A DNA stretch of 64,000 nt from an uncultured Alphaproteobacteria bacterium (GTDB lineage Bacteria > Pseudomonadota > Alphaproteobacteria > HIMB59), in the NCBI GenBank assembly GCA_902575065.1, contig CACGPU010000001.1, positions 124,001 through 188,000 on the forward strand. Reading direction: 5' to 3'. The notes under the pieces were generated by a model that was not told where the DNA came from, ran no database searches, and saw only the letters and a list, made by a program, of their open reading frames with translations. This document shows, in pieces, positions 1 through 64,000 of the stretch. The translations under genes were made by a program, and so were the position numbers. How positions within the stretch are numbered: position 1 is the first letter of the stretch; each line of letters starts with the position of its first letter.

Positions 1-716
1 GCCTCTTGATTTGAGGCTTGACCAAAAGCAAGCACCCCAGCTTTTTCGGCAGCTTGGCAGGGTGCATATGAGTCAGTATGTTGAACTATTATATCTGCAC
101 CTTGGTTTATCAAAGTGTTAGCTGCATCAGCCTCTTTTCCAGGATCATACCAAGAATAATTCCAAATAATTTTAATTTTTACATCAGGATTGACTTTAGC
201 GGCAGCTAAATAAAATGCATTTATTCCTCTTATAACCTCTGGTATAGGAAAAGAAACTATATATCCAATAGTATTAGTCTTAGTCATTTTACCAGCAATG
301 TGTCCAATAATAGTTCTACCCTCGTAAAATCTTGCAGAATATGTTGAAACATTATCCATTCTCTTAAACCCAGTAGCGTGCTCAAATTTGACATCTGGAA
401 ACTCTTTAGCTACCTCAAGAGTTTGATCCATGTAATTGAAAGACGTAGTGAAAATTAGATCATGACCTGATGCAGCTAGTTTTCTTATAGCTCGAACTGC
501 ATCTGCATTTTCAGGAACATTTTCTATATAAGTTGTTGAAATTGAATCTCCTAGAGCATTTTCCATGTAAATTCTGCCTTGATCATGCATGTATGTCCAT
601 CCGTGATCACCTGGAGGTCCAATATATATAAAGCCAATTTTCTTTTGATCAGCGTGAACTGCAGATACAGATATCACAGCTAAAAATGAGAGAATAGTAA
701 GTATTTTTCTTAACAT
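1..716 (-). CDS. BMP-family ABC transporter substrate-binding protein (3' end outside window)
   Basis: This reading frame is absent from the ORF track because its stop lies beyond base 1. It opens at ATG 716-714 with AGGA about 8 bases upstream. The N-terminus is a typical secretory signal (MLRKILTILSFLAVISVSAVHA), probably cut after VHA. The mature part begins KKIGFIYIGPPGDHGWTY and continues with ENVPENADAVRAIRKLA, ATGFKRMDNVSTYSARFYEG and FPIPEVIRGINAFYLAA, which I recognise as the BMP/PnrA/Med family of periplasmic binding proteins. Known members bind nucleosides or related ligands; the ligand here is inferred only from family. It lies 150 bp downstream of the permease and ATPase genes on the same strand, so it should complete that importer. 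About 238 codons are visible, roughly two thirds of a usual family member. Confidence 0.93.
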   Translation of the reverse strand, partial: MLRKILTILSFLAVISVSAVHADQKKIGFIYIGPPGDHGWTYMHDQGRIYMENALGDSISTTYIENVPENADAVRAIRKLAASGHDLIFTTSFNYMDQTLEVAKEFPDVKFEHATGFKRMDNVSTYSARFYEGRTIIGHIAGKMTKTNTIGYIVSFPIPEVIRGINAFYLAAAKVNPDVKIKIIWNYSWYDPGKEADAANTLINQGADIIVQHTDSYAPCQAAEKAGVLAFGQASNQE

Positions 717-866
717 ATTTAAATCCTAACTTTTAAAAATTAATAAAATTTATTATAGAGCTAATTTCATTAATAAATAATGAATCTAGTTAATAATAAA
801 TATGTGATTAATTTATAACAAAAAAGAAATGGATGTCCTTTATATGAAAAAAAATAAGTGGATAAC
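717..866 (-). promoter_or_regulatory. Intergenic leader of the BMP gene with hairpin and possible -10 box
   Basis: This is the longest non-coding stretch in the window (150 bp). Read on the minus strand it holds a perfect 7-bp inverted repeat with a 5-base loop (plus-strand 766-784, ttcattaataaataatgaa). Nine bases later comes TATAAT (plus-strand 752-757, attata), a good -10 match, with the start codon about 35 bases further on. No clear -35 hexamer is visible. The hairpin has no U-tract, so it is a poor terminator; a regulator site is possible. Separate expression of the abundant binding protein is a plausible reason for the gap. Confidence 0.4.
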
Positions 867-1736
867 CTATTGATTTTTTGCAAAAGGTATATTTAAAGAT
901 GATGGCGCACTAAGTTTAAGTCTAAGTTTGTTGGATGAAATAAAAACTAATACAATAATCGTTGCCAAATATGGCATCATGTTAAAAAATTGACCAGGTA
1001 ATTTAACACCTATGGCTTGTAAGTTCATTTGCATAATTGCAACGCCTCCAAAGATATAAGCACCAACTAATAGTCTCCAAGGCTTCCAAGTAGCAAAAAC
1101 AACTAAAGCAAGAGCTATCCAGCCCCTGCCAGCAGTCATACCCTCTTGCCACATTGGGGCATAACATATTGAAATATAGTAGCCTGCTAGAGAGCTCATA
1201 ACACCACCGAAAATAATAGTTAAATATCTTGTTTTTATAACATTATATCCCAAGGCGTATGCTGAGTTATGATTTTCACCAACAGCTCTGACTATTAGGC
1301 CAGTTTTTGTTTTTGATAAAAAATAAGCAACAAAAAAAACTAACAAAAAAGATATCACTATGAAATAGTATGGATTTAATCCATCTATGGGTGTTCCACC
1401 AAATTTTTTACCAAGCATTGCACTTAATCCAATACCAAAAATAGTTAATGCTAATCCAGTTGCTATTTGATTTGTCATAAGGTTTAAAACTAGAAAAGCA
1501 AATATTCCTGATAAAATTACTCCAGATATTATTGATAAAAATAAGGAGTAAAAATAATTACCAGTTATAACTAAAGTAATAAATCCTGTTACTGCTCCAA
1601 CTAACATCAACCCCTCTAATCCCAGATTGAGGACCCCACTTTTTTCAGTAACCAACTCGCCAATTCCAGCAAAAACAAGAGGCGTTGTCGATATTAAAAC
1701 TATATTTAAGATACCTATAATTAGCTCGATACTCAT
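867..1736 (-). CDS. ABC transporter permease, BMP/nucleoside-type (YufQ-like)
   Basis: This is a multi-spanning inner-membrane permease of the BPD_transp_2 (branched-chain/ribose/nucleoside) family, 289 residues. The signature TEKSGVLNLGLEGLMLVGA (about residues 30-48) is the usual GVxNxGxEGxMLxGA stretch of the second permease of BMP-type importers. Long hydrophobic segments follow throughout. Its ATG start overlaps the stop of the upstream permease gene by 4 bases (ATGA), which implies translational coupling. With the other permease it should form the heterodimeric channel served by the double ATPase. Substrate assignment to nucleosides or similar compounds is family inference. Confidence 0.93.
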   Translation of the reverse strand: MSIELIIGILNIVLISTTPLVFAGIGELVTEKSGVLNLGLEGLMLVGAVTGFITLVITGNYFYSLFLSIISGVILSGIFAFLVLNLMTNQIATGLALTIFGIGLSAMLGKKFGGTPIDGLNPYYFIVISFLLVFFVAYFLSKTKTGLIVRAVGENHNSAYALGYNVIKTRYLTIIFGGVMSSLAGYYISICYAPMWQEGMTAGRGWIALALVVFATWKPWRLLVGAYIFGGVAIMQMNLQAIGVKLPGQFFNMMPYLATIIVLVFISSNKLRLKLSAPSSLNIPFAKNQ

Positions 1737-2794
1737 TTGATAAATAGCTTATATTTATTTAAAAAATCTGTGCCTAACAAAAAGAATAGAACTAAGCCCT
1801 GGAATACAAAACCTACTGCAGAAGGTATCTTAAGAAATAATTGTGCGTCCTCAGCACCTAAATATGTTAATGCAATTAGTAAAGAGGATAAAATTATACC
1901 AAAAGGGTTCAATCTACCCAAAAATGCAACAATAATTGCAGTAAAACCATAATTAGGAGAAATATCTCTGTACAACAAACCTATGGGTCCTGAAACCTCA
2001 AATAGCCCAGCTAATCCTGCGCACGCTCCACTTATTATAAACGTATAAAAAATTAACTTTTTATATTTAAAACCAGCATATTGAGATGCTTTTGAACTTA
2101 AGCCAGTAACTTTAAGTTTAAATCCAAATAATGTTTTGTTGTAAATAATATAAGTTATCAAACAAATTATAAATGCAAAATAGACACCAATGTGAACACG
2201 AAGGCCATCAATTAATACGGGGAGTCTTCCAGCATCAGGAAAAGGCATCGATTTAGGCAAACCATATCCTGCAGGGTCTTTCCACGGACCAACAACAAAA
2301 TAATCCAAAATAAAAAGAGCCACATATGTTAACATCAAACTAGTTAAAATTTCATTTGTATTAAATTTTGTTTTAAGAATAGCAGGTATAGTTGCCCAAA
2401 ATGCTCCTCCTATAGCGCCAAATAAAATCATTAATGGAAGTAAAAAAATACTTGTAGAGTCATTAAATAACAGTCCAATACCACCGCCAAATATTGCTCC
2501 CATTGTTAATTGCCCCTCAGCTCCTATATTGTAAATATTGTTTTTGAAGCAATAAGATAATCCTAAAGCTATAATTGCAAGAGGTGTAGCTTTTACAAAT
2601 AATTCAGAAATACCGTAAGAATTTGAAATAGGACTGATAAAAAAAATTTTAAAAGACTCAATCGGACTTAAATCCAAAATTAAAAAAATAAATGAGCCAA
2701 AAAATAAAGTTAAAGCAACTGCAACTAATGGCGACAAATAAAATATTAAATTTGAGTAATCTTCTCTTAATTGTAATCTAATCAAAAAGACCAC
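1733..2794 (-). CDS. ABC transporter permease, BMP/nucleoside-type (YufP-like)
   Basis: This is the first permease of the importer, about 353 residues, a multi-spanning BPD_transp_2 protein. Around residues 86-100 it has NNIYNIGAEGQLTMGA, the conserved NIGxEGQ cytoplasmic motif of this permease class. The start is uncertain: the frame offers GTG at 2794 or TTG at 2785, both inside the end of the ATPase gene (stop at 2778), and no ATG is nearby. The gene sits between the ATPase and the second permease, the usual order of nucleoside/BMP importers. Confidence 0.92.
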   Translation of the reverse strand: MVFLIRLQLREDYSNLIFYLSPLVAVALTLFFGSFIFLILDLSPIESFKIFFISPISNSYGISELFVKATPLAIIALGLSYCFKNNIYNIGAEGQLTMGAIFGGGIGLLFNDSTSIFLLPLMILFGAIGGAFWATIPAILKTKFNTNEILTSLMLTYVALFILDYFVVGPWKDPAGYGLPKSMPFPDAGRLPVLIDGLRVHIGVYFAFIICLITYIIYNKTLFGFKLKVTGLSSKASQYAGFKYKKLIFYTFIISGACAGLAGLFEVSGPIGLLYRDISPNYGFTAIIVAFLGRLNPFGIILSSLLIALTYLGAEDAQLFLKIPSAVGFVFQGLVLFFLLGTDFLNKYKLFIK

Positions 2795-4280
2795 CCATAT
2801 ACTTGCCTAATTTGGCGATATTTATATCCTCTACGTTTAAGGGATTTGATAAAGAACCCTCATATAAAACAGATATTTGATGACATACTTCAAGTAATTC
2901 ATCTAAATCGTGTGAGATAATAATAATAGATACTCCATTTTGTGATAATTCTAATATTTTTTTCTTAATAAATGCTTCAGAACCTGCATCTATGCCCCAT
3001 GTAGGTTGAGATAAAATTAATAGCTCAGGATTTGACATAATTTCTCTTCCAATAATAAATTTTTGAAGGTTTCCTCCAGAGAGTTTACCAGCTTTGACAT
3101 TATAAGAGGGAGTATCAACATTAAAATTTTTTATTACATCACTTGCATAAGAATTAATCTTTTCAAAGTTTATAAAATCACCTTTTTTAAATTCACTTTT
3201 ATGGTTCATGCTTAAAAATATATTTTCAGATAAAGACATTTCAGGCACTGCACTGTGGCCTAACCTCTCTTCAGTAACATATGAAATAGATAGAGATTTT
3301 CTTTGAAATGTTGATAGATTATTAATGTTTAAATCTTTGAAAAAAATATCTCCACTAAATTGATAATCATTTTCATTTAGTAATATTTCCATTAATTCTT
3401 TCTGGCCATTTCCTGCCACTCCAGCTATGCCAAAAATTTGTCCCTTTTTTAAATTTAAATTAATTTTATTTAAATTAATTGTAAATGGATCTTTAGATTG
3501 AGTAGATAAATTTTTAATATTAAAAATTTCCTGAGAAAAATTAATATCGGTGACCTGTTTTGCTTTAGACACTTTATAACCTAACATTTTATATCCTAAA
3601 GTTTCAGGATCTTCATTTTGTGTCAAAATTGTGCTTACTACTTTTCCATTCCTCATAATTGTTACATAATCAGACAGATTTATGATTTCTTCTAATTTAT
3701 GGGATATAAAAATCACTGTTAATCCGTCTTTTACTAAATTTTTTATAATTTTAAATAATTTACTAATTTCATCAGGTGTAAGAACAGAAGTTGGTTCGTC
3801 CATGATTAGAATTTTTGGATTATTCAATAATGATCTAACAATTTCTACGGATTGCCTCTGACCAACAGATAGAGAGCTTATAGGAGAATTTAAATTTAAG
3901 TTAAAACCGTACTTATCACAAATTGTCTTAGACTTATCTTTTAATTTAGTTAAAGATATACTTTCATTCATACCCAAAATTAAATTTTCAGCAACAGTAA
4001 GTGACTCAAATAAACTGAAATGTTGAAAAACCATATTTATACCTAAGTTCTTTGCAGTAGATGGTGAATTAATTATTGCTAAATCAGAATTTATTAAAAT
4101 TTTACCACTGTCAGGTTTTACATGACCATATAAAATTTTTACTAATGTTGACTTTCCAGCACCATTTTCACCTAAGATAGCATGGATAGATTGCTCTTTG
4201 ATATTAAAGGATACATCATCATTTGCTAAAACACCGGGATAAGATTTAAAAATATTTTTAAATTCAACTATGGATTGCAT
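2778..4280 (-). CDS. ABC transporter double ATPase, RbsA/YufO-like
   Basis: This 500-residue protein carries two fused nucleotide-binding domains and would energise the neighbouring permeases. The first is canonical: Walker A GENGAGKS (37-44), signature LSVGQRQ (137-143) and Walker B ILIMDEPTSVLT (157-168). The second has the weakened Walker A GVAGNGQKE (287-295), signature LSGGNLQK and LILSQPTWGIDAG, where Gln replaces the catalytic Glu. That asymmetry is normal for the sugar/nucleoside double-ATPase class. It is the first gene of the importer operon; the 58 bp upstream contain no gene and presumably its promoter. Confidence 0.94.
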   Translation of the reverse strand: MQSIVEFKNIFKSYPGVLANDDVSFNIKEQSIHAILGENGAGKSTLVKILYGHVKPDSGKILINSDLAIINSPSTAKNLGINMVFQHFSLFESLTVAENLILGMNESISLTKLKDKSKTICDKYGFNLNLNSPISSLSVGQRQSVEIVRSLLNNPKILIMDEPTSVLTPDEISKLFKIIKNLVKDGLTVIFISHKLEEIINLSDYVTIMRNGKVVSTILTQNEDPETLGYKMLGYKVSKAKQVTDINFSQEIFNIKNLSTQSKDPFTINLNKINLNLKKGQIFGIAGVAGNGQKELMEILLNENDYQFSGDIFFKDLNINNLSTFQRKSLSISYVTEERLGHSAVPEMSLSENIFLSMNHKSEFKKGDFINFEKINSYASDVIKNFNVDTPSYNVKAGKLSGGNLQKFIIGREIMSNPELLILSQPTWGIDAGSEAFIKKKILELSQNGVSIIIISHDLDELLEVCHQISVLYEGSLSNPLNVEDINIAKLGKYMGGLFD

Positions 4281-4338
4281 AAATATTAATAGATTCCTTT
4301 TTTAAAGATTAAATTGTTTTTTTTAATTTAGGATAAAA

Positions 4339-4926
4339 TTATAAATATAAGGGTTCTGAGTCGTAAGATGACCAAAGATACCATGTTACAATAGTTGAAT
4401 AATTTCGCCATTTGTTAGAATGAAAAGAAAATTTAGATAAATTTTTATCTCTATAATATTTCTTATAGGCATTAATAAAACCAAGGTCTCCTAATGGCAT
4501 TATATTAGGCAAACCTAAATAAAATATAGAGAACATTTCAGCAGTCCATTTACCAATGCCAAAAATTTGAGTTAAATTATTGTTAACTTTTTCAAAATTA
4601 CTTTTGCTTAACTTTATATCAGTTACTAAGTGATAATTATTTAGAAGTGAATTTAAACACTTTTTCTTATTTTTACTTAAAGGTAAATTTTTTATTTTTC
4701 TTTTATTTTGTTTAAAATTTTTATAATTTATTGGACCAATTATACTCTTAGAGTTTTTATAAATGGACATAGCAGCAGAAACAGATATTTGCTGGGAACA
4801 GATAGATTTAAATAAAACATCGAATTTATTTTTATTTGTTTTTAATTGATGATTTGAATTATAGTATTGTTTAAAAACAGGGTCATTATCTAATAAATAA
4901 GTACAACCTTTTTTCCAATAATTCAT
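4339..4926 (-). CDS. DNA-3-methyladenine glycosylase II-like (AlkA, HhH-GPD)
   Basis: This is a base-excision repair glycosylase of the HhH-GPD superfamily, 195 residues, lacking the N-terminal domain of E. coli AlkA, as in many short bacterial versions. SICSQQISVSAAMSI (about 41-55) is the conserved helix preceding the hairpin. The helix-hairpin-helix reads LTQIFGIGKWTAEMF (118-132), and the catalytic Asp is the D of PLGDLG (D147). It would remove alkylated purines such as 3-methyladenine. The C-terminus WRNYSTIVTWYLW matches the family end. Its start overlaps the end of the upstream dehydrogenase gene by 4 bases, though a repair role has no obvious link with that neighbour. Confidence 0.85.
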   Translation of the reverse strand: MNYWKKGCTYLLDNDPVFKQYYNSNHQLKTNKNKFDVLFKSICSQQISVSAAMSIYKNSKSIIGPINYKNFKQNKRKIKNLPLSKNKKKCLNSLLNNYHLVTDIKLSKSNFEKVNNNLTQIFGIGKWTAEMFSIFYLGLPNIMPLGDLGFINAYKKYYRDKNLSKFSFHSNKWRNYSTIVTWYLWSSYDSEPLYL

Positions 4927-5792
4927 CGATCATTAAATGACTTAACTAGACTTGAAGTATCATATTTTTTATAAATTGTATTTTGTAAACTTTTATATTT
5001 TTTAAAGACACTTTTTGTAAGATTTAAATTTAATTTAGATTTTTTTGCTTGTTGTAAAACATATTTTAAATCTTTAGTCATTAATTCTGTAGAAAAACCA
5101 AAATTAAATTTATTTTTGATAAGTGTTGGATACCTGTTAGTAAATTGCCAAGAATTACCTGCTCCATTTTTTATAGCATTAAAAATTTTTTTTTGATCAA
5201 GATTATTTTTTTTACTAAAAAGATAAGCCTCTGATATAGAGTATAAAATACCACAAATTAAAATTTGATTAGTAAATTTAGTTAATTGACCTGAACCTAA
5301 TTTCCCCATATGCGTTATACTTTTAGAGTAAGAAGAAATTATACTTTTAGATTTATTAAAGTTTAGTGCTGTTCCACCAACCATTACTGATAAAGAACCT
5401 TTTTTAGCACCCTCTTCACCTCCAGTAATGGGAGCATCTAAAAATTTTACTTTTCTTTGTTTAAATGACCTAGAGAGTAGATCTATTTGTCTTAATGAGA
5501 TAGTTGAGTGATCAATTATAATTGAATTGTTGTGAAAATTTGAAGTTTTTAAAAATTTGTTAAAAAAAGAATTAACTGCGTTATCATCTTTTAAACAAGA
5601 AATAATAAAGTCAAATTTAATATCATTTTTAAAATTATAACTTTCAGCTATAAATTTTTTTTTCCATTTATGTTCAACTGATTTAGTTCTATTAAATACA
5701 AAAAGTTTAAAATTTTTATTTTTGGACAAATATCCAGCCATATGGAAACCCATTTTTCCAAGACCGACAAATAGAATATTATAAGTTGGCAT
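4923..5792 (-). CDS. NAD(P)-dependent 3-hydroxyisobutyrate/6-phosphogluconate dehydrogenase family enzyme
   Basis: This is a beta-hydroxyacid dehydrogenase of 289 residues. The N-terminal Rossmann motif is VGLGKMG (9-15), and the substrate-binding motif DAPITGGEEGAKKGSLSVMVGG spans about 119-140. The catalytic region is GSGQLTKFTNQ with Lys172 and Asn175. Family members reduce or oxidise 3-hydroxyisobutyrate, tartronate semialdehyde or succinic semialdehyde; the substrate here cannot be told from sequence alone. It overlaps the glycosylase downstream by 4 bases and the IMPase-like gene upstream by 14 bases, so the three are probably cotranscribed. Confidence 0.88.
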   Translation of the reverse strand: MPTYNILFVGLGKMGFHMAGYLSKNKNFKLFVFNRTKSVEHKWKKKFIAESYNFKNDIKFDFIISCLKDDNAVNSFFNKFLKTSNFHNNSIIIDHSTISLRQIDLLSRSFKQRKVKFLDAPITGGEEGAKKGSLSVMVGGTALNFNKSKSIISSYSKSITHMGKLGSGQLTKFTNQILICGILYSISEAYLFSKKNNLDQKKIFNAIKNGAGNSWQFTNRYPTLIKNKFNFGFSTELMTKDLKYVLQQAKKSKLNLNLTKSVFKKYKSLQNTIYKKYDTSSLVKSFNDR

Positions 5793-6495
5793 AAAAAATT
5801 ATTTTTTTTTCTAATTTTGAATAATCAAATTCCATATTTGGGAGATTTGTTTCAAAATTTAATAACTTTAAAAAACTCATAGCTGGAAATAAATCCCAAA
5901 TTTTTGATCCATAGACAGTTAAAAAAGATCTTTCGCCCTCTATAGCTTCAATTACATCATAGCCAATTGATCTTGATCTTATTTTTTCTGTGTAAGAAGT
6001 AATAATATCTTTAAAATAAATTTTGGCATGTTCACCTAAAAATCCAATTTGATTGCTATAATTTTGGGGCTTTATTTGCTTATGGTTTTTAAAAATTAAA
6101 TTCTTATAAGTGTGATAAAAAACATTACCAATGGGATCATATATTATAGCAAACTCACATTGATTTGATTTTATAAATGACAGCATTACGGCAACTTTAT
6201 TAATACCATTTATAAAATTTCTTGTTCCATCTATTGGATCTATTGTAAGGTATTCATTTTTTTTAATTAATGTTGAATTACCCTCCTCAGAAATAATATT
6301 TGAAAATCCAATTTTTTTAAAATATTTAATTAATTCATCCTCTACAATAACGTCATAACTGGTAACTTTAGAATTATCTTCTTTAGTTGAAACCTCATTT
6401 TCACTTAGTTTTCCAATATTAGGAATAATAATGTCAATGGCAATTTTTTTTAAAAAATTATGAGTGTCTATGAAAAAATTTGTATCAATCATCAT
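5779..6495 (-). CDS. Inositol monophosphatase family phosphatase
   Basis: This is a Mg2+-dependent phosphatase of the IMPase/CysQ/HisN superfamily, 238 residues. Metal-binding motifs are present: ISEEGN (68-73) with the Glu-Glu pair, DPIDGTRNF (86-94), and the C-terminal WD (200-201). The KEDNSKVTSYD stretch (about 38-48) resembles the K.D.SPVT.AD segment of HisN and CysQ enzymes. It could be a histidinol-phosphate phosphatase, a 3'-phosphoadenosine phosphatase or an inositol phosphatase; I cannot choose. Two ATGs stand in tandem at 6495 and 6492. The start lies within the end of trkA (11 bp overlap). Confidence 0.85.
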   Translation of the reverse strand: MMIDTNFFIDTHNFLKKIAIDIIIPNIGKLSENEVSTKEDNSKVTSYDVIVEDELIKYFKKIGFSNIISEEGNSTLIKKNEYLTIDPIDGTRNFINGINKVAVMLSFIKSNQCEFAIIYDPIGNVFYHTYKNLIFKNHKQIKPQNYSNQIGFLGEHAKIYFKDIITSYTEKIRSRSIGYDVIEAIEGERSFLTVYGSKIWDLFPAMSFLKLLNFETNLPNMEFDYSKLEKKIIFYANL

Positions 6496-7813
6496 TGATT
6501 ATTTTTTCTAAAACATGTGAGTCTTTTTGTGAAACACATAAAATTAATATGTCATTATTCAAAGGGATATGATCATCATTTTTTAGTTCTAATGTTTCAT
6601 TAGTTAAGGTGCAAATGTGATTAATTACTTTCGATTTTTTTATATTTTCATATATCTCATTTTTATAATTAATCTCATAGATTAAGAACTCATCTTTAAA
6701 AATAGAATGATATGATAAAAGAGAGCCCTTAGATATTTTTTCAATAATTCTTGATGTTGTTAACTCCCTTGGATTAATTATAACATCAATACCCAAATCA
6801 TTTGCAAAAGATGAGTATGACTCATTGTTAATTACTGATATGACTGATTTAGAACCTCTTTTCTTAGCAATTATCGACAAAATTGTATTAATCTGATCAT
6901 TATCTGTCACAGTGATAACTAAATCAGAATCATTCAACTTAATCTCTTCGTAGATTGTTTGATCGAGAGCATCACCATTAAAAATTGTAGTATTTTTAAG
7001 TAAACCAGCTAAAAAATTACATCTATCTTTATCTAGCTCTAAAATTTTTAGGTTTATTTCTTGATCGTCATGTTCAATCAAAGTTGATAAATTTTGACCA
7101 ATATTTCCACCACCAACAATAAGAACATCTAATACATAGTCTTTAAAGCCAAAAAACTTTATAAGTTTGTTTAAGTATTTTTTCTTAATTAACAGGTAGA
7201 GTTGATCTGAGATTGATATGTTTTTAAAATCAAAATTTATTTTATCATCTTTGCTATGACCTAAATAACAAAGGTTATTAGTTTTAAAGAAAACTTTTAT
7301 TTCCTCAAATGAATGGTTTTTAAATAAATTAGACGATTGCATTCCAATTAGTAAATAATCTTGTGTAATTAAAGACTCGCTGAAAAAAGCACCAGGTAAA
7401 TGTATTTTTTCAAAAATATTATTTGAGACCTCCCATTCAGGAGATATAATGTGATCAAGAAAACTATTCGACTCAATTAATAGCGATTTATTTTCACCAG
7501 AAATTAAATTTTGATTTCTAACTCTTGCAATTGACTTATCAACATTTAAAAATTCCTTTGCAAATTTACTTGTAATTATATTTTTTTCGTCACTTCGTGT
7601 AACTGCAATAAAACAATCAATTTTAGTATCAAAATTTTTATAAAAAGAAGGGTTTAGAGGATCATCATAAATTGTTTTTATATCAAATCTTTCAGCAAGA
7701 TTTTTTAGCTCACTAACATCATCATCTAAAAGAAATACATTTTTACCTTGCTCTGACAATTTTTTTGCAAGGTTTGCTCCAACTATTCCAGAACCAAGTA
7801 TAAGTATATTCAT
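6485..7813 (-). CDS. trkA: Trk potassium uptake regulatory protein TrkA
   Basis: This is the cytoplasmic NAD-binding regulator of the Trk K+ channel, 442 residues, built of two RCK repeats. The first Rossmann motif is LGSGIVGANLAKKL near the N-terminus with DDD closing strand 2. The second is VGGGNIGQNLS near residue 235, followed by TIFNGDALDQ and SDLVITVTDNDQINTIL. It overlaps ntrX by one base. Linkage with ntrYX is usual in alphaproteobacteria. The membrane partner TrkH is not in this window. The usual downstream hfq-hflX pair is absent here and replaced by the IMPase-like, dehydrogenase and glycosylase genes. Confidence 0.94.
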   Translation of the reverse strand: MNILILGSGIVGANLAKKLSEQGKNVFLLDDDVSELKNLAERFDIKTIYDDPLNPSFYKNFDTKIDCFIAVTRSDEKNIITSKFAKEFLNVDKSIARVRNQNLISGENKSLLIESNSFLDHIISPEWEVSNNIFEKIHLPGAFFSESLITQDYLLIGMQSSNLFKNHSFEEIKVFFKTNNLCYLGHSKDDKINFDFKNISISDQLYLLIKKKYLNKLIKFFGFKDYVLDVLIVGGGNIGQNLSTLIEHDDQEINLKILELDKDRCNFLAGLLKNTTIFNGDALDQTIYEEIKLNDSDLVITVTDNDQINTILSIIAKKRGSKSVISVINNESYSSFANDLGIDVIINPRELTTSRIIEKISKGSLLSYHSIFKDEFLIYEINYKNEIYENIKKSKVINHICTLTNETLELKNDDHIPLNNDILILCVSQKDSHVLEKIINDD

Positions 7814-9060
7814 TAATCTATTTTTATGTTAAGTGATTTAACTTTACGATACAAAGATACCCTATCTAATTTGAGCATTTTAGCGGTTAAAGTCATATTA
7901 AAGTTATTAATTTTTAATTTTTGTAGTAGGTAATCCTTTTCAAATTTGTCCTTTGCTTCTTTAAAATTCAAGTCATATAAATCTACATTATCTATTGAAT
8001 TCTTCATTATATTCTCTAACAAATCTCTCGTTACAATCAAGTTACTATCATTTAATAAACCTATTACGTTTTCAGATAAATTCATTATTTCAAATATATT
8101 TCCAGGCCAAGTATGACTTAATAATAATTTTTGTACTTCATTATCAATTTCAATTCTATTATCAAACTTTTTAAGTGCAAAAATATTTAAATAATGTTTA
8201 AAAAGTAAAAAAATTTCGTCTTTTCTAGTAGTTAGGGGATTTAGCATAACTTTTTGATCAATATTATTAACAAATGGGTCTTTATTATCTATTTTTTTAC
8301 TATCAAATATTATTGATGCATTTATTTTTTTACTTTTTACTAAATTCAAATAATTTAATAGCTCTAATTGGTTAAAATTTTCATAATCATTTAGATAAAT
8401 AGTAAAATAATTATGTAGTGAACTTAGCTTTAATAGATCTGACTCATTCATTAAATTTTCATTTAAATTAATAAATGTATCAGGATTATTTGAGGATAAA
8501 TTCATATGTATTGTATTTGCAAGAAAATTTTTTCCAATACCATTTGGGCCAATTATCAAAATAGAAGAATTATTTTTAATCTTTGTGATTGATTTAAATA
8601 TATTCTCTATATATTGTCCGGATCCTATAATATCTATTTTGGAATGAAACGAAATTTTATTTCTGTAGTTATTAATTGTAACACGTTGTTTTAATTCGAG
8701 TAAATTTTTTTGAATGATATGAATAAGTTTTTTAGTTTCAAATGGTTTTTCAATGAAATCATTTGCTCCTGCCTTTACAGACTCAATTGCATTATCAATA
8801 TTAGCGTGACCACTAAAAGAGATTATAACTAAATTATCATATTTATTTTTAAGAAAATCAATAATATCAATACCTTGCTTAGTGCTATTTTTTAGCCATA
8901 AGTCAACTAACACCACATCATAATTAAAATTTCTATATTCAAGATCACTAAATTCTCTGAAAGAATTTGCATATGTAACATCGTATCCTTGTTTTGAAAG
9001 AATTAATGAAATTTGTTTACAAATTTCTAATTCATCATCAATTACTAATATTTTTGTCAT
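7813..9060 (-). CDS. ntrX: Response regulator NtrX with degenerate AAA+ domain
   Basis: This is the partner response regulator of NtrY, 415 residues. The receiver domain (1-120) has the acidic pair DD (8-9), phospho-acceptor Asp53 in LVDLWL and Lys105 in IEKPF. The central domain keeps a Walker A (GPNGIGKN, 171-178) but has no GAFTGA loop; the Walker B position reads IYLNDYE (221-227) rather than LFLDE, and Walker A to B spans only about 45 residues. The C-terminus (388-415) is a Fis-type helix-turn-helix (TLTAKMLKLDRVSLYRKVKSL). It therefore looks unable to activate sigma-54 polymerase and may act as a plain DNA-binding regulator. It overlaps ntrY by 23 bp. Confidence 0.93.
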   Translation of the reverse strand: MTKILVIDDELEICKQISLILSKQGYDVTYANSFREFSDLEYRNFNYDVVLVDLWLKNSTKQGIDIIDFLKNKYDNLVIISFSGHANIDNAIESVKAGANDFIEKPFETKKLIHIIQKNLLELKQRVTINNYRNKISFHSKIDIIGSGQYIENIFKSITKIKNNSSILIIGPNGIGKNFLANTIHMNLSSNNPDTFINLNENLMNESDLLKLSSLHNYFTIYLNDYENFNQLELLNYLNLVKSKKINASIIFDSKKIDNKDPFVNNIDQKVMLNPLTTRKDEIFLLFKHYLNIFALKKFDNRIEIDNEVQKLLLSHTWPGNIFEIMNLSENVIGLLNDSNLIVTRDLLENIMKNSIDNVDLYDLNFKEAKDKFEKDYLLQKLKINNFNMTLTAKMLKLDRVSLYRKVKSLNIKID

Positions 9061-11077
9061 TAAAAATTATCTCAATTTTAAATCCAGAATAACTGTTCGT
9101 TGTTATATTCATCTTATGGGAGTTGTCAGTAATTATTTTATTTATTAAAGATAATCCCAATCCAGATGAATTTTTAGTTGAAAAATATGGTTTAATAAGG
9201 TCATTGATATCACCGTCAAATCCTGGACCATTGTCAAAGAAAGTTAAAATTAGCTTTTTATCAGTTTTGTTTAAACTTATATCAATTGCTGGATTATTAG
9301 TTGACTCTAAAGCTTCTATTGAATTTTTGAAAAGATTATTAAAAATAATATCCAAGTAGGAATGATCAAAATTGACAAACAAATTATCTTCAAATTTATA
9401 ATTGATTGAAATTTTATCATAATTTCTCTTATATTCTTCAATATAAACTAAACAAATCTCTGATAAATTTAATTTAGTAATATTGGCCTTAGGTAATCTT
9501 GCATAGGTAGAGAATTCATTAACTAAGTTTTGAATTAAAAAAATTTGTCTCTTAATAGATTTAATTGAATTAATTAATTCTTCGTCTTCAAGTTGACTTT
9601 CTATGAATTCTGTTGATAAGAGCATTGGTGTTAATGGATTTTTTATCTCATGTGAAATCTTTCTAGCAAGATCAGCAATAGCATTATTCTTTTCAGCAAA
9701 TATTAAGTCAGTGTAATCGTTAAAAATTATTATTTGATCAAATAAAGAATTATTTTCAATAAATATAGATTTTACAAAAAAATACTTTTGGATATCTTCT
9801 AAATTAACTTCTAAATTTATTTCATATGATTTTCTGTAAAAATTTTCGGTATCATTAAAATGATTTGATAATAATTTAGTAAAGTTTTGAAATGATGTTT
9901 TTTTTTTAGTACTAAAAATAAATGATGCAGAATTTTTAAAAATCATAGATTTATTATTTAAAACAAAGATTCCATAAGGTGAATTTTCTATAATATTATT
10001 TATAAAACTTAATTGATCATTAATGGTTGAATTAACTTCTTGTAGATTATTTTTCTGATTAATTATAGTTTTGCTCATTTCATGAAAAGAGTTTGTTAAT
10101 ATAGAAATATCATCTTTATCACTTAATTTTTCAAATTCTAGTTGTTTATATTTTCCTTTTCTTAGATCTTTTATTGAATTATTTAAGTCTCTAATTGGTT
10201 TTGCCAATCTAAAACTAAAGTTTGTTCCAATTATAATGAATATGAAAATTAAACTTGTTGAGAGAATTATATAAATAGTAAAAAACGTTATTTGAATATT
10301 TCTTTTATTATTATCAATTGAATTTATAGCTTCGTATGATTGTACTATGTTTTGATAGTAATTTAATGTCTCTAAATCAATATTCTTAAGTAATAATAAA
10401 TAATTTGAGTTATTTAAGTTTATTTTAGAGAAAAGCTGATCGTTTGAAAAAAAAATAGTGATATCGTTTTCACTTCTAACACTTGCATCTTTTAAATTGT
10501 CATCTGATAAAAAAATTTTTTCTTCAGAGATATGTTCTATAAATTGGTTACCATTTCTATAGTTGTATACAGTTGTAATGTTGAATCTTTTTATAATATC
10601 TCTATCTATTAATCTTTCAGAAAGTACGTAATTTCTTATAAATTTTGAATCTGTAATTAGGTCTCGCTCTGTTTGATTTATATATTTCTGTGCCAATTGA
10701 TAGGAATTGTTTACAGTAGATTTAAATGCAGGACCTAGCCAAGTGCTCACCTCAATATTAAAAAAAATTGCAGATGCCAAAAGTATAATTCCACTTGGAA
10801 TTATTGAAAAAAGACCAAAAAAAAGAAAAAATTTGTTAAAAAGTCTCAGACCTACCACAGAACGTTTTTTATATTTTAAATAATTAATAAGAAAAATAGT
10901 TAAATATAAAAGAAGTACTAGGAGAAAAACAAAATCTGCAATTAAAATATATTGAATAAACTCTACATTACGAATTATTTCATTTGTTGAAATAAGTGAA
11001 TATACAGTTAGAGCAAAAAGAGTTATAAAAATAGATATTAATATAAATGCAGAAAATTTATTAAAATAATTTGACAT
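9038..11077 (-). CDS. ntrY: Membrane sensor histidine kinase NtrY
   Basis: This is a 679-residue sensor kinase, probable phosphodonor of NtrX. Hydrophobic segments lie at about 8-30, 43-65, 83-107 and 262-285, with a sensor stretch (110-260) between the third and fourth. A HAMP segment (LAKPIRDLNNSIKDLRKG, 291-308) and a PAS-like region (about 355-455) follow. The kinase core has the H-box ISHEIKNPLTP (His476), the N-box NNLFKNSIEAL, the G1 box FFDNGPGF (Asp615) and the G2 box SSGLGLSLI. The ATG at 11077 is the only reasonable start and overlaps the TTG start of divergent ispDF. The ntrBC and dusB genes often found next to ispDF are missing. Confidence 0.94.
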   Translation of the reverse strand: MSNYFNKFSAFILISIFITLFALTVYSLISTNEIIRNVEFIQYILIADFVFLLVLLLYLTIFLINYLKYKKRSVVGLRLFNKFFLFFGLFSIIPSGIILLASAIFFNIEVSTWLGPAFKSTVNNSYQLAQKYINQTERDLITDSKFIRNYVLSERLIDRDIIKRFNITTVYNYRNGNQFIEHISEEKIFLSDDNLKDASVRSENDITIFFSNDQLFSKINLNNSNYLLLLKNIDLETLNYYQNIVQSYEAINSIDNNKRNIQITFFTIYIILSTSLIFIFIIIGTNFSFRLAKPIRDLNNSIKDLRKGKYKQLEFEKLSDKDDISILTNSFHEMSKTIINQKNNLQEVNSTINDQLSFINNIIENSPYGIFVLNNKSMIFKNSASFIFSTKKKTSFQNFTKLLSNHFNDTENFYRKSYEINLEVNLEDIQKYFFVKSIFIENNSLFDQIIIFNDYTDLIFAEKNNAIADLARKISHEIKNPLTPMLLSTEFIESQLEDEELINSIKSIKRQIFLIQNLVNEFSTYARLPKANITKLNLSEICLVYIEEYKRNYDKISINYKFEDNLFVNFDHSYLDIIFNNLFKNSIEALESTNNPAIDISLNKTDKKLILTFFDNGPGFDGDINDLIKPYFSTKNSSGLGLSLINKIITDNSHKMNITTNSYSGFKIEIIFNDKNISN

Positions 11078-12210
11078 TAATTAACTCTAAAATTCATTTT
11101 ATTCTTTTAGCAGGTGGTAATAGTTTAAGATTTTCATCTAATACTAATAAGCTTTTAGCTAAATTTAAAAATAATAATTTACTTACACATAATATTGAAT
11201 TTCTTAAAGAACTTAAATTTAAAAAGATAACAGTAATTGTTAATAATCTAAAAGATACCAATATTAACATTTTTGGCAATTTAGAGTTAATTAAAGGAGG
11301 AAAAACAAGATCAGAAAGTGTAAAAAACGCTCTAAAAAAATCCAAATATAAATCAAAATATGTGCTAATACATGATGTAGCTAGACCGTTAAATTCTCAA
11401 AAATTAATCAAAAACATAATTAGATATTTAGTAGAAAGAAAATACGATTGTGTAGTTCCATATACTAAGTGTTCTGATACTGTTGTAGTTGGTCATGATA
11501 ATATAGACCGAGAAGAACTTAAACTTATCAAAACACCACAAGGCTTTATTAAAAATAAAATTATTTTTTTACATAACAAAAATAATAAAAAATTGTTAAC
11601 AGATGACAGTCAACTTTTTAGGAATGAAAAAAATAAATTTAAAATAAAATATTTATTGCAAAATGAAATAAATATAAAAATTACTTACAAAGCTGAATTA
11701 GAAACATTAAATAACTTAATTGAAAATAATATCTTAGTTGGAATTGGTTATGATATACACAGAACTATCAAATCTAATAAAAATAATTTATTAAAACTTG
11801 GTGGTGCAAAAATAAATTCAAAAATAAAAATTATTTCTCACTCAGACGGAGATGTAATACTACATGCTATTACAGACTCTATTCTAGGAGCGTTATCTCT
11901 GAGAGATATAGGTACCTATTTTCCAAATAACAAAAGAAACTTTAATAGAGACTCAATAGACTTTTTAAATTATGCTTTAAGCAAAATGGTATCAAAGAAA
12001 AAGATGATAAATAATATTGATCTAATGATTGTTTCAGAAGAACCTAAAATTAATCCTCATTTTAAAAAGATTTTAAACAGTATTTCAAGGAGCCTTAATA
12101 TCAATAAAAATAGAATTTCTATAAAAGCAACTACTAATGAAAAATCAGGACTAATAGGTAGAGGAGATTTTATAGCCTGTTGGTCGAATGTTTCTCTTAG
12201 GGAAAACTAA
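11071..12210 (+). CDS. ispDF: Bifunctional IspD/IspF (MEP pathway of isoprenoid synthesis)
   Basis: This fusion, typical of alphaproteobacteria, combines CDP-methylerythritol synthase and MECDP synthase in 379 residues. The IspD half (1 to about 220) shows [19 protein letters not shown] with the CTP-binding Lys, and HDVARPL. The IspF half begins at [10 protein letters not shown] (metal Asp and His), followed by [11 protein letters not shown] and [12 protein letters not shown]. The only available start is TTG at 11071: an in-frame stop lies at 11062 and no ATG is nearby. That start overlaps the ATG of divergent ntrY by 7 bp. The 3' end overlaps convergent lipA by 4 bp. It acts after Dxr, which is encoded at 39375-40463. 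Confidence 0.95.
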
Positions 12211-13115
12211 ATTATGTTTTTAAGTTTTTCAAAGTCTTCGTCTGCATGATAACTTGATCTAGTCATAGGTGAAGATGAAATCATTTTAAAACCGAGATTT
12301 AAACAGACATTATAAAGACTTTTAAACTCTTCAGGAGAATAAAATTTATGGACTTTTTCATGATGAATAGATGGTTGAAGGTATTGACCTATAGTTACAA
12401 AATCAATATTAGAATTTTTCATATCTTTTAGTACTTCAATTATTTCTGTATAATCCTCACCTAACCCAACCATAATACCTGACTTTGTAAATATTGATCT
12501 ATCGAATTCTTTAACTTCTCTTAAAAGCTTTAAACTCTCAATATAATTAGAACCAGGTCTTATTTGTTTATAAATTCTTGGAACTGTTTCTAAGTTGTGA
12601 TTAAAAACATCGGGCTTTACCTTCGCAATATCGATGTAGTTTCTATTTTTTCTTAAGAAATCGGGTGTTAAAATTTCTATTGTTGTATTATTAGATAGTT
12701 CTCTTATGTACTTAATAGTATCAATAAAATGTTGAGCACCACCGTCAGGTAAGTCATCTCTGTCAACACTCGTTACCACAACATGTTTAAGTCCTAATTT
12801 TAAAACAGATTTGGCAACGTTAAGAGGTTCCATTGGATCTGGTGGCTCAGAGGGTTTACCAGTTTTTACATTACAGAATGCACATGCTCTAGTACAGGTA
12901 TCTCCTAATATCATAAAAGTTGCGTGTTTTTTTTCCCAACATTCTCCGATATTTGGACATGCAGCTTCTTGACAGACAGTAACTAAGTTATGAGATTTAA
13001 CTATGTCTAGTGTCTCAAAATATTTTTTTGATGTTGGTGCTTTAACTTTTAGCCAATTAGGTTTTTTTAATGTCGTAGGATTAAATTTTTTAATTTTTTC
13101 TGGATGTCTGATCAT
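12207..13115 (-). CDS. lipA: Lipoyl synthase LipA
   Basis: This radical-SAM enzyme inserts sulfur into octanoyl groups on lipoyl domains, 302 residues. The auxiliary cluster motif is [12 protein letters not shown] and the radical-SAM motif is [10 protein letters not shown] (CX3CX2C). The C-terminal serine motif is [12 protein letters not shown]. Its substrates are encoded immediately upstream: PdhC and PdhB each carry a lipoyl domain. It starts 2 bp after lpd, so it belongs to the pyruvate dehydrogenase operon. ratA and cinA, often next to lipA in relatives, are not present here. Confidence 0.97.
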
Positions 13116-13117
13116 TT

Positions 13118-14491
13118 TTAAAAATGCAAGGGTTTTTCAAAAGCTGATAAGACACTTTCATGAATAGACTCTGATAAAGTTGGATGTGCAAAAACAGTAT
13201 TAATAAATTCATCTTCTGTTGACTCAGATGAAATAGCTAAGCCAAATGTAGCTATCATTTCTGTAACATCAGGTCCGATAAGATGTGCACCCAATACCTC
13301 TCCCGTTTCAGAATTAAAGAGCGTTTTAACAAAACCATATGAGTTAGACATAGTTTGTGATTTGCCATTTGCTAAAAAGGGAAAATTACCGGTCTTGTAG
13401 GGAGTCTTATTGTCTTTAAGTTGTTTTTCAGTGAATCCAACAGTGGCTATTTGTGGTAAGCTATATATACAACCAGGGATATGATTTTCTTTTGGTTTAT
13501 GAGTATCATTACCTGTTGAAATATGAGTCACACAATTTATAGCGTCGTGCATTGCTTTATGAGCTAACCATGGGGCACCAATAATATCACCAATGGCATA
13601 TAAACCCTTAATATTTGTCTCATAATTGTGATTTGTATTTATGTAACCGGTATCAGATAGATTTAGGTTAAGGGAACTTATAAAATCTTTATCTATATTA
13701 GGTATAACACCTACAGATAGTATTAATGCATCACATGCAACGTTTTGGTCAATATTTTTAAAGGTTACGTTTTTTTTATCTTCTAAAATATTTTCAATTT
13801 TTGCATTTAACTCAAATTTAATACCCTTTTTTTCAAATATTTTTTTTGCTTCATTTGAAATGTCGTTATCAAATTGAGGTAATATCTTATTTTGAGACTC
13901 AAACACTGTAACATCCGAACCTAAAGCATTATAAATACTTGCAAACTCTATTCCAATAGCTCCTGATCCGATAATACATAATTTTTTTGGAAGAAATTTA
14001 GGTATCATTGCTTCTTTAGAGCTCCAAATTAAATTAGAAAATTTAATATCACCAATTGTTCTAGGTTTGCATCCTGTAGCAATAATCATATTCTTAGAGG
14101 AAATTTCATCTGAAGTTGTATTTACAAAAAATTCATTATCAATTTTTTTTGGATATGCTCGATGTTTATAAATATCTATTTTATTTTTTTTCATAAGTGA
14201 GTTAACGCCTTTTGATAAATTATCAGATGCTGTTCTTGACATTTCAACAACTTTATCTAAAGCAATTTTAGTAAGATCTTTCTTATCAAGCCCAAAATGA
14301 TTAGCCTCTTCCATGAATTCTGCTGAATGTAGTAATGATTTAGTTGGAATACATCCCCAATTAAGACATACACCTCCTAGTTTATCCTCTTCAAATAAAG
14401 CAACCTTCATACCAAGTTGTGCGGCTTTTATAGCAGCAACATAACCACCAGGACCGCCACCAACTATTGTTAAATCATAATTAATTGTCAT
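13118..14491 (-). CDS. lpd: Dihydrolipoyl dehydrogenase (E3)
   Basis: This FAD flavoprotein reoxidises dihydrolipoamide in the pyruvate dehydrogenase complex and makes NADH, 457 residues. The FAD motif is [11 protein letters not shown] (10-20) and the redox disulfide is CLNWGC (Cys42/Cys47). The NAD motif is [15 protein letters not shown], the second FAD motif is [18 protein letters not shown], and the catalytic His-Glu lies in [12 protein letters not shown]. The start overlaps the end of pdhC by 11 bp. Linkage to pdhABC suggests this copy serves pyruvate dehydrogenase; other complexes may share it. Confidence 0.97.
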
Positions 14492-15764
14492 CTGAAATAT
14501 TTTCTAAATTTTGTACAATACTAGAAAAAAATTGTGATGCTAAAACTCCATCAACAGCTCTATGATCACATGATAATGTCAAATTTATAAAACTCCCTAT
14601 TTCAATCTTACCTTTGTCCACAAAAACATCCTCAAAAATCTGTCCCACTGCTAATATGTATGTTTGTCCTGGTAAAATAATAGCATCAAAACTACGGATA
14701 TTAAATGAACCCAAATTAGATATACTTATGACACCATCTGACAGATCAGAGGGAGAAAGTTTATTATCTCTTGTTAAATTTATCTTTTCATTAAGATTGG
14801 AGTTGATTTCATTTAAACTAAAATTATTTATCTTTTTGATTATAGGCATTTTTAAGCCAAACTTAGAGTCAACGGCAATACCAATATTATGATCTTTATT
14901 AATAAAAAATTCACCATTATCTTTATATGTACAATTTGAGTCCGGAAATGCTTTGAATGCATTTGATATAGATTGCATTAATATCGCATTTAAAGAGTAC
15001 TTATTACCTTTTAATTTTTGATCTTTTCTAAATTTTAATAGGGTAGCCATATTCACTCTAGTATTTAAATAAAAATGTGGAATGTTATTTTTGGAATGTG
15101 TTGTTGCTTTTGCAATAGCTTGTCGTAATTTATTAACATTAGGGCTTTCAGACAAATGATTAGAGTCTGATACATCTCTTAAAATAATTCTATTATCTGG
15201 ACCAGTACCTTTTAATTTTGATAAATCTATAGATTTTTCATTTGAAATTTTTTTGGCAAGTGGAGATATAAATACTCTTATAGCTCCGTTATCAAAATTT
15301 TCATTTATATCAAGATCATCAGTATGTATTCTTCTTGAAATCGATTTTATTTTTGAAATATCTATATTTTTTTTTTGAGCTATTTTTTTAGCTAAGGGTG
15401 TAATTAATATTTTATCTGAAACAAAATCTTTATCATTTTTAGAAGGAATTATTTCTAAAGTTTGTATTTTATTATCTGAATTATTTTTTTTAAGAAAATT
15501 ATTTATATCCTCTTGTGTAAAAGTCAAATCGTCTGAAATTATTGCAACTAATTGATTAACGTTTGCTGTTTCACCCTCCTTGTATATTATTTTAGCAATA
15601 TACCCATCTTCTGGTGACTCGTACTCCATTGTAGCTTTATCTGTTTCAACTTCGAATAATACCTCACCACTTAATATTGGATCTTTTTCTTTTTTTATCC
15701 ACTTAACAATTTTACCCTCCTCCATTGTAGGAGATAAAGAAGGTAAATTAACTTCATATAACAT
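14481..15764 (-). CDS. pdhC: Pyruvate dehydrogenase E2 (dihydrolipoamide acetyltransferase) with two subunit-binding-like domains
   Basis: This is the core acetyltransferase of pyruvate dehydrogenase, 427 residues. The lipoyl domain (1-78) has ETDKATME with lipoyl-Lys43. Two peripheral-subunit-binding-like segments follow: ITPLAKKIAQKKNIDISKIK (121-140, lacking the GTGxxGR turn) and ISPLAKKISNEKSIDLSKLK with GTGPDNRI (166-193, complete). The catalytic domain carries SCDHRAVDG (HRxxDG motif). Duplication of the binding domain is unusual for bacterial E2. It overlaps pdhB by one base. Confidence 0.96.
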   Translation of the reverse strand: MLYEVNLPSLSPTMEEGKIVKWIKKEKDPILSGEVLFEVETDKATMEYESPEDGYIAKIIYKEGETANVNQLVAIISDDLTFTQEDINNFLKKNNSDNKIQTLEIIPSKNDKDFVSDKILITPLAKKIAQKKNIDISKIKSISRRIHTDDLDINENFDNGAIRVFISPLAKKISNEKSIDLSKLKGTGPDNRIILRDVSDSNHLSESPNVNKLRQAIAKATTHSKNNIPHFYLNTRVNMATLLKFRKDQKLKGNKYSLNAILMQSISNAFKAFPDSNCTYKDNGEFFINKDHNIGIAVDSKFGLKMPIIKKINNFSLNEINSNLNEKINLTRDNKLSPSDLSDGVISISNLGSFNIRSFDAIILPGQTYILAVGQIFEDVFVDKGKIEIGSFINLTLSCDHRAVDGVLASQFFSSIVQNLENISDDN

Positions 15765-17134
15765 TAATTTATATATGACACTTTTTTTACAGCAGATACA
15801 ATTTCATCAGTGTTGGGTAATGCCAATTTTTCTAAATTTTCTGCATATGGCATTGGGACATCTTTTCCACTAACTTTAATTATTTCTGAGTCAAGGAAAT
15901 CAAAGCAATTTGATTGGATTAAATAAGATAAGTGTGATCCAAAACTTGTACTACCAAAGCCATCCTCAACAATTACAACTCTATTGGTTTTCTTAACGGA
16001 TTTATATATCAATTCTTCATCTAGAGGTTTAATTGATCTTAGATCTATAATATCAGGACTAATCCCTAGTTTTTCAATTGATGGAAGAGCGTTTAATATT
16101 CTTTGAACAGACATTGAAAAACCAATAATAGTGACATCTGTACCTTCTTTAATTAGATTGCCTTTGCCAATAGGAATTAAAAAATCTCTCTCTTCTGGAA
16201 CGTTGGTTTTTTCTTTATAAAGTAATTCATGTTCTAAAAAAACAACAGGATTGGGATTTCGAATAGATGATTTTAATAAACCTTTTGCATCTCTTGCATT
16301 TGAAGGAGCAATTACTATCAAGCCTGGAATATGAGAGAACCAAGATATAAAACATTGGCTATGTTGTGCTCCAACTCTAGCCGCAGCACCATTTGGGCCT
16401 CGAAAAACTATAGGAACATTTATTTCTCCACCTGACATGTATAAAGATTTAGCAGCAGAATTAACTATTTGATCAATTGCTTGCATAGAAAAATTAAAAG
16501 TCATAAATTCACATATTGGCTTGAGTCCTGCCATCGCTGCTCCAATAGCTAAACCAGTAAAACCATGCTCAGAAATAGGAGTATCTAAAACCCTTTTTGA
16601 TCCAAATTTATTAAGAAGCCCTTGGGTTACTTTATAAGCACCATCGTATTCAGCTACCTCTTCTCCTAAAAGAAAAACGTCTTTGTCATATTTCATTTCT
16701 TCTTCAATAGCTTGATTCAATGCCTCTCTCATAGATATTTCTTTTTCAGACCAATTCTTTTCATCTGAATTTTCTTTTGTTTGATTTAAAAGAGAATTCA
16801 TAGAAATTTTTACTTCTGTTGCAGGCTGTTCAGATCCGTTAGAGGAGACTTGTGGAGATTTTTCAATAGGTTTTTCTGATATCTCCTCTATTTCCTCACC
16901 TTCAACTTTAAGTAGAGCTATCTCTGTATTAACACTTATATTTTCAGTTCCCTCTTTAACTAGTATTTTCTCAACTTTACCATCATCGGGTGACTCTAAT
17001 TCCATAGTAGCTTTATCAGTCTCAATTTCTGCTAAAATATCTCCTGAAACTACACTATCTCCCTCTTTAACTAACCATTTTACTAAGTTACCTGTTTCCA
17101 TTGTTGGAGATAAAGCTGGTAGAAGTATTTTCAT
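15764..17134 (-). CDS. pdhB: Pyruvate dehydrogenase E1 beta with N-terminal lipoyl domain
   Basis: This is the beta subunit of the thiamine-dependent E1 component, 456 residues, about 130 longer than a plain E1 beta. The extra length is an N-terminal lipoyl domain (1-78, EIETDKATMELESP with Lys41) joined by an acidic, Ser/Glu-rich linker. Such a lipoylated E1 beta is characteristic of alphaproteobacteria. The catalytic part includes GEEVAEYDGAYKVTQGL, DTPISEHGFTGLAIGAA and RGPNGAAARVGAQHSQ. It overlaps pdhA by 4 bp and pdhC by 1 bp, so stoichiometric expression is likely. Confidence 0.97.
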   Translation of the reverse strand: MKILLPALSPTMETGNLVKWLVKEGDSVVSGDILAEIETDKATMELESPDDGKVEKILVKEGTENISVNTEIALLKVEGEEIEEISEKPIEKSPQVSSNGSEQPATEVKISMNSLLNQTKENSDEKNWSEKEISMREALNQAIEEEMKYDKDVFLLGEEVAEYDGAYKVTQGLLNKFGSKRVLDTPISEHGFTGLAIGAAMAGLKPICEFMTFNFSMQAIDQIVNSAAKSLYMSGGEINVPIVFRGPNGAAARVGAQHSQCFISWFSHIPGLIVIAPSNARDAKGLLKSSIRNPNPVVFLEHELLYKEKTNVPEERDFLIPIGKGNLIKEGTDVTIIGFSMSVQRILNALPSIEKLGISPDIIDLRSIKPLDEELIYKSVKKTNRVVIVEDGFGSTSFGSHLSYLIQSNCFDFLDSEIIKVSGKDVPMPYAENLEKLALPNTDEIVSAVKKVSYIN

Positions 17135-18108
17135 AAATATACCTCGGTGTATAATTCTTTTAAATCTGGAAGTGGTGACTCAAGTGAAAATTTTTCTACA
17201 TCTTTAATTTGTTTCTTAATATCACTTTCAACATTTTTAATCGATTCCTCTTGAATTTTATAATCATTTAATAAAGTTTCTTTCATCATTAATACAGGGT
17301 CTATCTCTTTCATTTTATTTACTTCATCTTTAGTTCTGTATAGACCAGGATCAGACATTGAATGGCCTCTAAATCTATATGTATCCATTTCAATAATGTA
17401 GGGCTTAGAATTTTTTTCGATATATTCTCTTGCCCTTATAGCTGACTCACTTACATTAAAAAAATTCATACCGTCTACTTTTTCACCTTTAATGCCAAAT
17501 ACAGTTGCTCGTTCGTACAACTCACCTCCTGCTGCAGACCTTCCAATAGATGTACCCATTCCATATTTATTGTTTTCGATAATAAATAATACTGGTAAAT
17601 CCCAAAGTGATGCTAAATTAAATGCCTCAAAAACTTGGCCATTACTCATAGCTCCATCCCCTAAATAGACTCTTGAAATCTTTTTTTCGTTTCTGTATTT
17701 GTGTGCGAAACCTATACCAACGCCTAAAGGTACTTGTGCTCCAACGATACCATGTCCACCATAAAATCTATTAGCTTTGGAGAACATGTGCATTGATCCA
17801 CCCTTGCCTTTTGAAATTCCATCTTTCCTTCCAGTTAATTCAGCCATTACTAGTTTAGGATCTACTCCACGAGCTAATATATGTCCATGATCTCTATAAG
17901 CAGTGATAACGGTATCCTCTGAGTTAATAGAAGAAAGAATACCTATTACAACAGCCTCTTGGCCAATGTATAAATGACAAAAACCTCCAATTTTTCCAGC
18001 TCCATATAATTGAGCAGCTTTCTCTTCAAATTTTCTAATTAAAAACATTTTTTCGTAAAACTTCAGTAACTGGTCGTTTGTAAAATTATTTTTGTTTTTT
18101 TTATTCAT
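17131..18108 (-). CDS. pdhA: Pyruvate dehydrogenase E1 alpha
   Basis: This thiamine-diphosphate-binding alpha subunit has 325 residues, the usual length for the alphaproteobacterial heterodimeric E1. The TPP motif runs from GDGAMSNGQVFEAF to ENNKYGMGT. GKGGSMHMF and GGHGIVGAQVPLG line the cofactor site. YRFRGHSMSDPGLYR is the conserved loop that is phosphorylated in mitochondrial homologues. With pdhB it decarboxylates pyruvate and reductively acetylates the E2 lipoyl group. It follows ftsB by 1 bp. Confidence 0.97.
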   Translation of the reverse strand: MNKKNKNNFTNDQLLKFYEKMFLIRKFEEKAAQLYGAGKIGGFCHLYIGQEAVVIGILSSINSEDTVITAYRDHGHILARGVDPKLVMAELTGRKDGISKGKGGSMHMFSKANRFYGGHGIVGAQVPLGVGIGFAHKYRNEKKISRVYLGDGAMSNGQVFEAFNLASLWDLPVLFIIENNKYGMGTSIGRSAAGGELYERATVFGIKGEKVDGMNFFNVSESAIRAREYIEKNSKPYIIEMDTYRFRGHSMSDPGLYRTKDEVNKMKEIDPVLMMKETLLNDYKIQEESIKNVESDIKKQIKDVEKFSLESPLPDLKELYTEVYL

Positions 18109-18109
18109 C

Positions 18110-18397
18110 TTAATCTAATTTTAATATGGTCTCTCCATCTTGAATATTAGGGTTATTCTGCTTTGTAATTTCATCAATATAATCCTCTTTATTAGAATAG
18201 AAAGAGTGTAAATCAATATTAATATCTAACATTTTTTGATCGAGATTGGATTGCAATTTTTTATACATTTTTTCCTCAAATTGATAAATTAAGTAATTTC
18301 CAATATTGAACTTTCCATAAACTGTGTGATATATCAGGTAAATCAATACAAATATAAAAAAGAAATTTATTAAACTACTAGCTTTTAAAAACTTCAC
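18110..18397 (-). CDS. ftsB: FtsB/DivIC-like septum formation initiator
   Basis: This is a small bitopic membrane protein of 95 residues. One transmembrane helix (about 9-27) is followed by GKFNIGNYLIYQFEEKMYKKLQ, a coiled-coil-like segment recalling the G..GL..Y/L pattern of FtsB. The C-terminal part is acidic and poorly conserved. In alphaproteobacteria a gene of this type lies between eno and pdhA, as here, and is annotated as the divisome subunit FtsB. The start is GTG at 18397, inside the end of eno (20 bp overlap). Similarity is weak, so the call rests on topology and position. Confidence 0.75.
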   Translation of the reverse strand: MKFLKASSLINFFFIFVLIYLIYHTVYGKFNIGNYLIYQFEEKMYKKLQSNLDQKMLDINIDLHSFYSNKEDYIDEITKQNNPNIQDGETILKLD

Positions 18398-19649
18398 TTA
18401 ATTCACCAGCATACCCTTTAATATTGTCATTTTCTGATATTCTAAGTAACTGATTGTATTTTGCAACTCTATCAGATCTAGCTAATGAACCAGTTTTAAT
18501 CAAAGGACAGCGTGAAGCAACAGCTAAATCTGAGATAAAAGAATCTTCAGTTTCTCCTGACCTATGAGACATAATTGATGCAAAACTATTATCTGTCGCT
18601 AAATTGATAGCTTCTAAAGTTTCTTTAACTGTGCCTATTTGATTCAATTTAATTAAAATACTGTTAGCTTGTTTTTCATCTATACCAGTTTGCAACTTTT
18701 GTATATTTGTAACAAAAAGATCATCACCAACTAATCTTATCTTAGAACCAAGTTTATTTGTAATTTTAACCCAACCTTCGTAATCTTCTTCATTAAGTGC
18801 ATCTTCAATTGAAAAAATAGGATAGTTTTTACAAATATTTTCATAAACACTAATCATTTCTTCAGTTGAATATGAGTTACCTTCGAAATTATATTTTCCA
18901 TCAGAGTAAAACTCACTAGAAGCTGCATCTAATGAAATTTTAAAGTGATCATTTAATTTAAAGCCTGCTTTTGAAATTGAATTACATATTAAATCTAAAA
19001 CATCTAAATGAGATTTTAAATTAGGAGCAAAACCCCCTTCATCGCCAAGATTAGTATTTAAAGATCTAGATTTTAATTCTTTTTTTATATTGGCTATTAC
19101 AGAATGTGTTGAAGATAAAGCTTCAGTTAAAGATTTAAATCCTATTGGTAAAATCATAAACTCTTGAAAATCAACATCATTATCAGCATGTTGTCCGCCA
19201 TTTATTACATTCAACATTGGAACAGGAATAATTAAATTATCTAAACCCTGAGAAAGAAATATTGCACCAAAGTTTGCATAAGACCAAGCCTTATAATATG
19301 CGAGACTAAGAGATAAAATAGCGTTTGCTCCATAATTTGATTTATTTTCTGTGCCATCTAAATCTATTAGGAGTTGATCAAATTCTCTGAAATCAGCAAA
19401 ACTTTTATCTAAAATTTTTGGTTTTATGAGTTTGTTAACATTAGATACAGCTTTTAAGACACCTTTGCCACTCATTCTATTTGTGTCTAAATCTCTTAAT
19501 TCTAATGCTTCAAATTTTCCTGTAGATGCACCTGATGGAACCATTCCACGAAATGGATATGGTATATTTTCAAATATCATTTCACATTCTACAGTTGGGT
19601 TACCCCTACTATCAAAAATTTCTCTTGCTGTTATATTTTTAATTTTCAT
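18378..19649 (-). CDS. eno: Enolase
   Basis: This glycolytic enzyme interconverts 2-phosphoglycerate and phosphoenolpyruvate, 423 residues, full length. Recognised stretches are AREIFDSRGNPTVE at the N-terminus, PSGASTGKFEALELRD, NLGDEGGFAPN, VGDDLFVTN (Mg2+ Asp), ILIKLNQIGT (catalytic Lys) and SHRSGETED. It starts directly before the kdsA stop with no spacer. Its product feeds both pyruvate formation, upstream of the nearby pyruvate dehydrogenase, and KdsA, which uses phosphoenolpyruvate. Confidence 0.98.
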   Translation of the reverse strand: MKIKNITAREIFDSRGNPTVECEMIFENIPYPFRGMVPSGASTGKFEALELRDLDTNRMSGKGVLKAVSNVNKLIKPKILDKSFADFREFDQLLIDLDGTENKSNYGANAILSLSLAYYKAWSYANFGAIFLSQGLDNLIIPVPMLNVINGGQHADNDVDFQEFMILPIGFKSLTEALSSTHSVIANIKKELKSRSLNTNLGDEGGFAPNLKSHLDVLDLICNSISKAGFKLNDHFKISLDAASSEFYSDGKYNFEGNSYSTEEMISVYENICKNYPIFSIEDALNEEDYEGWVKITNKLGSKIRLVGDDLFVTNIQKLQTGIDEKQANSILIKLNQIGTVKETLEAINLATDNSFASIMSHRSGETEDSFISDLAVASRCPLIKTGSLARSDRVAKYNQLLRISENDNIKGYAGELSEVFKS

Positions 19650-20474
19650 TTATTTTGCCGCCTTATTTATTTTGTTTATAGCATTTAAGAGTTCTGGCAT
19701 TTTATGTAAATATACCATATTTGGACCGTCACTTAATGCCGTTTCTGGGTTAGGGTGAGTTTCAATGAAGAAACCTGCAATCCTTAAAGATGAAGCAGCT
19801 TTCGATAATGGTGTCACATACTCTCTAGCACCTCCACTTTTTTTACCCAATCCACCAGGTAGTTGCACACTGTGAGTTGAGTCAAAAATAATTGGGTATC
19901 CAAATGTTTTCATTAAATGAATACCTTTAAAGTCATTTATTAAATAATTATATCCAAATGAATTTCCCCTTTCAGTTATTAATATTTTTTTGTTATTTTC
20001 ATTTTCAATTTTATTGATGATATTTGAAACTTCTTTATGTGATAAAAACTGTCCTTTTTTAACATTTACAATCTTTTTTGTTTGTGCAGCAGCTTTTATT
20101 AAATCTGTTTGCCTACATAAAAAAGCAGGAATTTGTATTACATCAAGAAATTCAGCCAACTTATCAACTTGAAAAGTCTCATGAACGTCGGAAGTGATAG
20201 ATATTTTTAAATCTTTTTTGAGATTTTTTAATATATCTATTGATTTATCAAGCGAAATTTTATGACGTATTGTTTTATGAGAGCTTCTATTAGCTTTGTC
20301 AAAACTACATTTGAATACTAAATTAAACTTTTCTTTTTTTGTATATTTAATAAGAGATTGCGCAACTTTTCTGACTAATTTTTCATTTTCTAATAAGCAT
20401 GGGCCAGATATTAAAGTTAGTCTATCAGTATCATTTTTAATAAGATTTTTAGATAATTGGACAGATCTAGGCAT
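19650..20474 (-). CDS. kdsA: 3-deoxy-8-phosphooctulonate synthase KdsA
   Basis: This enzyme condenses arabinose-5-phosphate with phosphoenolpyruvate to form Kdo-8-phosphate for the lipopolysaccharide core, 274 residues. Recognised motifs are LISGPCLLEN, FKCSFDKANRSS, TSDVHE, VIQIPAFLCRQTDL, VKKGQFLSH, ITERGNSFGYN, FDSTHSVQLPGG and FFIETHPNPETALSDGPN. The Kdo requirement agrees with the lipid A genes at 33-37 kb. The start overlaps the end of pyrG by 8 bp. Confidence 0.97.
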   Translation of the reverse strand: MPRSVQLSKNLIKNDTDRLTLISGPCLLENEKLVRKVAQSLIKYTKKEKFNLVFKCSFDKANRSSHKTIRHKISLDKSIDILKNLKKDLKISITSDVHETFQVDKLAEFLDVIQIPAFLCRQTDLIKAAAQTKKIVNVKKGQFLSHKEVSNIINKIENENNKKILITERGNSFGYNYLINDFKGIHLMKTFGYPIIFDSTHSVQLPGGLGKKSGGAREYVTPLSKAASSLRIAGFFIETHPNPETALSDGPNMVYLHKMPELLNAINKINKAAK

Positions 20475-22086
20475 TTTTATTCATTAAACTATTTTTTATG
20501 AATGAGAAAAATATAGGGTGAGGCTTAAACGGTTTAGATTTCAACTCAGGATGAAATTGCACACCGAGGAACCATTTGTGATATTTATTTTCAATAATTT
20601 CTAATAATTTTTTATCTTTTGAAAATCCAGAAAAGACAAGACCTTTTTTTTCTATTGAAGATCTATATTTAGGATTCACTTCATACCTATGTCTATGTCT
20701 TTCATGAATTAATTTTTTTTTATAAATCTTTGAGGCTAAAGATTTATGTTTTATATAACAAGGATAAGAGCCCAATCTCATAGTAGCACCTAAGTCATTT
20801 TCTTTTGTTCTTGTAACCTTTTGATTTTTTTTACTCCATTCGGTCATTAACGATATGACATTATTAGTATGCTTGCCAAATTCAGAGCTACCTGAGTTTT
20901 TCATTTTCAAAACATTTTTAGTAAATTCAATAATTGATAATTGCATGCCCAAACATATTCCTAAGAATGGAATTTGATTTTCTCTAGCATACCTAATAGC
21001 TTCTATTTTCCCACTAATACCTCTATTACCAAAACCACCAGGTATAAGAATACCTGCGGCCTTAATTAATAACTCATCAACATTTTTTTTGTTTATTGTC
21101 TCAGAGTCAATCCATTTGATTTTAACATTTACTTTATTGTGAACACCTGCATGATAAATAGCTTCATAGAGAGATTTATAACTATCTTTTAAATGAACAT
21201 ATTTTCCAATTATAAATATATTTAGTTCCTCTTTTGCTCTTGACTCTAATACTTCAAAGTTTGTCCATTTTGAAAGATTTTTTTTCTTTGTAGATTTTAT
21301 ATTTAAATTTTTTATAACTAAGTCATCTAATTTGGATTTTGATAATAAAGAAGGTACTTGGTAAATGCTCCCAACATCATAGGACGGAATAACAGCATTA
21401 GTTGGTACGTTACAAAACAAACTAATTTTTTGAATTTCTTCATACTTTATTTTTTTATTACTTCTACAAACAATTATATCAGGCTGAATTCCAGCATTTA
21501 AAAGCTCTTTAACAGAGTGCTGAGTGGGCTTTGTTTTAATTTCACCAGATGTTTCTATATATGGAAGTAAAGTTAAATGTATGAGGAGTGTGTCTAGCTG
21601 TCTTTCATTTTTAAATTGTCTTATGGCTTCCAAGAAAGGAAGACTTTCAATATCACCAACAGTGCCCCCTATCTCACAAATAATAACATCATCCTTATTT
21701 GTTGATTTTTTTATCGAATTTTTAATTTCTTCAGTAACGTGAGGTATTACTTGTACTGTGGATCCTAAATATTCACCTTTTCTTTCCTTTGAAAGTATAG
21801 TTGAGTAAATTTTACCAGATGAAATAGAGTCATTTTTAGAACATTTTATATCTGTAAACCTCTCATAATGGCCTAAGTCTAAATCAGTCTCATAGCCGTC
21901 ATCAGTGACATAAACTTCACCGTGTTGGTATGGGCTCATTGTTCCAGGATCAACGTTTAAATACGGATCTAATTTTCTAATTTTTAGTTTAATGCCTCTA
22001 GATCTAAGAAGAGAGGCTAATGATGCAGTGACTATTCCCTTACCTAGCGATGAAACAACACCTCCGGTAACGAAAATTAATTTCAC
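20467..22086 (-). CDS. pyrG: CTP synthase
   Basis: This enzyme aminates UTP to CTP with glutamine, 539 residues, full length. The synthetase domain opens KLIFVTGGVVSSLGKGI and contains DPYLNVDPGTMSPYQHGEVYVTDDG and CEIGGTVGDIESLPF. The C-terminal class I amidotransferase has LGICLGMQLSIIEF with the nucleophilic Cys and FLGVQFHPE with the catalytic His and Glu. Translation starts at GTG 22086, overlapping the secG stop as GTGA. CTP is used by IspDF and CdsA, both encoded in this window. Confidence 0.98.
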   Translation of the reverse strand: MKLIFVTGGVVSSLGKGIVTASLASLLRSRGIKLKIRKLDPYLNVDPGTMSPYQHGEVYVTDDGYETDLDLGHYERFTDIKCSKNDSISSGKIYSTILSKERKGEYLGSTVQVIPHVTEEIKNSIKKSTNKDDVIICEIGGTVGDIESLPFLEAIRQFKNERQLDTLLIHLTLLPYIETSGEIKTKPTQHSVKELLNAGIQPDIIVCRSNKKIKYEEIQKISLFCNVPTNAVIPSYDVGSIYQVPSLLSKSKLDDLVIKNLNIKSTKKKNLSKWTNFEVLESRAKEELNIFIIGKYVHLKDSYKSLYEAIYHAGVHNKVNVKIKWIDSETINKKNVDELLIKAAGILIPGGFGNRGISGKIEAIRYARENQIPFLGICLGMQLSIIEFTKNVLKMKNSGSSEFGKHTNNVISLMTEWSKKNQKVTRTKENDLGATMRLGSYPCYIKHKSLASKIYKKKLIHERHRHRYEVNPKYRSSIEKKGLVFSGFSKDKKLLEIIENKYHKWFLGVQFHPELKSKPFKPHPIFFSFIKNSLMNKNA

Positions 22087-22406
22087 TGATTAGGCACTTC
22101 TGGAATCATTTCCTCTATTGAATCGTCTAAAATAATTTCTTCTTGAATAGTTTCTAAATCAGTTGAAGATGAATATTGTTTTGTAATAATTGCGCCCATA
22201 AACAAACACCAAAATAGAAAACCAAAACCTAAAACATAAGTAATTTTAGTCATTCCTGAAAAAGAGGATTTATTTGCTGTCATTCCACCTGTAAGAGATG
22301 TTTGGGTGCCTAGACCAAGACTTCCACCTTCAGTTTTTTGAAAAAGTATAATTAAAATGAGCACCACTCCAATAATTGCACTAATAATTAAAAAAAGGTT
22401 TATCAT
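22083..22406 (-). CDS. secG: Preprotein translocase subunit SecG
   Basis: This small inner-membrane protein of 107 residues has two transmembrane helices (about 3-20 and 55-75). Between them is the conserved loop FQKTEGGSLGLGTQ followed by the Gly/Ser/Thr-rich stretch SLTGGMTANKSSFSGMTK, diagnostic of SecG. The C-terminal tail is acidic, as in other alphaproteobacterial SecG proteins. It lies 4 bp downstream of tpiA and upstream of pyrG, the normal order in this class. It assists SecYEG-mediated export. Confidence 0.95.
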   Translation of the reverse strand: MINLFLIISAIIGVVLILIILFQKTEGGSLGLGTQTSLTGGMTANKSSFSGMTKITYVLGFGFLFWCLFMGAIITKQYSSSTDLETIQEEIILDDSIEEMIPEVPNQ

Positions 22407-22410
22407 AATG

Positions 22411-23121
22411 TTATTTAAAGTATTTAATAAATGAAGGTTTTGTTGAAGCAGATCCTACCAAAACCCCATCTAATTTTTGTAAACTTAAAATTTCTTTTAT
22501 ATTTGATAAATTTACGGAACCACCATATAAAATTTTTATTTTTTTAAAAGAATAATTTTTTAATATTTTGGTCAAAAATTGCAAAATATCATTAATTTCT
22601 GACATTTTTGGTGTTAATCCAGTACCAATTGACCATAAAGGCTCATAAGCTAATATAACTTCGTTATAAATATTCGATTTTTTGAATATTTTATTTATTT
22701 GTTTTTTTAAATAATTTTTAGTTTTTTTTGATTTATAAATATCTACAGGCTCTCCAATACAAACAATGGGTGTAATTTTGTTATGCAGACAAAGATCAGT
22801 TTTTTTTTGTATAATCAAATCTGTTTCACCAAAATTAGACCTAACTTCTGAGTGACCAAGAATACAAAATTTTATCTTATTACTAACTAAATCTTGAATA
22901 TCTATAGATCCTGTAGAAGCACCTTTCCCATGTAAATCTACATTTTGTGCTGCATAGATATTTTTTGGATATCTAGATTTGAGAGTTAGGTTATAAAAGT
23001 TATTAGGACTAGAAATAAGTTTGTATTTCTTTGTACTTGGTAGTTTAGACACTACCTTTGATAAGTTCATACTTTCAGATATATTTAAATATGATTTCCA
23101 ATTAAATATTATATATTTCAT
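22411..23121 (-). CDS. tpiA: Triosephosphate isomerase
   Basis: This glycolytic isomerase interconverts DHAP and glyceraldehyde-3-phosphate. The ORF track starts at 23202, but the family N-terminus begins at ATG 23121 (KYIIFNWKSYLN, with catalytic Asn and Lys), giving 236 residues, slightly short for the family. Catalytic His lies in CILGHSEVR and catalytic Glu in LAYEPLWSIGTG. The phosphate-binding loop is LYGGSV. The corrected start leaves a 31-bp divergent spacer from the PpiD-like gene. Confidence 0.95.
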   Translation of the reverse strand: MKYIIFNWKSYLNISESMNLSKVVSKLPSTKKYKLISSPNNFYNLTLKSRYPKNIYAAQNVDLHGKGASTGSIDIQDLVSNKIKFCILGHSEVRSNFGETDLIIQKKTDLCLHNKITPIVCIGEPVDIYKSKKTKNYLKKQINKIFKKSNIYNEVILAYEPLWSIGTGLTPKMSEINDILQFLTKILKNYSFKKIKILYGGSVNLSNIKEILSLQKLDGVLVGSASTKPSFIKYFK

Positions 23122-23152
23122 TAGGTTAACTGATATCAAAATACTTATAAAA
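23122..23152. promoter_or_regulatory. Divergent spacer between tpiA and the ppiD-trp-lexA-gltA run
   Basis: Only 31 bases separate the two start codons once both are corrected to the family N-termini. This is too short for two full promoters, so at least one promoter must lie inside the opposing coding sequence. AT-rich boxes (tacttataa next to the plus start) are visible but not decisive. Confidence 0.4.
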
Positions 23153-24694
23153 ATGAAAACTAAAAAACTAATAGTTATAATATTTAGTGCTGCACTTGGC
23201 ATAAGTTTCTTATTTATCGGATTTGGATCCTATGTGGGTAAAAATTATGTTTTAAAAGTAGGAGACCAAAAAATATCAACATCTGAATTTTCTAGAGCAT
23301 ACGAAAACTATAAATCAGAAAATGGCCTTTCTAATTTATCAGAACAAGAGGAGTTATTTTCAAAAATTCAATTTACAAATGAATATGTAAATGAACTAGT
23401 TTTTCTTAATTATTTAGATGAAAAAATTAGTATAAGTGATAACTCCAAAAAAGTAATTTTAAAAAAATCATTAAATAATGACGAAATGTTTAGAAATCTA
23501 GATGAAGCATCACTTCAAAATTACTTAAAGGAAATTGAGGGTAATATTTATATTGATTTATTCAATGATAGCCTTGATGCGCAGAAGTTAGTTAATCATG
23601 AAATCAATCCAGATCTTCTTGTTGAGAAAGAATTAAATATATATGAGATTAAGAATGACGATAATCTTCTCAATTACCAATTAGAGGAAGATTTTTACAC
23701 CAATAACGAATTATATGAAATTTCAATAAATGAAATAAGTCTCAAAAATTATATTCAAGAAGAACTTCTAACTGATGACATTATAAATGAATATTATGAG
23801 GCAAATATAAATAAATTTATTGAGCCCAAAAATTATAGCTATGAACAAATTATATTAGATAGTATTTCAAATAAAAATTTTAATGAGCTGAAACAGAGTG
23901 ATGACTCTCAATTCAAATTATTCGAAAAAGTTGATGAAAAATTAATATTACCTCAAATTATTGAAATATTAGAAAAACTTAGCATAGGGGATGAAGGTAA
24001 AAATATTAAAATTGGAGAAAAATACTTTTTTGTAAAACTTTTATCTTTTGAAGAAGAGTATCAAAAGAAGTTAGAGGATATTTATGAGGATATAGTAGCG
24101 ACTTTAACTAAATTAGAAATAGAAAATTTTACAATAACAAATGATGTTAAAAATTTAGATAGCTATAGTACAAATCAAATCTTCTTTAGTAATTCATTTA
24201 ATTTTTTAGAAAATATTCCTGATCAATACAGTTTTATTAACTTTAATCAATCATCTGGAGAAATAAAAAAAGATAATTTCTTATTTCAATTTAATATTCA
24301 AAATATATTTAAAGAAGATCTACCATTAGATTTCAAAGAAAAATTTCTAAATTCTTTTAGTAATTATAAAAAAAATATAGAAATTTCGCATAATGATGAA
24401 TTATTAAAAAAAGCAGGAACAGTAAAGGTCAACTATTTTACTGACTCTCTAACTATTAAAAATAATTTTATTGAGCCAGAGATTTTAGAAAAAATAATTA
24501 TTATTAAAAAAAATCAAAAATTAAAAGTAGTGTTACCAAATGAAGTTATTTATTTAGATATAAATTCAATTGGATCTATTGACTCTTTAAATATAAAACA
24601 AAATATAGTGAATTTAATATATTCAAAAATTATTAAAGAAATAAAAGATACTCTAGATATAGAAGTTGATAACGAACAACTTTTACAACTTTAA
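23153..24694 (+). CDS. PpiD-like periplasmic folding factor (SurA N-terminal-like domain)
   Basis: The track start (23021) lies within tpiA; the likely start is ATG 23153, giving 513 residues. The protein opens MKTKKLIVIIFSAALGISFLFIGFG, a single N-terminal membrane anchor. It is followed by YVLKVGDQKISTSEFSRAYENYK, the SurA/PpiD N-terminal chaperone module. A central region (DDIINEYYEANINKFIEPKNYSYEQI) resembles the approach to a parvulin domain, but the parvulin core is too divergent to confirm. Position between tpiA and trpE matches the peptidylprolyl isomerase gene of other alphaproteobacteria. Isomerase activity is uncertain; a chaperone role at the inner membrane is likely. Confidence 0.8.
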   Translation: MKTKKLIVIIFSAALGISFLFIGFGSYVGKNYVLKVGDQKISTSEFSRAYENYKSENGLSNLSEQEELFSKIQFTNEYVNELVFLNYLDEKISISDNSKKVILKKSLNNDEMFRNLDEASLQNYLKEIEGNIYIDLFNDSLDAQKLVNHEINPDLLVEKELNIYEIKNDDNLLNYQLEEDFYTNNELYEISINEISLKNYIQEELLTDDIINEYYEANINKFIEPKNYSYEQIILDSISNKNFNELKQSDDSQFKLFEKVDEKLILPQIIEILEKLSIGDEGKNIKIGEKYFFVKLLSFEEEYQKKLEDIYEDIVATLTKLEIENFTITNDVKNLDSYSTNQIFFSNSFNFLENIPDQYSFINFNQSSGEIKKDNFLFQFNIQNIFKEDLPLDFKEKFLNSFSNYKKNIEISHNDELLKKAGTVKVNYFTDSLTIKNNFIEPEILEKIIIIKKNQKLKVVLPNEVIYLDINSIGSIDSLNIKQNIVNLIYSKIIKEIKDTLDIEVDNEQLLQL

Positions 24695-24695
24695 T

Positions 24696-26084
24696 ATGTA
24701 TGTTCATGGTAAAAAAGTTTTTCTAGATACTGAAAATACTATTACAATTTATAATAAACTTGCAAATAAATTTAAAGATGTCTCCATTTTAGAGTCAGTC
24801 ATTGGGGGTGATAATAAAGGAAGATACTCTATTATTCTTTTTAATATATTACAAAATGTTGAAATTTTTCATAACTATGTGCTTATAAATAATCAAAAGA
24901 AAAAAATTAAATCACCAGACTCTTTTATAAAGGACACTTATAAAAATTTAAAAATTAAAACTATATATGATCAGAATATACCTCTACCCATATTTATTGG
25001 TAATGTATCATTTGATTTGTGTAAGTTTACCCTTCCCAAATTAAGTTATAAGCCTGATAAGAATGAAATTGGAATACCACTAGCGCATTTTGTAAAACCA
25101 AGAAATCTTATAATAATAGATAATGTTCTTAATGAGACACATTTAATTGAAGTTTCAAATATCAAGAAAAATCCAGTAAAATCACTTAAAAAATTAGAAA
25201 AAATACTTAAAGAACCTTTTTCCAAAAATAAAAAATTAAATTTCAGTAAACCTAAAAAATTTAAAAACCATATTAAGAAAGAGGAATTCATTAAAAGAGT
25301 TAAGGAAATAAAAAGAGATATTAAAGTTGGTGAAATATTTCAAGCTGTTCTTTCTCAAAGATTTTCTAATGACTATTTAATTGATCCATTTAATTATTAT
25401 AGAGCATTAAGATCAATTAATCCCTCACCTTATCTTGTTTTTTTAAACCTAAAAAATTATCAAATTATCTGCTCTAGTCCTGAGACTATGATTAAAGTAA
25501 AAAATAAAGAAATTACTCTTAGACCTATTGCCGGAACTAGAAGAAGGGGTAAAAATGAGATTGAAGATAATAATTTAAAAAATGAATTACTTAAGGATAA
25601 AAAAGAACTAGCTGAACATTTAATGCTAGTTGATTTAGGTAGAAATGATGTTGGTCAAATTTCAAAAAATAATACTGTAAAAGTAACTGAACAAAATATA
25701 ATAGAGTATTATTCTCATGTGATGCATATAGTCAGTAATGTTACTGGAGAATTAAAAAATAATTTAACACCTATAGATGTTCTTTTTGCTGGCTTGCCAG
25801 CAGGGACTGTTTCTGGAGCACCTAAAATTAGAGCACTAGAAATATTAGAAAAACATGAGGATATTAATAGGGAATTTTATTCAGGCTCGGTTTTTTATTT
25901 AGATGCAAATGGAGATATGGATAGTTGTATTAATCTAAGAACTGCAATGATTAAAAATAAAAAAATATATGCGCAAAGTGGAGCAGGTATTGTTTTTGAT
26001 AGCATACCTGAGAATGAACATATTGAGTGTATCAATAAGGCTAGTGCTTTATTTGAAGCTTACAATTTAGCTCATAACATATAA
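24696..26084 (+). CDS. trpE: Anthranilate synthase component I
   Basis: This chorismate-using subunit of anthranilate synthase has 462 residues when started at ATG 24696, one base after the previous stop. SILESVIGGDNKGRYSII near residue 35 is the LLES-type feedback site for tryptophan. The catalytic domain has PIAGTRRRG, LVDLGRNDVG and AGLPAGTVSGAPKIRALEIL. Neighbouring trpG, trpD and trpC favour TrpE over PabB. The intact feedback motif suggests allosteric control. No leader peptide is visible upstream. Confidence 0.95.
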   Translation: MYVHGKKVFLDTENTITIYNKLANKFKDVSILESVIGGDNKGRYSIILFNILQNVEIFHNYVLINNQKKKIKSPDSFIKDTYKNLKIKTIYDQNIPLPIFIGNVSFDLCKFTLPKLSYKPDKNEIGIPLAHFVKPRNLIIIDNVLNETHLIEVSNIKKNPVKSLKKLEKILKEPFSKNKKLNFSKPKKFKNHIKKEEFIKRVKEIKRDIKVGEIFQAVLSQRFSNDYLIDPFNYYRALRSINPSPYLVFLNLKNYQIICSSPETMIKVKNKEITLRPIAGTRRRGKNEIEDNNLKNELLKDKKELAEHLMLVDLGRNDVGQISKNNTVKVTEQNIIEYYSHVMHIVSNVTGELKNNLTPIDVLFAGLPAGTVSGAPKIRALEILEKHEDINREFYSGSVFYLDANGDMDSCINLRTAMIKNKKIYAQSGAGIVFDSIPENEHIECINKASALFEAYNLAHNI

Positions 26085-26653
26085 TGATTACTCTTATAGA
26101 TAATTACGATAGCTTCACATATAATTTGTATCATTGTTTAAGTAAAAGAGATCAAGTTTTAGTTATCAAAAATGACATGATTTTTAAAAATATTGATAAA
26201 ATTATTAATAGCAAAGGAGTTGTTATATCACCTGGACCAAGTAATCCATTTAATGCAGGAGAATGTCTTGATTTAGTTCATCAAATATACTCATTTATAC
26301 CAATATTAGGTGTTTGTTTAGGTCATCAAATTTTAGGAGTTTATTTTGGAGCTAAAATAGACACATTAAGTACACCAATGCATGGAAAAGTATCAAATTT
26401 AAAAAAAATAAATGAATGTAAGATATATAAAAATATTGATAAAAAGTTTCGTGCAACTAGATATCACTCTTTATACCTAAATAAAAATAATTTTCCTCAA
26501 AATTTAAAAATAACAAGCATTTCAGAGGATGATAAAATTATAATGAGTTTTAAACATGAATTATTTTCTATTTATGGTGTGCAATATCATCCTGAGAGTA
26601 TTGAAACTCATATGGGTTCAAAGATTTTAGAAAATTTTATGGATTGTATATGA
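26084..26653 (+). CDS. trpG: Anthranilate synthase component II (glutamine amidotransferase)
   Basis: This class I amidotransferase supplies ammonia to TrpE, 189 residues. It begins ITLIDNYDSFTYNLYH, carries VISPGPSNPFNAGE, the nucleophile motif LGVCLGHQILG and the His/Glu pair in YGVQYHPESIETH. The ATG shares its A with the trpE stop (TAATG), so the two subunits are translationally coupled. It might also serve PabB, as TrpG does in some bacteria; that is not testable here. Confidence 0.95.
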   Translation: MITLIDNYDSFTYNLYHCLSKRDQVLVIKNDMIFKNIDKIINSKGVVISPGPSNPFNAGECLDLVHQIYSFIPILGVCLGHQILGVYFGAKIDTLSTPMHGKVSNLKKINECKIYKNIDKKFRATRYHSLYLNKNNFPQNLKITSISEDDKIIMSFKHELFSIYGVQYHPESIETHMGSKILENFMDCI

Positions 26654-27633
26654 AATTTAAATTAGATGACTCAATAACTAATAGAAATGTTGAATATGCT
26701 ATTAAGTATTTATTTGACTCGGATAATATTTCTCATCAAGCGATTATTATTTATCAATTAAATAAATTAATAAATAATAACGATATACTTTTATCTTTAA
26801 GAAAATTTATTTTTAAAAATTCTAATAAAATAAAACAATATTCTAATTCTTTGGATACATGCGGGACTGGAGGTGATGGGTTAAAGACATTAAATATATC
26901 AACAACAGTAGCTATATTGTTATCATCTGTTGATATTCCAATTGCAAAACATGGTAATCGTGCTGCTAGCTCATTAAGTGGCTCTTCTGATATTATTTCT
27001 GAATTGAATATATCTAGTGAAAAAGATTCGAAGAAAATAATTAATAAAATAACAAATGATAAATTTGTCTATTTAAATGCACCTTTTTTTTACCCAAATC
27101 TTAGTAAAGTTGGAGAAGTTAGAAAAAAATTAGGTATAAAAACGATATTTAATTATATGGGCCCTACATTAAATCCATTAGGCGCTAAATATCAAATATT
27201 AGGTACTGTGAATAAAAACTCAGCAGAAATAATGTTAAAAATACTATCTAAAATTGATAATAAAAATTCTACAATTTTTTTCTCAGATGATGGATTAGAC
27301 GAAATAAGTATATTTGCTCCAACAAATTTTTATTTTAAAAGAGGAAAAAATATCACTAAAAAGAAGATATCTCATACAAAATATAAAAAATACCTTTCAT
27401 CTAAACTAAATTTTAAGGATATTAAAGGAGGTATTCCGTCTTATAATGCAAGCAGGCTGATTGAATTATTTCAGGGAAAAAAAGATAGTTACAGAGATAT
27501 AACTATTATTAATTCAATTTACGCGATGCAAACAATAAAACCGACTATTAAATTTGATGAATGCTTTGATATATTAAGTAATTCTCTTGATACGTCTAAG
27601 GCTTTAAATCATTTAAACAAAATTAAAAAATAA
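26650..27633 (+). CDS. trpD: Anthranilate phosphoribosyltransferase
   Basis: This enzyme transfers phosphoribose from PRPP to anthranilate, 327 residues. The PRPP and anthranilate sites show SLDTCGTGGDGLKTLNIST and AKHGNRAASSLSGSSDI. Later motifs are GVRKKLGIKTIFNYMGPTLNP-like (EVRKKLGIKTIFNYMGP) and DGLDEIS. The track begins at a TTG (26644), but ATG 26650 overlaps the trpG stop as ATGA and is the better start. The lysine/asparagine content is very high but the motifs are intact. Confidence 0.95.
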   Translation: MKFKLDDSITNRNVEYAIKYLFDSDNISHQAIIIYQLNKLINNNDILLSLRKFIFKNSNKIKQYSNSLDTCGTGGDGLKTLNISTTVAILLSSVDIPIAKHGNRAASSLSGSSDIISELNISSEKDSKKIINKITNDKFVYLNAPFFYPNLSKVGEVRKKLGIKTIFNYMGPTLNPLGAKYQILGTVNKNSAEIMLKILSKIDNKNSTIFFSDDGLDEISIFAPTNFYFKRGKNITKKKISHTKYKKYLSSKLNFKDIKGGIPSYNASRLIELFQGKKDSYRDITIINSIYAMQTIKPTIKFDECFDILSNSLDTSKALNHLNKIKK

Positions 27634-28403
27634 TGAATATTTTAGATAAAATAGTTTTAGAAAAAACTAATCATACAAAATATTTAAAACAAAAAACTAA
27701 TAAAAAAAAGAATTCTAAATATATTAAATCGAAATACTTTCTTAGTGCAATAGAAAGTAATCTAAATATTAATAAAAATGCTCTTATCGCTGAATTTAAA
27801 AGATATAGTCCTTCGGTTAAAAATTTTAAGAAAATAAAGTATATTCAGGATATTCTCGAACAATATCATAAATCAAAATGTTGTTGTATATCCATCTTGA
27901 CTGACAAAAATTTTGGTGGAAGTTTAAATGATATAACAATTGCAAAAAAAATTACTGATAAGCCAATTATTAGAAAAGATTTTATAATAAATGAAACACA
28001 AGTATTTGAAACTAAAGAATTTGGTGCAGATGCTTTATTGTTAATTGCAAAAATTTTATCTAAATCAAATATAAAAAAATTACATAATTTGGCGATTGAT
28101 ATTGGTCTAGATGTATTAATAGAGATTGAAAATATTACTGAAGCAAGGAAAATTGAGGATATAGATGCAAAATTGATTGGAATTAATAATAGAAATCTAA
28201 AAGAACAAAAGATTGATATAAATAAATCAATAAAACTATCTAAAATATTAAAAAATAAAATAATAATTAGCGAAAGTGGAGTTACAGTTTCAAATATAAA
28301 AAAAATTAAAAAAGAAAGTGGAATATCTTCTTTTTTAATAGGTGGTAGTATTTTAAAAAATGATAATAAAATTAAATATATAAATAGATTGTATGAGGCT
28401 TAA
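27633..28403 (+). CDS. trpC: Indole-3-glycerol phosphate synthase
   Basis: This enzyme closes the indole ring from carboxyphenylamino-deoxyribulose phosphate, 256 residues, a TIM barrel without fusion to TrpF. Recognised motifs are LIAEFKRYSPS (catalytic Lys), ISILTDKNFGG, IIRKDFIINE, EIENITEA, GINNRNL and IISESGV. It shares one base with trpD (TAATG) and with moaC. trpF, trpB and trpA are not in the window, so the pathway is split, as usual in alphaproteobacteria. Confidence 0.95.
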   Translation: MNILDKIVLEKTNHTKYLKQKTNKKKNSKYIKSKYFLSAIESNLNINKNALIAEFKRYSPSVKNFKKIKYIQDILEQYHKSKCCCISILTDKNFGGSLNDITIAKKITDKPIIRKDFIINETQVFETKEFGADALLLIAKILSKSNIKKLHNLAIDIGLDVLIEIENITEARKIEDIDAKLIGINNRNLKEQKIDINKSIKLSKILKNKIIISESGVTVSNIKKIKKESGISSFLIGGSILKNDNKIKYINRLYEA

Positions 28404-28867
28404 TGAGTTTATCACACTTCAATAAAAAAAATAAAAATATTGACATGGTTGATATATCAAAAAAAAATAAAACAAAAAGATTTGCTGAGGCAAGATCTTT
28501 AATTGAAATTGATAAAAAACTCTATTCAGTAATCAAAGGTGATAAAGAACTTAAAAATAATTTATTTAACACAGTCAAAATTGCAGGTATTTATGCTGCC
28601 AAAAATACCTCACACCAGATACCTTTAACACACAATATTCCAATAGATTATGTTTCTTTGACCCTTAATTTAAGAGACGAGGTATATATAGAAATAAAAA
28701 GTTTTGTGAAATCAAACTACTCAACAGGATTAGAGATAGAAGCCTTAAATTCTGTTTCGTGTGCCTCTATTACAACTTTTGATATGCTTAAGTCTTTTAA
28801 AAAAAAGATAATTATTAAGAAAATTGAGATAATAAAAAAAAGAGGAGGTAAAAACAATATTGGATGA
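28403..28867 (+). CDS. moaC: Cyclic pyranopterin monophosphate synthase MoaC
   Basis: This enzyme acts early in molybdenum cofactor synthesis, forming cyclic pyranopterin monophosphate, 154 residues. Conserved parts are MVDISKKNKTKRFAEA, KIAGIYAAKNTSHQIPLTH, TGLEIEALNSVS, TTFDMLK and GGKNN. The usual PLCHPL reads PLTHNI, and DMCK reads DMLK; the catalytic His and the Asp/Lys positions are kept. The gene lies between trpC and moeA, the usual alphaproteobacterial order. The deviations look like drift in an AT-rich genome rather than inactivation. Confidence 0.92.
   Translation: MSLSHFNKKNKNIDMVDISKKNKTKRFAEARSLIEIDKKLYSVIKGDKELKNNLFNTVKIAGIYAAKNTSHQIPLTHNIPIDYVSLTLNLRDEVYIEIKSFVKSNYSTGLEIEALNSVSCASITTFDMLKSFKKKIIIKKIEIIKKRGGKNNIG
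28843..28848 (+). promoter_or_regulatory. Strong ribosome-binding site selecting the TTG start of moeA
   Basis: AGGAGG stands 11 bases before TTG 28860, within the Gly-Gly codons of the moaC C-terminus. Most genes here have no recognisable Shine-Dalgarno sequence, so this site helps fix an otherwise doubtful start. The same bases are constrained by the MoaC GGK motif, so part of the match may be coincidental. Confidence 0.6.
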
Positions 28868-29978
28868 TATTTTTAAGACAATTAAATTAATTTCAAGTTA
28901 TCTTCCAAAAAATAAATTTTCATCAATTTTTAGTCAAAATCTAAATAATAATCATTTAATCAAATCTAATATAGTGATTAAGAAAAATATACCTCCTCAA
29001 AATCAATCATCAATGGATGGTATAGCAATAACAAATATTGGAAAAAAATTTAAAATTATTGGAAAATCGAAATTAAATATTTTTAATAAAATAAAGGTAA
29101 ATTTAAATGAGTGTTTAATTGTAAAAACTGGGTCACTAATTCCTGATAATATAAAATATATAGTTCCCCAAGAACAAATTTTTATAAATGAAGGAAATGC
29201 TTATGTAATTAATTTTAATAAAAATAATAAATTCATAAGAAAAAAGGGACATATCTTCAAAAAAGGTAGTAAAATTGATTTTCAGAATAAATATTTATCT
29301 TTTTATGAATTAAGCAGTATAAAAAGCCTGAAAGATATAAAAGTCAAAATACTACAACCATTAAAATTTAAAATTATTTCGACAGGTAGCGAATTTACTA
29401 AAGATCATTTTATTCTCCCTACAAATGGTTATTATTTAAATAATTTTATAAAAAAGAATAATCATATTGTTGAAAAGAGTATTCATATCAAAGATGATCA
29501 AAAATTATTACTAAAAGAAATAAACAATTCAAAATCAGATATTACAGTTATTATTGGAGGCACAGGTAAAAGTAAAGATGATATCAATTTTGAAAATTTT
29601 AATTTAATTATTGATGGTCTTGATTTAAAACCAGGTAGACCTTTTAAATTATTTATAAAGAAAAATAAAATTTATATGTTTTTTCCTGGAAACCCATGCT
29701 CTTCCTTTGTATTGACCAATATAATTATTAAATCATTAATCGAGATTTATAATAATAGAAAATCGCAGATTAAATATGATTTAATTGATATCAATAATGT
29801 AAAATTTAATTTTAAAATTTTGAAAAGAAAATCTTTTTTATTTGGTTTAAGAGATCAGAAAAGTATTAAAGTATTTAATAATCAAGAAAGTTCTAATTTA
29901 AAAAATATATTATATGCAAACTGTCTGATTTATTATGATAGAACTAATAAACTAAGGTTATATCAAATAAATGACTAA
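28860..29978 (+). CDS. moeA: Molybdopterin molybdenumtransferase MoeA
   Basis: This enzyme inserts molybdenum into adenylylated molybdopterin, 372 residues. Family motifs are PPQNQSSMDGIAI, ISTGSEFT, VIIGGTGKSKDD, LKPGRPFKLF and FFPGNPCSSFVL. No ATG suits the frame; translation appears to start at TTG 28860, supported by a strong AGGAGG (28843-28848) 11 bases upstream, inside moaC. Such a clear Shine-Dalgarno site is rare in this window. The start overlaps the moaC end by 8 bp. Confidence 0.92.
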   Translation: MDDIFKTIKLISSYLPKNKFSSIFSQNLNNNHLIKSNIVIKKNIPPQNQSSMDGIAITNIGKKFKIIGKSKLNIFNKIKVNLNECLIVKTGSLIPDNIKYIVPQEQIFINEGNAYVINFNKNNKFIRKKGHIFKKGSKIDFQNKYLSFYELSSIKSLKDIKVKILQPLKFKIISTGSEFTKDHFILPTNGYYLNNFIKKNNHIVEKSIHIKDDQKLLLKEINNSKSDITVIIGGTGKSKDDINFENFNLIIDGLDLKPGRPFKLFIKKNKIYMFFPGNPCSSFVLTNIIIKSLIEIYNNRKSQIKYDLIDINNVKFNFKILKRKSFLFGLRDQKSIKVFNNQESSNLKNILYANCLIYYDRTNKLRLYQIND

Positions 29979-30549
29979 AAACGCCAAAAAGCTTTTAGAT
30001 TTTTTGAGAAAATATATTGAGAAAAATAAAATATCTCCTAATTATGAGGAAATGAAAGAACACATGGGTTTAAAATCTAAATCCTCCATATTTCAATATT
30101 TAGAATATTTAGAAGAACAAGGTCACATAAAAAAAGACAAATTAAAATCTAGGTCTATTGAATTAAATAATTTAATTCCTTTTTATAATGCGATATCTGC
30201 GGGTAAACCTATAGATAGTTTGAGTCAACAAATAGAATATATTGATGTAAATAGTTTTATAAAATCGAATAAAAGGAACTGTGTCGCTTGTAAAGTAAGT
30301 GGTAATTCAATGGAGTCATATGGTATTTTTGAAGATGATATAATCATATTAGAAAAAGTTACAAATTATAATTCAAATGATATTCATGCTATTCAGATAG
30401 ATGATAGTGAGATAACTCTAAAAAAAATTAAATTAATAAAAGATGAAATTGAAATATTTGGTGATCACAAAAATTTTTCATCAATCAAGTATAAAAAAGA
30501 TAGGATTAAAATATTGGGTAAGATGATTAATTTAGTCAGAAAATATTAA
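29971..30549 (+). CDS. lexA: SOS repressor LexA
   Basis: This self-cleaving transcription repressor of the DNA-damage response has 192 residues. The N-terminal winged helix (1-65) reads TKNAKKLLDFLRKYIEKNKISPNYEEM with recognition region SKSSIFQYLEYLEEQG. The cleavage site is Ala77-Gly78 in AISAGKPIDS. The catalytic dyad is Ser113 (GNSMESYG) and Lys151 (EITLKKIK). It overlaps moeA by 8 bp and gltX by 1 bp. I saw no GTTC-N7-GTTC box just upstream, so autoregulation would have to act at a more distant promoter. Confidence 0.95.
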   Translation: MTKNAKKLLDFLRKYIEKNKISPNYEEMKEHMGLKSKSSIFQYLEYLEEQGHIKKDKLKSRSIELNNLIPFYNAISAGKPIDSLSQQIEYIDVNSFIKSNKRNCVACKVSGNSMESYGIFEDDIIILEKVTNYNSNDIHAIQIDDSEITLKKIKLIKDEIEIFGDHKNFSSIKYKKDRIKILGKMINLVRKY

Positions 30550-31784
30550 TGATAATCACTAGATTCGCCCCCTCTCCTACTGGAAATTTTCATATGGGAA
30601 GTTTAAGAACTGCAATTTACAATTTTTTATTTGCAAGAAAAAATGAAGGAAAATTTCTTTTAAGAATAGAAGACACAGATAGGGAAAGATCAAAAAAAAT
30701 ATATGAAGAAGAAATATTAAAAATATTTAATATATTTAAACTTCAATATGACAATCTTAGTTATCAATCTAAAAATTTAAGTATTCATCAAGAATATTTA
30801 GAAAAACTGATGTCAAATGATATGGCGTATCATTCAAAGGATGGGCCTTATAAGTTTAGAGTGAACAGAGATAATGAATTTTTTGAGTATGATGATTTAA
30901 TTTTAGGAAAAATAAAAGTACCATCTAATACTATAGAGGATTTTTCAATTGCAAGATCTGACAAAAGCCCAACTTTTATATTATCAAACTTAATTGACGA
31001 CCATTTAGAGAATGTGACTAATGTCATTCGTGGAAACGATCATACTACTAATTCAATTAAACAAATAATGATATCGGATTCTTTAAATTTTAAAGATATA
31101 AAATATGCCCATATACCTCTGATACACGACATTAATGGCAAAAAGTTATCAAAAAGAAATAATATAACTAATGTAAACGATTATTTGAGTGAAGGTTACC
31201 TATCAGACTCAATATTTAATTTTATCATTAAATTAGGTAATAATTTCAATGATATCGAATATTTAGATATTGAAGGTGCAATTGATAATTTCAATTTATC
31301 TAAAGTAGTTTTATCACCAGCTAAATTTGATATTGAAAAGTTAGATTTCATTAATCGTCATTATTTAAATAAATTATCTTTTATAGAATTTAAAAATTTT
31401 TTAGAAAAAGATATAGAAAAACAAGTATCTAATTTTCAGTTAGAACTTGTTTTCCAGGACATATTAGAAAGATGTAACAAATATACAGATATCAATATAG
31501 AGGTATCAAAACTTTTAAACTTTTTTGAAAAAAATATTGTCCTTGAAATTGATGAAAATGAAAAAGCTTTAATTAAAAAAATTTATTCAATTATTAAAAG
31601 TTTGCATGATGCTGATAATGCTGTATTAATGCTTGAGGAAAATGACTTACCTTTAAAGAAAATAGGTAAGATAATCAGAAAAATTACAGTAAATTTTGAG
31701 TCCAAAATACCAATTGAAAAGATTATTTTATTCTTTGGTATTGAAAAAGTGAAAGAAAAGTTATTATTATACTTAAATGATTGA
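30549..31784 (+). CDS. gltX: Glutamyl-tRNA synthetase, compact form
   Basis: This class I synthetase charges tRNA-Glu, 411 residues, clearly shorter than the usual 460-490. The catalytic motifs are [18 protein letters not shown] (HIGH, 15-18) and KKLSKR (KMSKS, 198-203). IEDTDRERS and [10 protein letters not shown] are intact. In the acceptor-binding domain the text runs [19 protein letters not shown]: the usual cysteine-containing insertion after the Tyr (CYC..EEL..R..Q) is deleted. Whether it is discriminating, or also charges tRNA-Gln for GatCAB, cannot be told. It overlaps gltA by 8 bp. Confidence 0.94.
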
Positions 31785-33132
31785 TGAAAAACGTTTTAAA
31801 TTAGTCGATACTAAAACTGGCAAGGAGTATGAATTTGATGGTATCAAAGGATCTATTGGGCCAGATGTAATTAACATATCATCACTATACAAGAAGACAG
31901 GTCTATTTACTTATGACCCTGGTTTTACATCAACTGCAGCTTGTAATTCTAAAATAACATACATTGATGGAGAAAAAGGTATTCTTCAATATAGAGGTTA
32001 TCCTATTGAAGAACTTGCAAATAATAGCTCTCATCTAGAAGTTTGTTACTTACTTATGCACGGTGAGTTGCCATCAGAGAGTGATAAAAATGAATTTGAA
32101 GAAATCATTAAAAACCACACATTACTAAATGAACAAATAATTCAGTTTTACAGGGGTTTTAGAAGAGATGCACACCCTATGGCCATGATGATTGGAATTG
32201 TTGGAGCTTTGTCATCATTTTATCATGACTCTTTAAATATTGAAGATCCTGAGCATAGAATGATTGCGTCACATAGAATTTTAGCAAAGATGCCAACCAT
32301 TGCTGCAATGGCATATAAATACTCTGTTGGTCAGCCTTTCGTTTATCCTGTTAATAAACTTAATTACGCAGATAATTTTTTACATATGTGCTTTGCAACT
32401 CCAACAAAAGAATATGAAATAAATCCACTCTTTTCAAAAATAATGGATCAAATCTTTATTCTTCATGCTGATCATGAACAAAATGCCTCAACATCAACTG
32501 TAAGAACTGCTGGCTCGTCTCTAGCAAACCCATATGCATGTTTATCAGCTGGCATCTCATCACTTTGGGGGAAATCTCACGGTGGTGCTAATGAAGCTGT
32601 GATAGATATGATTGATGAAATAGTATTAAATGATTTAAAACCTAAAGACTTTATAGAGGAAGTTAAAAATAAAAAAAATAAAATAAGATTGATGGGTTTT
32701 GGACATAGAGTCTATAAAAGCTATGACCCAAGAGCTAAAGTTTTAAAGAAAAGCACAGAAGATTTATTCAAGGATCTAAAAATTAAATCAAAAGAACTCG
32801 AAATAGCTAAAGAAATTGAAGAATTAGCTTTAAATGACACGTATTTTAAAGAGAAAAATCTATACCCAAATGTTGATTTTTACTCTGGAATTCTTTTAAA
32901 AGCACTAAATATACCTACATCAATGTTTACACCAATATTTGCTGTTGGTAGAACAGTAGGCTGGCTATCACAATGGAAAGAGATGATAGAAGATAAAGAA
33001 TTTAAAATAACAAGACCTAGACAATTATTTACTGGTGATAAAGATAGATCCTATAAAAAAGTCCCTGAAAGAGAGAAAAAATCAATATTTAACTTATTGT
33101 GGCTTAAGAAAACTTTTCTAAATAATCAGTAA
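31777..33132 (+). CDS. gltA: Citrate synthase
   Basis: This TCA-cycle enzyme condenses oxaloacetate and acetyl-CoA, the latter made by the pyruvate dehydrogenase encoded at 12-18 kb. It has 451 residues, type II hexameric form with the N-terminal beta-domain ([28 protein letters not shown]). Catalytic parts are [40 protein letters not shown] and PNVDFYSG. The C-terminal tail ([15 protein letters not shown]-like end) is slightly extended and overlaps convergent lpxB by 29 bp. It is the last gene of the plus-strand run. Confidence 0.97.
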
Positions 33133-34189
33133 TCATACTAGAACGAAAGTTTTCAAAGTTACTACTTTTCACTGCATAAGACATATTTTTTCTATAATTA
33201 TAAATATTATCTTTATTTTGTTTTAAATTTGTAAAAAAATTTGACAAGTTCTCTGCTGTAAAATCATTTTGGATAAACTCTTTAACAATCTCTTTCTTAT
33301 TGAAGATATTCACTAAAGATAAGTATTTAGATCTAACAAACAATTTAAATATAGAAAAATTTATAATATTTGCATTATAGAATACTATATGAGGAATATT
33401 TGAAAAACATAATTCTAAATGAACAGTACCAGAGCAAGCAAAAGCAAAATCTAATTTAGATAATTTTTTATAATAAGAATTATCATTTAAATGAATTTGC
33501 AAATTAGTGTTTTCTTTAAAGTAGTTTTTTACGAAATCATAATAATCTGTTGTAACAAAAAAATTAAAAACAAGATCATTATAATTTTTAAGATTTAAAA
33601 GTAATTGCTTAATAATAGAAATATTTCTATATATTTCTTGTTGTCTACTACCTAAAAAAATACCAATATTATTGATTCCATTATAATCATTTGAATAATA
33701 TGTTTTATTTTTTAAAGGGTGACCAATATAGTCGTATATATCTGGGTTATAATAACTTTTTTCAATGCTGAAAATAGAAAAAATCTTATCAAAATGTTGA
33801 TTAATAAATTTTGCTTTGCTTGATTTCCAAATAAAAACAGAAGGTCCTACGATTTGACAATATTTAATTTTATTTGATTTAAATTTTTGAATATAAAATT
33901 TTGAAAAATCAAATGAATCTACAAAAAAAATATGTGTGAATAAATTTATATCAATTATTTCTTTAATTTTAAGTCTGAGATTAAAAAGATATTTTAAATT
34001 TGAAACTATATCTACAAAACCCATAATTGGTGTAATCTTTGTATTTGTTAAATCATTAAATTCTAAATAGTCGTCATCCATACCAAAAGTAAAAATTTGA
34101 TTTTTATTAATTTTGAAAAATTTATCATCAAGTATTGTTTTGACAATCTGTCTTCCAGATTGTTCAAGAGTAATAAATAAAATCTTCAT
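33104..34189 (-). CDS. lpxB: Lipid-A-disaccharide synthase LpxB (divergent)
   Basis: This glycosyltransferase joins UDP-diacylglucosamine and lipid X in lipid A synthesis, 361 residues. Family landmarks are [11 protein letters not shown] (PDFN-type site with Asp), [15 protein letters not shown] (PxVWAW..R), [21 protein letters not shown] (with the key Arg) and CSGTVHLE. The N-terminal GEASGD motif is altered to LEQSGRQ. The sequence is far from typical, but gene order (lpxI upstream, gltA downstream) supports the call. It follows lpxI without a spacer, and its 3' end overlaps gltA by 29 bp. Confidence 0.9.
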
Positions 34190-35014
34190 CTATAAAATCA
34201 TTAAAGAAATATTATTATTTCGTATTTTTGTTAAAAATTTATGTTTTTCTGAAATTAAAATATTATTATTAAATAAACATATCACACGAAATTTATATTT
34301 TATAAGTAATTTAAGTGTCTCCATGCCAATTATTGGAAAATCGATTTCGTCTATTTGATTTGATTTTTTTGATTTTACAAAAATTAAATTGTTAAATTTA
34401 TGTTTAATTTTGCCGATCTTACTGATCATAGTATTTGTACCAAATATATCTTCCATTGTTATAATCCTATCGCCATTTAATATAAATGATTGTGATACGT
34501 TCATTGATAATAATTTTTTTATAAAGTTTTTTTTAATTTTTAAATTATTTACTATTTTTCTATCTTTGTTGTGAATGTATTGATCTTCATAATTAACAAG
34601 CATATTTTTTAATAATTTTTTTTGAGAAAGAAGGGTTAATTTATTGTTATATAAATACTTTTTTAAAATTTTAGATTGGTCATTAATATTATTTAAAAAT
34701 ACATCCTTTGATATTAATAGCTTTGATTTTATTGATAAATTAATTTTTTCAAAAGAAGGAAGTTTTACATAACCAATAATTATAACCTTTTTTAAACTTT
34801 TTGATTTTATAAAAGCAGTAATTTTTTCTAAATCTTGTATTTTAAATGACTTACACTTATCTTTGAAATTTTTTTTTATAAGCTTATTTTCGTTAATTAA
34901 TATTATTTGATTTAATAAGTTTTTATTATTTAAAAAATTTGCTACCTCATAAACGAATAAACCTGATCCGGCTATAAGGCAAATATCATTTCTGGATATG
35001 GCCAAGTTTTTCAT
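34190..35014 (-). CDS. lpxI: UDP-2,3-diacylglucosamine pyrophosphatase LpxI
   Basis: This enzyme hydrolyses UDP-2,3-diacylglucosamine to lipid X and UMP, replacing LpxH in alphaproteobacteria, 274 residues. The N-terminus CLIAGSGLFVYEVANFL matches the LpxI Rossmann-like start. The C-terminal domain has NGDRIITMEDIFGTNTMISKIG (EGTDxMI-type) and IDFPIIGMETL (DxPxIG motif). Conservation is otherwise low and the protein is extremely Lys/Asn-rich. It sits between lpxA and lpxB, exactly where LpxI belongs, with a 29-bp overlap with lpxA. Confidence 0.9.
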   Translation of the reverse strand: MKNLAISRNDICLIAGSGLFVYEVANFLNNKNLLNQIILINENKLIKKNFKDKCKSFKIQDLEKITAFIKSKSLKKVIIIGYVKLPSFEKINLSIKSKLLISKDVFLNNINDQSKILKKYLYNNKLTLLSQKKLLKNMLVNYEDQYIHNKDRKIVNNLKIKKNFIKKLLSMNVSQSFILNGDRIITMEDIFGTNTMISKIGKIKHKFNNLIFVKSKKSNQIDEIDFPIIGMETLKLLIKYKFRVICLFNNNILISEKHKFLTKIRNNNISLMIL

Positions 35015-35744
35015 TCAAAATTGATTTATATTCATGAAATATACCCTCCACTTTATCATTAGCAGAAAGGTTTATTTTTTTATTAATAAAACTGTCATGT
35101 AGGTAGCTAATTTTATTTATTTCTTCTTTATTGAAATTATTTCTTCTTATTCCAACTAAGTTTAAACCTCGTAATTTTGCACGATTACCAATAGCTAAAC
35201 TAAATGGTAAAACATTTTTATCTATCCCGCTCATTCCACCAATCATAGAATATGAACCTATTGTTACAAATTGTATAACTGCAGAAAGTCCTCCTATGAC
35301 AACATTGTCTAGAATATTTACATGCCCACCAAGTGTGACTTGATTTACAAGAATGTTATTATTATTTATTTTACAATCATGGGCAATATGTACGCCTGTC
35401 ATAAAAAGATTATTATCTTTTATGCTAGTTAGCATTCCTCCATCCTTAGTTCCTTTGCTAATTGTGACGTTTTCTCTAAAAGTATTAGAGTCTCCAATTT
35501 TTAATAAACTTTCTTCTCCAGAATATTTTAAATCTTGTGGATCACATCCTATATTTGAGAAAGGATAAAAAATATTATTTTTACCAATAGTAGTGTTTCC
35601 AGTTATAGAAACATGGGATTTTAATTCCGTACCATCTCCAATAAAAATATTTCCATCTATATTACAAAATGGACCAATTTTTACATTTTCACCTATTTGT
35701 ACAGATTTGCCAACTGAGCTACTTGGATGTATCAGGAACGTCAT
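34986..35744 (-). CDS. lpxA: UDP-N-acetylglucosamine acyltransferase LpxA
   Basis: This enzyme catalyses the first step of lipid A synthesis, 252 residues. The N-terminal two thirds are hexapeptide repeats forming a left-handed beta-helix (IHPSSSVGKSVQIGENVKIGPF onward). The catalytic His lies in TGVHIAHDCKI, and the C-terminal helical part contains IGNRAKLRGLNLVGIRRNNF. It overlaps fabZ by 26 bp and lpxI by 29 bp. The substrate acyl-ACP comes from the fatty-acid pathway that includes FabZ. Confidence 0.97.
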   Translation of the reverse strand: MTFLIHPSSSVGKSVQIGENVKIGPFCNIDGNIFIGDGTELKSHVSITGNTTIGKNNIFYPFSNIGCDPQDLKYSGEESLLKIGDSNTFRENVTISKGTKDGGMLTSIKDNNLFMTGVHIAHDCKINNNNILVNQVTLGGHVNILDNVVIGGLSAVIQFVTIGSYSMIGGMSGIDKNVLPFSLAIGNRAKLRGLNLVGIRRNNFNKEEINKISYLHDSFINKKINLSANDKVEGIFHEYKSILNEKLGHIQK

Positions 35745-36165
35745 GAATCATAGCAGAAAAAATACATTGTGCATGTATAACATCATTCACTAAGCATTTT
35801 CCTTCAAATTTGTAAACGTTCTTAACTTTATTAATACGATTTACTTTTAGATCTAAAACATCCCCTGGTATGATAGGTTTTCTAAACTTGCATTTATCTA
35901 TGGTCATAAATGACACTCCAGGGTTTTTCATAGAGTCTTTAAGTTTCATAGCTACTGTAAAGCAAGCTGCTTGGACTATAGCTTCAACAACCAAAACTCC
36001 CGGCATAAGGGGTCTTCCTGGAAAATGTCCTTGAAAAAAAGGCTCGTTTATTGTGACGCATTTTATTGCGTGAGCAGATACATCTGGAACAAATTCAATA
36101 ATCCTATCTATTAGTAAAAAAGGGTATCTATGTGGTAATATTTTTTGAATCTCATTAATATCCAT
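35719..36165 (-). CDS. fabZ: 3-hydroxyacyl-ACP dehydratase FabZ
   Basis: This hot-dog-fold dehydratase of fatty-acid synthesis has 148 residues. It begins DINEIQKILPHRYPFLLIDRI. The active site is FFQGHFPGRPLMPGVLVVEA with the catalytic His and Glu. The end of the domain reads FRKPIIPGDVLDLKV. FabZ competes with LpxA for 3-hydroxyacyl-ACP, and the two genes overlap by 26 bp, so their ratio is set by coupled translation. The start overlaps lpxD by 11 bp. Confidence 0.97.
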   Translation of the reverse strand: MDINEIQKILPHRYPFLLIDRIIEFVPDVSAHAIKCVTINEPFFQGHFPGRPLMPGVLVVEAIVQAACFTVAMKLKDSMKNPGVSFMTIDKCKFRKPIIPGDVLDLKVNRINKVKNVYKFEGKCLVNDVIHAQCIFSAMIHDVPDTSK

Positions 36166-37138
36166 TTTTTCTTTGCCTTATTATAATTTTTTTCCATTCT
36201 TTTATATCAATGGCAGGGAATCCAGCAACAACAGAGTTATCTCTAATATTTTTAGTGACACCACTTCTTGCAGCTATAACAACATTATCACCTATTTTAA
36301 TATGACCAGCTAAACCTGCTTTACCACCAATAGTAACATTTCTGCCAACAGTAACACTGCCTGAAATACCAGTTTGAGCAGCAATACATGCTTTTTCGCC
36401 AATAACAACATTATGGGCAATATGAACTAAGTTATCTACCATAGAGTTTTTACCAATATATGTGTAATCAATTTTTGCCCTATCAATGGAACAGCCGGAA
36501 CCAAGGTGGACATTATCATCAATAATAACAGCACCGATTTGAGGATTTAAATATAATGAGCCTCTTTTATTAAAATCAAATCCAAAACCAGTAGTACCTA
36601 TTGAAGTATTATCGCATATAACTACATTATTTTTAATTAATGAATTTTTAATAACAACGTTATTTTTAATTATACAATTTTTTCCAATCTCAACACCCTT
36701 ACCAATTATACAATTATTAAAAATTTTTGTGGATTTATCTATTTTTGCATCTTTAGAAATATAGGAGTTATTAGAAATAATAAAATCGTCATCATAGGCA
36801 AGGTCATCTTCATGTGCATAAATAGAATTAATAATTTGGTTCCACGACTCATTTAAATTTTTTACAAGGATAATGTTTAGAAACTTTTTATCATTAAAAA
36901 TATTTTTTTTATCAGTAATAACAACAACATTACTTAATTTTTGTTTAGGTATATAGATGTCATTATCTAAAAATAGGATTGAGTTTTTTCTTAATTTGTT
37001 TAAGGATGAAATATCTAATATTTTAAAGTTATTTTTTAGTCTATTAGATATTTTATTTTTATTTAATAATTTAATTGTATCAAAAGAGTTATAAAGTTTT
37101 TTTATTGAAAAAAAATTTTGCCTTTGAAAATTCAACAT
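36155..37138 (-). CDS. lpxD: UDP-3-O-acylglucosamine N-acyltransferase LpxD
   Basis: This enzyme adds the second acyl chain in lipid A synthesis, 327 residues. A divergent N-terminal uridine-binding domain (1 to about 110) precedes hexapeptide repeats. The catalytic region reads YIGKNSMVDNLVHIAHNVVIG with the active His. GISGSVTVGRNVTIGGKAGLAGHIKIGD closes the helix. The C-terminus is DIKEWKKIIIRQRK. It starts 6 bp after bamA. Skp, which sits between bamA and lpxD in some relatives, is absent. Confidence 0.96.
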   Translation of the reverse strand: MLNFQRQNFFSIKKLYNSFDTIKLLNKNKISNRLKNNFKILDISSLNKLRKNSILFLDNDIYIPKQKLSNVVVITDKKNIFNDKKFLNIILVKNLNESWNQIINSIYAHEDDLAYDDDFIISNNSYISKDAKIDKSTKIFNNCIIGKGVEIGKNCIIKNNVVIKNSLIKNNVVICDNTSIGTTGFGFDFNKRGSLYLNPQIGAVIIDDNVHLGSGCSIDRAKIDYTYIGKNSMVDNLVHIAHNVVIGEKACIAAQTGISGSVTVGRNVTIGGKAGLAGHIKIGDNVVIAARSGVTKNIRDNSVVAGFPAIDIKEWKKIIIRQRKNGY

Positions 37139-37144
37139 TAACTT

Positions 37145-39385
37145 TTAAAAGGATGTACCAATTGAAAAGTTAAACTCGTTTGTTCTATCATTAGTATTTT
37201 TATTGATTGGTACCGCGTATGAGAAAGAAAGAGGGCCCACTGCAGTCAATACATCAAATGATATACCTGCAGAGGATCTTGTTTCAAAATTATTATCATT
37301 GGTATAATCACTGTCCCATATTGAACCAACAGAATAAAAAAACTTTGTGTTAATATTATCTTTTTCATCAAATAAAAATGAACCACCAAAACCTAAAGTG
37401 CTTGTAAAAAATTTATTACCACCTAAATAAATATTATTTTGTTTTGGGCCAACTCCCCTATAATCAAATCCTTTAAAATTTAAACCTCCAAGACTAAATA
37501 CATTTACTGTGCTTAAATTGCCTTCAAGAGAATCGGCAAACCCAAAATCATTTGATAGGAATAAAAAACGATTTGAATTTTTAAACTTCCGATAAGTGTC
37601 ATTTTTGAATATGATTTTGTAGTAACTATCATCAGAAAGATCTTTAGGCGAGTATTCAAAATAAAAACTATTGGAAATTCCATCAGTAGGATAAAGATAA
37701 TCATCTGTGCTATCCTGTCTTAGAGATAGATTTAAAGTGTAAATATCGTAATTACCTATATTTTCATTAATAGAGGAAATATTTTCTTTAGCAGAATGTC
37801 TATCTGATCTCTTAAATGAGAAACCTGATGTAATATCTATCATTTCATCATAATCAAAATTTATAGAGTAGCTAAGACCTATTTCATTAGTTTCAAAACC
37901 AAAAGAATTACTTAAATCAGTCTCAGTATTGAAGATTGTATAAGTATTTTTTATATTTGACTTAGCTATTGGATATTGAGTGAGTGAAATTTTATATAAT
38001 GCCCTCTCTTGATTTAAAGTAAAATTAGAGTCAAGACTATTACCTGTTCCAAAAATATTACTATCTCTAGCCGATAAAGTTATTCCAGCACCATTATCAC
38101 CAGAAAAAGTACCTCCAGCTAAGACTTGTCCAGTTTTTTTATTTTCTTCAATATCTATGTTTATGTCAGATATACCATCATTTATTTCATTAGTTATAGT
38201 TACATCGTTTATGTACTTATTTTTTAGTAATTCCTTTTTAGTGATTTCAAGAAGATTATCATTGAAATAATCACCTGGTTCAAATGATAATTTTGATCTT
38301 ATTGTTTTATCTTTAGTGATGTCATTTCCATAAATGTTTATTTTGTTAATTCTAGAAGGTTCAATTGTTTTAGTATTTAGGAATAAAATATTTTTGTTAT
38401 TAGTAAAATCTAAATTGTATACATAGATGGTGTTAAAATTATTATTGTTAATTAGAATTTTGTTAGTTGTGGTTAAAAAATCATCAATAATTGTTTGATC
38501 ATAGAAAAAATTATTTTTAGATAACTTAATTTTGAATTTATCAAAATTTTTATCCATAATTTCAGAAATACTTGATTTAGGATAATCAATCTTTACATCA
38601 TCTAATATTAATCTTTCTCCCTCATCTATAAAAAAAGTAACAGTATATTTATTCGATGAAGTTTCATAAATATTGAAATTAACTTTGGTTTCAAAAAAAC
38701 CTTTTTGTCTGTAAAAAAACTTTATTTTATTTACATCAAAATTAAAATTTTCTATGTTCAAATTTGATCCTGATGCAAAAATATTATAAAAATTTCTTGA
38801 TTTAGTATTAATTATTGACGACAGATACCTATTTGAAAAACTTTTATTACCAATAAAATTAATTCTTTCAATCTGTGATTGATCATTTTCTGTTATATTG
38901 AAAATTAAATTTACTCTATCACTTGAAAATTTTTCAGTAGATACAATGACATTTATGTTATTAAAACCTTTAACTTTGTAAATACTTTCGATAATATTTA
39001 TGTCATTATCAATTATGTTTTTATTTAAAAATCCATTAGTTATTGTTGATATATTTTGAAAAATTAGTTCATCTTCAACCCTATAGTTACCATTTATAAA
39101 TATATTTTCTATTAACTTATTTTCTTGAATAAAAATGTTATGTAGATCTCCATCTTTTTTATAATTTAAATCAAAAATGAGATCAGATTTATATAAGTCT
39201 TTGAGTAAAGTATTTACTTCATCGTCAGAATAGAAATCTTTATTTAAATTAATTAATGTCTGTGTTTGAAGATCATTAATGTTTAATTTAGATAGCCCAG
39301 TTATGTTAATATTGCTTGCCAAAATATTAAAAGTTACGGTAATAAACGAGGTAAGAAAAATATAAAATTTAAATTTATTTATCAT
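37145..39385 (-). CDS. bamA: Outer-membrane protein assembly factor BamA
   Basis: This is the central component of the outer-membrane beta-barrel insertion machine, about 746 residues. The track starts at 39424, but ATG 39385 gives a proper signal peptide (MINKFKFYIFLTSFITVTFNILAS). POTRA repeats fill about 25-400 (for example INITGLSKLNIND, IERINFIGNKSFS, INKINIYGNDITKD). The C-terminal barrel contains LAGGTFSGDNGAGITLSARDSN, VFSLGGLNFKGFDYRGVGP (the VRGF-type loop) and ends in GTSF with a terminal Phe. With the corrected start it overlaps dxr by 11 bp. rseP, usually between dxr and bamA, is missing. Confidence 0.95.
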   Translation of the reverse strand: MINKFKFYIFLTSFITVTFNILASNINITGLSKLNINDLQTQTLINLNKDFYSDDEVNTLLKDLYKSDLIFDLNYKKDGDLHNIFIQENKLIENIFINGNYRVEDELIFQNISTITNGFLNKNIIDNDINIIESIYKVKGFNNINVIVSTEKFSSDRVNLIFNITENDQSQIERINFIGNKSFSNRYLSSIINTKSRNFYNIFASGSNLNIENFNFDVNKIKFFYRQKGFFETKVNFNIYETSSNKYTVTFFIDEGERLILDDVKIDYPKSSISEIMDKNFDKFKIKLSKNNFFYDQTIIDDFLTTTNKILINNNNFNTIYVYNLDFTNNKNILFLNTKTIEPSRINKINIYGNDITKDKTIRSKLSFEPGDYFNDNLLEITKKELLKNKYINDVTITNEINDGISDINIDIEENKKTGQVLAGGTFSGDNGAGITLSARDSNIFGTGNSLDSNFTLNQERALYKISLTQYPIAKSNIKNTYTIFNTETDLSNSFGFETNEIGLSYSINFDYDEMIDITSGFSFKRSDRHSAKENISSINENIGNYDIYTLNLSLRQDSTDDYLYPTDGISNSFYFEYSPKDLSDDSYYKIIFKNDTYRKFKNSNRFLFLSNDFGFADSLEGNLSTVNVFSLGGLNFKGFDYRGVGPKQNNIYLGGNKFFTSTLGFGGSFLFDEKDNINTKFFYSVGSIWDSDYTNDNNFETRSSAGISFDVLTAVGPLSFSYAVPINKNTNDRTNEFNFSIGTSF

Positions 39386-40463
39386 ATCTTTGTTCAATTG
39401 AATTAATAAATTTAATTCTTCCATTTATAGATTTTAATTCTGTGTATTTATAATAATTATTTAATTTCGACATAATGTATTTTATTATTTCATTATACTT
39501 TATTTCTTTTAATAAGTATTTTTTTTGTGCAATATTATTCAAAACCATAAAAATAATTTGTTTTTTTGGTGATAAATCTTTAAATATTTTAAGATATTTG
39601 TTTATTTTGAAACGATTATCTTTGAATTTTTCTAATTCTAAAAACTTCTTATTTAAATAGTTTTTTTTAAAGTTAAGGCTAATTGATGGATAAAATTTTG
39701 TTAATGGCTGAACTAGTGTTATTAACATATTATTCTCAAAACAATTTAATCTTATAATATTATCTTTATTTATAATTACGCTATGCACATAGGCCTCTTT
39801 AGAGACTAAAAAGTCGATTTTTTTTAAATCAATTTTATAAATAATTGATAATTCATAAATTTCTAAAATTTTATTTACGAAGTTTGATGAGTCTATTGAA
39901 TTATTCACTCCCATTTTCCATTTTGGATGTGCTAAGACTTTTTTTAAACTCACATCATTTAAATTTATTTTTTTATTAAAATAAAATGGCCCCCCTGAAG
40001 CAGTTATGTAAATTTTTCTTATATCATCATTTGTTATTTTCAAATTAATAAGTGAAAAATGCTCTGAGTCTAAAGGTAATAGTGTGTTATTAGTTTTTTT
40101 TATTTTATCTATTAAAGTATCACCACCTGCAATAATCATTTCTTTGTTTGCAATGGCTACTAATGAGTTTTTGTTATTGTTTAAAAAAATATCAGCATAT
40201 AAAAGTGATTTATATCCATAATCCAAAAAATAAATGATATCAAATCTATTTTTTTTTAAGAATAATTTAAAATTAACTTCCTCATTTTTTTCACTAAGTT
40301 TAAAAGAATATTTTATGTTATGTTTTTTAGTTTGAGATACTAATAACTTTTCATTTTTGAAACCAGTTATACAAAAAATATTGATTTTTGTCTTTTTACA
40401 GAAATTTAATAATTTTATTCCAAGTTTACCAGTGGAACCAATAATAAGAATTCTAGGTTTCAT
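39375..40463 (-). CDS. dxr: 1-deoxy-D-xylulose-5-phosphate reductoisomerase Dxr
   Basis: This enzyme makes methylerythritol phosphate, the step before IspD, 362 residues (short for the family). Motifs are IIGSTGKLGIKLL (NADPH site), AIANKEMIIAGG, PLDSEHFSLINL (metal Asp and Glu), ITASGGPF and HPKWKMGVNNSIDSS. The usual substrate-loop motif HPQSIVHS reads SKEAYVHS, a clear deviation. It overlaps cdsA by 4 bp. Products of this gene and ispDF belong to the same pathway although they are 28 kb apart. Confidence 0.94.
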   Translation of the reverse strand: MKPRILIIGSTGKLGIKLLNFCKKTKINIFCITGFKNEKLLVSQTKKHNIKYSFKLSEKNEEVNFKLFLKKNRFDIIYFLDYGYKSLLYADIFLNNNKNSLVAIANKEMIIAGGDTLIDKIKKTNNTLLPLDSEHFSLINLKITNDDIRKIYITASGGPFYFNKKINLNDVSLKKVLAHPKWKMGVNNSIDSSNFVNKILEIYELSIIYKIDLKKIDFLVSKEAYVHSVIINKDNIIRLNCFENNMLITLVQPLTKFYPSISLNFKKNYLNKKFLELEKFKDNRFKINKYLKIFKDLSPKKQIIFMVLNNIAQKKYLLKEIKYNEIIKYIMSKLNNYYKYTELKSINGRIKFINSIEQRYDK

Positions 40464-41167
40464 AAAAAATAAATAATTATTACAAAGAAAAACATACTAT
40501 CCAATCTATCAAGTATACCTCCATGGCCCTGAAGAAGATTTGAAAAATCTTTCAAATTATTTTTTCTTTTAATATATGAGCAAAATATGTCTCCAAAAAA
40601 CAGAGATAAGGCTAGCACACAAGAATTCAAAATTGAAAAGTTAAATGTATACAATAAAAATAATGTTAATATAAATGATATTGAAGTACCTGACCATGTC
40701 TTTTTGGGACTTATTGAAGGTAATATCAAAGGTCCTTTAAATGTTTTTCCAAAAATATATGCAATAGTGTCATTAAAGAAGGCTACAAAGATAATGAGAT
40801 AAAAAAGATTTCTATCACTCATCAATATAAAAAAAAAATTATAAATAAAAATTAAAATACAAATAACAAATATCCTCTTAAGATAGAAATTAGGGGAAAA
40901 AATATTAATTAAAACTAATATAATAAAAGCTATATTATAATATTTTATAATTTCAAATTGAGAATAAAAAAATATAGATAAAAATAGTAAAAATAAAATT
41001 AAAATATAATCAAAAGAAGAATATAAAAAATTACATTTATGTAATTCTAAAATTAAAAATGTAATTAATATAAATAAAATTAGAAAATCTAAATTTAAAA
41101 AATAACCACTAATGAAGAAAAGTATTATAAAAAAGCCAATTAATATTCTATTTTTATCAATTACCAA
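40460..41167 (-). CDS. cdsA: Phosphatidate cytidylyltransferase CdsA
   Basis: This integral membrane enzyme forms CDP-diacylglycerol from phosphatidate and CTP, 235 residues with about seven hydrophobic segments. The signature near the C-terminus is FSNLLQGHGGILDRLDS (usual form LPGHGGxLDRxDS). FFNDTIAYIFGKTFKG and SPKKTWSGT are the other conserved parts. The only start in frame is TTG at 41167, inside the end of uppS (11 bp overlap). The N-terminal half is very hydrophobic and poorly conserved. Confidence 0.94.
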   Translation of the reverse strand: MVIDKNRILIGFFIILFFISGYFLNLDFLILFILITFLILELHKCNFLYSSFDYILILFLLFLSIFFYSQFEIIKYYNIAFIILVLINIFSPNFYLKRIFVICILIFIYNFFFILMSDRNLFYLIIFVAFFNDTIAYIFGKTFKGPLILPSISPKKTWSGTSISFILTLFLLYTFNFSILNSCVLALSLFFGDIFCSYIKRKNNLKDFSNLLQGHGGILDRLDSMFFFVIIIYFL

Positions 41168-41828
41168 ATTTACGATCTATCTTATTAAATTGTTCAATAA
41201 ATTTTTTAATATCTTCGTTATTTATGCTTGGCCATAATTTTTTAGTAAAAAACAGCTCTGTGAAAGAAATTTGATATAACATAAAGTCACTCACTCTTTT
41301 ATAGCCACCAGTTCTAATTAAAATATCTGGTTCTGGTAAACCATATGAAGATATATAACTCTCAAAGTTTTTAGAAGATTTTTTTGAAGATTTGGATAAT
41401 AAATTTGCTGCATTTAATATATCTTCCTTGCCACTATAATTTAAAAAAATTATGAGTGTTTTTTTAGCTTTTGTGTTTTTCTTTTCTAGGTTCCTTAGAG
41501 ATAGAGCAATTTTTTTGGGTAGAAAATTTAAATTCCCTATAAATTTGATTTTAAATTTGAAATTACTAATATCCTCTGTTGGTTCTAAAAGATCAATTAA
41601 AACTTTTTTAATAACATTGATTAATACAGAACCTCTTTTGAAATTATGTTTAGAAAGAGCAAAAGCTGAAACATAGTTGATTTCATACTTTTCAAAAATA
41701 TAATTAGTAATATTAATTAATTTTTTAGCACCTTTTTTATAGGCTTCATATTTACTTAATTTTTTTTTTTTAGACCATCTATTATTTCCATCCATAATAA
41801 ATGCCATATGTTTCATGTTTTTATACAA
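41157..41828 (-). CDS. uppS: Undecaprenyl diphosphate synthase UppS (variant active site, 12-A tract)
   Basis: This cis-prenyltransferase would make the undecaprenyl carrier, 223 residues. AFIMDGNNRW has the Mg2+ Asp, and LIRTGGYKRVSDFMLYQ and ISFTELFFTKKLWP are the C-terminal signatures. Several positions usually invariant differ: the Arg and His of RxxGHxxG align with Lys and Tyr in SKYEAYKKG, and RTGGE reads RTGGY. The four Lys of WSKKKKLS are encoded by 12 consecutive A residues on the coding strand (plus-strand 41760-41771), a slippage-prone tract. The enzyme is probably functional, since the organism retains the envelope genes around it. Starts at 41828 or 41816 are both possible. Confidence 0.9.
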   Translation of the reverse strand: MYKNMKHMAFIMDGNNRWSKKKKLSKYEAYKKGAKKLINITNYIFEKYEINYVSAFALSKHNFKRGSVLINVIKKVLIDLLEPTEDISNFKFKIKFIGNLNFLPKKIALSLRNLEKKNTKAKKTLIIFLNYSGKEDILNAANLLSKSSKKSSKNFESYISSYGLPEPDILIRTGGYKRVSDFMLYQISFTELFFTKKLWPSINNEDIKKFIEQFNKIDRKFGN

Positions 41829-41829
41829 A

Positions 41830-42381
41830 TTAAACTTTTAAGATTTCAGACTCTTTAGTATTTGATAAATTTTCAATTTCTTTAATTGATATATCAGTAA
41901 TTTTTTGAACTTCATCTTGAAATTTTTTACTCTCATCTAAAGAGATACTTTTTTCTTTTTCTAAAATTTTTATGTCATCCAAATGTTTTCTACGAATACT
42001 TCTTACAGATATCTTGAATTTTTCAGTAATATCAGAAATGATTTTCACCAATTCTTGTCTTCTTTCTGCAGTTAGTTCTGGAAATTTTAAGAGTATATTT
42101 GTTCCATCAGTTTGAGGTGTAACACCTAAGTTAGAGTCTAAAATGGACTTTTCAATAATTTTAATTATAGAAGCATCCCAAACATTTACATTCAGGGTCA
42201 TATTGTCTAAGTTATTTATATTTGCAAGTTGGGTCAAAGGAGTTTTAGATCCATAAGTATCAATTAATATTGTTTTAAGTATGTCAGGGGAAACTCTTCC
42301 TGTTCTGATATTTTTTAATTCATTTGAAAATGCATCAATACTATGTTTCATTTCTTTTGAACAATTATCTTTATCAAACAT
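41830..42381 (-). CDS. frr: Ribosome recycling factor
   Basis: This protein releases ribosomes from mRNA after termination together with EF-G, 183 residues, normal length. Conserved segments are LKNIRTGRVSPDILKTI, YGSKTPLTQLANI, SNLGVTPQTDGTNILLKFPELTAERRQELVK and SVRSIRRKHLDDIK. The two long helical arms are evident from heptad-like Lys/Glu patterning at both ends. It overlaps pyrH by one base in the usual rpsB-tsf-pyrH-frr order. Confidence 0.98.
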   Translation of the reverse strand: MFDKDNCSKEMKHSIDAFSNELKNIRTGRVSPDILKTILIDTYGSKTPLTQLANINNLDNMTLNVNVWDASIIKIIEKSILDSNLGVTPQTDGTNILLKFPELTAERRQELVKIISDITEKFKISVRSIRRKHLDDIKILEKEKSISLDESKKFQDEVQKITDISIKEIENLSNTKESEILKV

Positions 42382-43091
42382 TATTTGTTTTCATTTATTA
42401 TTGAAAATGAACCTTTTCCATCAATTATTTCAATCATATTAGAACTTTTTAAAATAGAAAATATTATTATGGGCAAAGATCTATCCTTGGCCAAACTTAT
42501 AGCTGTTGCATCCATAACTTTTATATCCTTATTTAAGTAATCTGAATAAGAGATATTAGGTATTTTTTTTGCATCTTTGTTTGTAATAGGATCTTTATCA
42601 TAAATACCGTCTACTTTTGTGCCTTTAAAGATAATATCTGATTTCATTTCTGAGGCCCTTAATACTGCCGCTGTATCAGTTGAAAAAAAGGGATTTCCAG
42701 TTCCTGATGCAAAAATAACAACTCTATTTTTATCTAAATGGCTTGTTGCTTTATTTTTAATATAGGGTTCCGCAACTCTATTGATGCTAATAGCTGTCAT
42801 AACTCTCGACTCTACACCTATTTTTTTTAGGTTGGATTGTAGAGCTAAAGAATTTATCACAGTGCCAAGCATACCCATATAATCTGAAGTAACCCTATCG
42901 ACTACTCCATTTGAAAATGAAGAACCTCTAATAAAATTACCTCCGCCTAATACAATAGAAACTTTAATGTTTTTAGATAAAATTTTTTTTATACTACTAG
43001 AAAGATCATTTAATATATCAAAATCAAATCCTTGCTCATTGGATCCTGCCAAAGATTCACCTGAAATCTTTAGCATGATATTTTTGTACAT
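42381..43091 (-). CDS. pyrH: UMP kinase
   Basis: This amino-acid-kinase-fold enzyme phosphorylates UMP, 236 residues with the start at ATG 43091 (MYKNIMLKISGESLAG). The track start at 43160 lies in tsf and adds 23 unlikely residues. Motifs are KVSIVLGGGNFIRG, DYMGMLGTVINSLALQ, VVIFASGTGNPFFSTDTAAVLRA and KGTKVDGIYDKDP. UTP produced downstream is the substrate of PyrG. A 4-bp gap separates it from tsf. Confidence 0.97.
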   Translation of the reverse strand: MYKNIMLKISGESLAGSNEQGFDFDILNDLSSSIKKILSKNIKVSIVLGGGNFIRGSSFSNGVVDRVTSDYMGMLGTVINSLALQSNLKKIGVESRVMTAISINRVAEPYIKNKATSHLDKNRVVIFASGTGNPFFSTDTAAVLRASEMKSDIIFKGTKVDGIYDKDPITNKDAKKIPNISYSDYLNKDIKVMDATAISLAKDRSLPIIIFSILKSSNMIEIIDGKGSFSIINENK

Positions 43092-43095
43092 AATC

Positions 43096-43968
43096 TTAAA
43101 TAGTATATAAATCCATGGAACTAATGTTAAGTGATATGTTATTGCTCTTAGAAATTTCACCTAAATAAGTACTTACGCTTTTCTTGGGGTCTGTAATTAA
43201 ATTTTGTCCCAAAAGTGTATTTTCTTTTATGAATTTTTTTATCTTTCCTTGAATAATCTGAATTTGTTTATCTTCTGGCACATTATTCATTTGTTTTAAT
43301 ATAATATCTTTCTCATCTTCCAAAACTTTAGGATTTATAGAATTTTCATCTATACCCATAGGCTTCATAGCAGAAACTTGCATTGCAAGCACTTTAAGTT
43401 GATCAACTAATTTAAGAGCTGAGTCTATATCATTAGTTGAGATTTCAACCACAGAGCCTATTTTAGAGCAATGAGAATTATACTTGTTATGAAGATAACT
43501 TATTAATATTGAGTTATTAGATAGGTATTTCTTATATGAAACAATTTGAATATTCTCTCCTACTTTTGAAATTAAATCTGTCAGACAATCTCCTAAAGAT
43601 CTTTGATTAATCATTAAATTTGATAGATCTTCATCAGTTCCATAATTGTTGATATTTTTGTCATCATGAATGGCCTTTGAAAGACTCTCAGCAAAAATCA
43701 AAAAATCGTCATTTTTGGCTACAAAATCAGTTTCACATTTAATTTTGCAGACTGTAAATTCTGTATTAGATAAGTTGTTATAAAAAGACACAACTCCCTC
43801 ATTGGTTTGTCTGTCTTGTTTTTTTTGAGCTTTTAAAATACCTTTTTCTCTTAACCATTTTACAGCAATATCGATATCATTATTATTTTCTAATAAGGCT
43901 TTTTTACAGTCAACAATCCCACTTCCAGTAATGTCTCTTAATTTCTTAATTAATTGCATGGTGCTCAT
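43096..43968 (-). CDS. tsf: Elongation factor Ts
   Basis: This nucleotide-exchange factor for EF-Tu has 290 residues. The N-terminal UBA-like domain reads LIKKLRDITGSGIVDCKKALLENN, followed by DIAVKWLREKGILKAQKK. The core contains CKIKCETDFVAKND, the EF-Tu contact region with the TDFV motif, and QVSAMKPMG. It follows rpsB by 1 bp and is probably covered by the same leader control. Confidence 0.97.
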   Translation of the reverse strand: MSTMQLIKKLRDITGSGIVDCKKALLENNNDIDIAVKWLREKGILKAQKKQDRQTNEGVVSFYNNLSNTEFTVCKIKCETDFVAKNDDFLIFAESLSKAIHDDKNINNYGTDEDLSNLMINQRSLGDCLTDLISKVGENIQIVSYKKYLSNNSILISYLHNKYNSHCSKIGSVVEISTNDIDSALKLVDQLKVLAMQVSAMKPMGIDENSINPKVLEDEKDIILKQMNNVPEDKQIQIIQGKIKKFIKENTLLGQNLITDPKKSVSTYLGEISKSNNISLNISSMDLYTI

Positions 43969-43969
43969 T

Positions 43970-44674
43970 TTAATTTTTTTCTTCGTTCGGAGAGTTTGAG
44001 ATAGTCGATGACAAGACTTTTTTAAAATTGTCTAAAATATATTGTACAGATTTGAAACCATCATCATTAGCTGGTATAGGATAGTCTATGATGTCAGGAT
44101 CACAATTTGTATCAACTATACCAATAATTGGTATTCCTAATTTTTTTGCTTCTAAAACAGCAATGTGCTCTCTATTAGTATCTATAATAAAAATTACATC
44201 AGGAGTTGTCTTCATTTCAACAATGCCCCCAAGAGTTTTATCCAATCTGATTTTCTTTTTTTCTATATCTGATAATTCTTTTTTAGTAAAAACTGTATCA
44301 TCGGAGTTTAATATATTTTCATAATTGTTAAGAGTGCTAATAGAATTTTTAACAGTATTCCAATTAGTAATCATACCCCCTAGCCACCTAAAATTAACAA
44401 AATAGTTATTAGTTTCTTTAGCTATATCCTCAACAATTTCACTATGTTGTTTTTTTGTTGAAACAAATAGAAATTTTTTCTTATTCTTTGAGGATTCATG
44501 TGCAAATTTCAAAGCATTTTCAATTAAAGGTAGTGACTTTCTAAGATCTAAAATATGTGTGCCATTTTTTTCCCCATAAATAAACTTTTCCATTTTTGGG
44601 TTCCATCTTTTTTTGTTATGACCAAAGTGAGATCCATTTTTTAAGAGATCTTCAAGTGATATTTCAATATTCAT
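43970..44674 (-). CDS. rpsB: Small ribosomal subunit protein S2
   Basis: Ribosomal protein S2 of the 30S subunit, 234 residues. Conserved stretches are EDLLKNGSHFGHNKKRWNPKMEKFIYGEKNGTHILDL, NYFVNFRWLGGMITNWNTVK, GGIVEMKTTPDVIFIID and GIPIIGIVDTNCDPD. The start codon is preceded by a strong GGAGG (plus-strand 44679-44683) embedded in a structured leader. It heads the rpsB-tsf-pyrH-frr series. dnaE ends 108 bp upstream on the same strand. Confidence 0.98.
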   Translation of the reverse strand: MNIEISLEDLLKNGSHFGHNKKRWNPKMEKFIYGEKNGTHILDLRKSLPLIENALKFAHESSKNKKKFLFVSTKKQHSEIVEDIAKETNNYFVNFRWLGGMITNWNTVKNSISTLNNYENILNSDDTVFTKKELSDIEKKKIRLDKTLGGIVEMKTTPDVIFIIDTNREHIAVLEAKKLGIPIIGIVDTNCDPDIIDYPIPANDDGFKSVQYILDNFKKVLSSTISNSPNEEKN

Positions 44675-44742
44675 TTTGCCTCCGGTTTAGCTTTAGTTAA
44701 TAGAAAGGAAACCTAGTGGCACCGGATGTCTATTAACCTGTT
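44675..44742 (-). ncRNA. Probable rpsB (S2) leader RNA with stem and pseudoknot
   Basis: The 5' untranslated region of rpsB is unusually GC-rich for this genome. A perfect 9-bp stem (RNA GUUAAUAGA / UCUAUUAAC; plus-strand arms 44696-44704 and 44729-44737) encloses a 24-base loop. Loop bases can pair with the AAACCGGAGG segment just before the start codon in two ways: GGUUU with AAACC (44709-44713 with 44684-44688) or CCGGU with ACCGG (44721-44725 with 44682-44686). Either pairing makes an H-type pseudoknot touching the Shine-Dalgarno site. I recall that a candidate regulatory RNA before the S2 gene was reported from Pelagibacter/marine alphaproteobacteria; membership in that class is inference. 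Likely role: S2 autoregulation. Confidence 0.65.
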
Positions 44743-44782
44743 TTTTTTGATGTTTTAAATGATAAATTCTAATAATCAAGAG

Positions 44783-47700
44783 TTAATTTAAAGAAATATT
44801 TAGTATTTTATTATCATTATGAACCCTTATATTGTTGTAGTCATAAATCTTATCTAAATCTAGCAGTTCCTCATAAGAAATATGTTTAATCTGACTCATT
44901 AAATCATCAGCCTTGATAATGAGTAAATTATCAATATTAACATTATAAAAATCATTTTTAATGGCTGATTTAATTTTGGCTTTTATGTATTGTGCTTGAA
45001 GTGAACTTACGTCGAATTTATCATCAAAAAGTCTTAAATCAAAAAAACCACTTTCATTAATTACATTTAAGAGAATGTATCTTTTACCATTTCTAGTAGT
45101 TTTATATTGTGCTTTTACAACATAAAAATAAAAATCCTCTAAGAATTCAAGTTTACTATTAATTTTTACTTTAAAAGATGATTGATTAAGATTTGTTAGT
45201 ATTTTTGTTTGTTTTTTTTGAGAGTAAAGAAATCCATAGCTTTCAAATTCAGCTTTTATAGGATCAATTGTAGTATAGCTTTTTTTTAAAAAAAACTGAT
45301 CATCAGATAAGTCCTTAAATAATGTTGCTCCAGATTTTTTCTGTATAATATTTTCTACATTAGCATATAGTTTTGAGATACTTGTATGAAGTGAATTAAA
45401 AGAATTTGATAAGATAAGTTTTTCTATTTGTCTTTTATTCAATACAGATCTAGATAATCTATCATTAAAATCTGACAGAGATTTAAATCTACCATTTTTG
45501 TTTCTTTCGATTACTAATTCTTTCATAGGCTCCTCACCTACCCCCTTAAGTGCAGCTAAACCATAAATAATCTTATCTTCATGTACAATAAATTTATAAT
45601 CTGAATAATTTATATCAGGCGGTAATATTTTTAAATCTAGATCATACATTTCATTTATTATTACAAAAATTTTGTCAGTATTATTCAATGAATTATTTAA
45701 AAGCTCACAATAGAATTCTAATGGATAATTTGCTTTTAAATATGCTGTATAATAAGTAATAAAAGCGTATGCAGCTGCATGACTTTTGTTAAATCCATAT
45801 TCTGCAAATTTTTCAATCAAGGAAAATAGTTTCTCAGCATCTTTAGATCTAACCTTTTTATTTACAGCTCCTCTAATAAAATTATCCTTTTGGTTCATTA
45901 ATTCAGATTTAATTTTTTTACCAATAGCTCTTCTCAATAAGTCTGCTTGACCAAGAGAATATCCTGAAATTACTTGTGCTATTTTCATTATTTGTTCTTG
46001 ATAAACAATTATTCCATAAGTTTCTCTCAAAATTGGTTCAAGTAAAGGATGGTCATATATTATTTTTTCCTCACCTTTTTTTCTTTTAATAAAGCTATCA
46101 ATAAATTGCATTGGACCAGGCCTATTCAAAGCTAAAACCGCTATAACTTCCTCTAAGCTTGTTGGTTTGAGTTTAATCAAGGTGTCAACCATTGCAGCAC
46201 TTTCAACTTGAAATACTCCACATGTATAGCCATCACTTAATAATTTAAAGGTTTTTTCATCGTTGAAAGGAATTTCATTTAAGTCAATAGAAATTTGATT
46301 TTTAGATTTTATCAATTTAAGAGTCTCATCAATTATGGTGAGATTAGCTAGGCCAAGAAAGTCAAATTTTAATAAACCTGCTTTTTCACAATCTTTCATA
46401 TTGTATTGCGTAGCCATTATTTCTGAGTTATCATCTTTGAATAAAGGAATATTTCCATAAAGCTTATCCGAAGAGATGATAATTCCTGCAGCATGTGTAG
46501 ATACATTTCTTAATGCGCCTTCCATTGATTCTGCTTTATCCATCATAGGAGAGTCAGCTAAATCACCTAATTGATCAGAATGATTAGCTTTCAATTCACT
46601 AATACTTAAAGGATGGACTGGATTATAAGGTATTTTATTTACCATTCTCTCTACTTCGGAATACGGAACACCCTCTACTCTACCGATATCCTTTAATATT
46701 CCCCTTGAGATCATCGAACCAAAAGTAATTATTTGTGCAACATTTTGATAACCATACTTTTTTTGCACATACTCAATAACTTCATCTCTTCTTGATTTAC
46801 AAAAATCAATATCAAAATCAGGCATTGACACCCTATCAGGGTTTAAAAATCTTTCAAAAAGTAAACCGTATTGAATTGGATCTACATCTGTGATTAATAA
46901 AGACCATGCAACAATAGATCCAGCTCCTGATCCTCTTCCTGGGCCAACAGGAATTGAATTTGATTTAGCCCATCTGATAAAATCACTAACTATAAGAAAA
47001 TATCCAGAGAATTTCATTTTTATAATAACATTTAATTCATATTCTAGACGATCCCTATAAATTTTAGACTGACTGTTAAAATCCTCAATCGTTCTGTTTG
47101 CAAGTATTTTTTTTAATCTTAAATCTAAGCCATTTCTAGATTGTTGAACAATTTCTTTATCTTCATCAGTGTCAAAATCAGATTTAAAATTTGGCAATGT
47201 AATAGGTTTTTCTTCAATTAGAAAATTAATTTTATTTGCTATTAAATTTGAATTTTGTATAAGTGGTTTTAGGTTATCATTTTCATGATAATTTTTAGTT
47301 AAAGAATAATTATTATTTAGATTAAATGAAGTATTTTGTAAATATTCACCATTCTTCAAACAATGAAGTATTTTAATTGCATCGTAATCTTTATCTTGTT
47401 TATAAAAGCTAAATGAAGATAAAAAGGAATTAATTTCAGATTTTTTAGATATCTCATTTAATGGTTTATTATCTAGGTTTTCATCAAATTCAAAAAAAAC
47501 ATCATTTTTAAAAAATTTTTTTAAAGCAGCGATTTCATCTAAAATAATTTTTAAATTATTTTTATTGATATTCAAATCTTGAAAATAACTAAATAACCCA
47601 CCTAAGATTAAAATGTTACCTTCAGAAAAATTATTAATATTATCTAAAGATAAATAAAATTCATTTTCAGTATTTATTTTTGTAGATAGTATATTGAGAT

Positions 47701-47968
47701 TTTTAAAACCTTTATCATTTTTACACAGAAAGGTAAGTCTTGATTTGTGTTTTAATTTTGAAATAAAATCAACATCTAATCCTATAATCGGTTGAATACC
47801 CTTATTTTTACATTTAGCTGAAAATTCAAGAGCACCTGATAATAATTTGTAGTCTGTTAATGCTATTGCAGGTAATTTTGCTCTCTCAGCAAAATTTACA
47901 AGATCCTCAATTTTAATATTGGACTCGCAAATAGAATAATTTGAATAATTTCTCAGAGGTATTAGCAT
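44783..47968 (-). CDS. dnaE: DNA polymerase III alpha subunit DnaE
   Basis: This is the replicative polymerase subunit, 1061 residues, about 100 shorter than E. coli DnaE. The polymerase core has VGPGRGSGAGSIVAWSL, MPDFDIDFCKSRRDEVIEY with the catalytic Asp residues, and LNRPGPMQFIDSFIKRKKGEE. YGFNKSHAAAYAFITYYTAYLKA lies in the fingers and ILPPDINYSDYKF begins the HhH region. The N-terminal PHP domain lacks the usual His residues (LIPLRNYSNYS instead of xHLRVHSxYS), so metal-dependent PHP activity is unlikely. The tail is shortened after an OB-like part. It overlaps lolD by 7 bp. Confidence 0.97.
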   Translation of the reverse strand: MLIPLRNYSNYSICESNIKIEDLVNFAERAKLPAIALTDYKLLSGALEFSAKCKNKGIQPIIGLDVDFISKLKHKSRLTFLCKNDKGFKNLNILSTKINTENEFYLSLDNINNFSEGNILILGGLFSYFQDLNINKNNLKIILDEIAALKKFFKNDVFFEFDENLDNKPLNEISKKSEINSFLSSFSFYKQDKDYDAIKILHCLKNGEYLQNTSFNLNNNYSLTKNYHENDNLKPLIQNSNLIANKINFLIEEKPITLPNFKSDFDTDEDKEIVQQSRNGLDLRLKKILANRTIEDFNSQSKIYRDRLEYELNVIIKMKFSGYFLIVSDFIRWAKSNSIPVGPGRGSGAGSIVAWSLLITDVDPIQYGLLFERFLNPDRVSMPDFDIDFCKSRRDEVIEYVQKKYGYQNVAQIITFGSMISRGILKDIGRVEGVPYSEVERMVNKIPYNPVHPLSISELKANHSDQLGDLADSPMMDKAESMEGALRNVSTHAAGIIISSDKLYGNIPLFKDDNSEIMATQYNMKDCEKAGLLKFDFLGLANLTIIDETLKLIKSKNQISIDLNEIPFNDEKTFKLLSDGYTCGVFQVESAAMVDTLIKLKPTSLEEVIAVLALNRPGPMQFIDSFIKRKKGEEKIIYDHPLLEPILRETYGIIVYQEQIMKIAQVISGYSLGQADLLRRAIGKKIKSELMNQKDNFIRGAVNKKVRSKDAEKLFSLIEKFAEYGFNKSHAAAYAFITYYTAYLKANYPLEFYCELLNNSLNNTDKIFVIINEMYDLDLKILPPDINYSDYKFIVHEDKIIYGLAALKGVGEEPMKELVIERNKNGRFKSLSDFNDRLSRSVLNKRQIEKLILSNSFNSLHTSISKLYANVENIIQKKSGATLFKDLSDDQFFLKKSYTTIDPIKAEFESYGFLYSQKKQTKILTNLNQSSFKVKINSKLEFLEDFYFYVVKAQYKTTRNGKRYILLNVINESGFFDLRLFDDKFDVSSLQAQYIKAKIKSAIKNDFYNVNIDNLLIIKADDLMSQIKHISYEELLDLDKIYDYNNIRVHNDNKILNISLN

Positions 47969-48597
47969 TCTATTATTGATTTATCTTCAATTGTATAAGA
48001 CTTATCAAAAAGTGGACGAAATGAAATATCATGACTAGCTATTATTGTTGATAAATTCAATTTTTTAGAACTATTTAGTATAAGATCAATTACTAGCTTT
48101 GCATTTTCTTTATCTAAATAACTTGTAGGTTCATCAGCTATTAATAGCTTAGGGCTATTCACTAGAGATCTTGCAACACAAACTCTTTGTTTTTGCCCAT
48201 TTGATAACTGACTGGGATATTTAAATTTAAATTGATCCAAATTTAAATTTGATAAGATTTTTTCAATTTTTCTAGTATCGTTACTTTTTAATTTAATGTT
48301 ATCAAAAATGTTTAATTCAGATATTAAATAGTGATCCTGAAATATAATACCTATATCGTCTTTCAAATGATCAAAATGGTTTTTTACTAATTTGCCATCA
48401 AAGTAAATATCCCCAGAGTCTGAGTTATCTAATCCTGATATTAAGTTTAATAAAGTCGACTTACCGCAACCTGATGGACCAAATAAAAAAATATTTTGAT
48501 TATAGTCTACTGATAAATTTAATTTATCAATTACTTGAAAGTTTCCTATTTTAGATATATATGATTTAGAAATATTTTTTAGTTCTAATAAACTCAT
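47962..48597 (-). CDS. lolD: Lipoprotein-releasing ABC transporter ATPase LolD
   Basis: This ATPase powers extraction of outer-membrane lipoproteins from the inner membrane, 211 residues. Walker A is FGPSGCGKSTLL, the signature is LSNGQKQRVCVARSL and Walker B is LLIADEPTSYLD, followed by the switch His in IIASHD. MacB/LolD-type spacing is normal. It overlaps lolC by 4 bp and dnaE by 7 bp. proS-lolC-lolD-dnaE is a conserved alphaproteobacterial order. Confidence 0.96.
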   Translation of the reverse strand: MSLLELKNISKSYISKIGNFQVIDKLNLSVDYNQNIFLFGPSGCGKSTLLNLISGLDNSDSGDIYFDGKLVKNHFDHLKDDIGIIFQDHYLISELNIFDNIKLKSNDTRKIEKILSNLNLDQFKFKYPSQLSNGQKQRVCVARSLVNSPKLLIADEPTSYLDKENAKLVIDLILNSSKKLNLSTIIASHDISFRPLFDKSYTIEDKSIIEC

Positions 48598-49781
48598 CTT
48601 AATATTAAGTTTGGTTTAATTCTAAATATTCTCAATATTGGAATATAAGAAGCGATTAAACTTGAAAAAAGAGAAATACTTACAATAAACACTATATCGT
48701 TTAATTTAATACTATAGGGCATTGATGCTAAGTATCTTATTTCGTTATTCCAGAGTTCAAAATTTAATAAATATGATAAAAAGTTTTCGACTGAGTCAAT
48801 ATTTACCGATAGCAGTAACCCTAAACAAGTCCCTATAAAAATAGAAAAAAATGAAATAAAGAAAGAATTTAAAAAAAATAAAAAACAAATTTTTGATTGT
48901 TTAATACCTAGAGCTTTTAACAAAACAATATCTTTATATTTTTCTTTAATGAAGAAAATTTGATTTGAAATAATTGTAAATGATGAAATCACAATAATAA
49001 AAAAAAGGATTACAAACATAACATTTTTTTCAGTAGAAAGTGCTTGAGCTAAAGTTTGATTTTGGTCCTCCCATGTTGAGTAGTTTAGGCCATCTAAATC
49101 GCTATAATCAAAGTTTTTATAATTTAAATAAATATCTATAACTCTGTTGTCAGTATTATTTTTAAACTGTTCAATATTGCTAAATATAAAATATTTATCA
49201 AAGTCATATACTCCTGTATTGAATATTCCTTTGATGATTAATTGTCTTGAATTTAAAACAGGGCCCAGAATTGTCATAGAATTTCCAGGAATATTAATTT
49301 GAAGAGGCATTCCTACTTTTAGATTTAGAGATCTTGCTAGCTCTACTCCAATGAAAACCCAATTGTCTATATTTTTTTCTATCTCAAATACATTTTGATT
49401 AATTTTAGGTATCTTATAGATATCTTCTTTATTGAGGGATTTCATTAACAGGCCCTCTATCCCCTTTTCATTACTTGTTATTACTCTACTTTGAATATTT
49501 TCAACAAAAGATATTGAGGGATTTTTTTCCTGGATTTTTTTGATTTTATCATTATTGGCATTGTAAATAGTAATATCTCCATTCACACCACTTAAAGACT
49601 CAACTAGTTGTTCTCTAAAACCATTCATGACAGACATTACTGTTATTAAAATTGAAATACCTAAAATTAATGCAAGTGATGATAAAATTGTTGATACAGA
49701 GAATGCTTTATCTTTTTTAAAATTAAAAATGTAGGAGAAAGATAATTTATGGAGTGTATTGTTCAAATTCAAAATTCTCAA
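48594..49781 (-). CDS. lolC: Lipoprotein-releasing system permease LolC/LolE
   Basis: This membrane subunit has about 395 residues in the MacB/FtsX-like permease fold. One N-terminal helix (ILSSLALILGISILITVMSVMNGF) is followed by a large periplasmic domain and three C-terminal helices. The family motif is VMSVMNGFREQLVESLSGVNGDITIY. A single lolC/E-type gene suggests a LolF-like homodimer, as in many alphaproteobacteria. All plausible starts are TTG (49781, 49772 or 49766), all inside the end of proS, giving a 20-35 bp overlap. Confidence 0.92.
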   Translation of the reverse strand: MRILNLNNTLHKLSFSYIFNFKKDKAFSVSTILSSLALILGISILITVMSVMNGFREQLVESLSGVNGDITIYNANNDKIKKIQEKNPSISFVENIQSRVITSNEKGIEGLLMKSLNKEDIYKIPKINQNVFEIEKNIDNWVFIGVELARSLNLKVGMPLQINIPGNSMTILGPVLNSRQLIIKGIFNTGVYDFDKYFIFSNIEQFKNNTDNRVIDIYLNYKNFDYSDLDGLNYSTWEDQNQTLAQALSTEKNVMFVILFFIIVISSFTIISNQIFFIKEKYKDIVLLKALGIKQSKICFLFFLNSFFISFFSIFIGTCLGLLLSVNIDSVENFLSYLLNFELWNNEIRYLASMPYSIKLNDIVFIVSISLFSSLIASYIPILRIFRIKPNLILR

Positions 49782-51021
49782 TTTCTTGTTTACTTAAGAA
49801 TATCTTATCACTGTTAGATCTTCTAATAAGTTCAATTTGACCACTTTCTTTAAAATTATTACCGATAATCAATGTCCAAGGTATTCCAATCAATTCAGAG
49901 TCTTTAATTTTTCTTCCGATGCTTAAATCTCTGTCATCTAAACTAACATTATCATATTTAGTGCTGAGCAGATTATAAATACTCTCCACATCTGCTATAT
50001 AGTCAGAGTTTGATTGTATTATAATATTTATCTTAAATGGTGAAATGTTAATAGGCCATTTGATACCTTTATCGTCGTGGAAAGCCTCTATTATTGCTGC
50101 TGTTAATCTGGAGACTCCTATCCCATAGGATCCCATATATGGTGTTATTCTTTTTCCATCTTGATTTAAAACATAACATTCCAATGGCTTTGTATATTTT
50201 ATGCCAAAATTAAATATATGACCTACTTCAATTCCTCTTCCAATTATCACATCAGATTTTGATTTATCGATCATTTCGTCAGATGCAGAATACATTGCTG
50301 TTATTTCTTCATAACTTTTTTCGTATAAATTAGAGTCAACTAATTTAGAATCGTAAGCAAGTTCGCTTTCACCAGTATTAGCTAATATTTGAAACTCATG
50401 AGATAAATCTCCACCAATAGCCCCCGTCGCAGCTTTTACAGGAATCGGTTGTAATCCTAAATCTAGAAAAGTTTTTAAATAACTTCTAAAAAATTTTTTA
50501 TAAGTTTCAAAAGCAGCTTCTTCAGTTAAGTCAAAACTATAAGCATCTTTCATTAAGAATTCTCTACCTCGCATGACGCCAAACCGAGGTCTAATTTCAT
50601 CTCTAAATTTCCATTGAATATGGTACAAATATTTTGGAAGACCTTTATAAGAATTTACATAATCTGAAAATAAATCTGTAATAACCTCTTCATTCGTTGG
50701 GCCGTACAATAAATCGTTATCATGTCTGTCAGTAATTCTTAACATCTCTTTTCCATAGTCTGCATATCTGCCACTTTTTTTCCATAATTCTGAGGATTGA
50801 ATAGTGGACATTAACATTTCATTACAACCTATTTCGTCTTGATTATATCGAATAATATTCTCAATATTTTTTAGGACTTTAAAACCTAATGGTAACCATG
50901 TGTATATACCAGAGGTGTGCTGCCTAATCATCGATGAACGCAACATTAATTGATGGGAAATAATTTTAGCTTCTTTTGGTGACTCTTTTAATGAGTTAAA
51001 TAAAAGATTTGAGAGTTTCAT
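49747..51021 (-). CDS. proS: Prolyl-tRNA synthetase
   Basis: This class II synthetase charges tRNA-Pro, 424 residues, the short alphaproteobacterial form without the large editing insertion. It begins SNLLFNSLKESPKEAKIISHQLMLRSSMIRQ. Class II motifs appear as GYTWLPLG-like SGIYTWLPLGFKVLKNIE, PTNEEVITDLF, FRDEIRPRFGVMRGREFLMKDAYSFD and GSYGIGVSRLTAAIIE. The anticodon-binding domain follows (INISPFKINIII). It overlaps the DUF1467 gene by 4 bp. Confidence 0.97.
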   Translation of the reverse strand: MKLSNLLFNSLKESPKEAKIISHQLMLRSSMIRQHTSGIYTWLPLGFKVLKNIENIIRYNQDEIGCNEMLMSTIQSSELWKKSGRYADYGKEMLRITDRHDNDLLYGPTNEEVITDLFSDYVNSYKGLPKYLYHIQWKFRDEIRPRFGVMRGREFLMKDAYSFDLTEEAAFETYKKFFRSYLKTFLDLGLQPIPVKAATGAIGGDLSHEFQILANTGESELAYDSKLVDSNLYEKSYEEITAMYSASDEMIDKSKSDVIIGRGIEVGHIFNFGIKYTKPLECYVLNQDGKRITPYMGSYGIGVSRLTAAIIEAFHDDKGIKWPINISPFKINIIIQSNSDYIADVESIYNLLSTKYDNVSLDDRDLSIGRKIKDSELIGIPWTLIIGNNFKESGQIELIRRSNSDKIFLSKQEIENFEFEQYTP

Positions 51022-51218
51022 TTAAAGTATTCGAATATGTTATTTTCATATTTTATTATAAAAAAAGATACGACCATTGATAGAGCAAATGAAACTAAAA
51101 ATTTTATTCCTAAATATGACTTTTTTGGCATACCCTCTTCGAAATCAGATCTTTTAATAGGTAATATTGTCATAAAAATAACCCACCAGATAATAAAAAG
51201 TAAAAATAAAAACTTCAT
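51018..51218 (-). CDS. DUF1467-family small membrane protein
   Basis: This is a 66-residue protein with two hydrophobic helices (about 2-20 and 38-58) joined by a short polar loop (PIKRSDFEEGMPKKSYLGIK). I recognise it as the small DUF1467 protein that lies between the RNase J and proS genes in many alphaproteobacteria. Its function is unknown. It overlaps both neighbours by 4 bp. Constant linkage hints at a conserved envelope role, but nothing in the sequence shows which. Confidence 0.82.
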   Translation of the reverse strand: MKFLFLLFIIWWVIFMTILPIKRSDFEEGMPKKSYLGIKFLVSFALSMVVSFFIIKYENNIFEYFK

Positions 51219-52873
51219 ATCAAAGATATGTGTATTAACAATTCAGGCTTTAATGAAAAATTTCTATTATAAGTTTTTCTTGAAACTTCCTCTACTAACC
51301 CGCTTAGCGAATTTTCATCTATCTCCTCCTTGATAAACAATATTTTATTTAGCAAGATATCTTTAATTTCATCTTGAATTGCTTCTTTATTGTAGGGAAA
51401 AGGGAAGCCTTTATCAGATATTTGAAATTTAATAATATCAAATTGTTTGTTTAGAATTAAATTAATACTAACTACACCATTATGAAGGATCTTTCCCCTT
51501 TCATTTATAAAATTATCTTCATCAATAATTAGATTTTGAACAACAGGTAGTTTTTTTATAACAAATTGTTCAATTAACTTATGATTTTTATTTACTAAAT
51601 CTAATTGGCACAAATCTCCACTTAAAAGAAGATTAGTTTTTTCAATTTTTAAGCTTTTAGCTATTTCTAAATGTTTTTTTAAATGAAGATATTCACCGTG
51701 CATAGGAATTAAAGATTTAGGCTGAATAAAAGAGTAAAATTCTTTTATTTCATTTTTTCCTGGATGTCCTGAAACATGAACAAATTCCTCTTCATCAGAG
51801 ATAATATTTAAGCCTAAGTAACTAAAAGAATTTTTTAAATACGAAATTGATTTTTCGTTGCCAGGAATTTCTTTTGATGAAAAAATTATATTATCTTTTG
51901 CACTTAATTTAATTTGATTATGTGTATTATTCGCAATCTTCCAAAGAGCAGAGTTTTTTTCACCTTGGCTACCTGTGCAAATTAAAAGAACTTTATCTTT
52001 ATTATAATCCTGAAATTTTTTTTCGTTAAGTATTTCAAAATTTTCAATTAACTTTTCTTCTATAGCAGTATTTATAGCTCTTTTTATACTTCTACCTACG
52101 ACAAATATTTTTTTATCATGTTTAATTGCATTTGAAATAATGGTTTTAAGTCTTGCAATATTTGAGGAAAAACAAGTAACTATAATTCTACCTTTAAGTT
52201 TATTAAATAAATTATTAAATGATGGATCTAACTCTGACTCTGAGCGTGATATCTCGTTTACACCAGCGTTGGTTGAGTCACCTATAAGTAAGTCAATATT
52301 TTCATCTTTCAATAACTGATAATTTTTGTAATCGAAGGGTGAGCCAGTAACTGGATTTTTATCTATTTTCCAATCACCTGTATGATAAATATTTCCTTCC
52401 AATGTTTTAAAAAATATACCAGTGGGATCGGGTATAGAGTGAGTTGTTGGAATTAATTGAAATGAAAAATTCTCAAATTCTACTTCTTGAAAGTCCTCAA
52501 CTATTACAAATTTTTTCTCAAAATCATTAATTTTATTGAACTTATGTTTTATATAGGAAAAAGTAAATTGATTGCAATAGATTGGAAAGTCAATCTTATC
52601 AAAGTAATACTCTAGTCCTCCAACATGATCTTCATGCGCGTGTGTTAGTATCATTGCTTTAGGTTTAATGGATGTATTCAAAAAAATATATGGATCAGGA
52701 ATAGTTATATCAACACCTGGGAGACTATCATCTGCAAATGATATACCACCATCAACTATTATTTGTTCTCCTTTAAAGGAGTATAAATAGTTATTACCCC
52801 CTATTTCACCTATTCCTCCAATAGGCAAAAAATAATTGTTTTTTTTATTATTTAATAATTCTAAGTTTTTCAT
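51215..52873 (-). CDS. rnj: Ribonuclease J
   Basis: This metallo-beta-lactamase/beta-CASP ribonuclease takes part in RNA maturation and decay, 552 residues. The zinc motif is LTHAHEDHVGG; further ligands lie in IYHTGDWKID and LIPMHGEYLHL. The beta-CASP part has IIVTCFSSNIARLKTII, FVVGRSIKRAI and CTGSQGE. It may serve the role that RNase E serves elsewhere, though both occur together in many alphaproteobacteria. The start overlaps the end of coaX by 26 bp. Confidence 0.96.
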   Translation of the reverse strand: MKNLELLNNKKNNYFLPIGGIGEIGGNNYLYSFKGEQIIVDGGISFADDSLPGVDITIPDPYIFLNTSIKPKAMILTHAHEDHVGGLEYYFDKIDFPIYCNQFTFSYIKHKFNKINDFEKKFVIVEDFQEVEFENFSFQLIPTTHSIPDPTGIFFKTLEGNIYHTGDWKIDKNPVTGSPFDYKNYQLLKDENIDLLIGDSTNAGVNEISRSESELDPSFNNLFNKLKGRIIVTCFSSNIARLKTIISNAIKHDKKIFVVGRSIKRAINTAIEEKLIENFEILNEKKFQDYNKDKVLLICTGSQGEKNSALWKIANNTHNQIKLSAKDNIIFSSKEIPGNEKSISYLKNSFSYLGLNIISDEEEFVHVSGHPGKNEIKEFYSFIQPKSLIPMHGEYLHLKKHLEIAKSLKIEKTNLLLSGDLCQLDLVNKNHKLIEQFVIKKLPVVQNLIIDEDNFINERGKILHNGVVSINLILNKQFDIIKFQISDKGFPFPYNKEAIQDEIKDILLNKILFIKEEIDENSLSGLVEEVSRKTYNRNFSLKPELLIHISLI

Positions 52874-53606
52874 TTAAAAAAATATGATAAAAAAAAATAC
52901 CTAAAAGAGTTAAATCTTCTCTATAAATAAAATTAGTTTTTTTATAGTCGATACAGGTAGCATATCCACCAGTAAAAATCACTTTAAAATTTCTTTTGTA
53001 GGTAGTTTTAATTAATTTTATGTAAGACTCTATCATTATTTTGTAACCCACATTAAATCCAGACATTAGAGCTTGATTAGTATTTTTACCTATGATGCTA
53101 GATTTATTAGAAAATTTCATATTCTTTATACCAGAAGCTAAAGAAATTAGATTTTCATAAGAGGTGGTTAGGCCGGGTAATATCACACCTCCGTAATATT
53201 TCTTATTTATGATAATATCTAATGTAGTGGCAGTGCCTAAATCAACTATGATAAAGAATTTAGATTTTGGATAAATATTTATAGCAGATAAAACATTAAT
53301 AATTCTATCTTTACCTAGCTGGCGTACATTAACTGTTTTATGAACTAAACGAGATAATTTTTTTTTATTAATGAAAAAAAAACGATTTCGATAGGGTTTT
53401 AGATTTTTAATTATAACTTTGTCTACTTCTGAGACAACAGAGCAAATATAAATTTTAGTATGAGTTTTGAGTTTATTCTTAAAAAAAAGAATGACTGATT
53501 TCAAATCTTCCTTTGAGTATCTAATTTGAGAGATTTTTTTTAAATTCTTATCAACAATTGATGAAAATTTTATAGATGTATTTCCAATATCAACTAATAA
53601 ATTCAA
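52848..53606 (-). CDS. coaX: Type III pantothenate kinase CoaX
   Basis: This enzyme phosphorylates pantothenate in coenzyme A synthesis, 252 residues. ASKHA-fold motifs are LLVDIGNTSIKFS at the N-terminus, FFIIVDLGTATTLDII, KYYGGVILPG and IFTGGYA. The birA-coaX-rnj order is typical for alphaproteobacteria. The start overlaps birA by 4 bp. CoA is used by the pyruvate dehydrogenase and citrate synthase encoded in the window. Confidence 0.96.
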   Translation of the reverse strand: MNLLVDIGNTSIKFSSIVDKNLKKISQIRYSKEDLKSVILFFKNKLKTHTKIYICSVVSEVDKVIIKNLKPYRNRFFFINKKKLSRLVHKTVNVRQLGKDRIINVLSAINIYPKSKFFIIVDLGTATTLDIIINKKYYGGVILPGLTTSYENLISLASGIKNMKFSNKSSIIGKNTNQALMSGFNVGYKIMIESYIKLIKTTYKRNFKVIFTGGYATCIDYKKTNFIYREDLTLLGIFFYHIFLNEKLRIIK

Positions 53607-54289
53607 AATAGTTCTCCAAAGAAAATATTTTTAGTTGCATCATCTATTTTGATCTTTAAAGATAAATCTTCATTTACTGATAATATTTCAATAATATTTT
53701 TTCCAAAAATTGGATGATTTAATTTAAAGTCCCTTAGCATATATTGATTAAGATATCTCACTAATTTCTTATTAGATATTTTTTTTGTTAAATTATGTTC
53801 AATAATACCAATTATTATATTTGATAAATCGAGAATATTTGATTTTTCATTGATAATGCTAAATAGAGAAACTGAATCGATTATTGGAGAATTGTTTATA
53901 TTTATTCCTATACCTGTTTTTAGATATGATTTTTTACCTAAGATGGTCGATTTGACAACAACACCAACTATTTTTTTATTTTTATAAAATAAATCATTTG
54001 GCCATTTGTAGTCTAGGTTAATATTAAAATTAATTTTAAAAAATTTGTGAATTATGTAACAAATATAAAAGTTATTTCTTAAAGCATGTGAAGCTTTTAA
54101 TTTTTGATTAATTGTTAAATAAATATTACCTATAGGGCTTAACCATTTTTTTTTACCCCTTCCAGTACCTTTAATTTGTCTAAAAGATTGAATATATAAA
54201 TTATTATCTTTTAAAATTTTTTTATAATTATTAAAGCTAATAATTTCATCTTGTGTAGAATTAATTGAGTCAAAGATAACTTTATACAA
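53603..54289 (-). CDS. birA: Biotin--[acetyl-CoA-carboxylase] ligase BirA
   Basis: This enzyme attaches biotin to carboxylases, 228 residues, group I form without a DNA-binding domain. The biotinyl-AMP loop is altered: QIKGTGRGKKKWLSP where QTxGRGRxGRxW is usual, so the first Arg of the motif is Thr. YKWPNDLFYKNKKIVGVVVKS and GIGININNSP are well kept. The C-terminal domain is short. It starts 3 bp after nuoN, tying it to the complex I operon as in other alphaproteobacteria. Confidence 0.93.
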   Translation of the reverse strand: MYKVIFDSINSTQDEIISFNNYKKILKDNNLYIQSFRQIKGTGRGKKKWLSPIGNIYLTINQKLKASHALRNNFYICYIIHKFFKINFNINLDYKWPNDLFYKNKKIVGVVVKSTILGKKSYLKTGIGININNSPIIDSVSLFSIINEKSNILDLSNIIIGIIEHNLTKKISNKKLVRYLNQYMLRDFKLNHPIFGKNIIEILSVNEDLSLKIKIDDATKNIFFGELF

Positions 54290-54292
54290 TTT

Positions 54293-55681
54293 TTATTTGA
54301 AAAGATTATCTACTAAATTAATTAAAGGGTCTGGATAGATGAAAAATAAAGTTATAATTAATCCAGATGATATAAATATAACTTTGCCTGTTTTGTTATT
54401 ATCATCTAGTAACTCTATTTCTGATTTGTTAAAAAACATATTCTTAATAATTGTTAAGTAATAGAATGCAGCAATTACTGAACTTAAAACAGCAATAATT
54501 GATAATAAAATAAATCCATCGTTTATAGAAGCTGAAAGAATGAAGAACTTTGCAAAGAACCCCGCAAAAGGTGGTATTCCTGCGAGAGAAAAGAAAAACA
54601 CTAACATGCTTATAGATTTAGAATTTGAGGTAAATCTTAAACCATTGAGTTGGGATATTTTTGTAAATTCCCCATCTACAGTTCTCAAGTTCAGTAAAAC
54701 AGCAAAAATACCAAACGTAGTAATCAGATAAATAATCAAGTAAAAAAATAATGTACCCTCAGACATAAATTGGTAACTCATTATTCCGAGAAGCATAAAA
54801 CCAATGTGGTTGATGGAGCTGAAGGCCAGAAGTCTTTTTATAACTTTTTGTGTAATGGCTCCATACACTCCTACTAATAATGAAATAGCACATACCATTT
54901 GAAAAATATAATTAAGAGATTTGATTTCAAAAATGTTTAGTTCTTGATAAACCCTGAATAAAAATATTAATGATGCAAATTTAGGTAAAGTTGCAAAAAA
55001 GAGTGTAGATATAGTTGGAGATCCTTCGTACACATCAGGTGTCCAAATATGAAATGGAGCAGCGGAAACTTTAAAAAATAAAGAAATAAGAACTAATGAT
55101 AACCCTATTTCGCTTATTGCAGTGAAATTATCTAGGTATTGTATATTAAAAGACCCAGTATCGTAATAAATCATTGAAATACCAAATAGAAGAAATCCTG
55201 ATGATAAAGCACCAAGAGAAAAATATTTTATACCTGCTTCATTTGAAGATAAATTTTTAGTATTGAAAGCAGCCATCAAGTACAAGGATAAAGATTGTAA
55301 CTCTAAACCAATAAAAGCTGTTAGAAAATTATTACTAGAAATTAGAACAAATGAGCCAAGAATAGCAAACAGTAAAAATAACACATATTCGTATCTATAT
55401 AAATTTTCATTCTTCAAGGGTCTTTTTAACAGTAAAATGAATACTATTGAGCCAATAGATAAAATAATCTTAGATAAAACAAATAAGTTAATCGTATTGA
55501 GTGATATTTGTGTGGAGCTATAAAATTCTTTTCCATAATTTAAAAGCAAAATACTCAACAAGATGAAACCTAAAGTATTTAAAGATACAGCCCTGTCCTT
55601 ATTGAATAATCCAAAACATAAGGTTATCAAAATCAAAGATAAGATAAAAATTTCTGGTATGAATTGATATAAATTAACCAT
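54293..55681 (-). CDS. nuoN: NADH-quinone oxidoreductase subunit N
   Basis: This antiporter-like membrane subunit of complex I has 462 residues and about 14 transmembrane helices. LELQSLSLYLMAAF contains the essential Glu of helix 5. KVSAAPFHIWTPDVYEGSP and IKRLLAFSSINHIGFMLLG carry the conserved Lys residues of the proton channel. It overlaps nuoM by one base. Last nuo gene of the operon, before birA. Confidence 0.97.
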   Translation of the reverse strand: MVNLYQFIPEIFILSLILITLCFGLFNKDRAVSLNTLGFILLSILLLNYGKEFYSSTQISLNTINLFVLSKIILSIGSIVFILLLKRPLKNENLYRYEYVLFLLFAILGSFVLISSNNFLTAFIGLELQSLSLYLMAAFNTKNLSSNEAGIKYFSLGALSSGFLLFGISMIYYDTGSFNIQYLDNFTAISEIGLSLVLISLFFKVSAAPFHIWTPDVYEGSPTISTLFFATLPKFASLIFLFRVYQELNIFEIKSLNYIFQMVCAISLLVGVYGAITQKVIKRLLAFSSINHIGFMLLGIMSYQFMSEGTLFFYLIIYLITTFGIFAVLLNLRTVDGEFTKISQLNGLRFTSNSKSISMLVFFFSLAGIPPFAGFFAKFFILSASINDGFILLSIIAVLSSVIAAFYYLTIIKNMFFNKSEIELLDDNNKTGKVIFISSGLIITLFFIYPDPLINLVDNLFK

Positions 55682-57135
55682 TATATAATGCTTAAGGAAA
55701 TACTCTTATTTATCATTTCAAATAAAAGTTTTGGATAAATTCCTAAAAGCATTGTGAGAAATGCTAAACAGGAGAAGTAGAAAATTTCAATATTTGTTAA
55801 GTCAGCTAATTGCTTTATATCTGATTTTATATCTCCGAAATTAATATTTTTATACAATAAGAGCATGTATGAAGCTCCTAAAATTACTCCAATAGCGGTA
55901 AAAAAAGTGAGATAAACACTAACACTTATAGTTGACATTATAACTAAGAACTCCCCAACAAAACCACTAGTTCCAGGAAGGCCCACAGATGAGAGCATAA
56001 AAATCATAAAAAAGAATGAATATTTAGGCATTACATTTGTTACACCACTATAATCAGATATCATTCTGGTGTGATGTCTTTCGTATACCACACCAACTAT
56101 TAAAAATAATGCTGCAGAAACAATTCCATGACTTATCATCTGAAAATATGCACCATTAATTCCATCTTGAGTTAAAGTGAAAATGCCAATGGTAACAAAT
56201 CCCATATGAGCAACAGAGGAATAAGCAATCATTTTTTTCATATCTAGTTGTCTTAAAGCTACGATTGAAGTGTAAACAATAGCTACACAACTTAGTGCGA
56301 AAATCATTGGTTGAAAATAAATTGAGGCATACTCAAAAAAAGGTAAAGATAGTCTTATAAAACCGTATGCACCTAATTTAAGAAGTACACCAGCCAAAAT
56401 TACTGATCCACTCGTGGGCGCTTGAACGTGTGCATCAGGTAGCCATGTATGAAAAGGAAACATAGGTACTTTTACTGCAAAAGATGCAAAAAAACATAAA
56501 AAGAGAACCAACTCAATTTGCTGATCAAATGTAAAGTCCGAAATTAACTCAATATTGCCTGATTTCACTTTAGAAATAATATAAATAATCGCAAGTAACA
56601 TTAAAACAGATCCTGCTAGTGTGTAGAGAAAGAATTTGAAGGTAGCATAAAGTCTGTTCTCTCCTCCCCAAATTCCAATTATCAAAAACATCGGGATTAA
56701 AACAGCTTCAAAGAAAACGTAAAAAATTACAAGATCGATACTAACAAATACTCCTATAATAAAACTCTCAAGCAATAAAAAATAAATAACAAATTCTTTG
56801 GCTCTATTTTGAATAGAATTAATAGAACATAATAAACAAATAGGGACTAAGAATGTTGTCAGTAATATAAGTGGTATTGAAACACCATCAACTCCGACAT
56901 AGTAATTTATATCGAATTTATCAAACCAAGTATGAAACTCTATAAATTGATAACCATTTTTTGATTTATCATAAAAAATTGGTAATAGTAAACTAAGAAG
57001 AAATTCACCTGTTGTTATCCATAAACCTGATAGAAAAATAGTTTTATTTTTTAATTGCGTGCTACTTGAAAGTGAGAGTGTTAATGCTCCTATAATAGGC
57101 GTTAGAATTAATAGTGATAATATTGGGAAACTCAT
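55681..57135 (-). CDS. nuoM: NADH-quinone oxidoreductase subunit M
   Basis: This antiporter-like proton-pumping subunit has 484 residues and about 14 helices. FFEAVLIPMFLIIGIWGG carries the helix-5 Glu. KVPMFPFHTWLPDAHVQAPTSGSVILAGVLLKLG is the classic NuoM signature, and MKKMIAYSSVAHMGFV holds further channel Lys and His residues. It sits 1 bp from nuoL. Confidence 0.98.
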   Translation of the reverse strand: MSFPILSLLILTPIIGALTLSLSSSTQLKNKTIFLSGLWITTGEFLLSLLLPIFYDKSKNGYQFIEFHTWFDKFDINYYVGVDGVSIPLILLTTFLVPICLLCSINSIQNRAKEFVIYFLLLESFIIGVFVSIDLVIFYVFFEAVLIPMFLIIGIWGGENRLYATFKFFLYTLAGSVLMLLAIIYIISKVKSGNIELISDFTFDQQIELVLFLCFFASFAVKVPMFPFHTWLPDAHVQAPTSGSVILAGVLLKLGAYGFIRLSLPFFEYASIYFQPMIFALSCVAIVYTSIVALRQLDMKKMIAYSSVAHMGFVTIGIFTLTQDGINGAYFQMISHGIVSAALFLIVGVVYERHHTRMISDYSGVTNVMPKYSFFFMIFMLSSVGLPGTSGFVGEFLVIMSTISVSVYLTFFTAIGVILGASYMLLLYKNINFGDIKSDIKQLADLTNIEIFYFSCLAFLTMLLGIYPKLLFEMINKSISLSII

Positions 57136-57136
57136 C

Positions 57137-59053
57137 TTAGGTTATGGATATATAAAAAATGATAGTTATAAAGAGTGTGAAACCAGAAATTATTATAAAA
57201 GTGTAATCGAAAATATACCCTGTTTGTATCCTTTTAAATGCTTTTGAAATTGTAGAAACTATCGAGGCACTTCCATTTGGTAAATACTTATCGATTATAC
57301 CTTGGTCTATTTTGGTCCATAAAAACTTACCTAAATTGTAAAGTGGTAAAACAAAAATTTTGTTATAAAATTCATCAAAATACCATTTGTTCAAAATAAA
57401 ATTATAGATTGAGTAAAAACGTTTTTTTAAGTCAGCAAGTTTGTTTAAATTATAACCATAATAATAAACTGCTAGCCCTACACCAAAAGCTACCAAAGAT
57501 TTTGATAAAATTGGATAAAAAGAGGAGTAGTATTGCTTATCTTGATTCAAAAATATTATTCCATTCCAGAAATTTTTTGAATTATATCCCGCTAATAAAT
57601 CGTTTAGGAAGAAGCCTGCTAGAATTGCTCCTACGGAAAGTAATAACAATGGAACCAACATAAAAGGACCAGATTCATGAATTTTTTCATAATCATAAGA
57701 TCCATTATAATTCCCATGAAACACCTTAAATATGAGCCTAAAAGAGTAAAATGCGGTCATGGCAGAGACTATAGCCAAAATTACATAAACCAATGGGCCT
57801 AAACTAATTAAGTTAAATGATGAACTTAAAATTAGATCCTTTGAAAAGTAACCTGATGAATATGGAAAACCTATAATAGCTAATGTACCTATCCACATCA
57901 TTACTGCGGTGATTTTCATCTTTGAAAAAAGATTTCCCATTTTATCCATATCTTGCTCATCATGAACACCATGAATCACAGATCCTGAAGATAAAAAGAG
58001 TAATGCCTTAAAATAACCATGTGTTATTAAATGAAAAATTGCAATATTAAATGCGCCTAAACCACAAGCCACAAACATGAAACCCAACTGACTACAAGTT
58101 GAATAAGCTATCACCTTTTTTATATCTTTTTGAAAAAAGCCCACTGATGCAGCAAAGAATGCTGTTAATAGACCTATTATTAAAACAAAAGTCATAATGA
58201 AGTCAGACATGACCATTAATTCTGAAAATCTTACAGTCAAGAAAACACCAGCTGTTACCATTGTTGCTGCATGAATTAATGCTGAGACAGGTGTAGGTCC
58301 CTCCATAGCGTCAGGTAACCATGTATGAAAGCCAAACTGGGCAGATTTTCCCATAGCACCTATGAAAAGGAAAAAACAAGAAAAAATTAAAGCATTAATT
58401 TCAAATCCTAAAAAATTAATTTGATAGCTTAATAATTTCTCTTTCCCCGCAATTATTTCATTAATTGATAATGTGTCTAAAAATATATAGAGAGTTGCAA
58501 TACCGATGAGAAATCCAAAATCTGCAACTCTATTTACTAAAAAAGCTTTCATTGCAGCTAAATTTGCAGACTTCTTATGATGCCAGAAACCTATCAATAA
58601 ATAAGAGGCTAGACCAACACCCTCCCATCCAAAAAATAACTGAATTAAATTATCACTTACAACTAAGGCAACCATACAAAAGGTAAATAGACTCAAATAA
58701 GTCATGAACCTTACTTTTGAGTTATCATGAGACATGTACTCAATTGAATAAATATGAACCAATGCAGAAACTGTGAGAACAAGTGTTAACATCAAAAGAG
58801 TAAGAGAATTTACAGAAATTCCCCAATTAAAGAACTGACCAGAAACAAAAAACCACTCTAGAACAGGAATTATAATTTCAGACGATGAAGAACTAGAAAA
58901 ACTAATAAATAAGAACCAACTTAAAATAGCTGCTATAGATATTAGAGTAGAAGAGAAATATTGGGCAGTTTTTTCACCTAATAACACTCCAAAAGGATAT
59001 GTAAAAATGGTTGAAATTAGAGGAAGAAAAAAAAGTAATTTATAACTTAACAT
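57137..59053 (-). CDS. nuoL: NADH-quinone oxidoreductase subunit L
   Basis: This is the distal antiporter-like subunit of complex I, 638 residues, including the C-terminal lateral helix region. GWEGVGLASYLLIGFW holds the helix-5 Glu-containing motif. KSAQFGFHTWLPDAMEGPTPVSALIHAATMVTAG and IKKVIAYSTCSQLGFMFVA are diagnostic. It shares one base with nuoK and lies in the usual K-L-M-N order. Confidence 0.98.
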   Translation of the reverse strand: MLSYKLLFFLPLISTIFTYPFGVLLGEKTAQYFSSTLISIAAILSWFLFISFSSSSSSEIIIPVLEWFFVSGQFFNWGISVNSLTLLMLTLVLTVSALVHIYSIEYMSHDNSKVRFMTYLSLFTFCMVALVVSDNLIQLFFGWEGVGLASYLLIGFWHHKKSANLAAMKAFLVNRVADFGFLIGIATLYIFLDTLSINEIIAGKEKLLSYQINFLGFEINALIFSCFFLFIGAMGKSAQFGFHTWLPDAMEGPTPVSALIHAATMVTAGVFLTVRFSELMVMSDFIMTFVLIIGLLTAFFAASVGFFQKDIKKVIAYSTCSQLGFMFVACGLGAFNIAIFHLITHGYFKALLFLSSGSVIHGVHDEQDMDKMGNLFSKMKITAVMMWIGTLAIIGFPYSSGYFSKDLILSSSFNLISLGPLVYVILAIVSAMTAFYSFRLIFKVFHGNYNGSYDYEKIHESGPFMLVPLLLLSVGAILAGFFLNDLLAGYNSKNFWNGIIFLNQDKQYYSSFYPILSKSLVAFGVGLAVYYYGYNLNKLADLKKRFYSIYNFILNKWYFDEFYNKIFVLPLYNLGKFLWTKIDQGIIDKYLPNGSASIVSTISKAFKRIQTGYIFDYTFIIISGFTLFITIIFYISIT

Positions 59054-59364
59054 TAATCTTTTAGTTGATTTATTTGAGTAATATCAATCTCTCCCTTATT
59101 TCTGAAATAAATAACCAATATAGCTAAGCCAATGGCTGCTTCTGCAGCGGCAATAGTTAAAATAAAAATGGAGAATACCTGACCATTAATATCATTTAGG
59201 AAAACCGAAGCTGATACAAAATTAATATTTGCAGCCAATAATATAATTTCAATACACATTAAAATTAGAATCATATTTCTTCTATTTAAAAATAATCCGA
59301 AGCACCCAATAATAAAAACAATTAAAGAAAGTATGAAGAAATGATTATAAGTAAGGCTAGTCAT
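59053..59364 (-). CDS. nuoK: NADH-quinone oxidoreductase subunit K
   Basis: This small complex I subunit has three helices and, started at ATG 59364 (MTSLTYNHFF), 103 residues, the family length. The track start at 59379 adds five residues inside nuoJ and is less likely. GLFLNRRNMILILMCIEIILLAANINFV holds the conserved Glu on helix 2, and TIAAAEAAIGLAILV the Glu on helix 3. Both take part in proton transfer. Confidence 0.96.
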   Translation of the reverse strand: MTSLTYNHFFILSLIVFIIGCFGLFLNRRNMILILMCIEIILLAANINFVSASVFLNDINGQVFSIFILTIAAAEAAIGLAILVIYFRNKGEIDITQINQLKD

Positions 59365-59956
59365 CTTTAATACCTTCACCAGACTTAATTTTTACTAGTT
59401 TTACTCTATCTTCGGCTGTAGTAGAGTTTTGACTTTCTATGTTTTGTCTTTTGATAGTTGGTCTATACACATGTGTTAAAACAATTGCACCAATCATAGC
59501 AAGCAACAAAACGATACCGCTTAACTGGAAATCAATAAAATACTCTGTGTAAAGCACATCTCCAATTTGCTCAGTATTATTTTTAGATCTAATGAAAGTG
59601 TCTAAATTATCTTTTGAAGTTTTAAATACAGTTAAATAGATTATTTCAGCTAAAATTATACCAGCAAAAAGTAACGCAAGGGGTATATATCTTTTTATGT
59701 TGAACATTAAAGTTGTGATTTGAATATCGAGCATCATCACAACAAAAAGAAATAATATAGCTACTGCTCCTATATAAACGATCGCAAGAATAATACCAAC
59801 GAACTCTGCACCAATAAGAATAAAAAGAAATGTAGAATTTAGAAAAGCTAATACAAGAAAGAGTACAGAGTTAACTGGATTTTTTGAAAATATAACAAAT
59901 ATACATGTGGTGATCAAAAATGCTGCGAACAAAAAAAAAGAGCCAACAAGAAACAT
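59357..59956 (-). CDS. nuoJ: NADH-quinone oxidoreductase subunit J
   Basis: This five-helix membrane subunit of complex I has 199 residues. NPVNSVLFLVLAFLNSTFLFILIGAEFVGIILAIVYIGAVAILFLFVVMML is the family core, including the pi-bulge helix 3 (YIGAVAILFLFVVM). A variable periplasmic stretch follows, then GIVLLLAMIGAIVLTH. It overlaps nuoI by one base and nuoK by 8 bp. Confidence 0.97.
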   Translation of the reverse strand: MFLVGSFFLFAAFLITTCIFVIFSKNPVNSVLFLVLAFLNSTFLFILIGAEFVGIILAIVYIGAVAILFLFVVMMLDIQITTLMFNIKRYIPLALLFAGIILAEIIYLTVFKTSKDNLDTFIRSKNNTEQIGDVLYTEYFIDFQLSGIVLLLAMIGAIVLTHVYRPTIKRQNIESQNSTTAEDRVKLVKIKSGEGIKDD

Positions 59957-60444
59957 TATCTATATTTACTGTCCCTTTTTAAATTTTCGCTAATTTGTTT
60001 TTCCCAAATATCTCCGTTTCGTAAAAGCTTTTCCTTGTCATAAAGCAATTCTTCTCTTGTTTCAGTAGCGTATTCAAAATTTGGTCCTTCAACAATTGCA
60101 TCTACTGGACATGCCTCTTCGCATAAACCACAATAAATACACTTAGTCATATCAATATCATATCGGGTAGTTCTTCTACTCCCATCAGGTTTTGGTTCTG
60201 CTTCAATAGTTATAGCTTGCGCAGGGCAAACTGCTTCACATAACTTACACGCAATACATCTTTCCTCACCATTCGGATACCTTCTCAAAGCATGTTCCCC
60301 CCTAAATCGAGGACTAATAGGACCCTTTTGATTAGGGTAATTAAGAGTGACTTTTGGCTTAAAAAAATAAGTTATCGTTAATTTCAAACCTTTCATTAAT
60401 TCGAAAAGAGTAAAGGATTTTATATATTTAATTAGTGTTGTCAT
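59956..60444 (-). CDS. nuoI: NADH-quinone oxidoreductase subunit I
   Basis: This peripheral-arm iron-sulfur subunit carries clusters N6a and N6b, 162 residues. Two complete CX2CX2CX3C motifs are seen: [14 protein letters not shown] and [14 protein letters not shown]. The N-terminal amphipathic part (about 1-30) docks to the membrane arm, and [15 protein letters not shown] is conserved. It passes electrons from NuoG towards the quinone site. Confidence 0.98.
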
Positions 60445-60446
60445 TG

Positions 60447-61445
60447 TTAGTTAGGTAATAGTCCAAAGTAAAATAAAAATGCTGATGTAATAACTACCCA
60501 AATCAAGGTAAAAGGTAGAAAGATTTTCCAGCCAAGTCGCATAAGTTGGTCATATCTATATCTTGGAAAAGTTGCTCTGACCCATAAAAACACAAAAAGA
60601 ATTAAAAATACTTTAATTACAAACCAAAATATTCCAGGTATTGCGTTTAAAGGGAATATATCTATTGGAGGGTACCAACCTCCTAAAAATAGAATTACAG
60701 TTAGGGAGCTCATTAAAATCATATTGGCGTATTCTGCTAAAAAAAATAAGCCAAATGATATTGATGAGTATTCGGTAAAAAAACCTGCAACTAATGTGGC
60801 TTCATCTTCAGGCAAATCAAATGGGAGTCTATTTGTTTCAGCTAATGCTGAAATAATAAATATAACAAACATAGGTAACAGTGGTATAGCAAACCACATA
60901 TTCTTTTGACTCTCCACAATATCAATTAAATTTAATGAGCCGACACAAATCAAAACTGTTATGATTACAAAACCTATTGATACTTCATAAGAAATCATCT
61001 GAGCTGCTGATCTCAATGCACCTAAAAAAGGATACTTAGAATTACTAGCCCAACCAGCGATAATGACTCCATAAACACCAAACGATGACACAGCAAACAA
61101 ATATAGAATACCTATATTTATATTTGCTATAACATAAGTTGAGCTAATTGGGATAACAGCCCAAGCTATTAAACTTAATATTAAAGTAAGCATAGGCGCA
61201 AAGATAAAAAGGAATTTGTTTGAGCTAGAGGGAAGTAAATTCTCCTTAGTGAGTAATTTTAATACATCAGCAAAACTCTGTAGTATTCCGAATGGTCCAA
61301 CAACGTTAGGGCCTTTTCTTAATTGAACAGCACCAAGCACTTTTCTTTCTAAGTACACTAATAATGCAACAGAAACTAGTACAGGGACAACAAAACTAAA
61401 TATTTTTAAAATACCAATTGTTAACTCAAAGGATAAACTTGTCAT
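60447..61445 (-). CDS. nuoH: NADH-quinone oxidoreductase subunit H
   Basis: This eight-helix membrane subunit joins the two arms and forms part of the quinone chamber, 332 residues. [50 protein letters not shown] and [25 protein letters not shown] (acidic E-channel loop) are diagnostic. [19 protein letters not shown] ends the protein. It overlaps nuoG by one base. Confidence 0.98.
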
Positions 61446-63478
61446 TATGCTGATTTCTCCAAAAGAGATGGAGTTGAAATTATTTCATCAACACATTTGG
61501 CCATAGTGACAGAATTTTTTGAAATCACATCTGACATATAAAAATTACTTACAGGATATTCTGCCTTACAATCTTCAAATTCAATATCTGGTGTAATTGA
61601 AGTTGAATTTTCAACAGCAATAATTTCATGATAATCAGAAAGAATTGGGTGTTTGTCAAATAACTCAGATCTTAATTGATCAAAAGTATTTGGGATAAAA
61701 TCAAAAGATAATTCATCAGATAGTTTTTTTAGTATCGACCACTCTTCTTTGGCGGATCCAATTGGATTATGGCATTTTTTTGCTTCTTGAGGTCTGCCTT
61801 CAATATTTACAAAAGTACCATTTTTCTCTGTATAAAGAGGTGTTGGCAAAACAATATCAGACCCCATCGCTCCATCATCACCATGATGGCCAAAATAAAC
61901 TTTAAAACAGTTATTGAACTGCTCGTCGGCAATATGTTCTGAGCCAAAAGAAAGAACCAATTCAAAATTATCTTTTTTTAAATTAGAAAACGGCTCACAA
62001 AGGTTATTAGTAGTATTACCTATAATCAATTGGCCAACACGTGAGGCATATGGATTTAAAAAATTTAGATTATTTTTTTCTTTTGTGATTACTTTGTATT
62101 TATCAGCATATGAAAAAATTGATTTTAAAGTTTTAATATTTTTAATTTTATTTAAAAACGCAGAGCCAATAATTATAAGAGGGTTTGTAGATTTTTTTAA
62201 TGCTTTGATTAGATTTTCATTATTTAAACTTGATAAACTCTCTCCTAGATACTCTGTTTTATAGTTCAAAGATATATTTTCACCAATGTTAAATACTTTT
62301 GAGTCATTATTGTAAGCTTTAAATATCTTATGATTTATAATTGGTGTTTCTATTTTTGGGTTTGTTCCTAAAAGTATAATTAAATCTGAATTTTCTATAT
62401 CGTTTAAAGGTGTGTTAAAACGATAACTATCTAAGCTTTCTAAGATAGCATGATTATCAGTTCGGCACTCCACATTGTCTTTACCATAATTTGACATAAA
62501 TTTTTTGATTGCATATCCGGTTTCTAAATCTACGTGCTCACCAATCAAAGCTAAAGGTTTTAGAGTTTTTAATTTATCTTTTAAAACTTTTAATGACTCT
62601 TCCCAATTTGATATTGATAATTTTTGGTTTTCTTTAATGTAGGGTGTGTCTATTCTTTGTTGGTAGTAACCATCGTAGTTAAATCGAACTTTATCTGATA
62701 TCCACTCTTCATTTATGTATTCATTTGTTCTTGGTGTAACTCTTAAAATCTCCTCCGCTCTACTATCGACTCTGATATTAGAACCAACACTATCGAAGAT
62801 ATCGATTGAATCAGTACGTTTTAGCTCCCAAGGACGTGCTTTAAATTGATATGGCTTACTCGTAAGTGCTCCTACAGGGCATAAATCAATTACATTTCCT
62901 GAAAGCTCTGAAGTGATTGATTGTTCAAGGTAAGTGGTAATTTCTGCATTCTCGCCCCTACCTAACATACCTAATTCTGGGACTCCGGCTACTTCAGTGG
63001 CAAATCTTACGCACCTAGTGCAATGGATACATCTTGTCATTATAGTGTTTACCAGAGGTCCCATATTTTTATTATCCACTGCCCTTTTATTCTCTTTATA
63101 TCTGGATTTGTCGAAACCGTAGTACATGGCCTGATCCTGTAAATCGCATTCTCCACCTTGATCGCATATTGGGCAATCTAAGGGGTGATTAATTAATAAA
63201 AACTCCATAACACCTTTTCTACCTGCGTTTACTTTTTCAGAATTAGTGATTATCGACATGCCCTCCATTAGAGGCATAGTGCAGGAAGATACTAATTTTG
63301 GAGCTTTTTCTATTTCTACTAAACACATTCTACAGTTACCAGCTATAGAGAGTTTGTCGTGATAGCAAAATCTTGGAATTTCTTCACCAGCGATTTCACA
63401 GGCTTGCATCACAGTCAGATTTTTATCTACCTGAATTTCTTTTTGATTAACTTTAATATTTATTAGATCGTCACTCAT
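61445..63478 (-). CDS. nuoG: NADH-quinone oxidoreductase subunit G
   Basis: This largest peripheral-arm subunit has 677 residues. The N-terminal ferredoxin-like domain shows [15 protein letters not shown] (2Fe-2S, N1b), [18 protein letters not shown] (N5 with its His ligand) and [11 protein letters not shown] plus [22 protein letters not shown] (N4). A degenerate molybdopterin-oxidoreductase domain follows, without cofactor residues, ending near [26 protein letters not shown]. Length is normal for alphaproteobacteria. It overlaps nuoF by 4 bp. Confidence 0.98.
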
Positions 63479-64000
63479 GAAGCTTTTAACTTTTTATTAT
63501 ATTTACTTATTAACTCTGATTTAAAATTTTTAATGAGTCCTTGTATAGGCCAAGCTGCTGCATCTCCTAAAGCGCAGATAGTATGACCCTCTACTTGCTT
63601 TGTAACATTTTCTAAAAGCTCTATTTGTTCAGGAGATATCTCTCCTCTAACTAATCTCTGCATCATTCTATGCATCCAGCCTGTTCCTTCTCTACAGGGT
63701 GTGCATTGACCACAGCTTTCATGTTTGTAAAAGTGAGCAAATCTCTCAATCACCTCAGTAATATCATTATTCTTGTTAACAACAATCACTCCTGCTGTTC
63801 CTAAACCTGAGCCATTAGCTTTTAGATCATCAAAATTCATTAGAACTGACTCACAAATATTTTTTGGAAGCATTGGGGTACTAGAACCTCCTGGTACTAT
63901 CGCCTTTAAATTATCCCATCCCCCCTCAACTCCATCACAATGCTTTTCTACTAATTCTTTAAGTGGTATTCCCATTTCCTCTTCTATTGTGCATGGTTTA
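63475..64000 (-). CDS. nuoF: NADH-quinone oxidoreductase subunit F (5' part outside window)
   Basis: This is the C-terminal part of the NADH-binding flavoprotein subunit. The track starts at an internal Met (63975), but the frame stays open to the edge and reads KPCTIEEE before it, matching the NuoF region ahead of the SLBB domain ([31 protein letters not shown]). Cluster N3 ligands are [15 protein letters not shown] and the distal Cys of [12 protein letters not shown]. About 175 of roughly 430 codons are visible. Confidence 0.97.

Follow-up and report, generated by a model that had tools for sequence, protein, structure and literature searches.

The rpsB leader in the window (the whole stretch of DNA analyzed, 64,000 nucleotides of a 1.25-Mb genome probably from the HIMB59-type clade, also named AEGEAN-169 or SAR11 subclade V; PMC10308909) contains an RNA element which, judging from sequence comparison, almost certainly belongs to the known family of the rpsB motif (S2 leader). 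By homology, this element very probably acts as a feedback (autoregulatory) operator through which ribosomal protein S2 would control rpsB-tsf. The kind of element is already known (rpsB motif, 2009); what is notable here is a layout in which the Shine-Dalgarno (SD) sequence and a pseudoknot are fused, together with a gap in Rfam coverage.

The gene order on the minus strand is dnaE, a 108-nt gap (44675-44782), rpsB, tsf, and a gene for an amino acid kinase in the position of pyrH. The gene dnaE (44783-47968; Pfam PF07733) precedes the rpsB leader in 27/27 genomes of the genus; rpsB, encoding ribosomal protein S2 (43970-44674; PF00318, E = 1.7e-82), is followed directly at its 3' side by tsf, encoding elongation factor Ts (43096-43968; PF00889, E = 1e-42), all of them on the minus strand. 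The element lies on the same strand and immediately 5' of rpsB, whose start is at 44674. The first-pass annotation had counted this region among the few real intergenic spaces, and this was borne out: open reading frames of at least 100 amino acids cover about 97% of the window, and a crude gene call leaves five gaps of at least 60 nt, at least one of which is an artifact of that call. The mechanical start of the frame in the pyrH position (region 43091-43160, minus strand) is a GTG located within tsf, an internal ATG near 43091 (MYKNIMLKISGESL) being the likelier start. Elsewhere in the window, a plus-strand frame with a TTG start (23021-24694) overlaps a divergent, triosephosphate isomerase-like frame (22411-23202, minus strand) at 23021-23202, so the true start of the plus-strand gene is probably farther downstream. 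No tRNA or tmRNA genes were found in the 64-kb window, nor any Rfam match at the gathering threshold.

The element consists of a stem, P1, and a pseudoknot (all coordinates of the leader refer to the minus strand). The 5' strand of P1 (GGUUAAUAGA, 44729-44738) pairs with the 3' strand (UCUAUUAACU, 44695-44704) through 9 perfect base pairs (44729-44737 with 44696-44704) plus a terminal G·U (44738:44695), closing a loop of 24 nt; the 9-bp stem and its loop had been placed correctly in the first-pass annotation. Within the loop, the hexamer UCCGGU (44721-44726) is the exact complement of ACCGGA (44681-44686), just 3' of P1, and the resulting 6-bp duplex has a calculated energy of -8.5 kcal/mol. 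The linker between P1 and the pseudoknot (AAAGCUAA, 44687-44694) has the same length as its counterpart in the rest of the class, GAGGNNNA. ACCGGA runs into the SD sequence GGAGG (44679-44683), with which it has three bases in common. This GGAGG, which is kept in the genus, is a proper full SD sequence, since the 3' end of the 16S rRNA of the same genome reads GGATCACCTCC. A P2 stem is absent, and a short P3 hairpin of 3 bp would be possible between GCC (44718-44720) and GGU (44711-44713), with 96% of the cells paired and no compensatory change, which makes it a weak candidate.

Two loop segments had been proposed to pair with the SD region. The CCGGU segment withstood the comparison, being part of the exact complement described above and covarying across the class. 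The GGUUU segment did not; the GGUUU:AAACC pairing was rejected because its outer pair is present in only 6/27 genus members, three members lacking the GG altogether.

Upstream of the element, CTTGAT (44775-44780), which abuts the dnaE stop codon, and TAAAAC (44752-44757) are separated by a 17-nt spacer and resemble a -35 and a -10 element. The CTTGAT hexamer is conserved in the genus, and the block CTTGATTATTnnnnTTTATnCTTTAAAAC around TAAAAC is conserved in 21 close genus members. The whole arrangement, CTTGAT-N17-TAAAAC (44752-44780), recurs in close members, with looser forms in distant ones. Its position suggests a candidate rpsB promoter that would give a leader of about 70 nt; because it does not stand out in a promoter consensus scan, this promoter is one that we only infer.

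The leader stands out by its composition, as had been noted before, the GC content being 41% at 44675-44742 and 27% in the window as a whole. A GC content at least as high occurs in 3.9% of the 68-nt windows. By contrast, its folding energy is unremarkable (minimum free energy of -17.0, z = -0.59), and the significance of the structure therefore rests on conservation and covariation.

For that purpose, rpsB leaders were collected from 27 genomes of the genus (which includes single-cell genomes as well as a single-contig genome of 1,410,127 bp), 21 of the sister family, 86 from elsewhere in the class, and Escherichia coli. In the alignment of the 27 genus leaders, 8 of the 10 P1 pairs showed changes on both sides. 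Taken jointly, P1, the pseudoknot, and P3 had 97.4% of their cells paired in the genus, a level that none of 500 shuffles equaled (0/500), while shifted controls reached 25 to 51%. The pseudoknot was 100% paired and nearly invariant, varying solely by G·U, so that no covarying pseudoknot pairs were present among these 27 leaders.

Across the class, MAFFT was used without structural information to align 37 leaders, among them that of E. coli, none of which belongs to the order of the window. Two-sided changes were observed in 8/8 P1 pairs, a figure somewhat favored by the fact that the leaders were chosen partly for a recognizable P1, and in 4/6 pseudoknot pairs, pseudoknot pairing having been no criterion of selection. 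At least six compensated forms of the pseudoknot, along with G·U intermediates, were found: UCUGGU/ACCAGA, UCCAGU/ACUGGA, CUCAGU/ACUGAG, UCCGAU/AUCGGA, and UUCGGU/ACCGAA in separate families, and UGGGGU/ACCCCA in E. coli (unrelated pairings at a few loci, such as L121 and L122, were left out of this count). When the 3' strands of 14 variant genomes were swapped, the 7 exact matches of loops with their own strands compared with a mean of 1.6, and none of 5,000 swaps scored as high (0/5000); on inspection, several of the other seven variants also fit once a shift of one base or a G·U pair is allowed. The alignment of related rpsB 5' regions called for in the first-pass annotation thus revealed covariation in both helices, for P1 in genus and class and for the pseudoknot class-wide, and the comparison shows that the predicted P1 stem and UCCGGU-ACCGGA pseudoknot are maintained by selection.

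Membership in the family was assessed with a covariance model, R1, built from the same 37 leaders outside the order and using the P1 pairs only. It matched the window at 44680-44742 on the minus strand with 26.9 bits (E = 2.7e-5), and this was its sole match in the genome (E = 5.3e-4 genome-wide). R1 also matched all 16 leaders of the order that were tested, 3 of them only at E = 0.02 to 0.09, as well as two Pelagibacteraceae and two cyanobacterial leaders. Among the genomes of the order, many of which are incomplete, 82/107 gave matches, about 80 of the 82 being genuine. In four related genomes, further R1 matches of 21 to 22 bits fell within the lepA coding sequence (L218, 1004-1072, plus strand; L219, 1002-1070, L220, 1001-1069, and L221, 1001-1069, minus strand), and in two of the four this was the only match. 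A second copy of the element in these genomes was considered and rejected, the lepA matches being due to chance; lepA of the sister family contains GTGGAGGTTTAACCGATA or close variants, which resemble the rpsB motif in its 3' half. Given chance matches at 21 to 22 bits, the 26.9 bits of the window are convincing in combination with the position of the match and not by score alone.

The first-pass annotation had also proposed a search with an Rfam covariance model for the S2 leader, the lack of a covariance-model hit counting against the idea. With Rfam, the search came back empty: neither RF01815 nor RF00127 matched the window, and nothing relevant appeared in the region at E values up to 10. 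Similarly, neither model matched at E values up to 1 any of eight leaders in which the motif is plainly present (L001, L020, L024, L028, L035, L189, L197, and L110), which come from this order, two Pelagibacteraceae genomes, and another alphaproteobacterial family. The two Rfam models are too narrow, and the rule would mislead if applied with Rfam alone, whereas the independent R1, which includes no leader of the order, has the element as its single match in the genome.

The candidate S2 leader from Pelagibacter comparative genomics that the first-pass annotation had mentioned is of the same family, namely, the rpsB motif, which Meyer et al. (2009, PMC2704228) described from "Candidatus Pelagibacter ubique", among other bacteria. 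As in the published motif, the element of the window lies 5' of rpsB, after dnaE as in P. ubique, and combines a P1 stem with a pseudoknot in which the loop junction pairs with the extension 3' of P1 (6 bp in the window, about 5 bp as published). The published description lets P2 and P3 vary or be absent, which leaves room for the missing P2 and the weak 3-bp P3 candidate of the window. It differs in having AAAG instead of GAGG after P1, in lacking P2, and in the overlap of the SD sequence with the pseudoknot 3' strand, which the rpsB section of that paper does not mention. Rfam RF01815 (rpsB sRNA, alphaproteobacterial) represents the same element 5' of rpsB and matches other Alphaproteobacteria but misses the window and its order even at relaxed thresholds. 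For its part, the E. coli rpsB-tsf operator (Rfam RF00127, t44 RNA) has the same architecture as the window element, and its pseudoknot is a compensated version of the one found here. In E. coli, S2 represses rpsB-tsf in vivo via this leader, as reviewed in PMC10931766.

The most conspicuous difference between the order and the rest of the class concerned the SD sequence. In the genus, the pseudoknot 3' strand and the SD sequence are fused (ACCGGAGG) and are followed, usually after 4 nt, by AUG. Among the 47 parsed leaders of the order, the distance from pseudoknot to AUG was 6 to 11 nt, the SD sequence overlapped the pseudoknot in 46, and no separate downstream SD sequence followed the pseudoknot. 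By comparison, the median distance was 15 nt among 75 other leaders, of which 65 had a separate downstream SD sequence and only 7 showed overlap. The overlap is not unique to the order, since the Pelagibacteraceae leader L197 has ACCGGAG with AUG close behind. In place of the GAGG that is conserved after P1 elsewhere, most of the genus has AAAG, with the length of the linker constant.

These features suggest how the operator might work. By analogy with E. coli, free S2 in excess over 30S subunits, perhaps together with S1, would bind the leader fold, and bound S2 would repress rpsB and, along with it, tsf. As the anatomy of the leader suggests, the bound fold would block access of the 30S subunit to the SD sequence directly, because the only SD sequence available begins with three bases that belong to the pseudoknot 3' strand. 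It is this overlap that makes SD occlusion plausible here. In E. coli the SD sequence lies beyond the pseudoknot, and the ribosome-binding site (SD sequence and start codon) is reported to be outside the S2 operator (PMC10931766); therefore, the family is not known to act by occlusion, and this mechanism cannot simply be transferred from E. coli. The complete proposal, which joins family membership, S2 binding and repression, and direct occlusion of the SD sequence, seems to us probable, with appreciable room for doubt.

A rather unlikely alternative, although the best of those considered, is that S2 uses the element as an operator without covering the SD sequence. Repression would then come about through entrapment of a 30S complex by S2 and S1, or through their blocking of ribosome standby; the overlap would have arisen from shortening of the leader in a compact genome. 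The location of the E. coli SD sequence and start codon agrees with this, as does the need for S1 for full S2 repression in that organism, where the mechanism is stated to be unclear, with an operator that leaves the SD sequence free (PMC10931766); and since a separate SD sequence stands beyond the pseudoknot in 65/75 leaders elsewhere, the shared mechanism need not involve it. On the other hand, the overlap is nearly universal in the order (46/47), and a 6-bp pseudoknot of -8.5 kcal/mol would compete with 16S rRNA pairing for the same bases, both of which argue against this alternative.

It is quite improbable that S2 is not the ligand in this clade and that the conserved fold serves instead to enhance translation, as a stability element, or as the site of another regulator. 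S2 binding here is predicted by homology, and AAAG in place of GAGG after P1 in the genus could mean altered recognition, but the element occurs solely before rpsB in the genome, the pseudoknot and the length of the linker are kept, and the homologous leader of E. coli responds to S2 (PMC10931766). Finally, the idea that the leader has no function as RNA, its complementarity being due to chance or to a dnaE terminator, with which the ordinary folding energy (z = -0.59) would agree, is effectively refuted by the covariation, besides the independent R1 match and the lack of any terminator-like site or U-run after the P1 stem.

The S2 leaders of an entire order of abundant marine bacteria escape both Rfam models and therefore go unannotated. 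With regard to the control of rpsB by S2, the lineage may possess a minimal operator with its sole SD sequence fused to the pseudoknot, so that S2 would exclude the ribosome directly, by simple competition, in place of whatever indirect mechanism operates in E. coli and most Alphaproteobacteria; we put this forward tentatively, at somewhat less than an even chance. Because it is natural and compact (about 70 nt) and has its SD sequence inside the pseudoknot, such a leader would offer a tractable test of pseudoknot formation as the switch.
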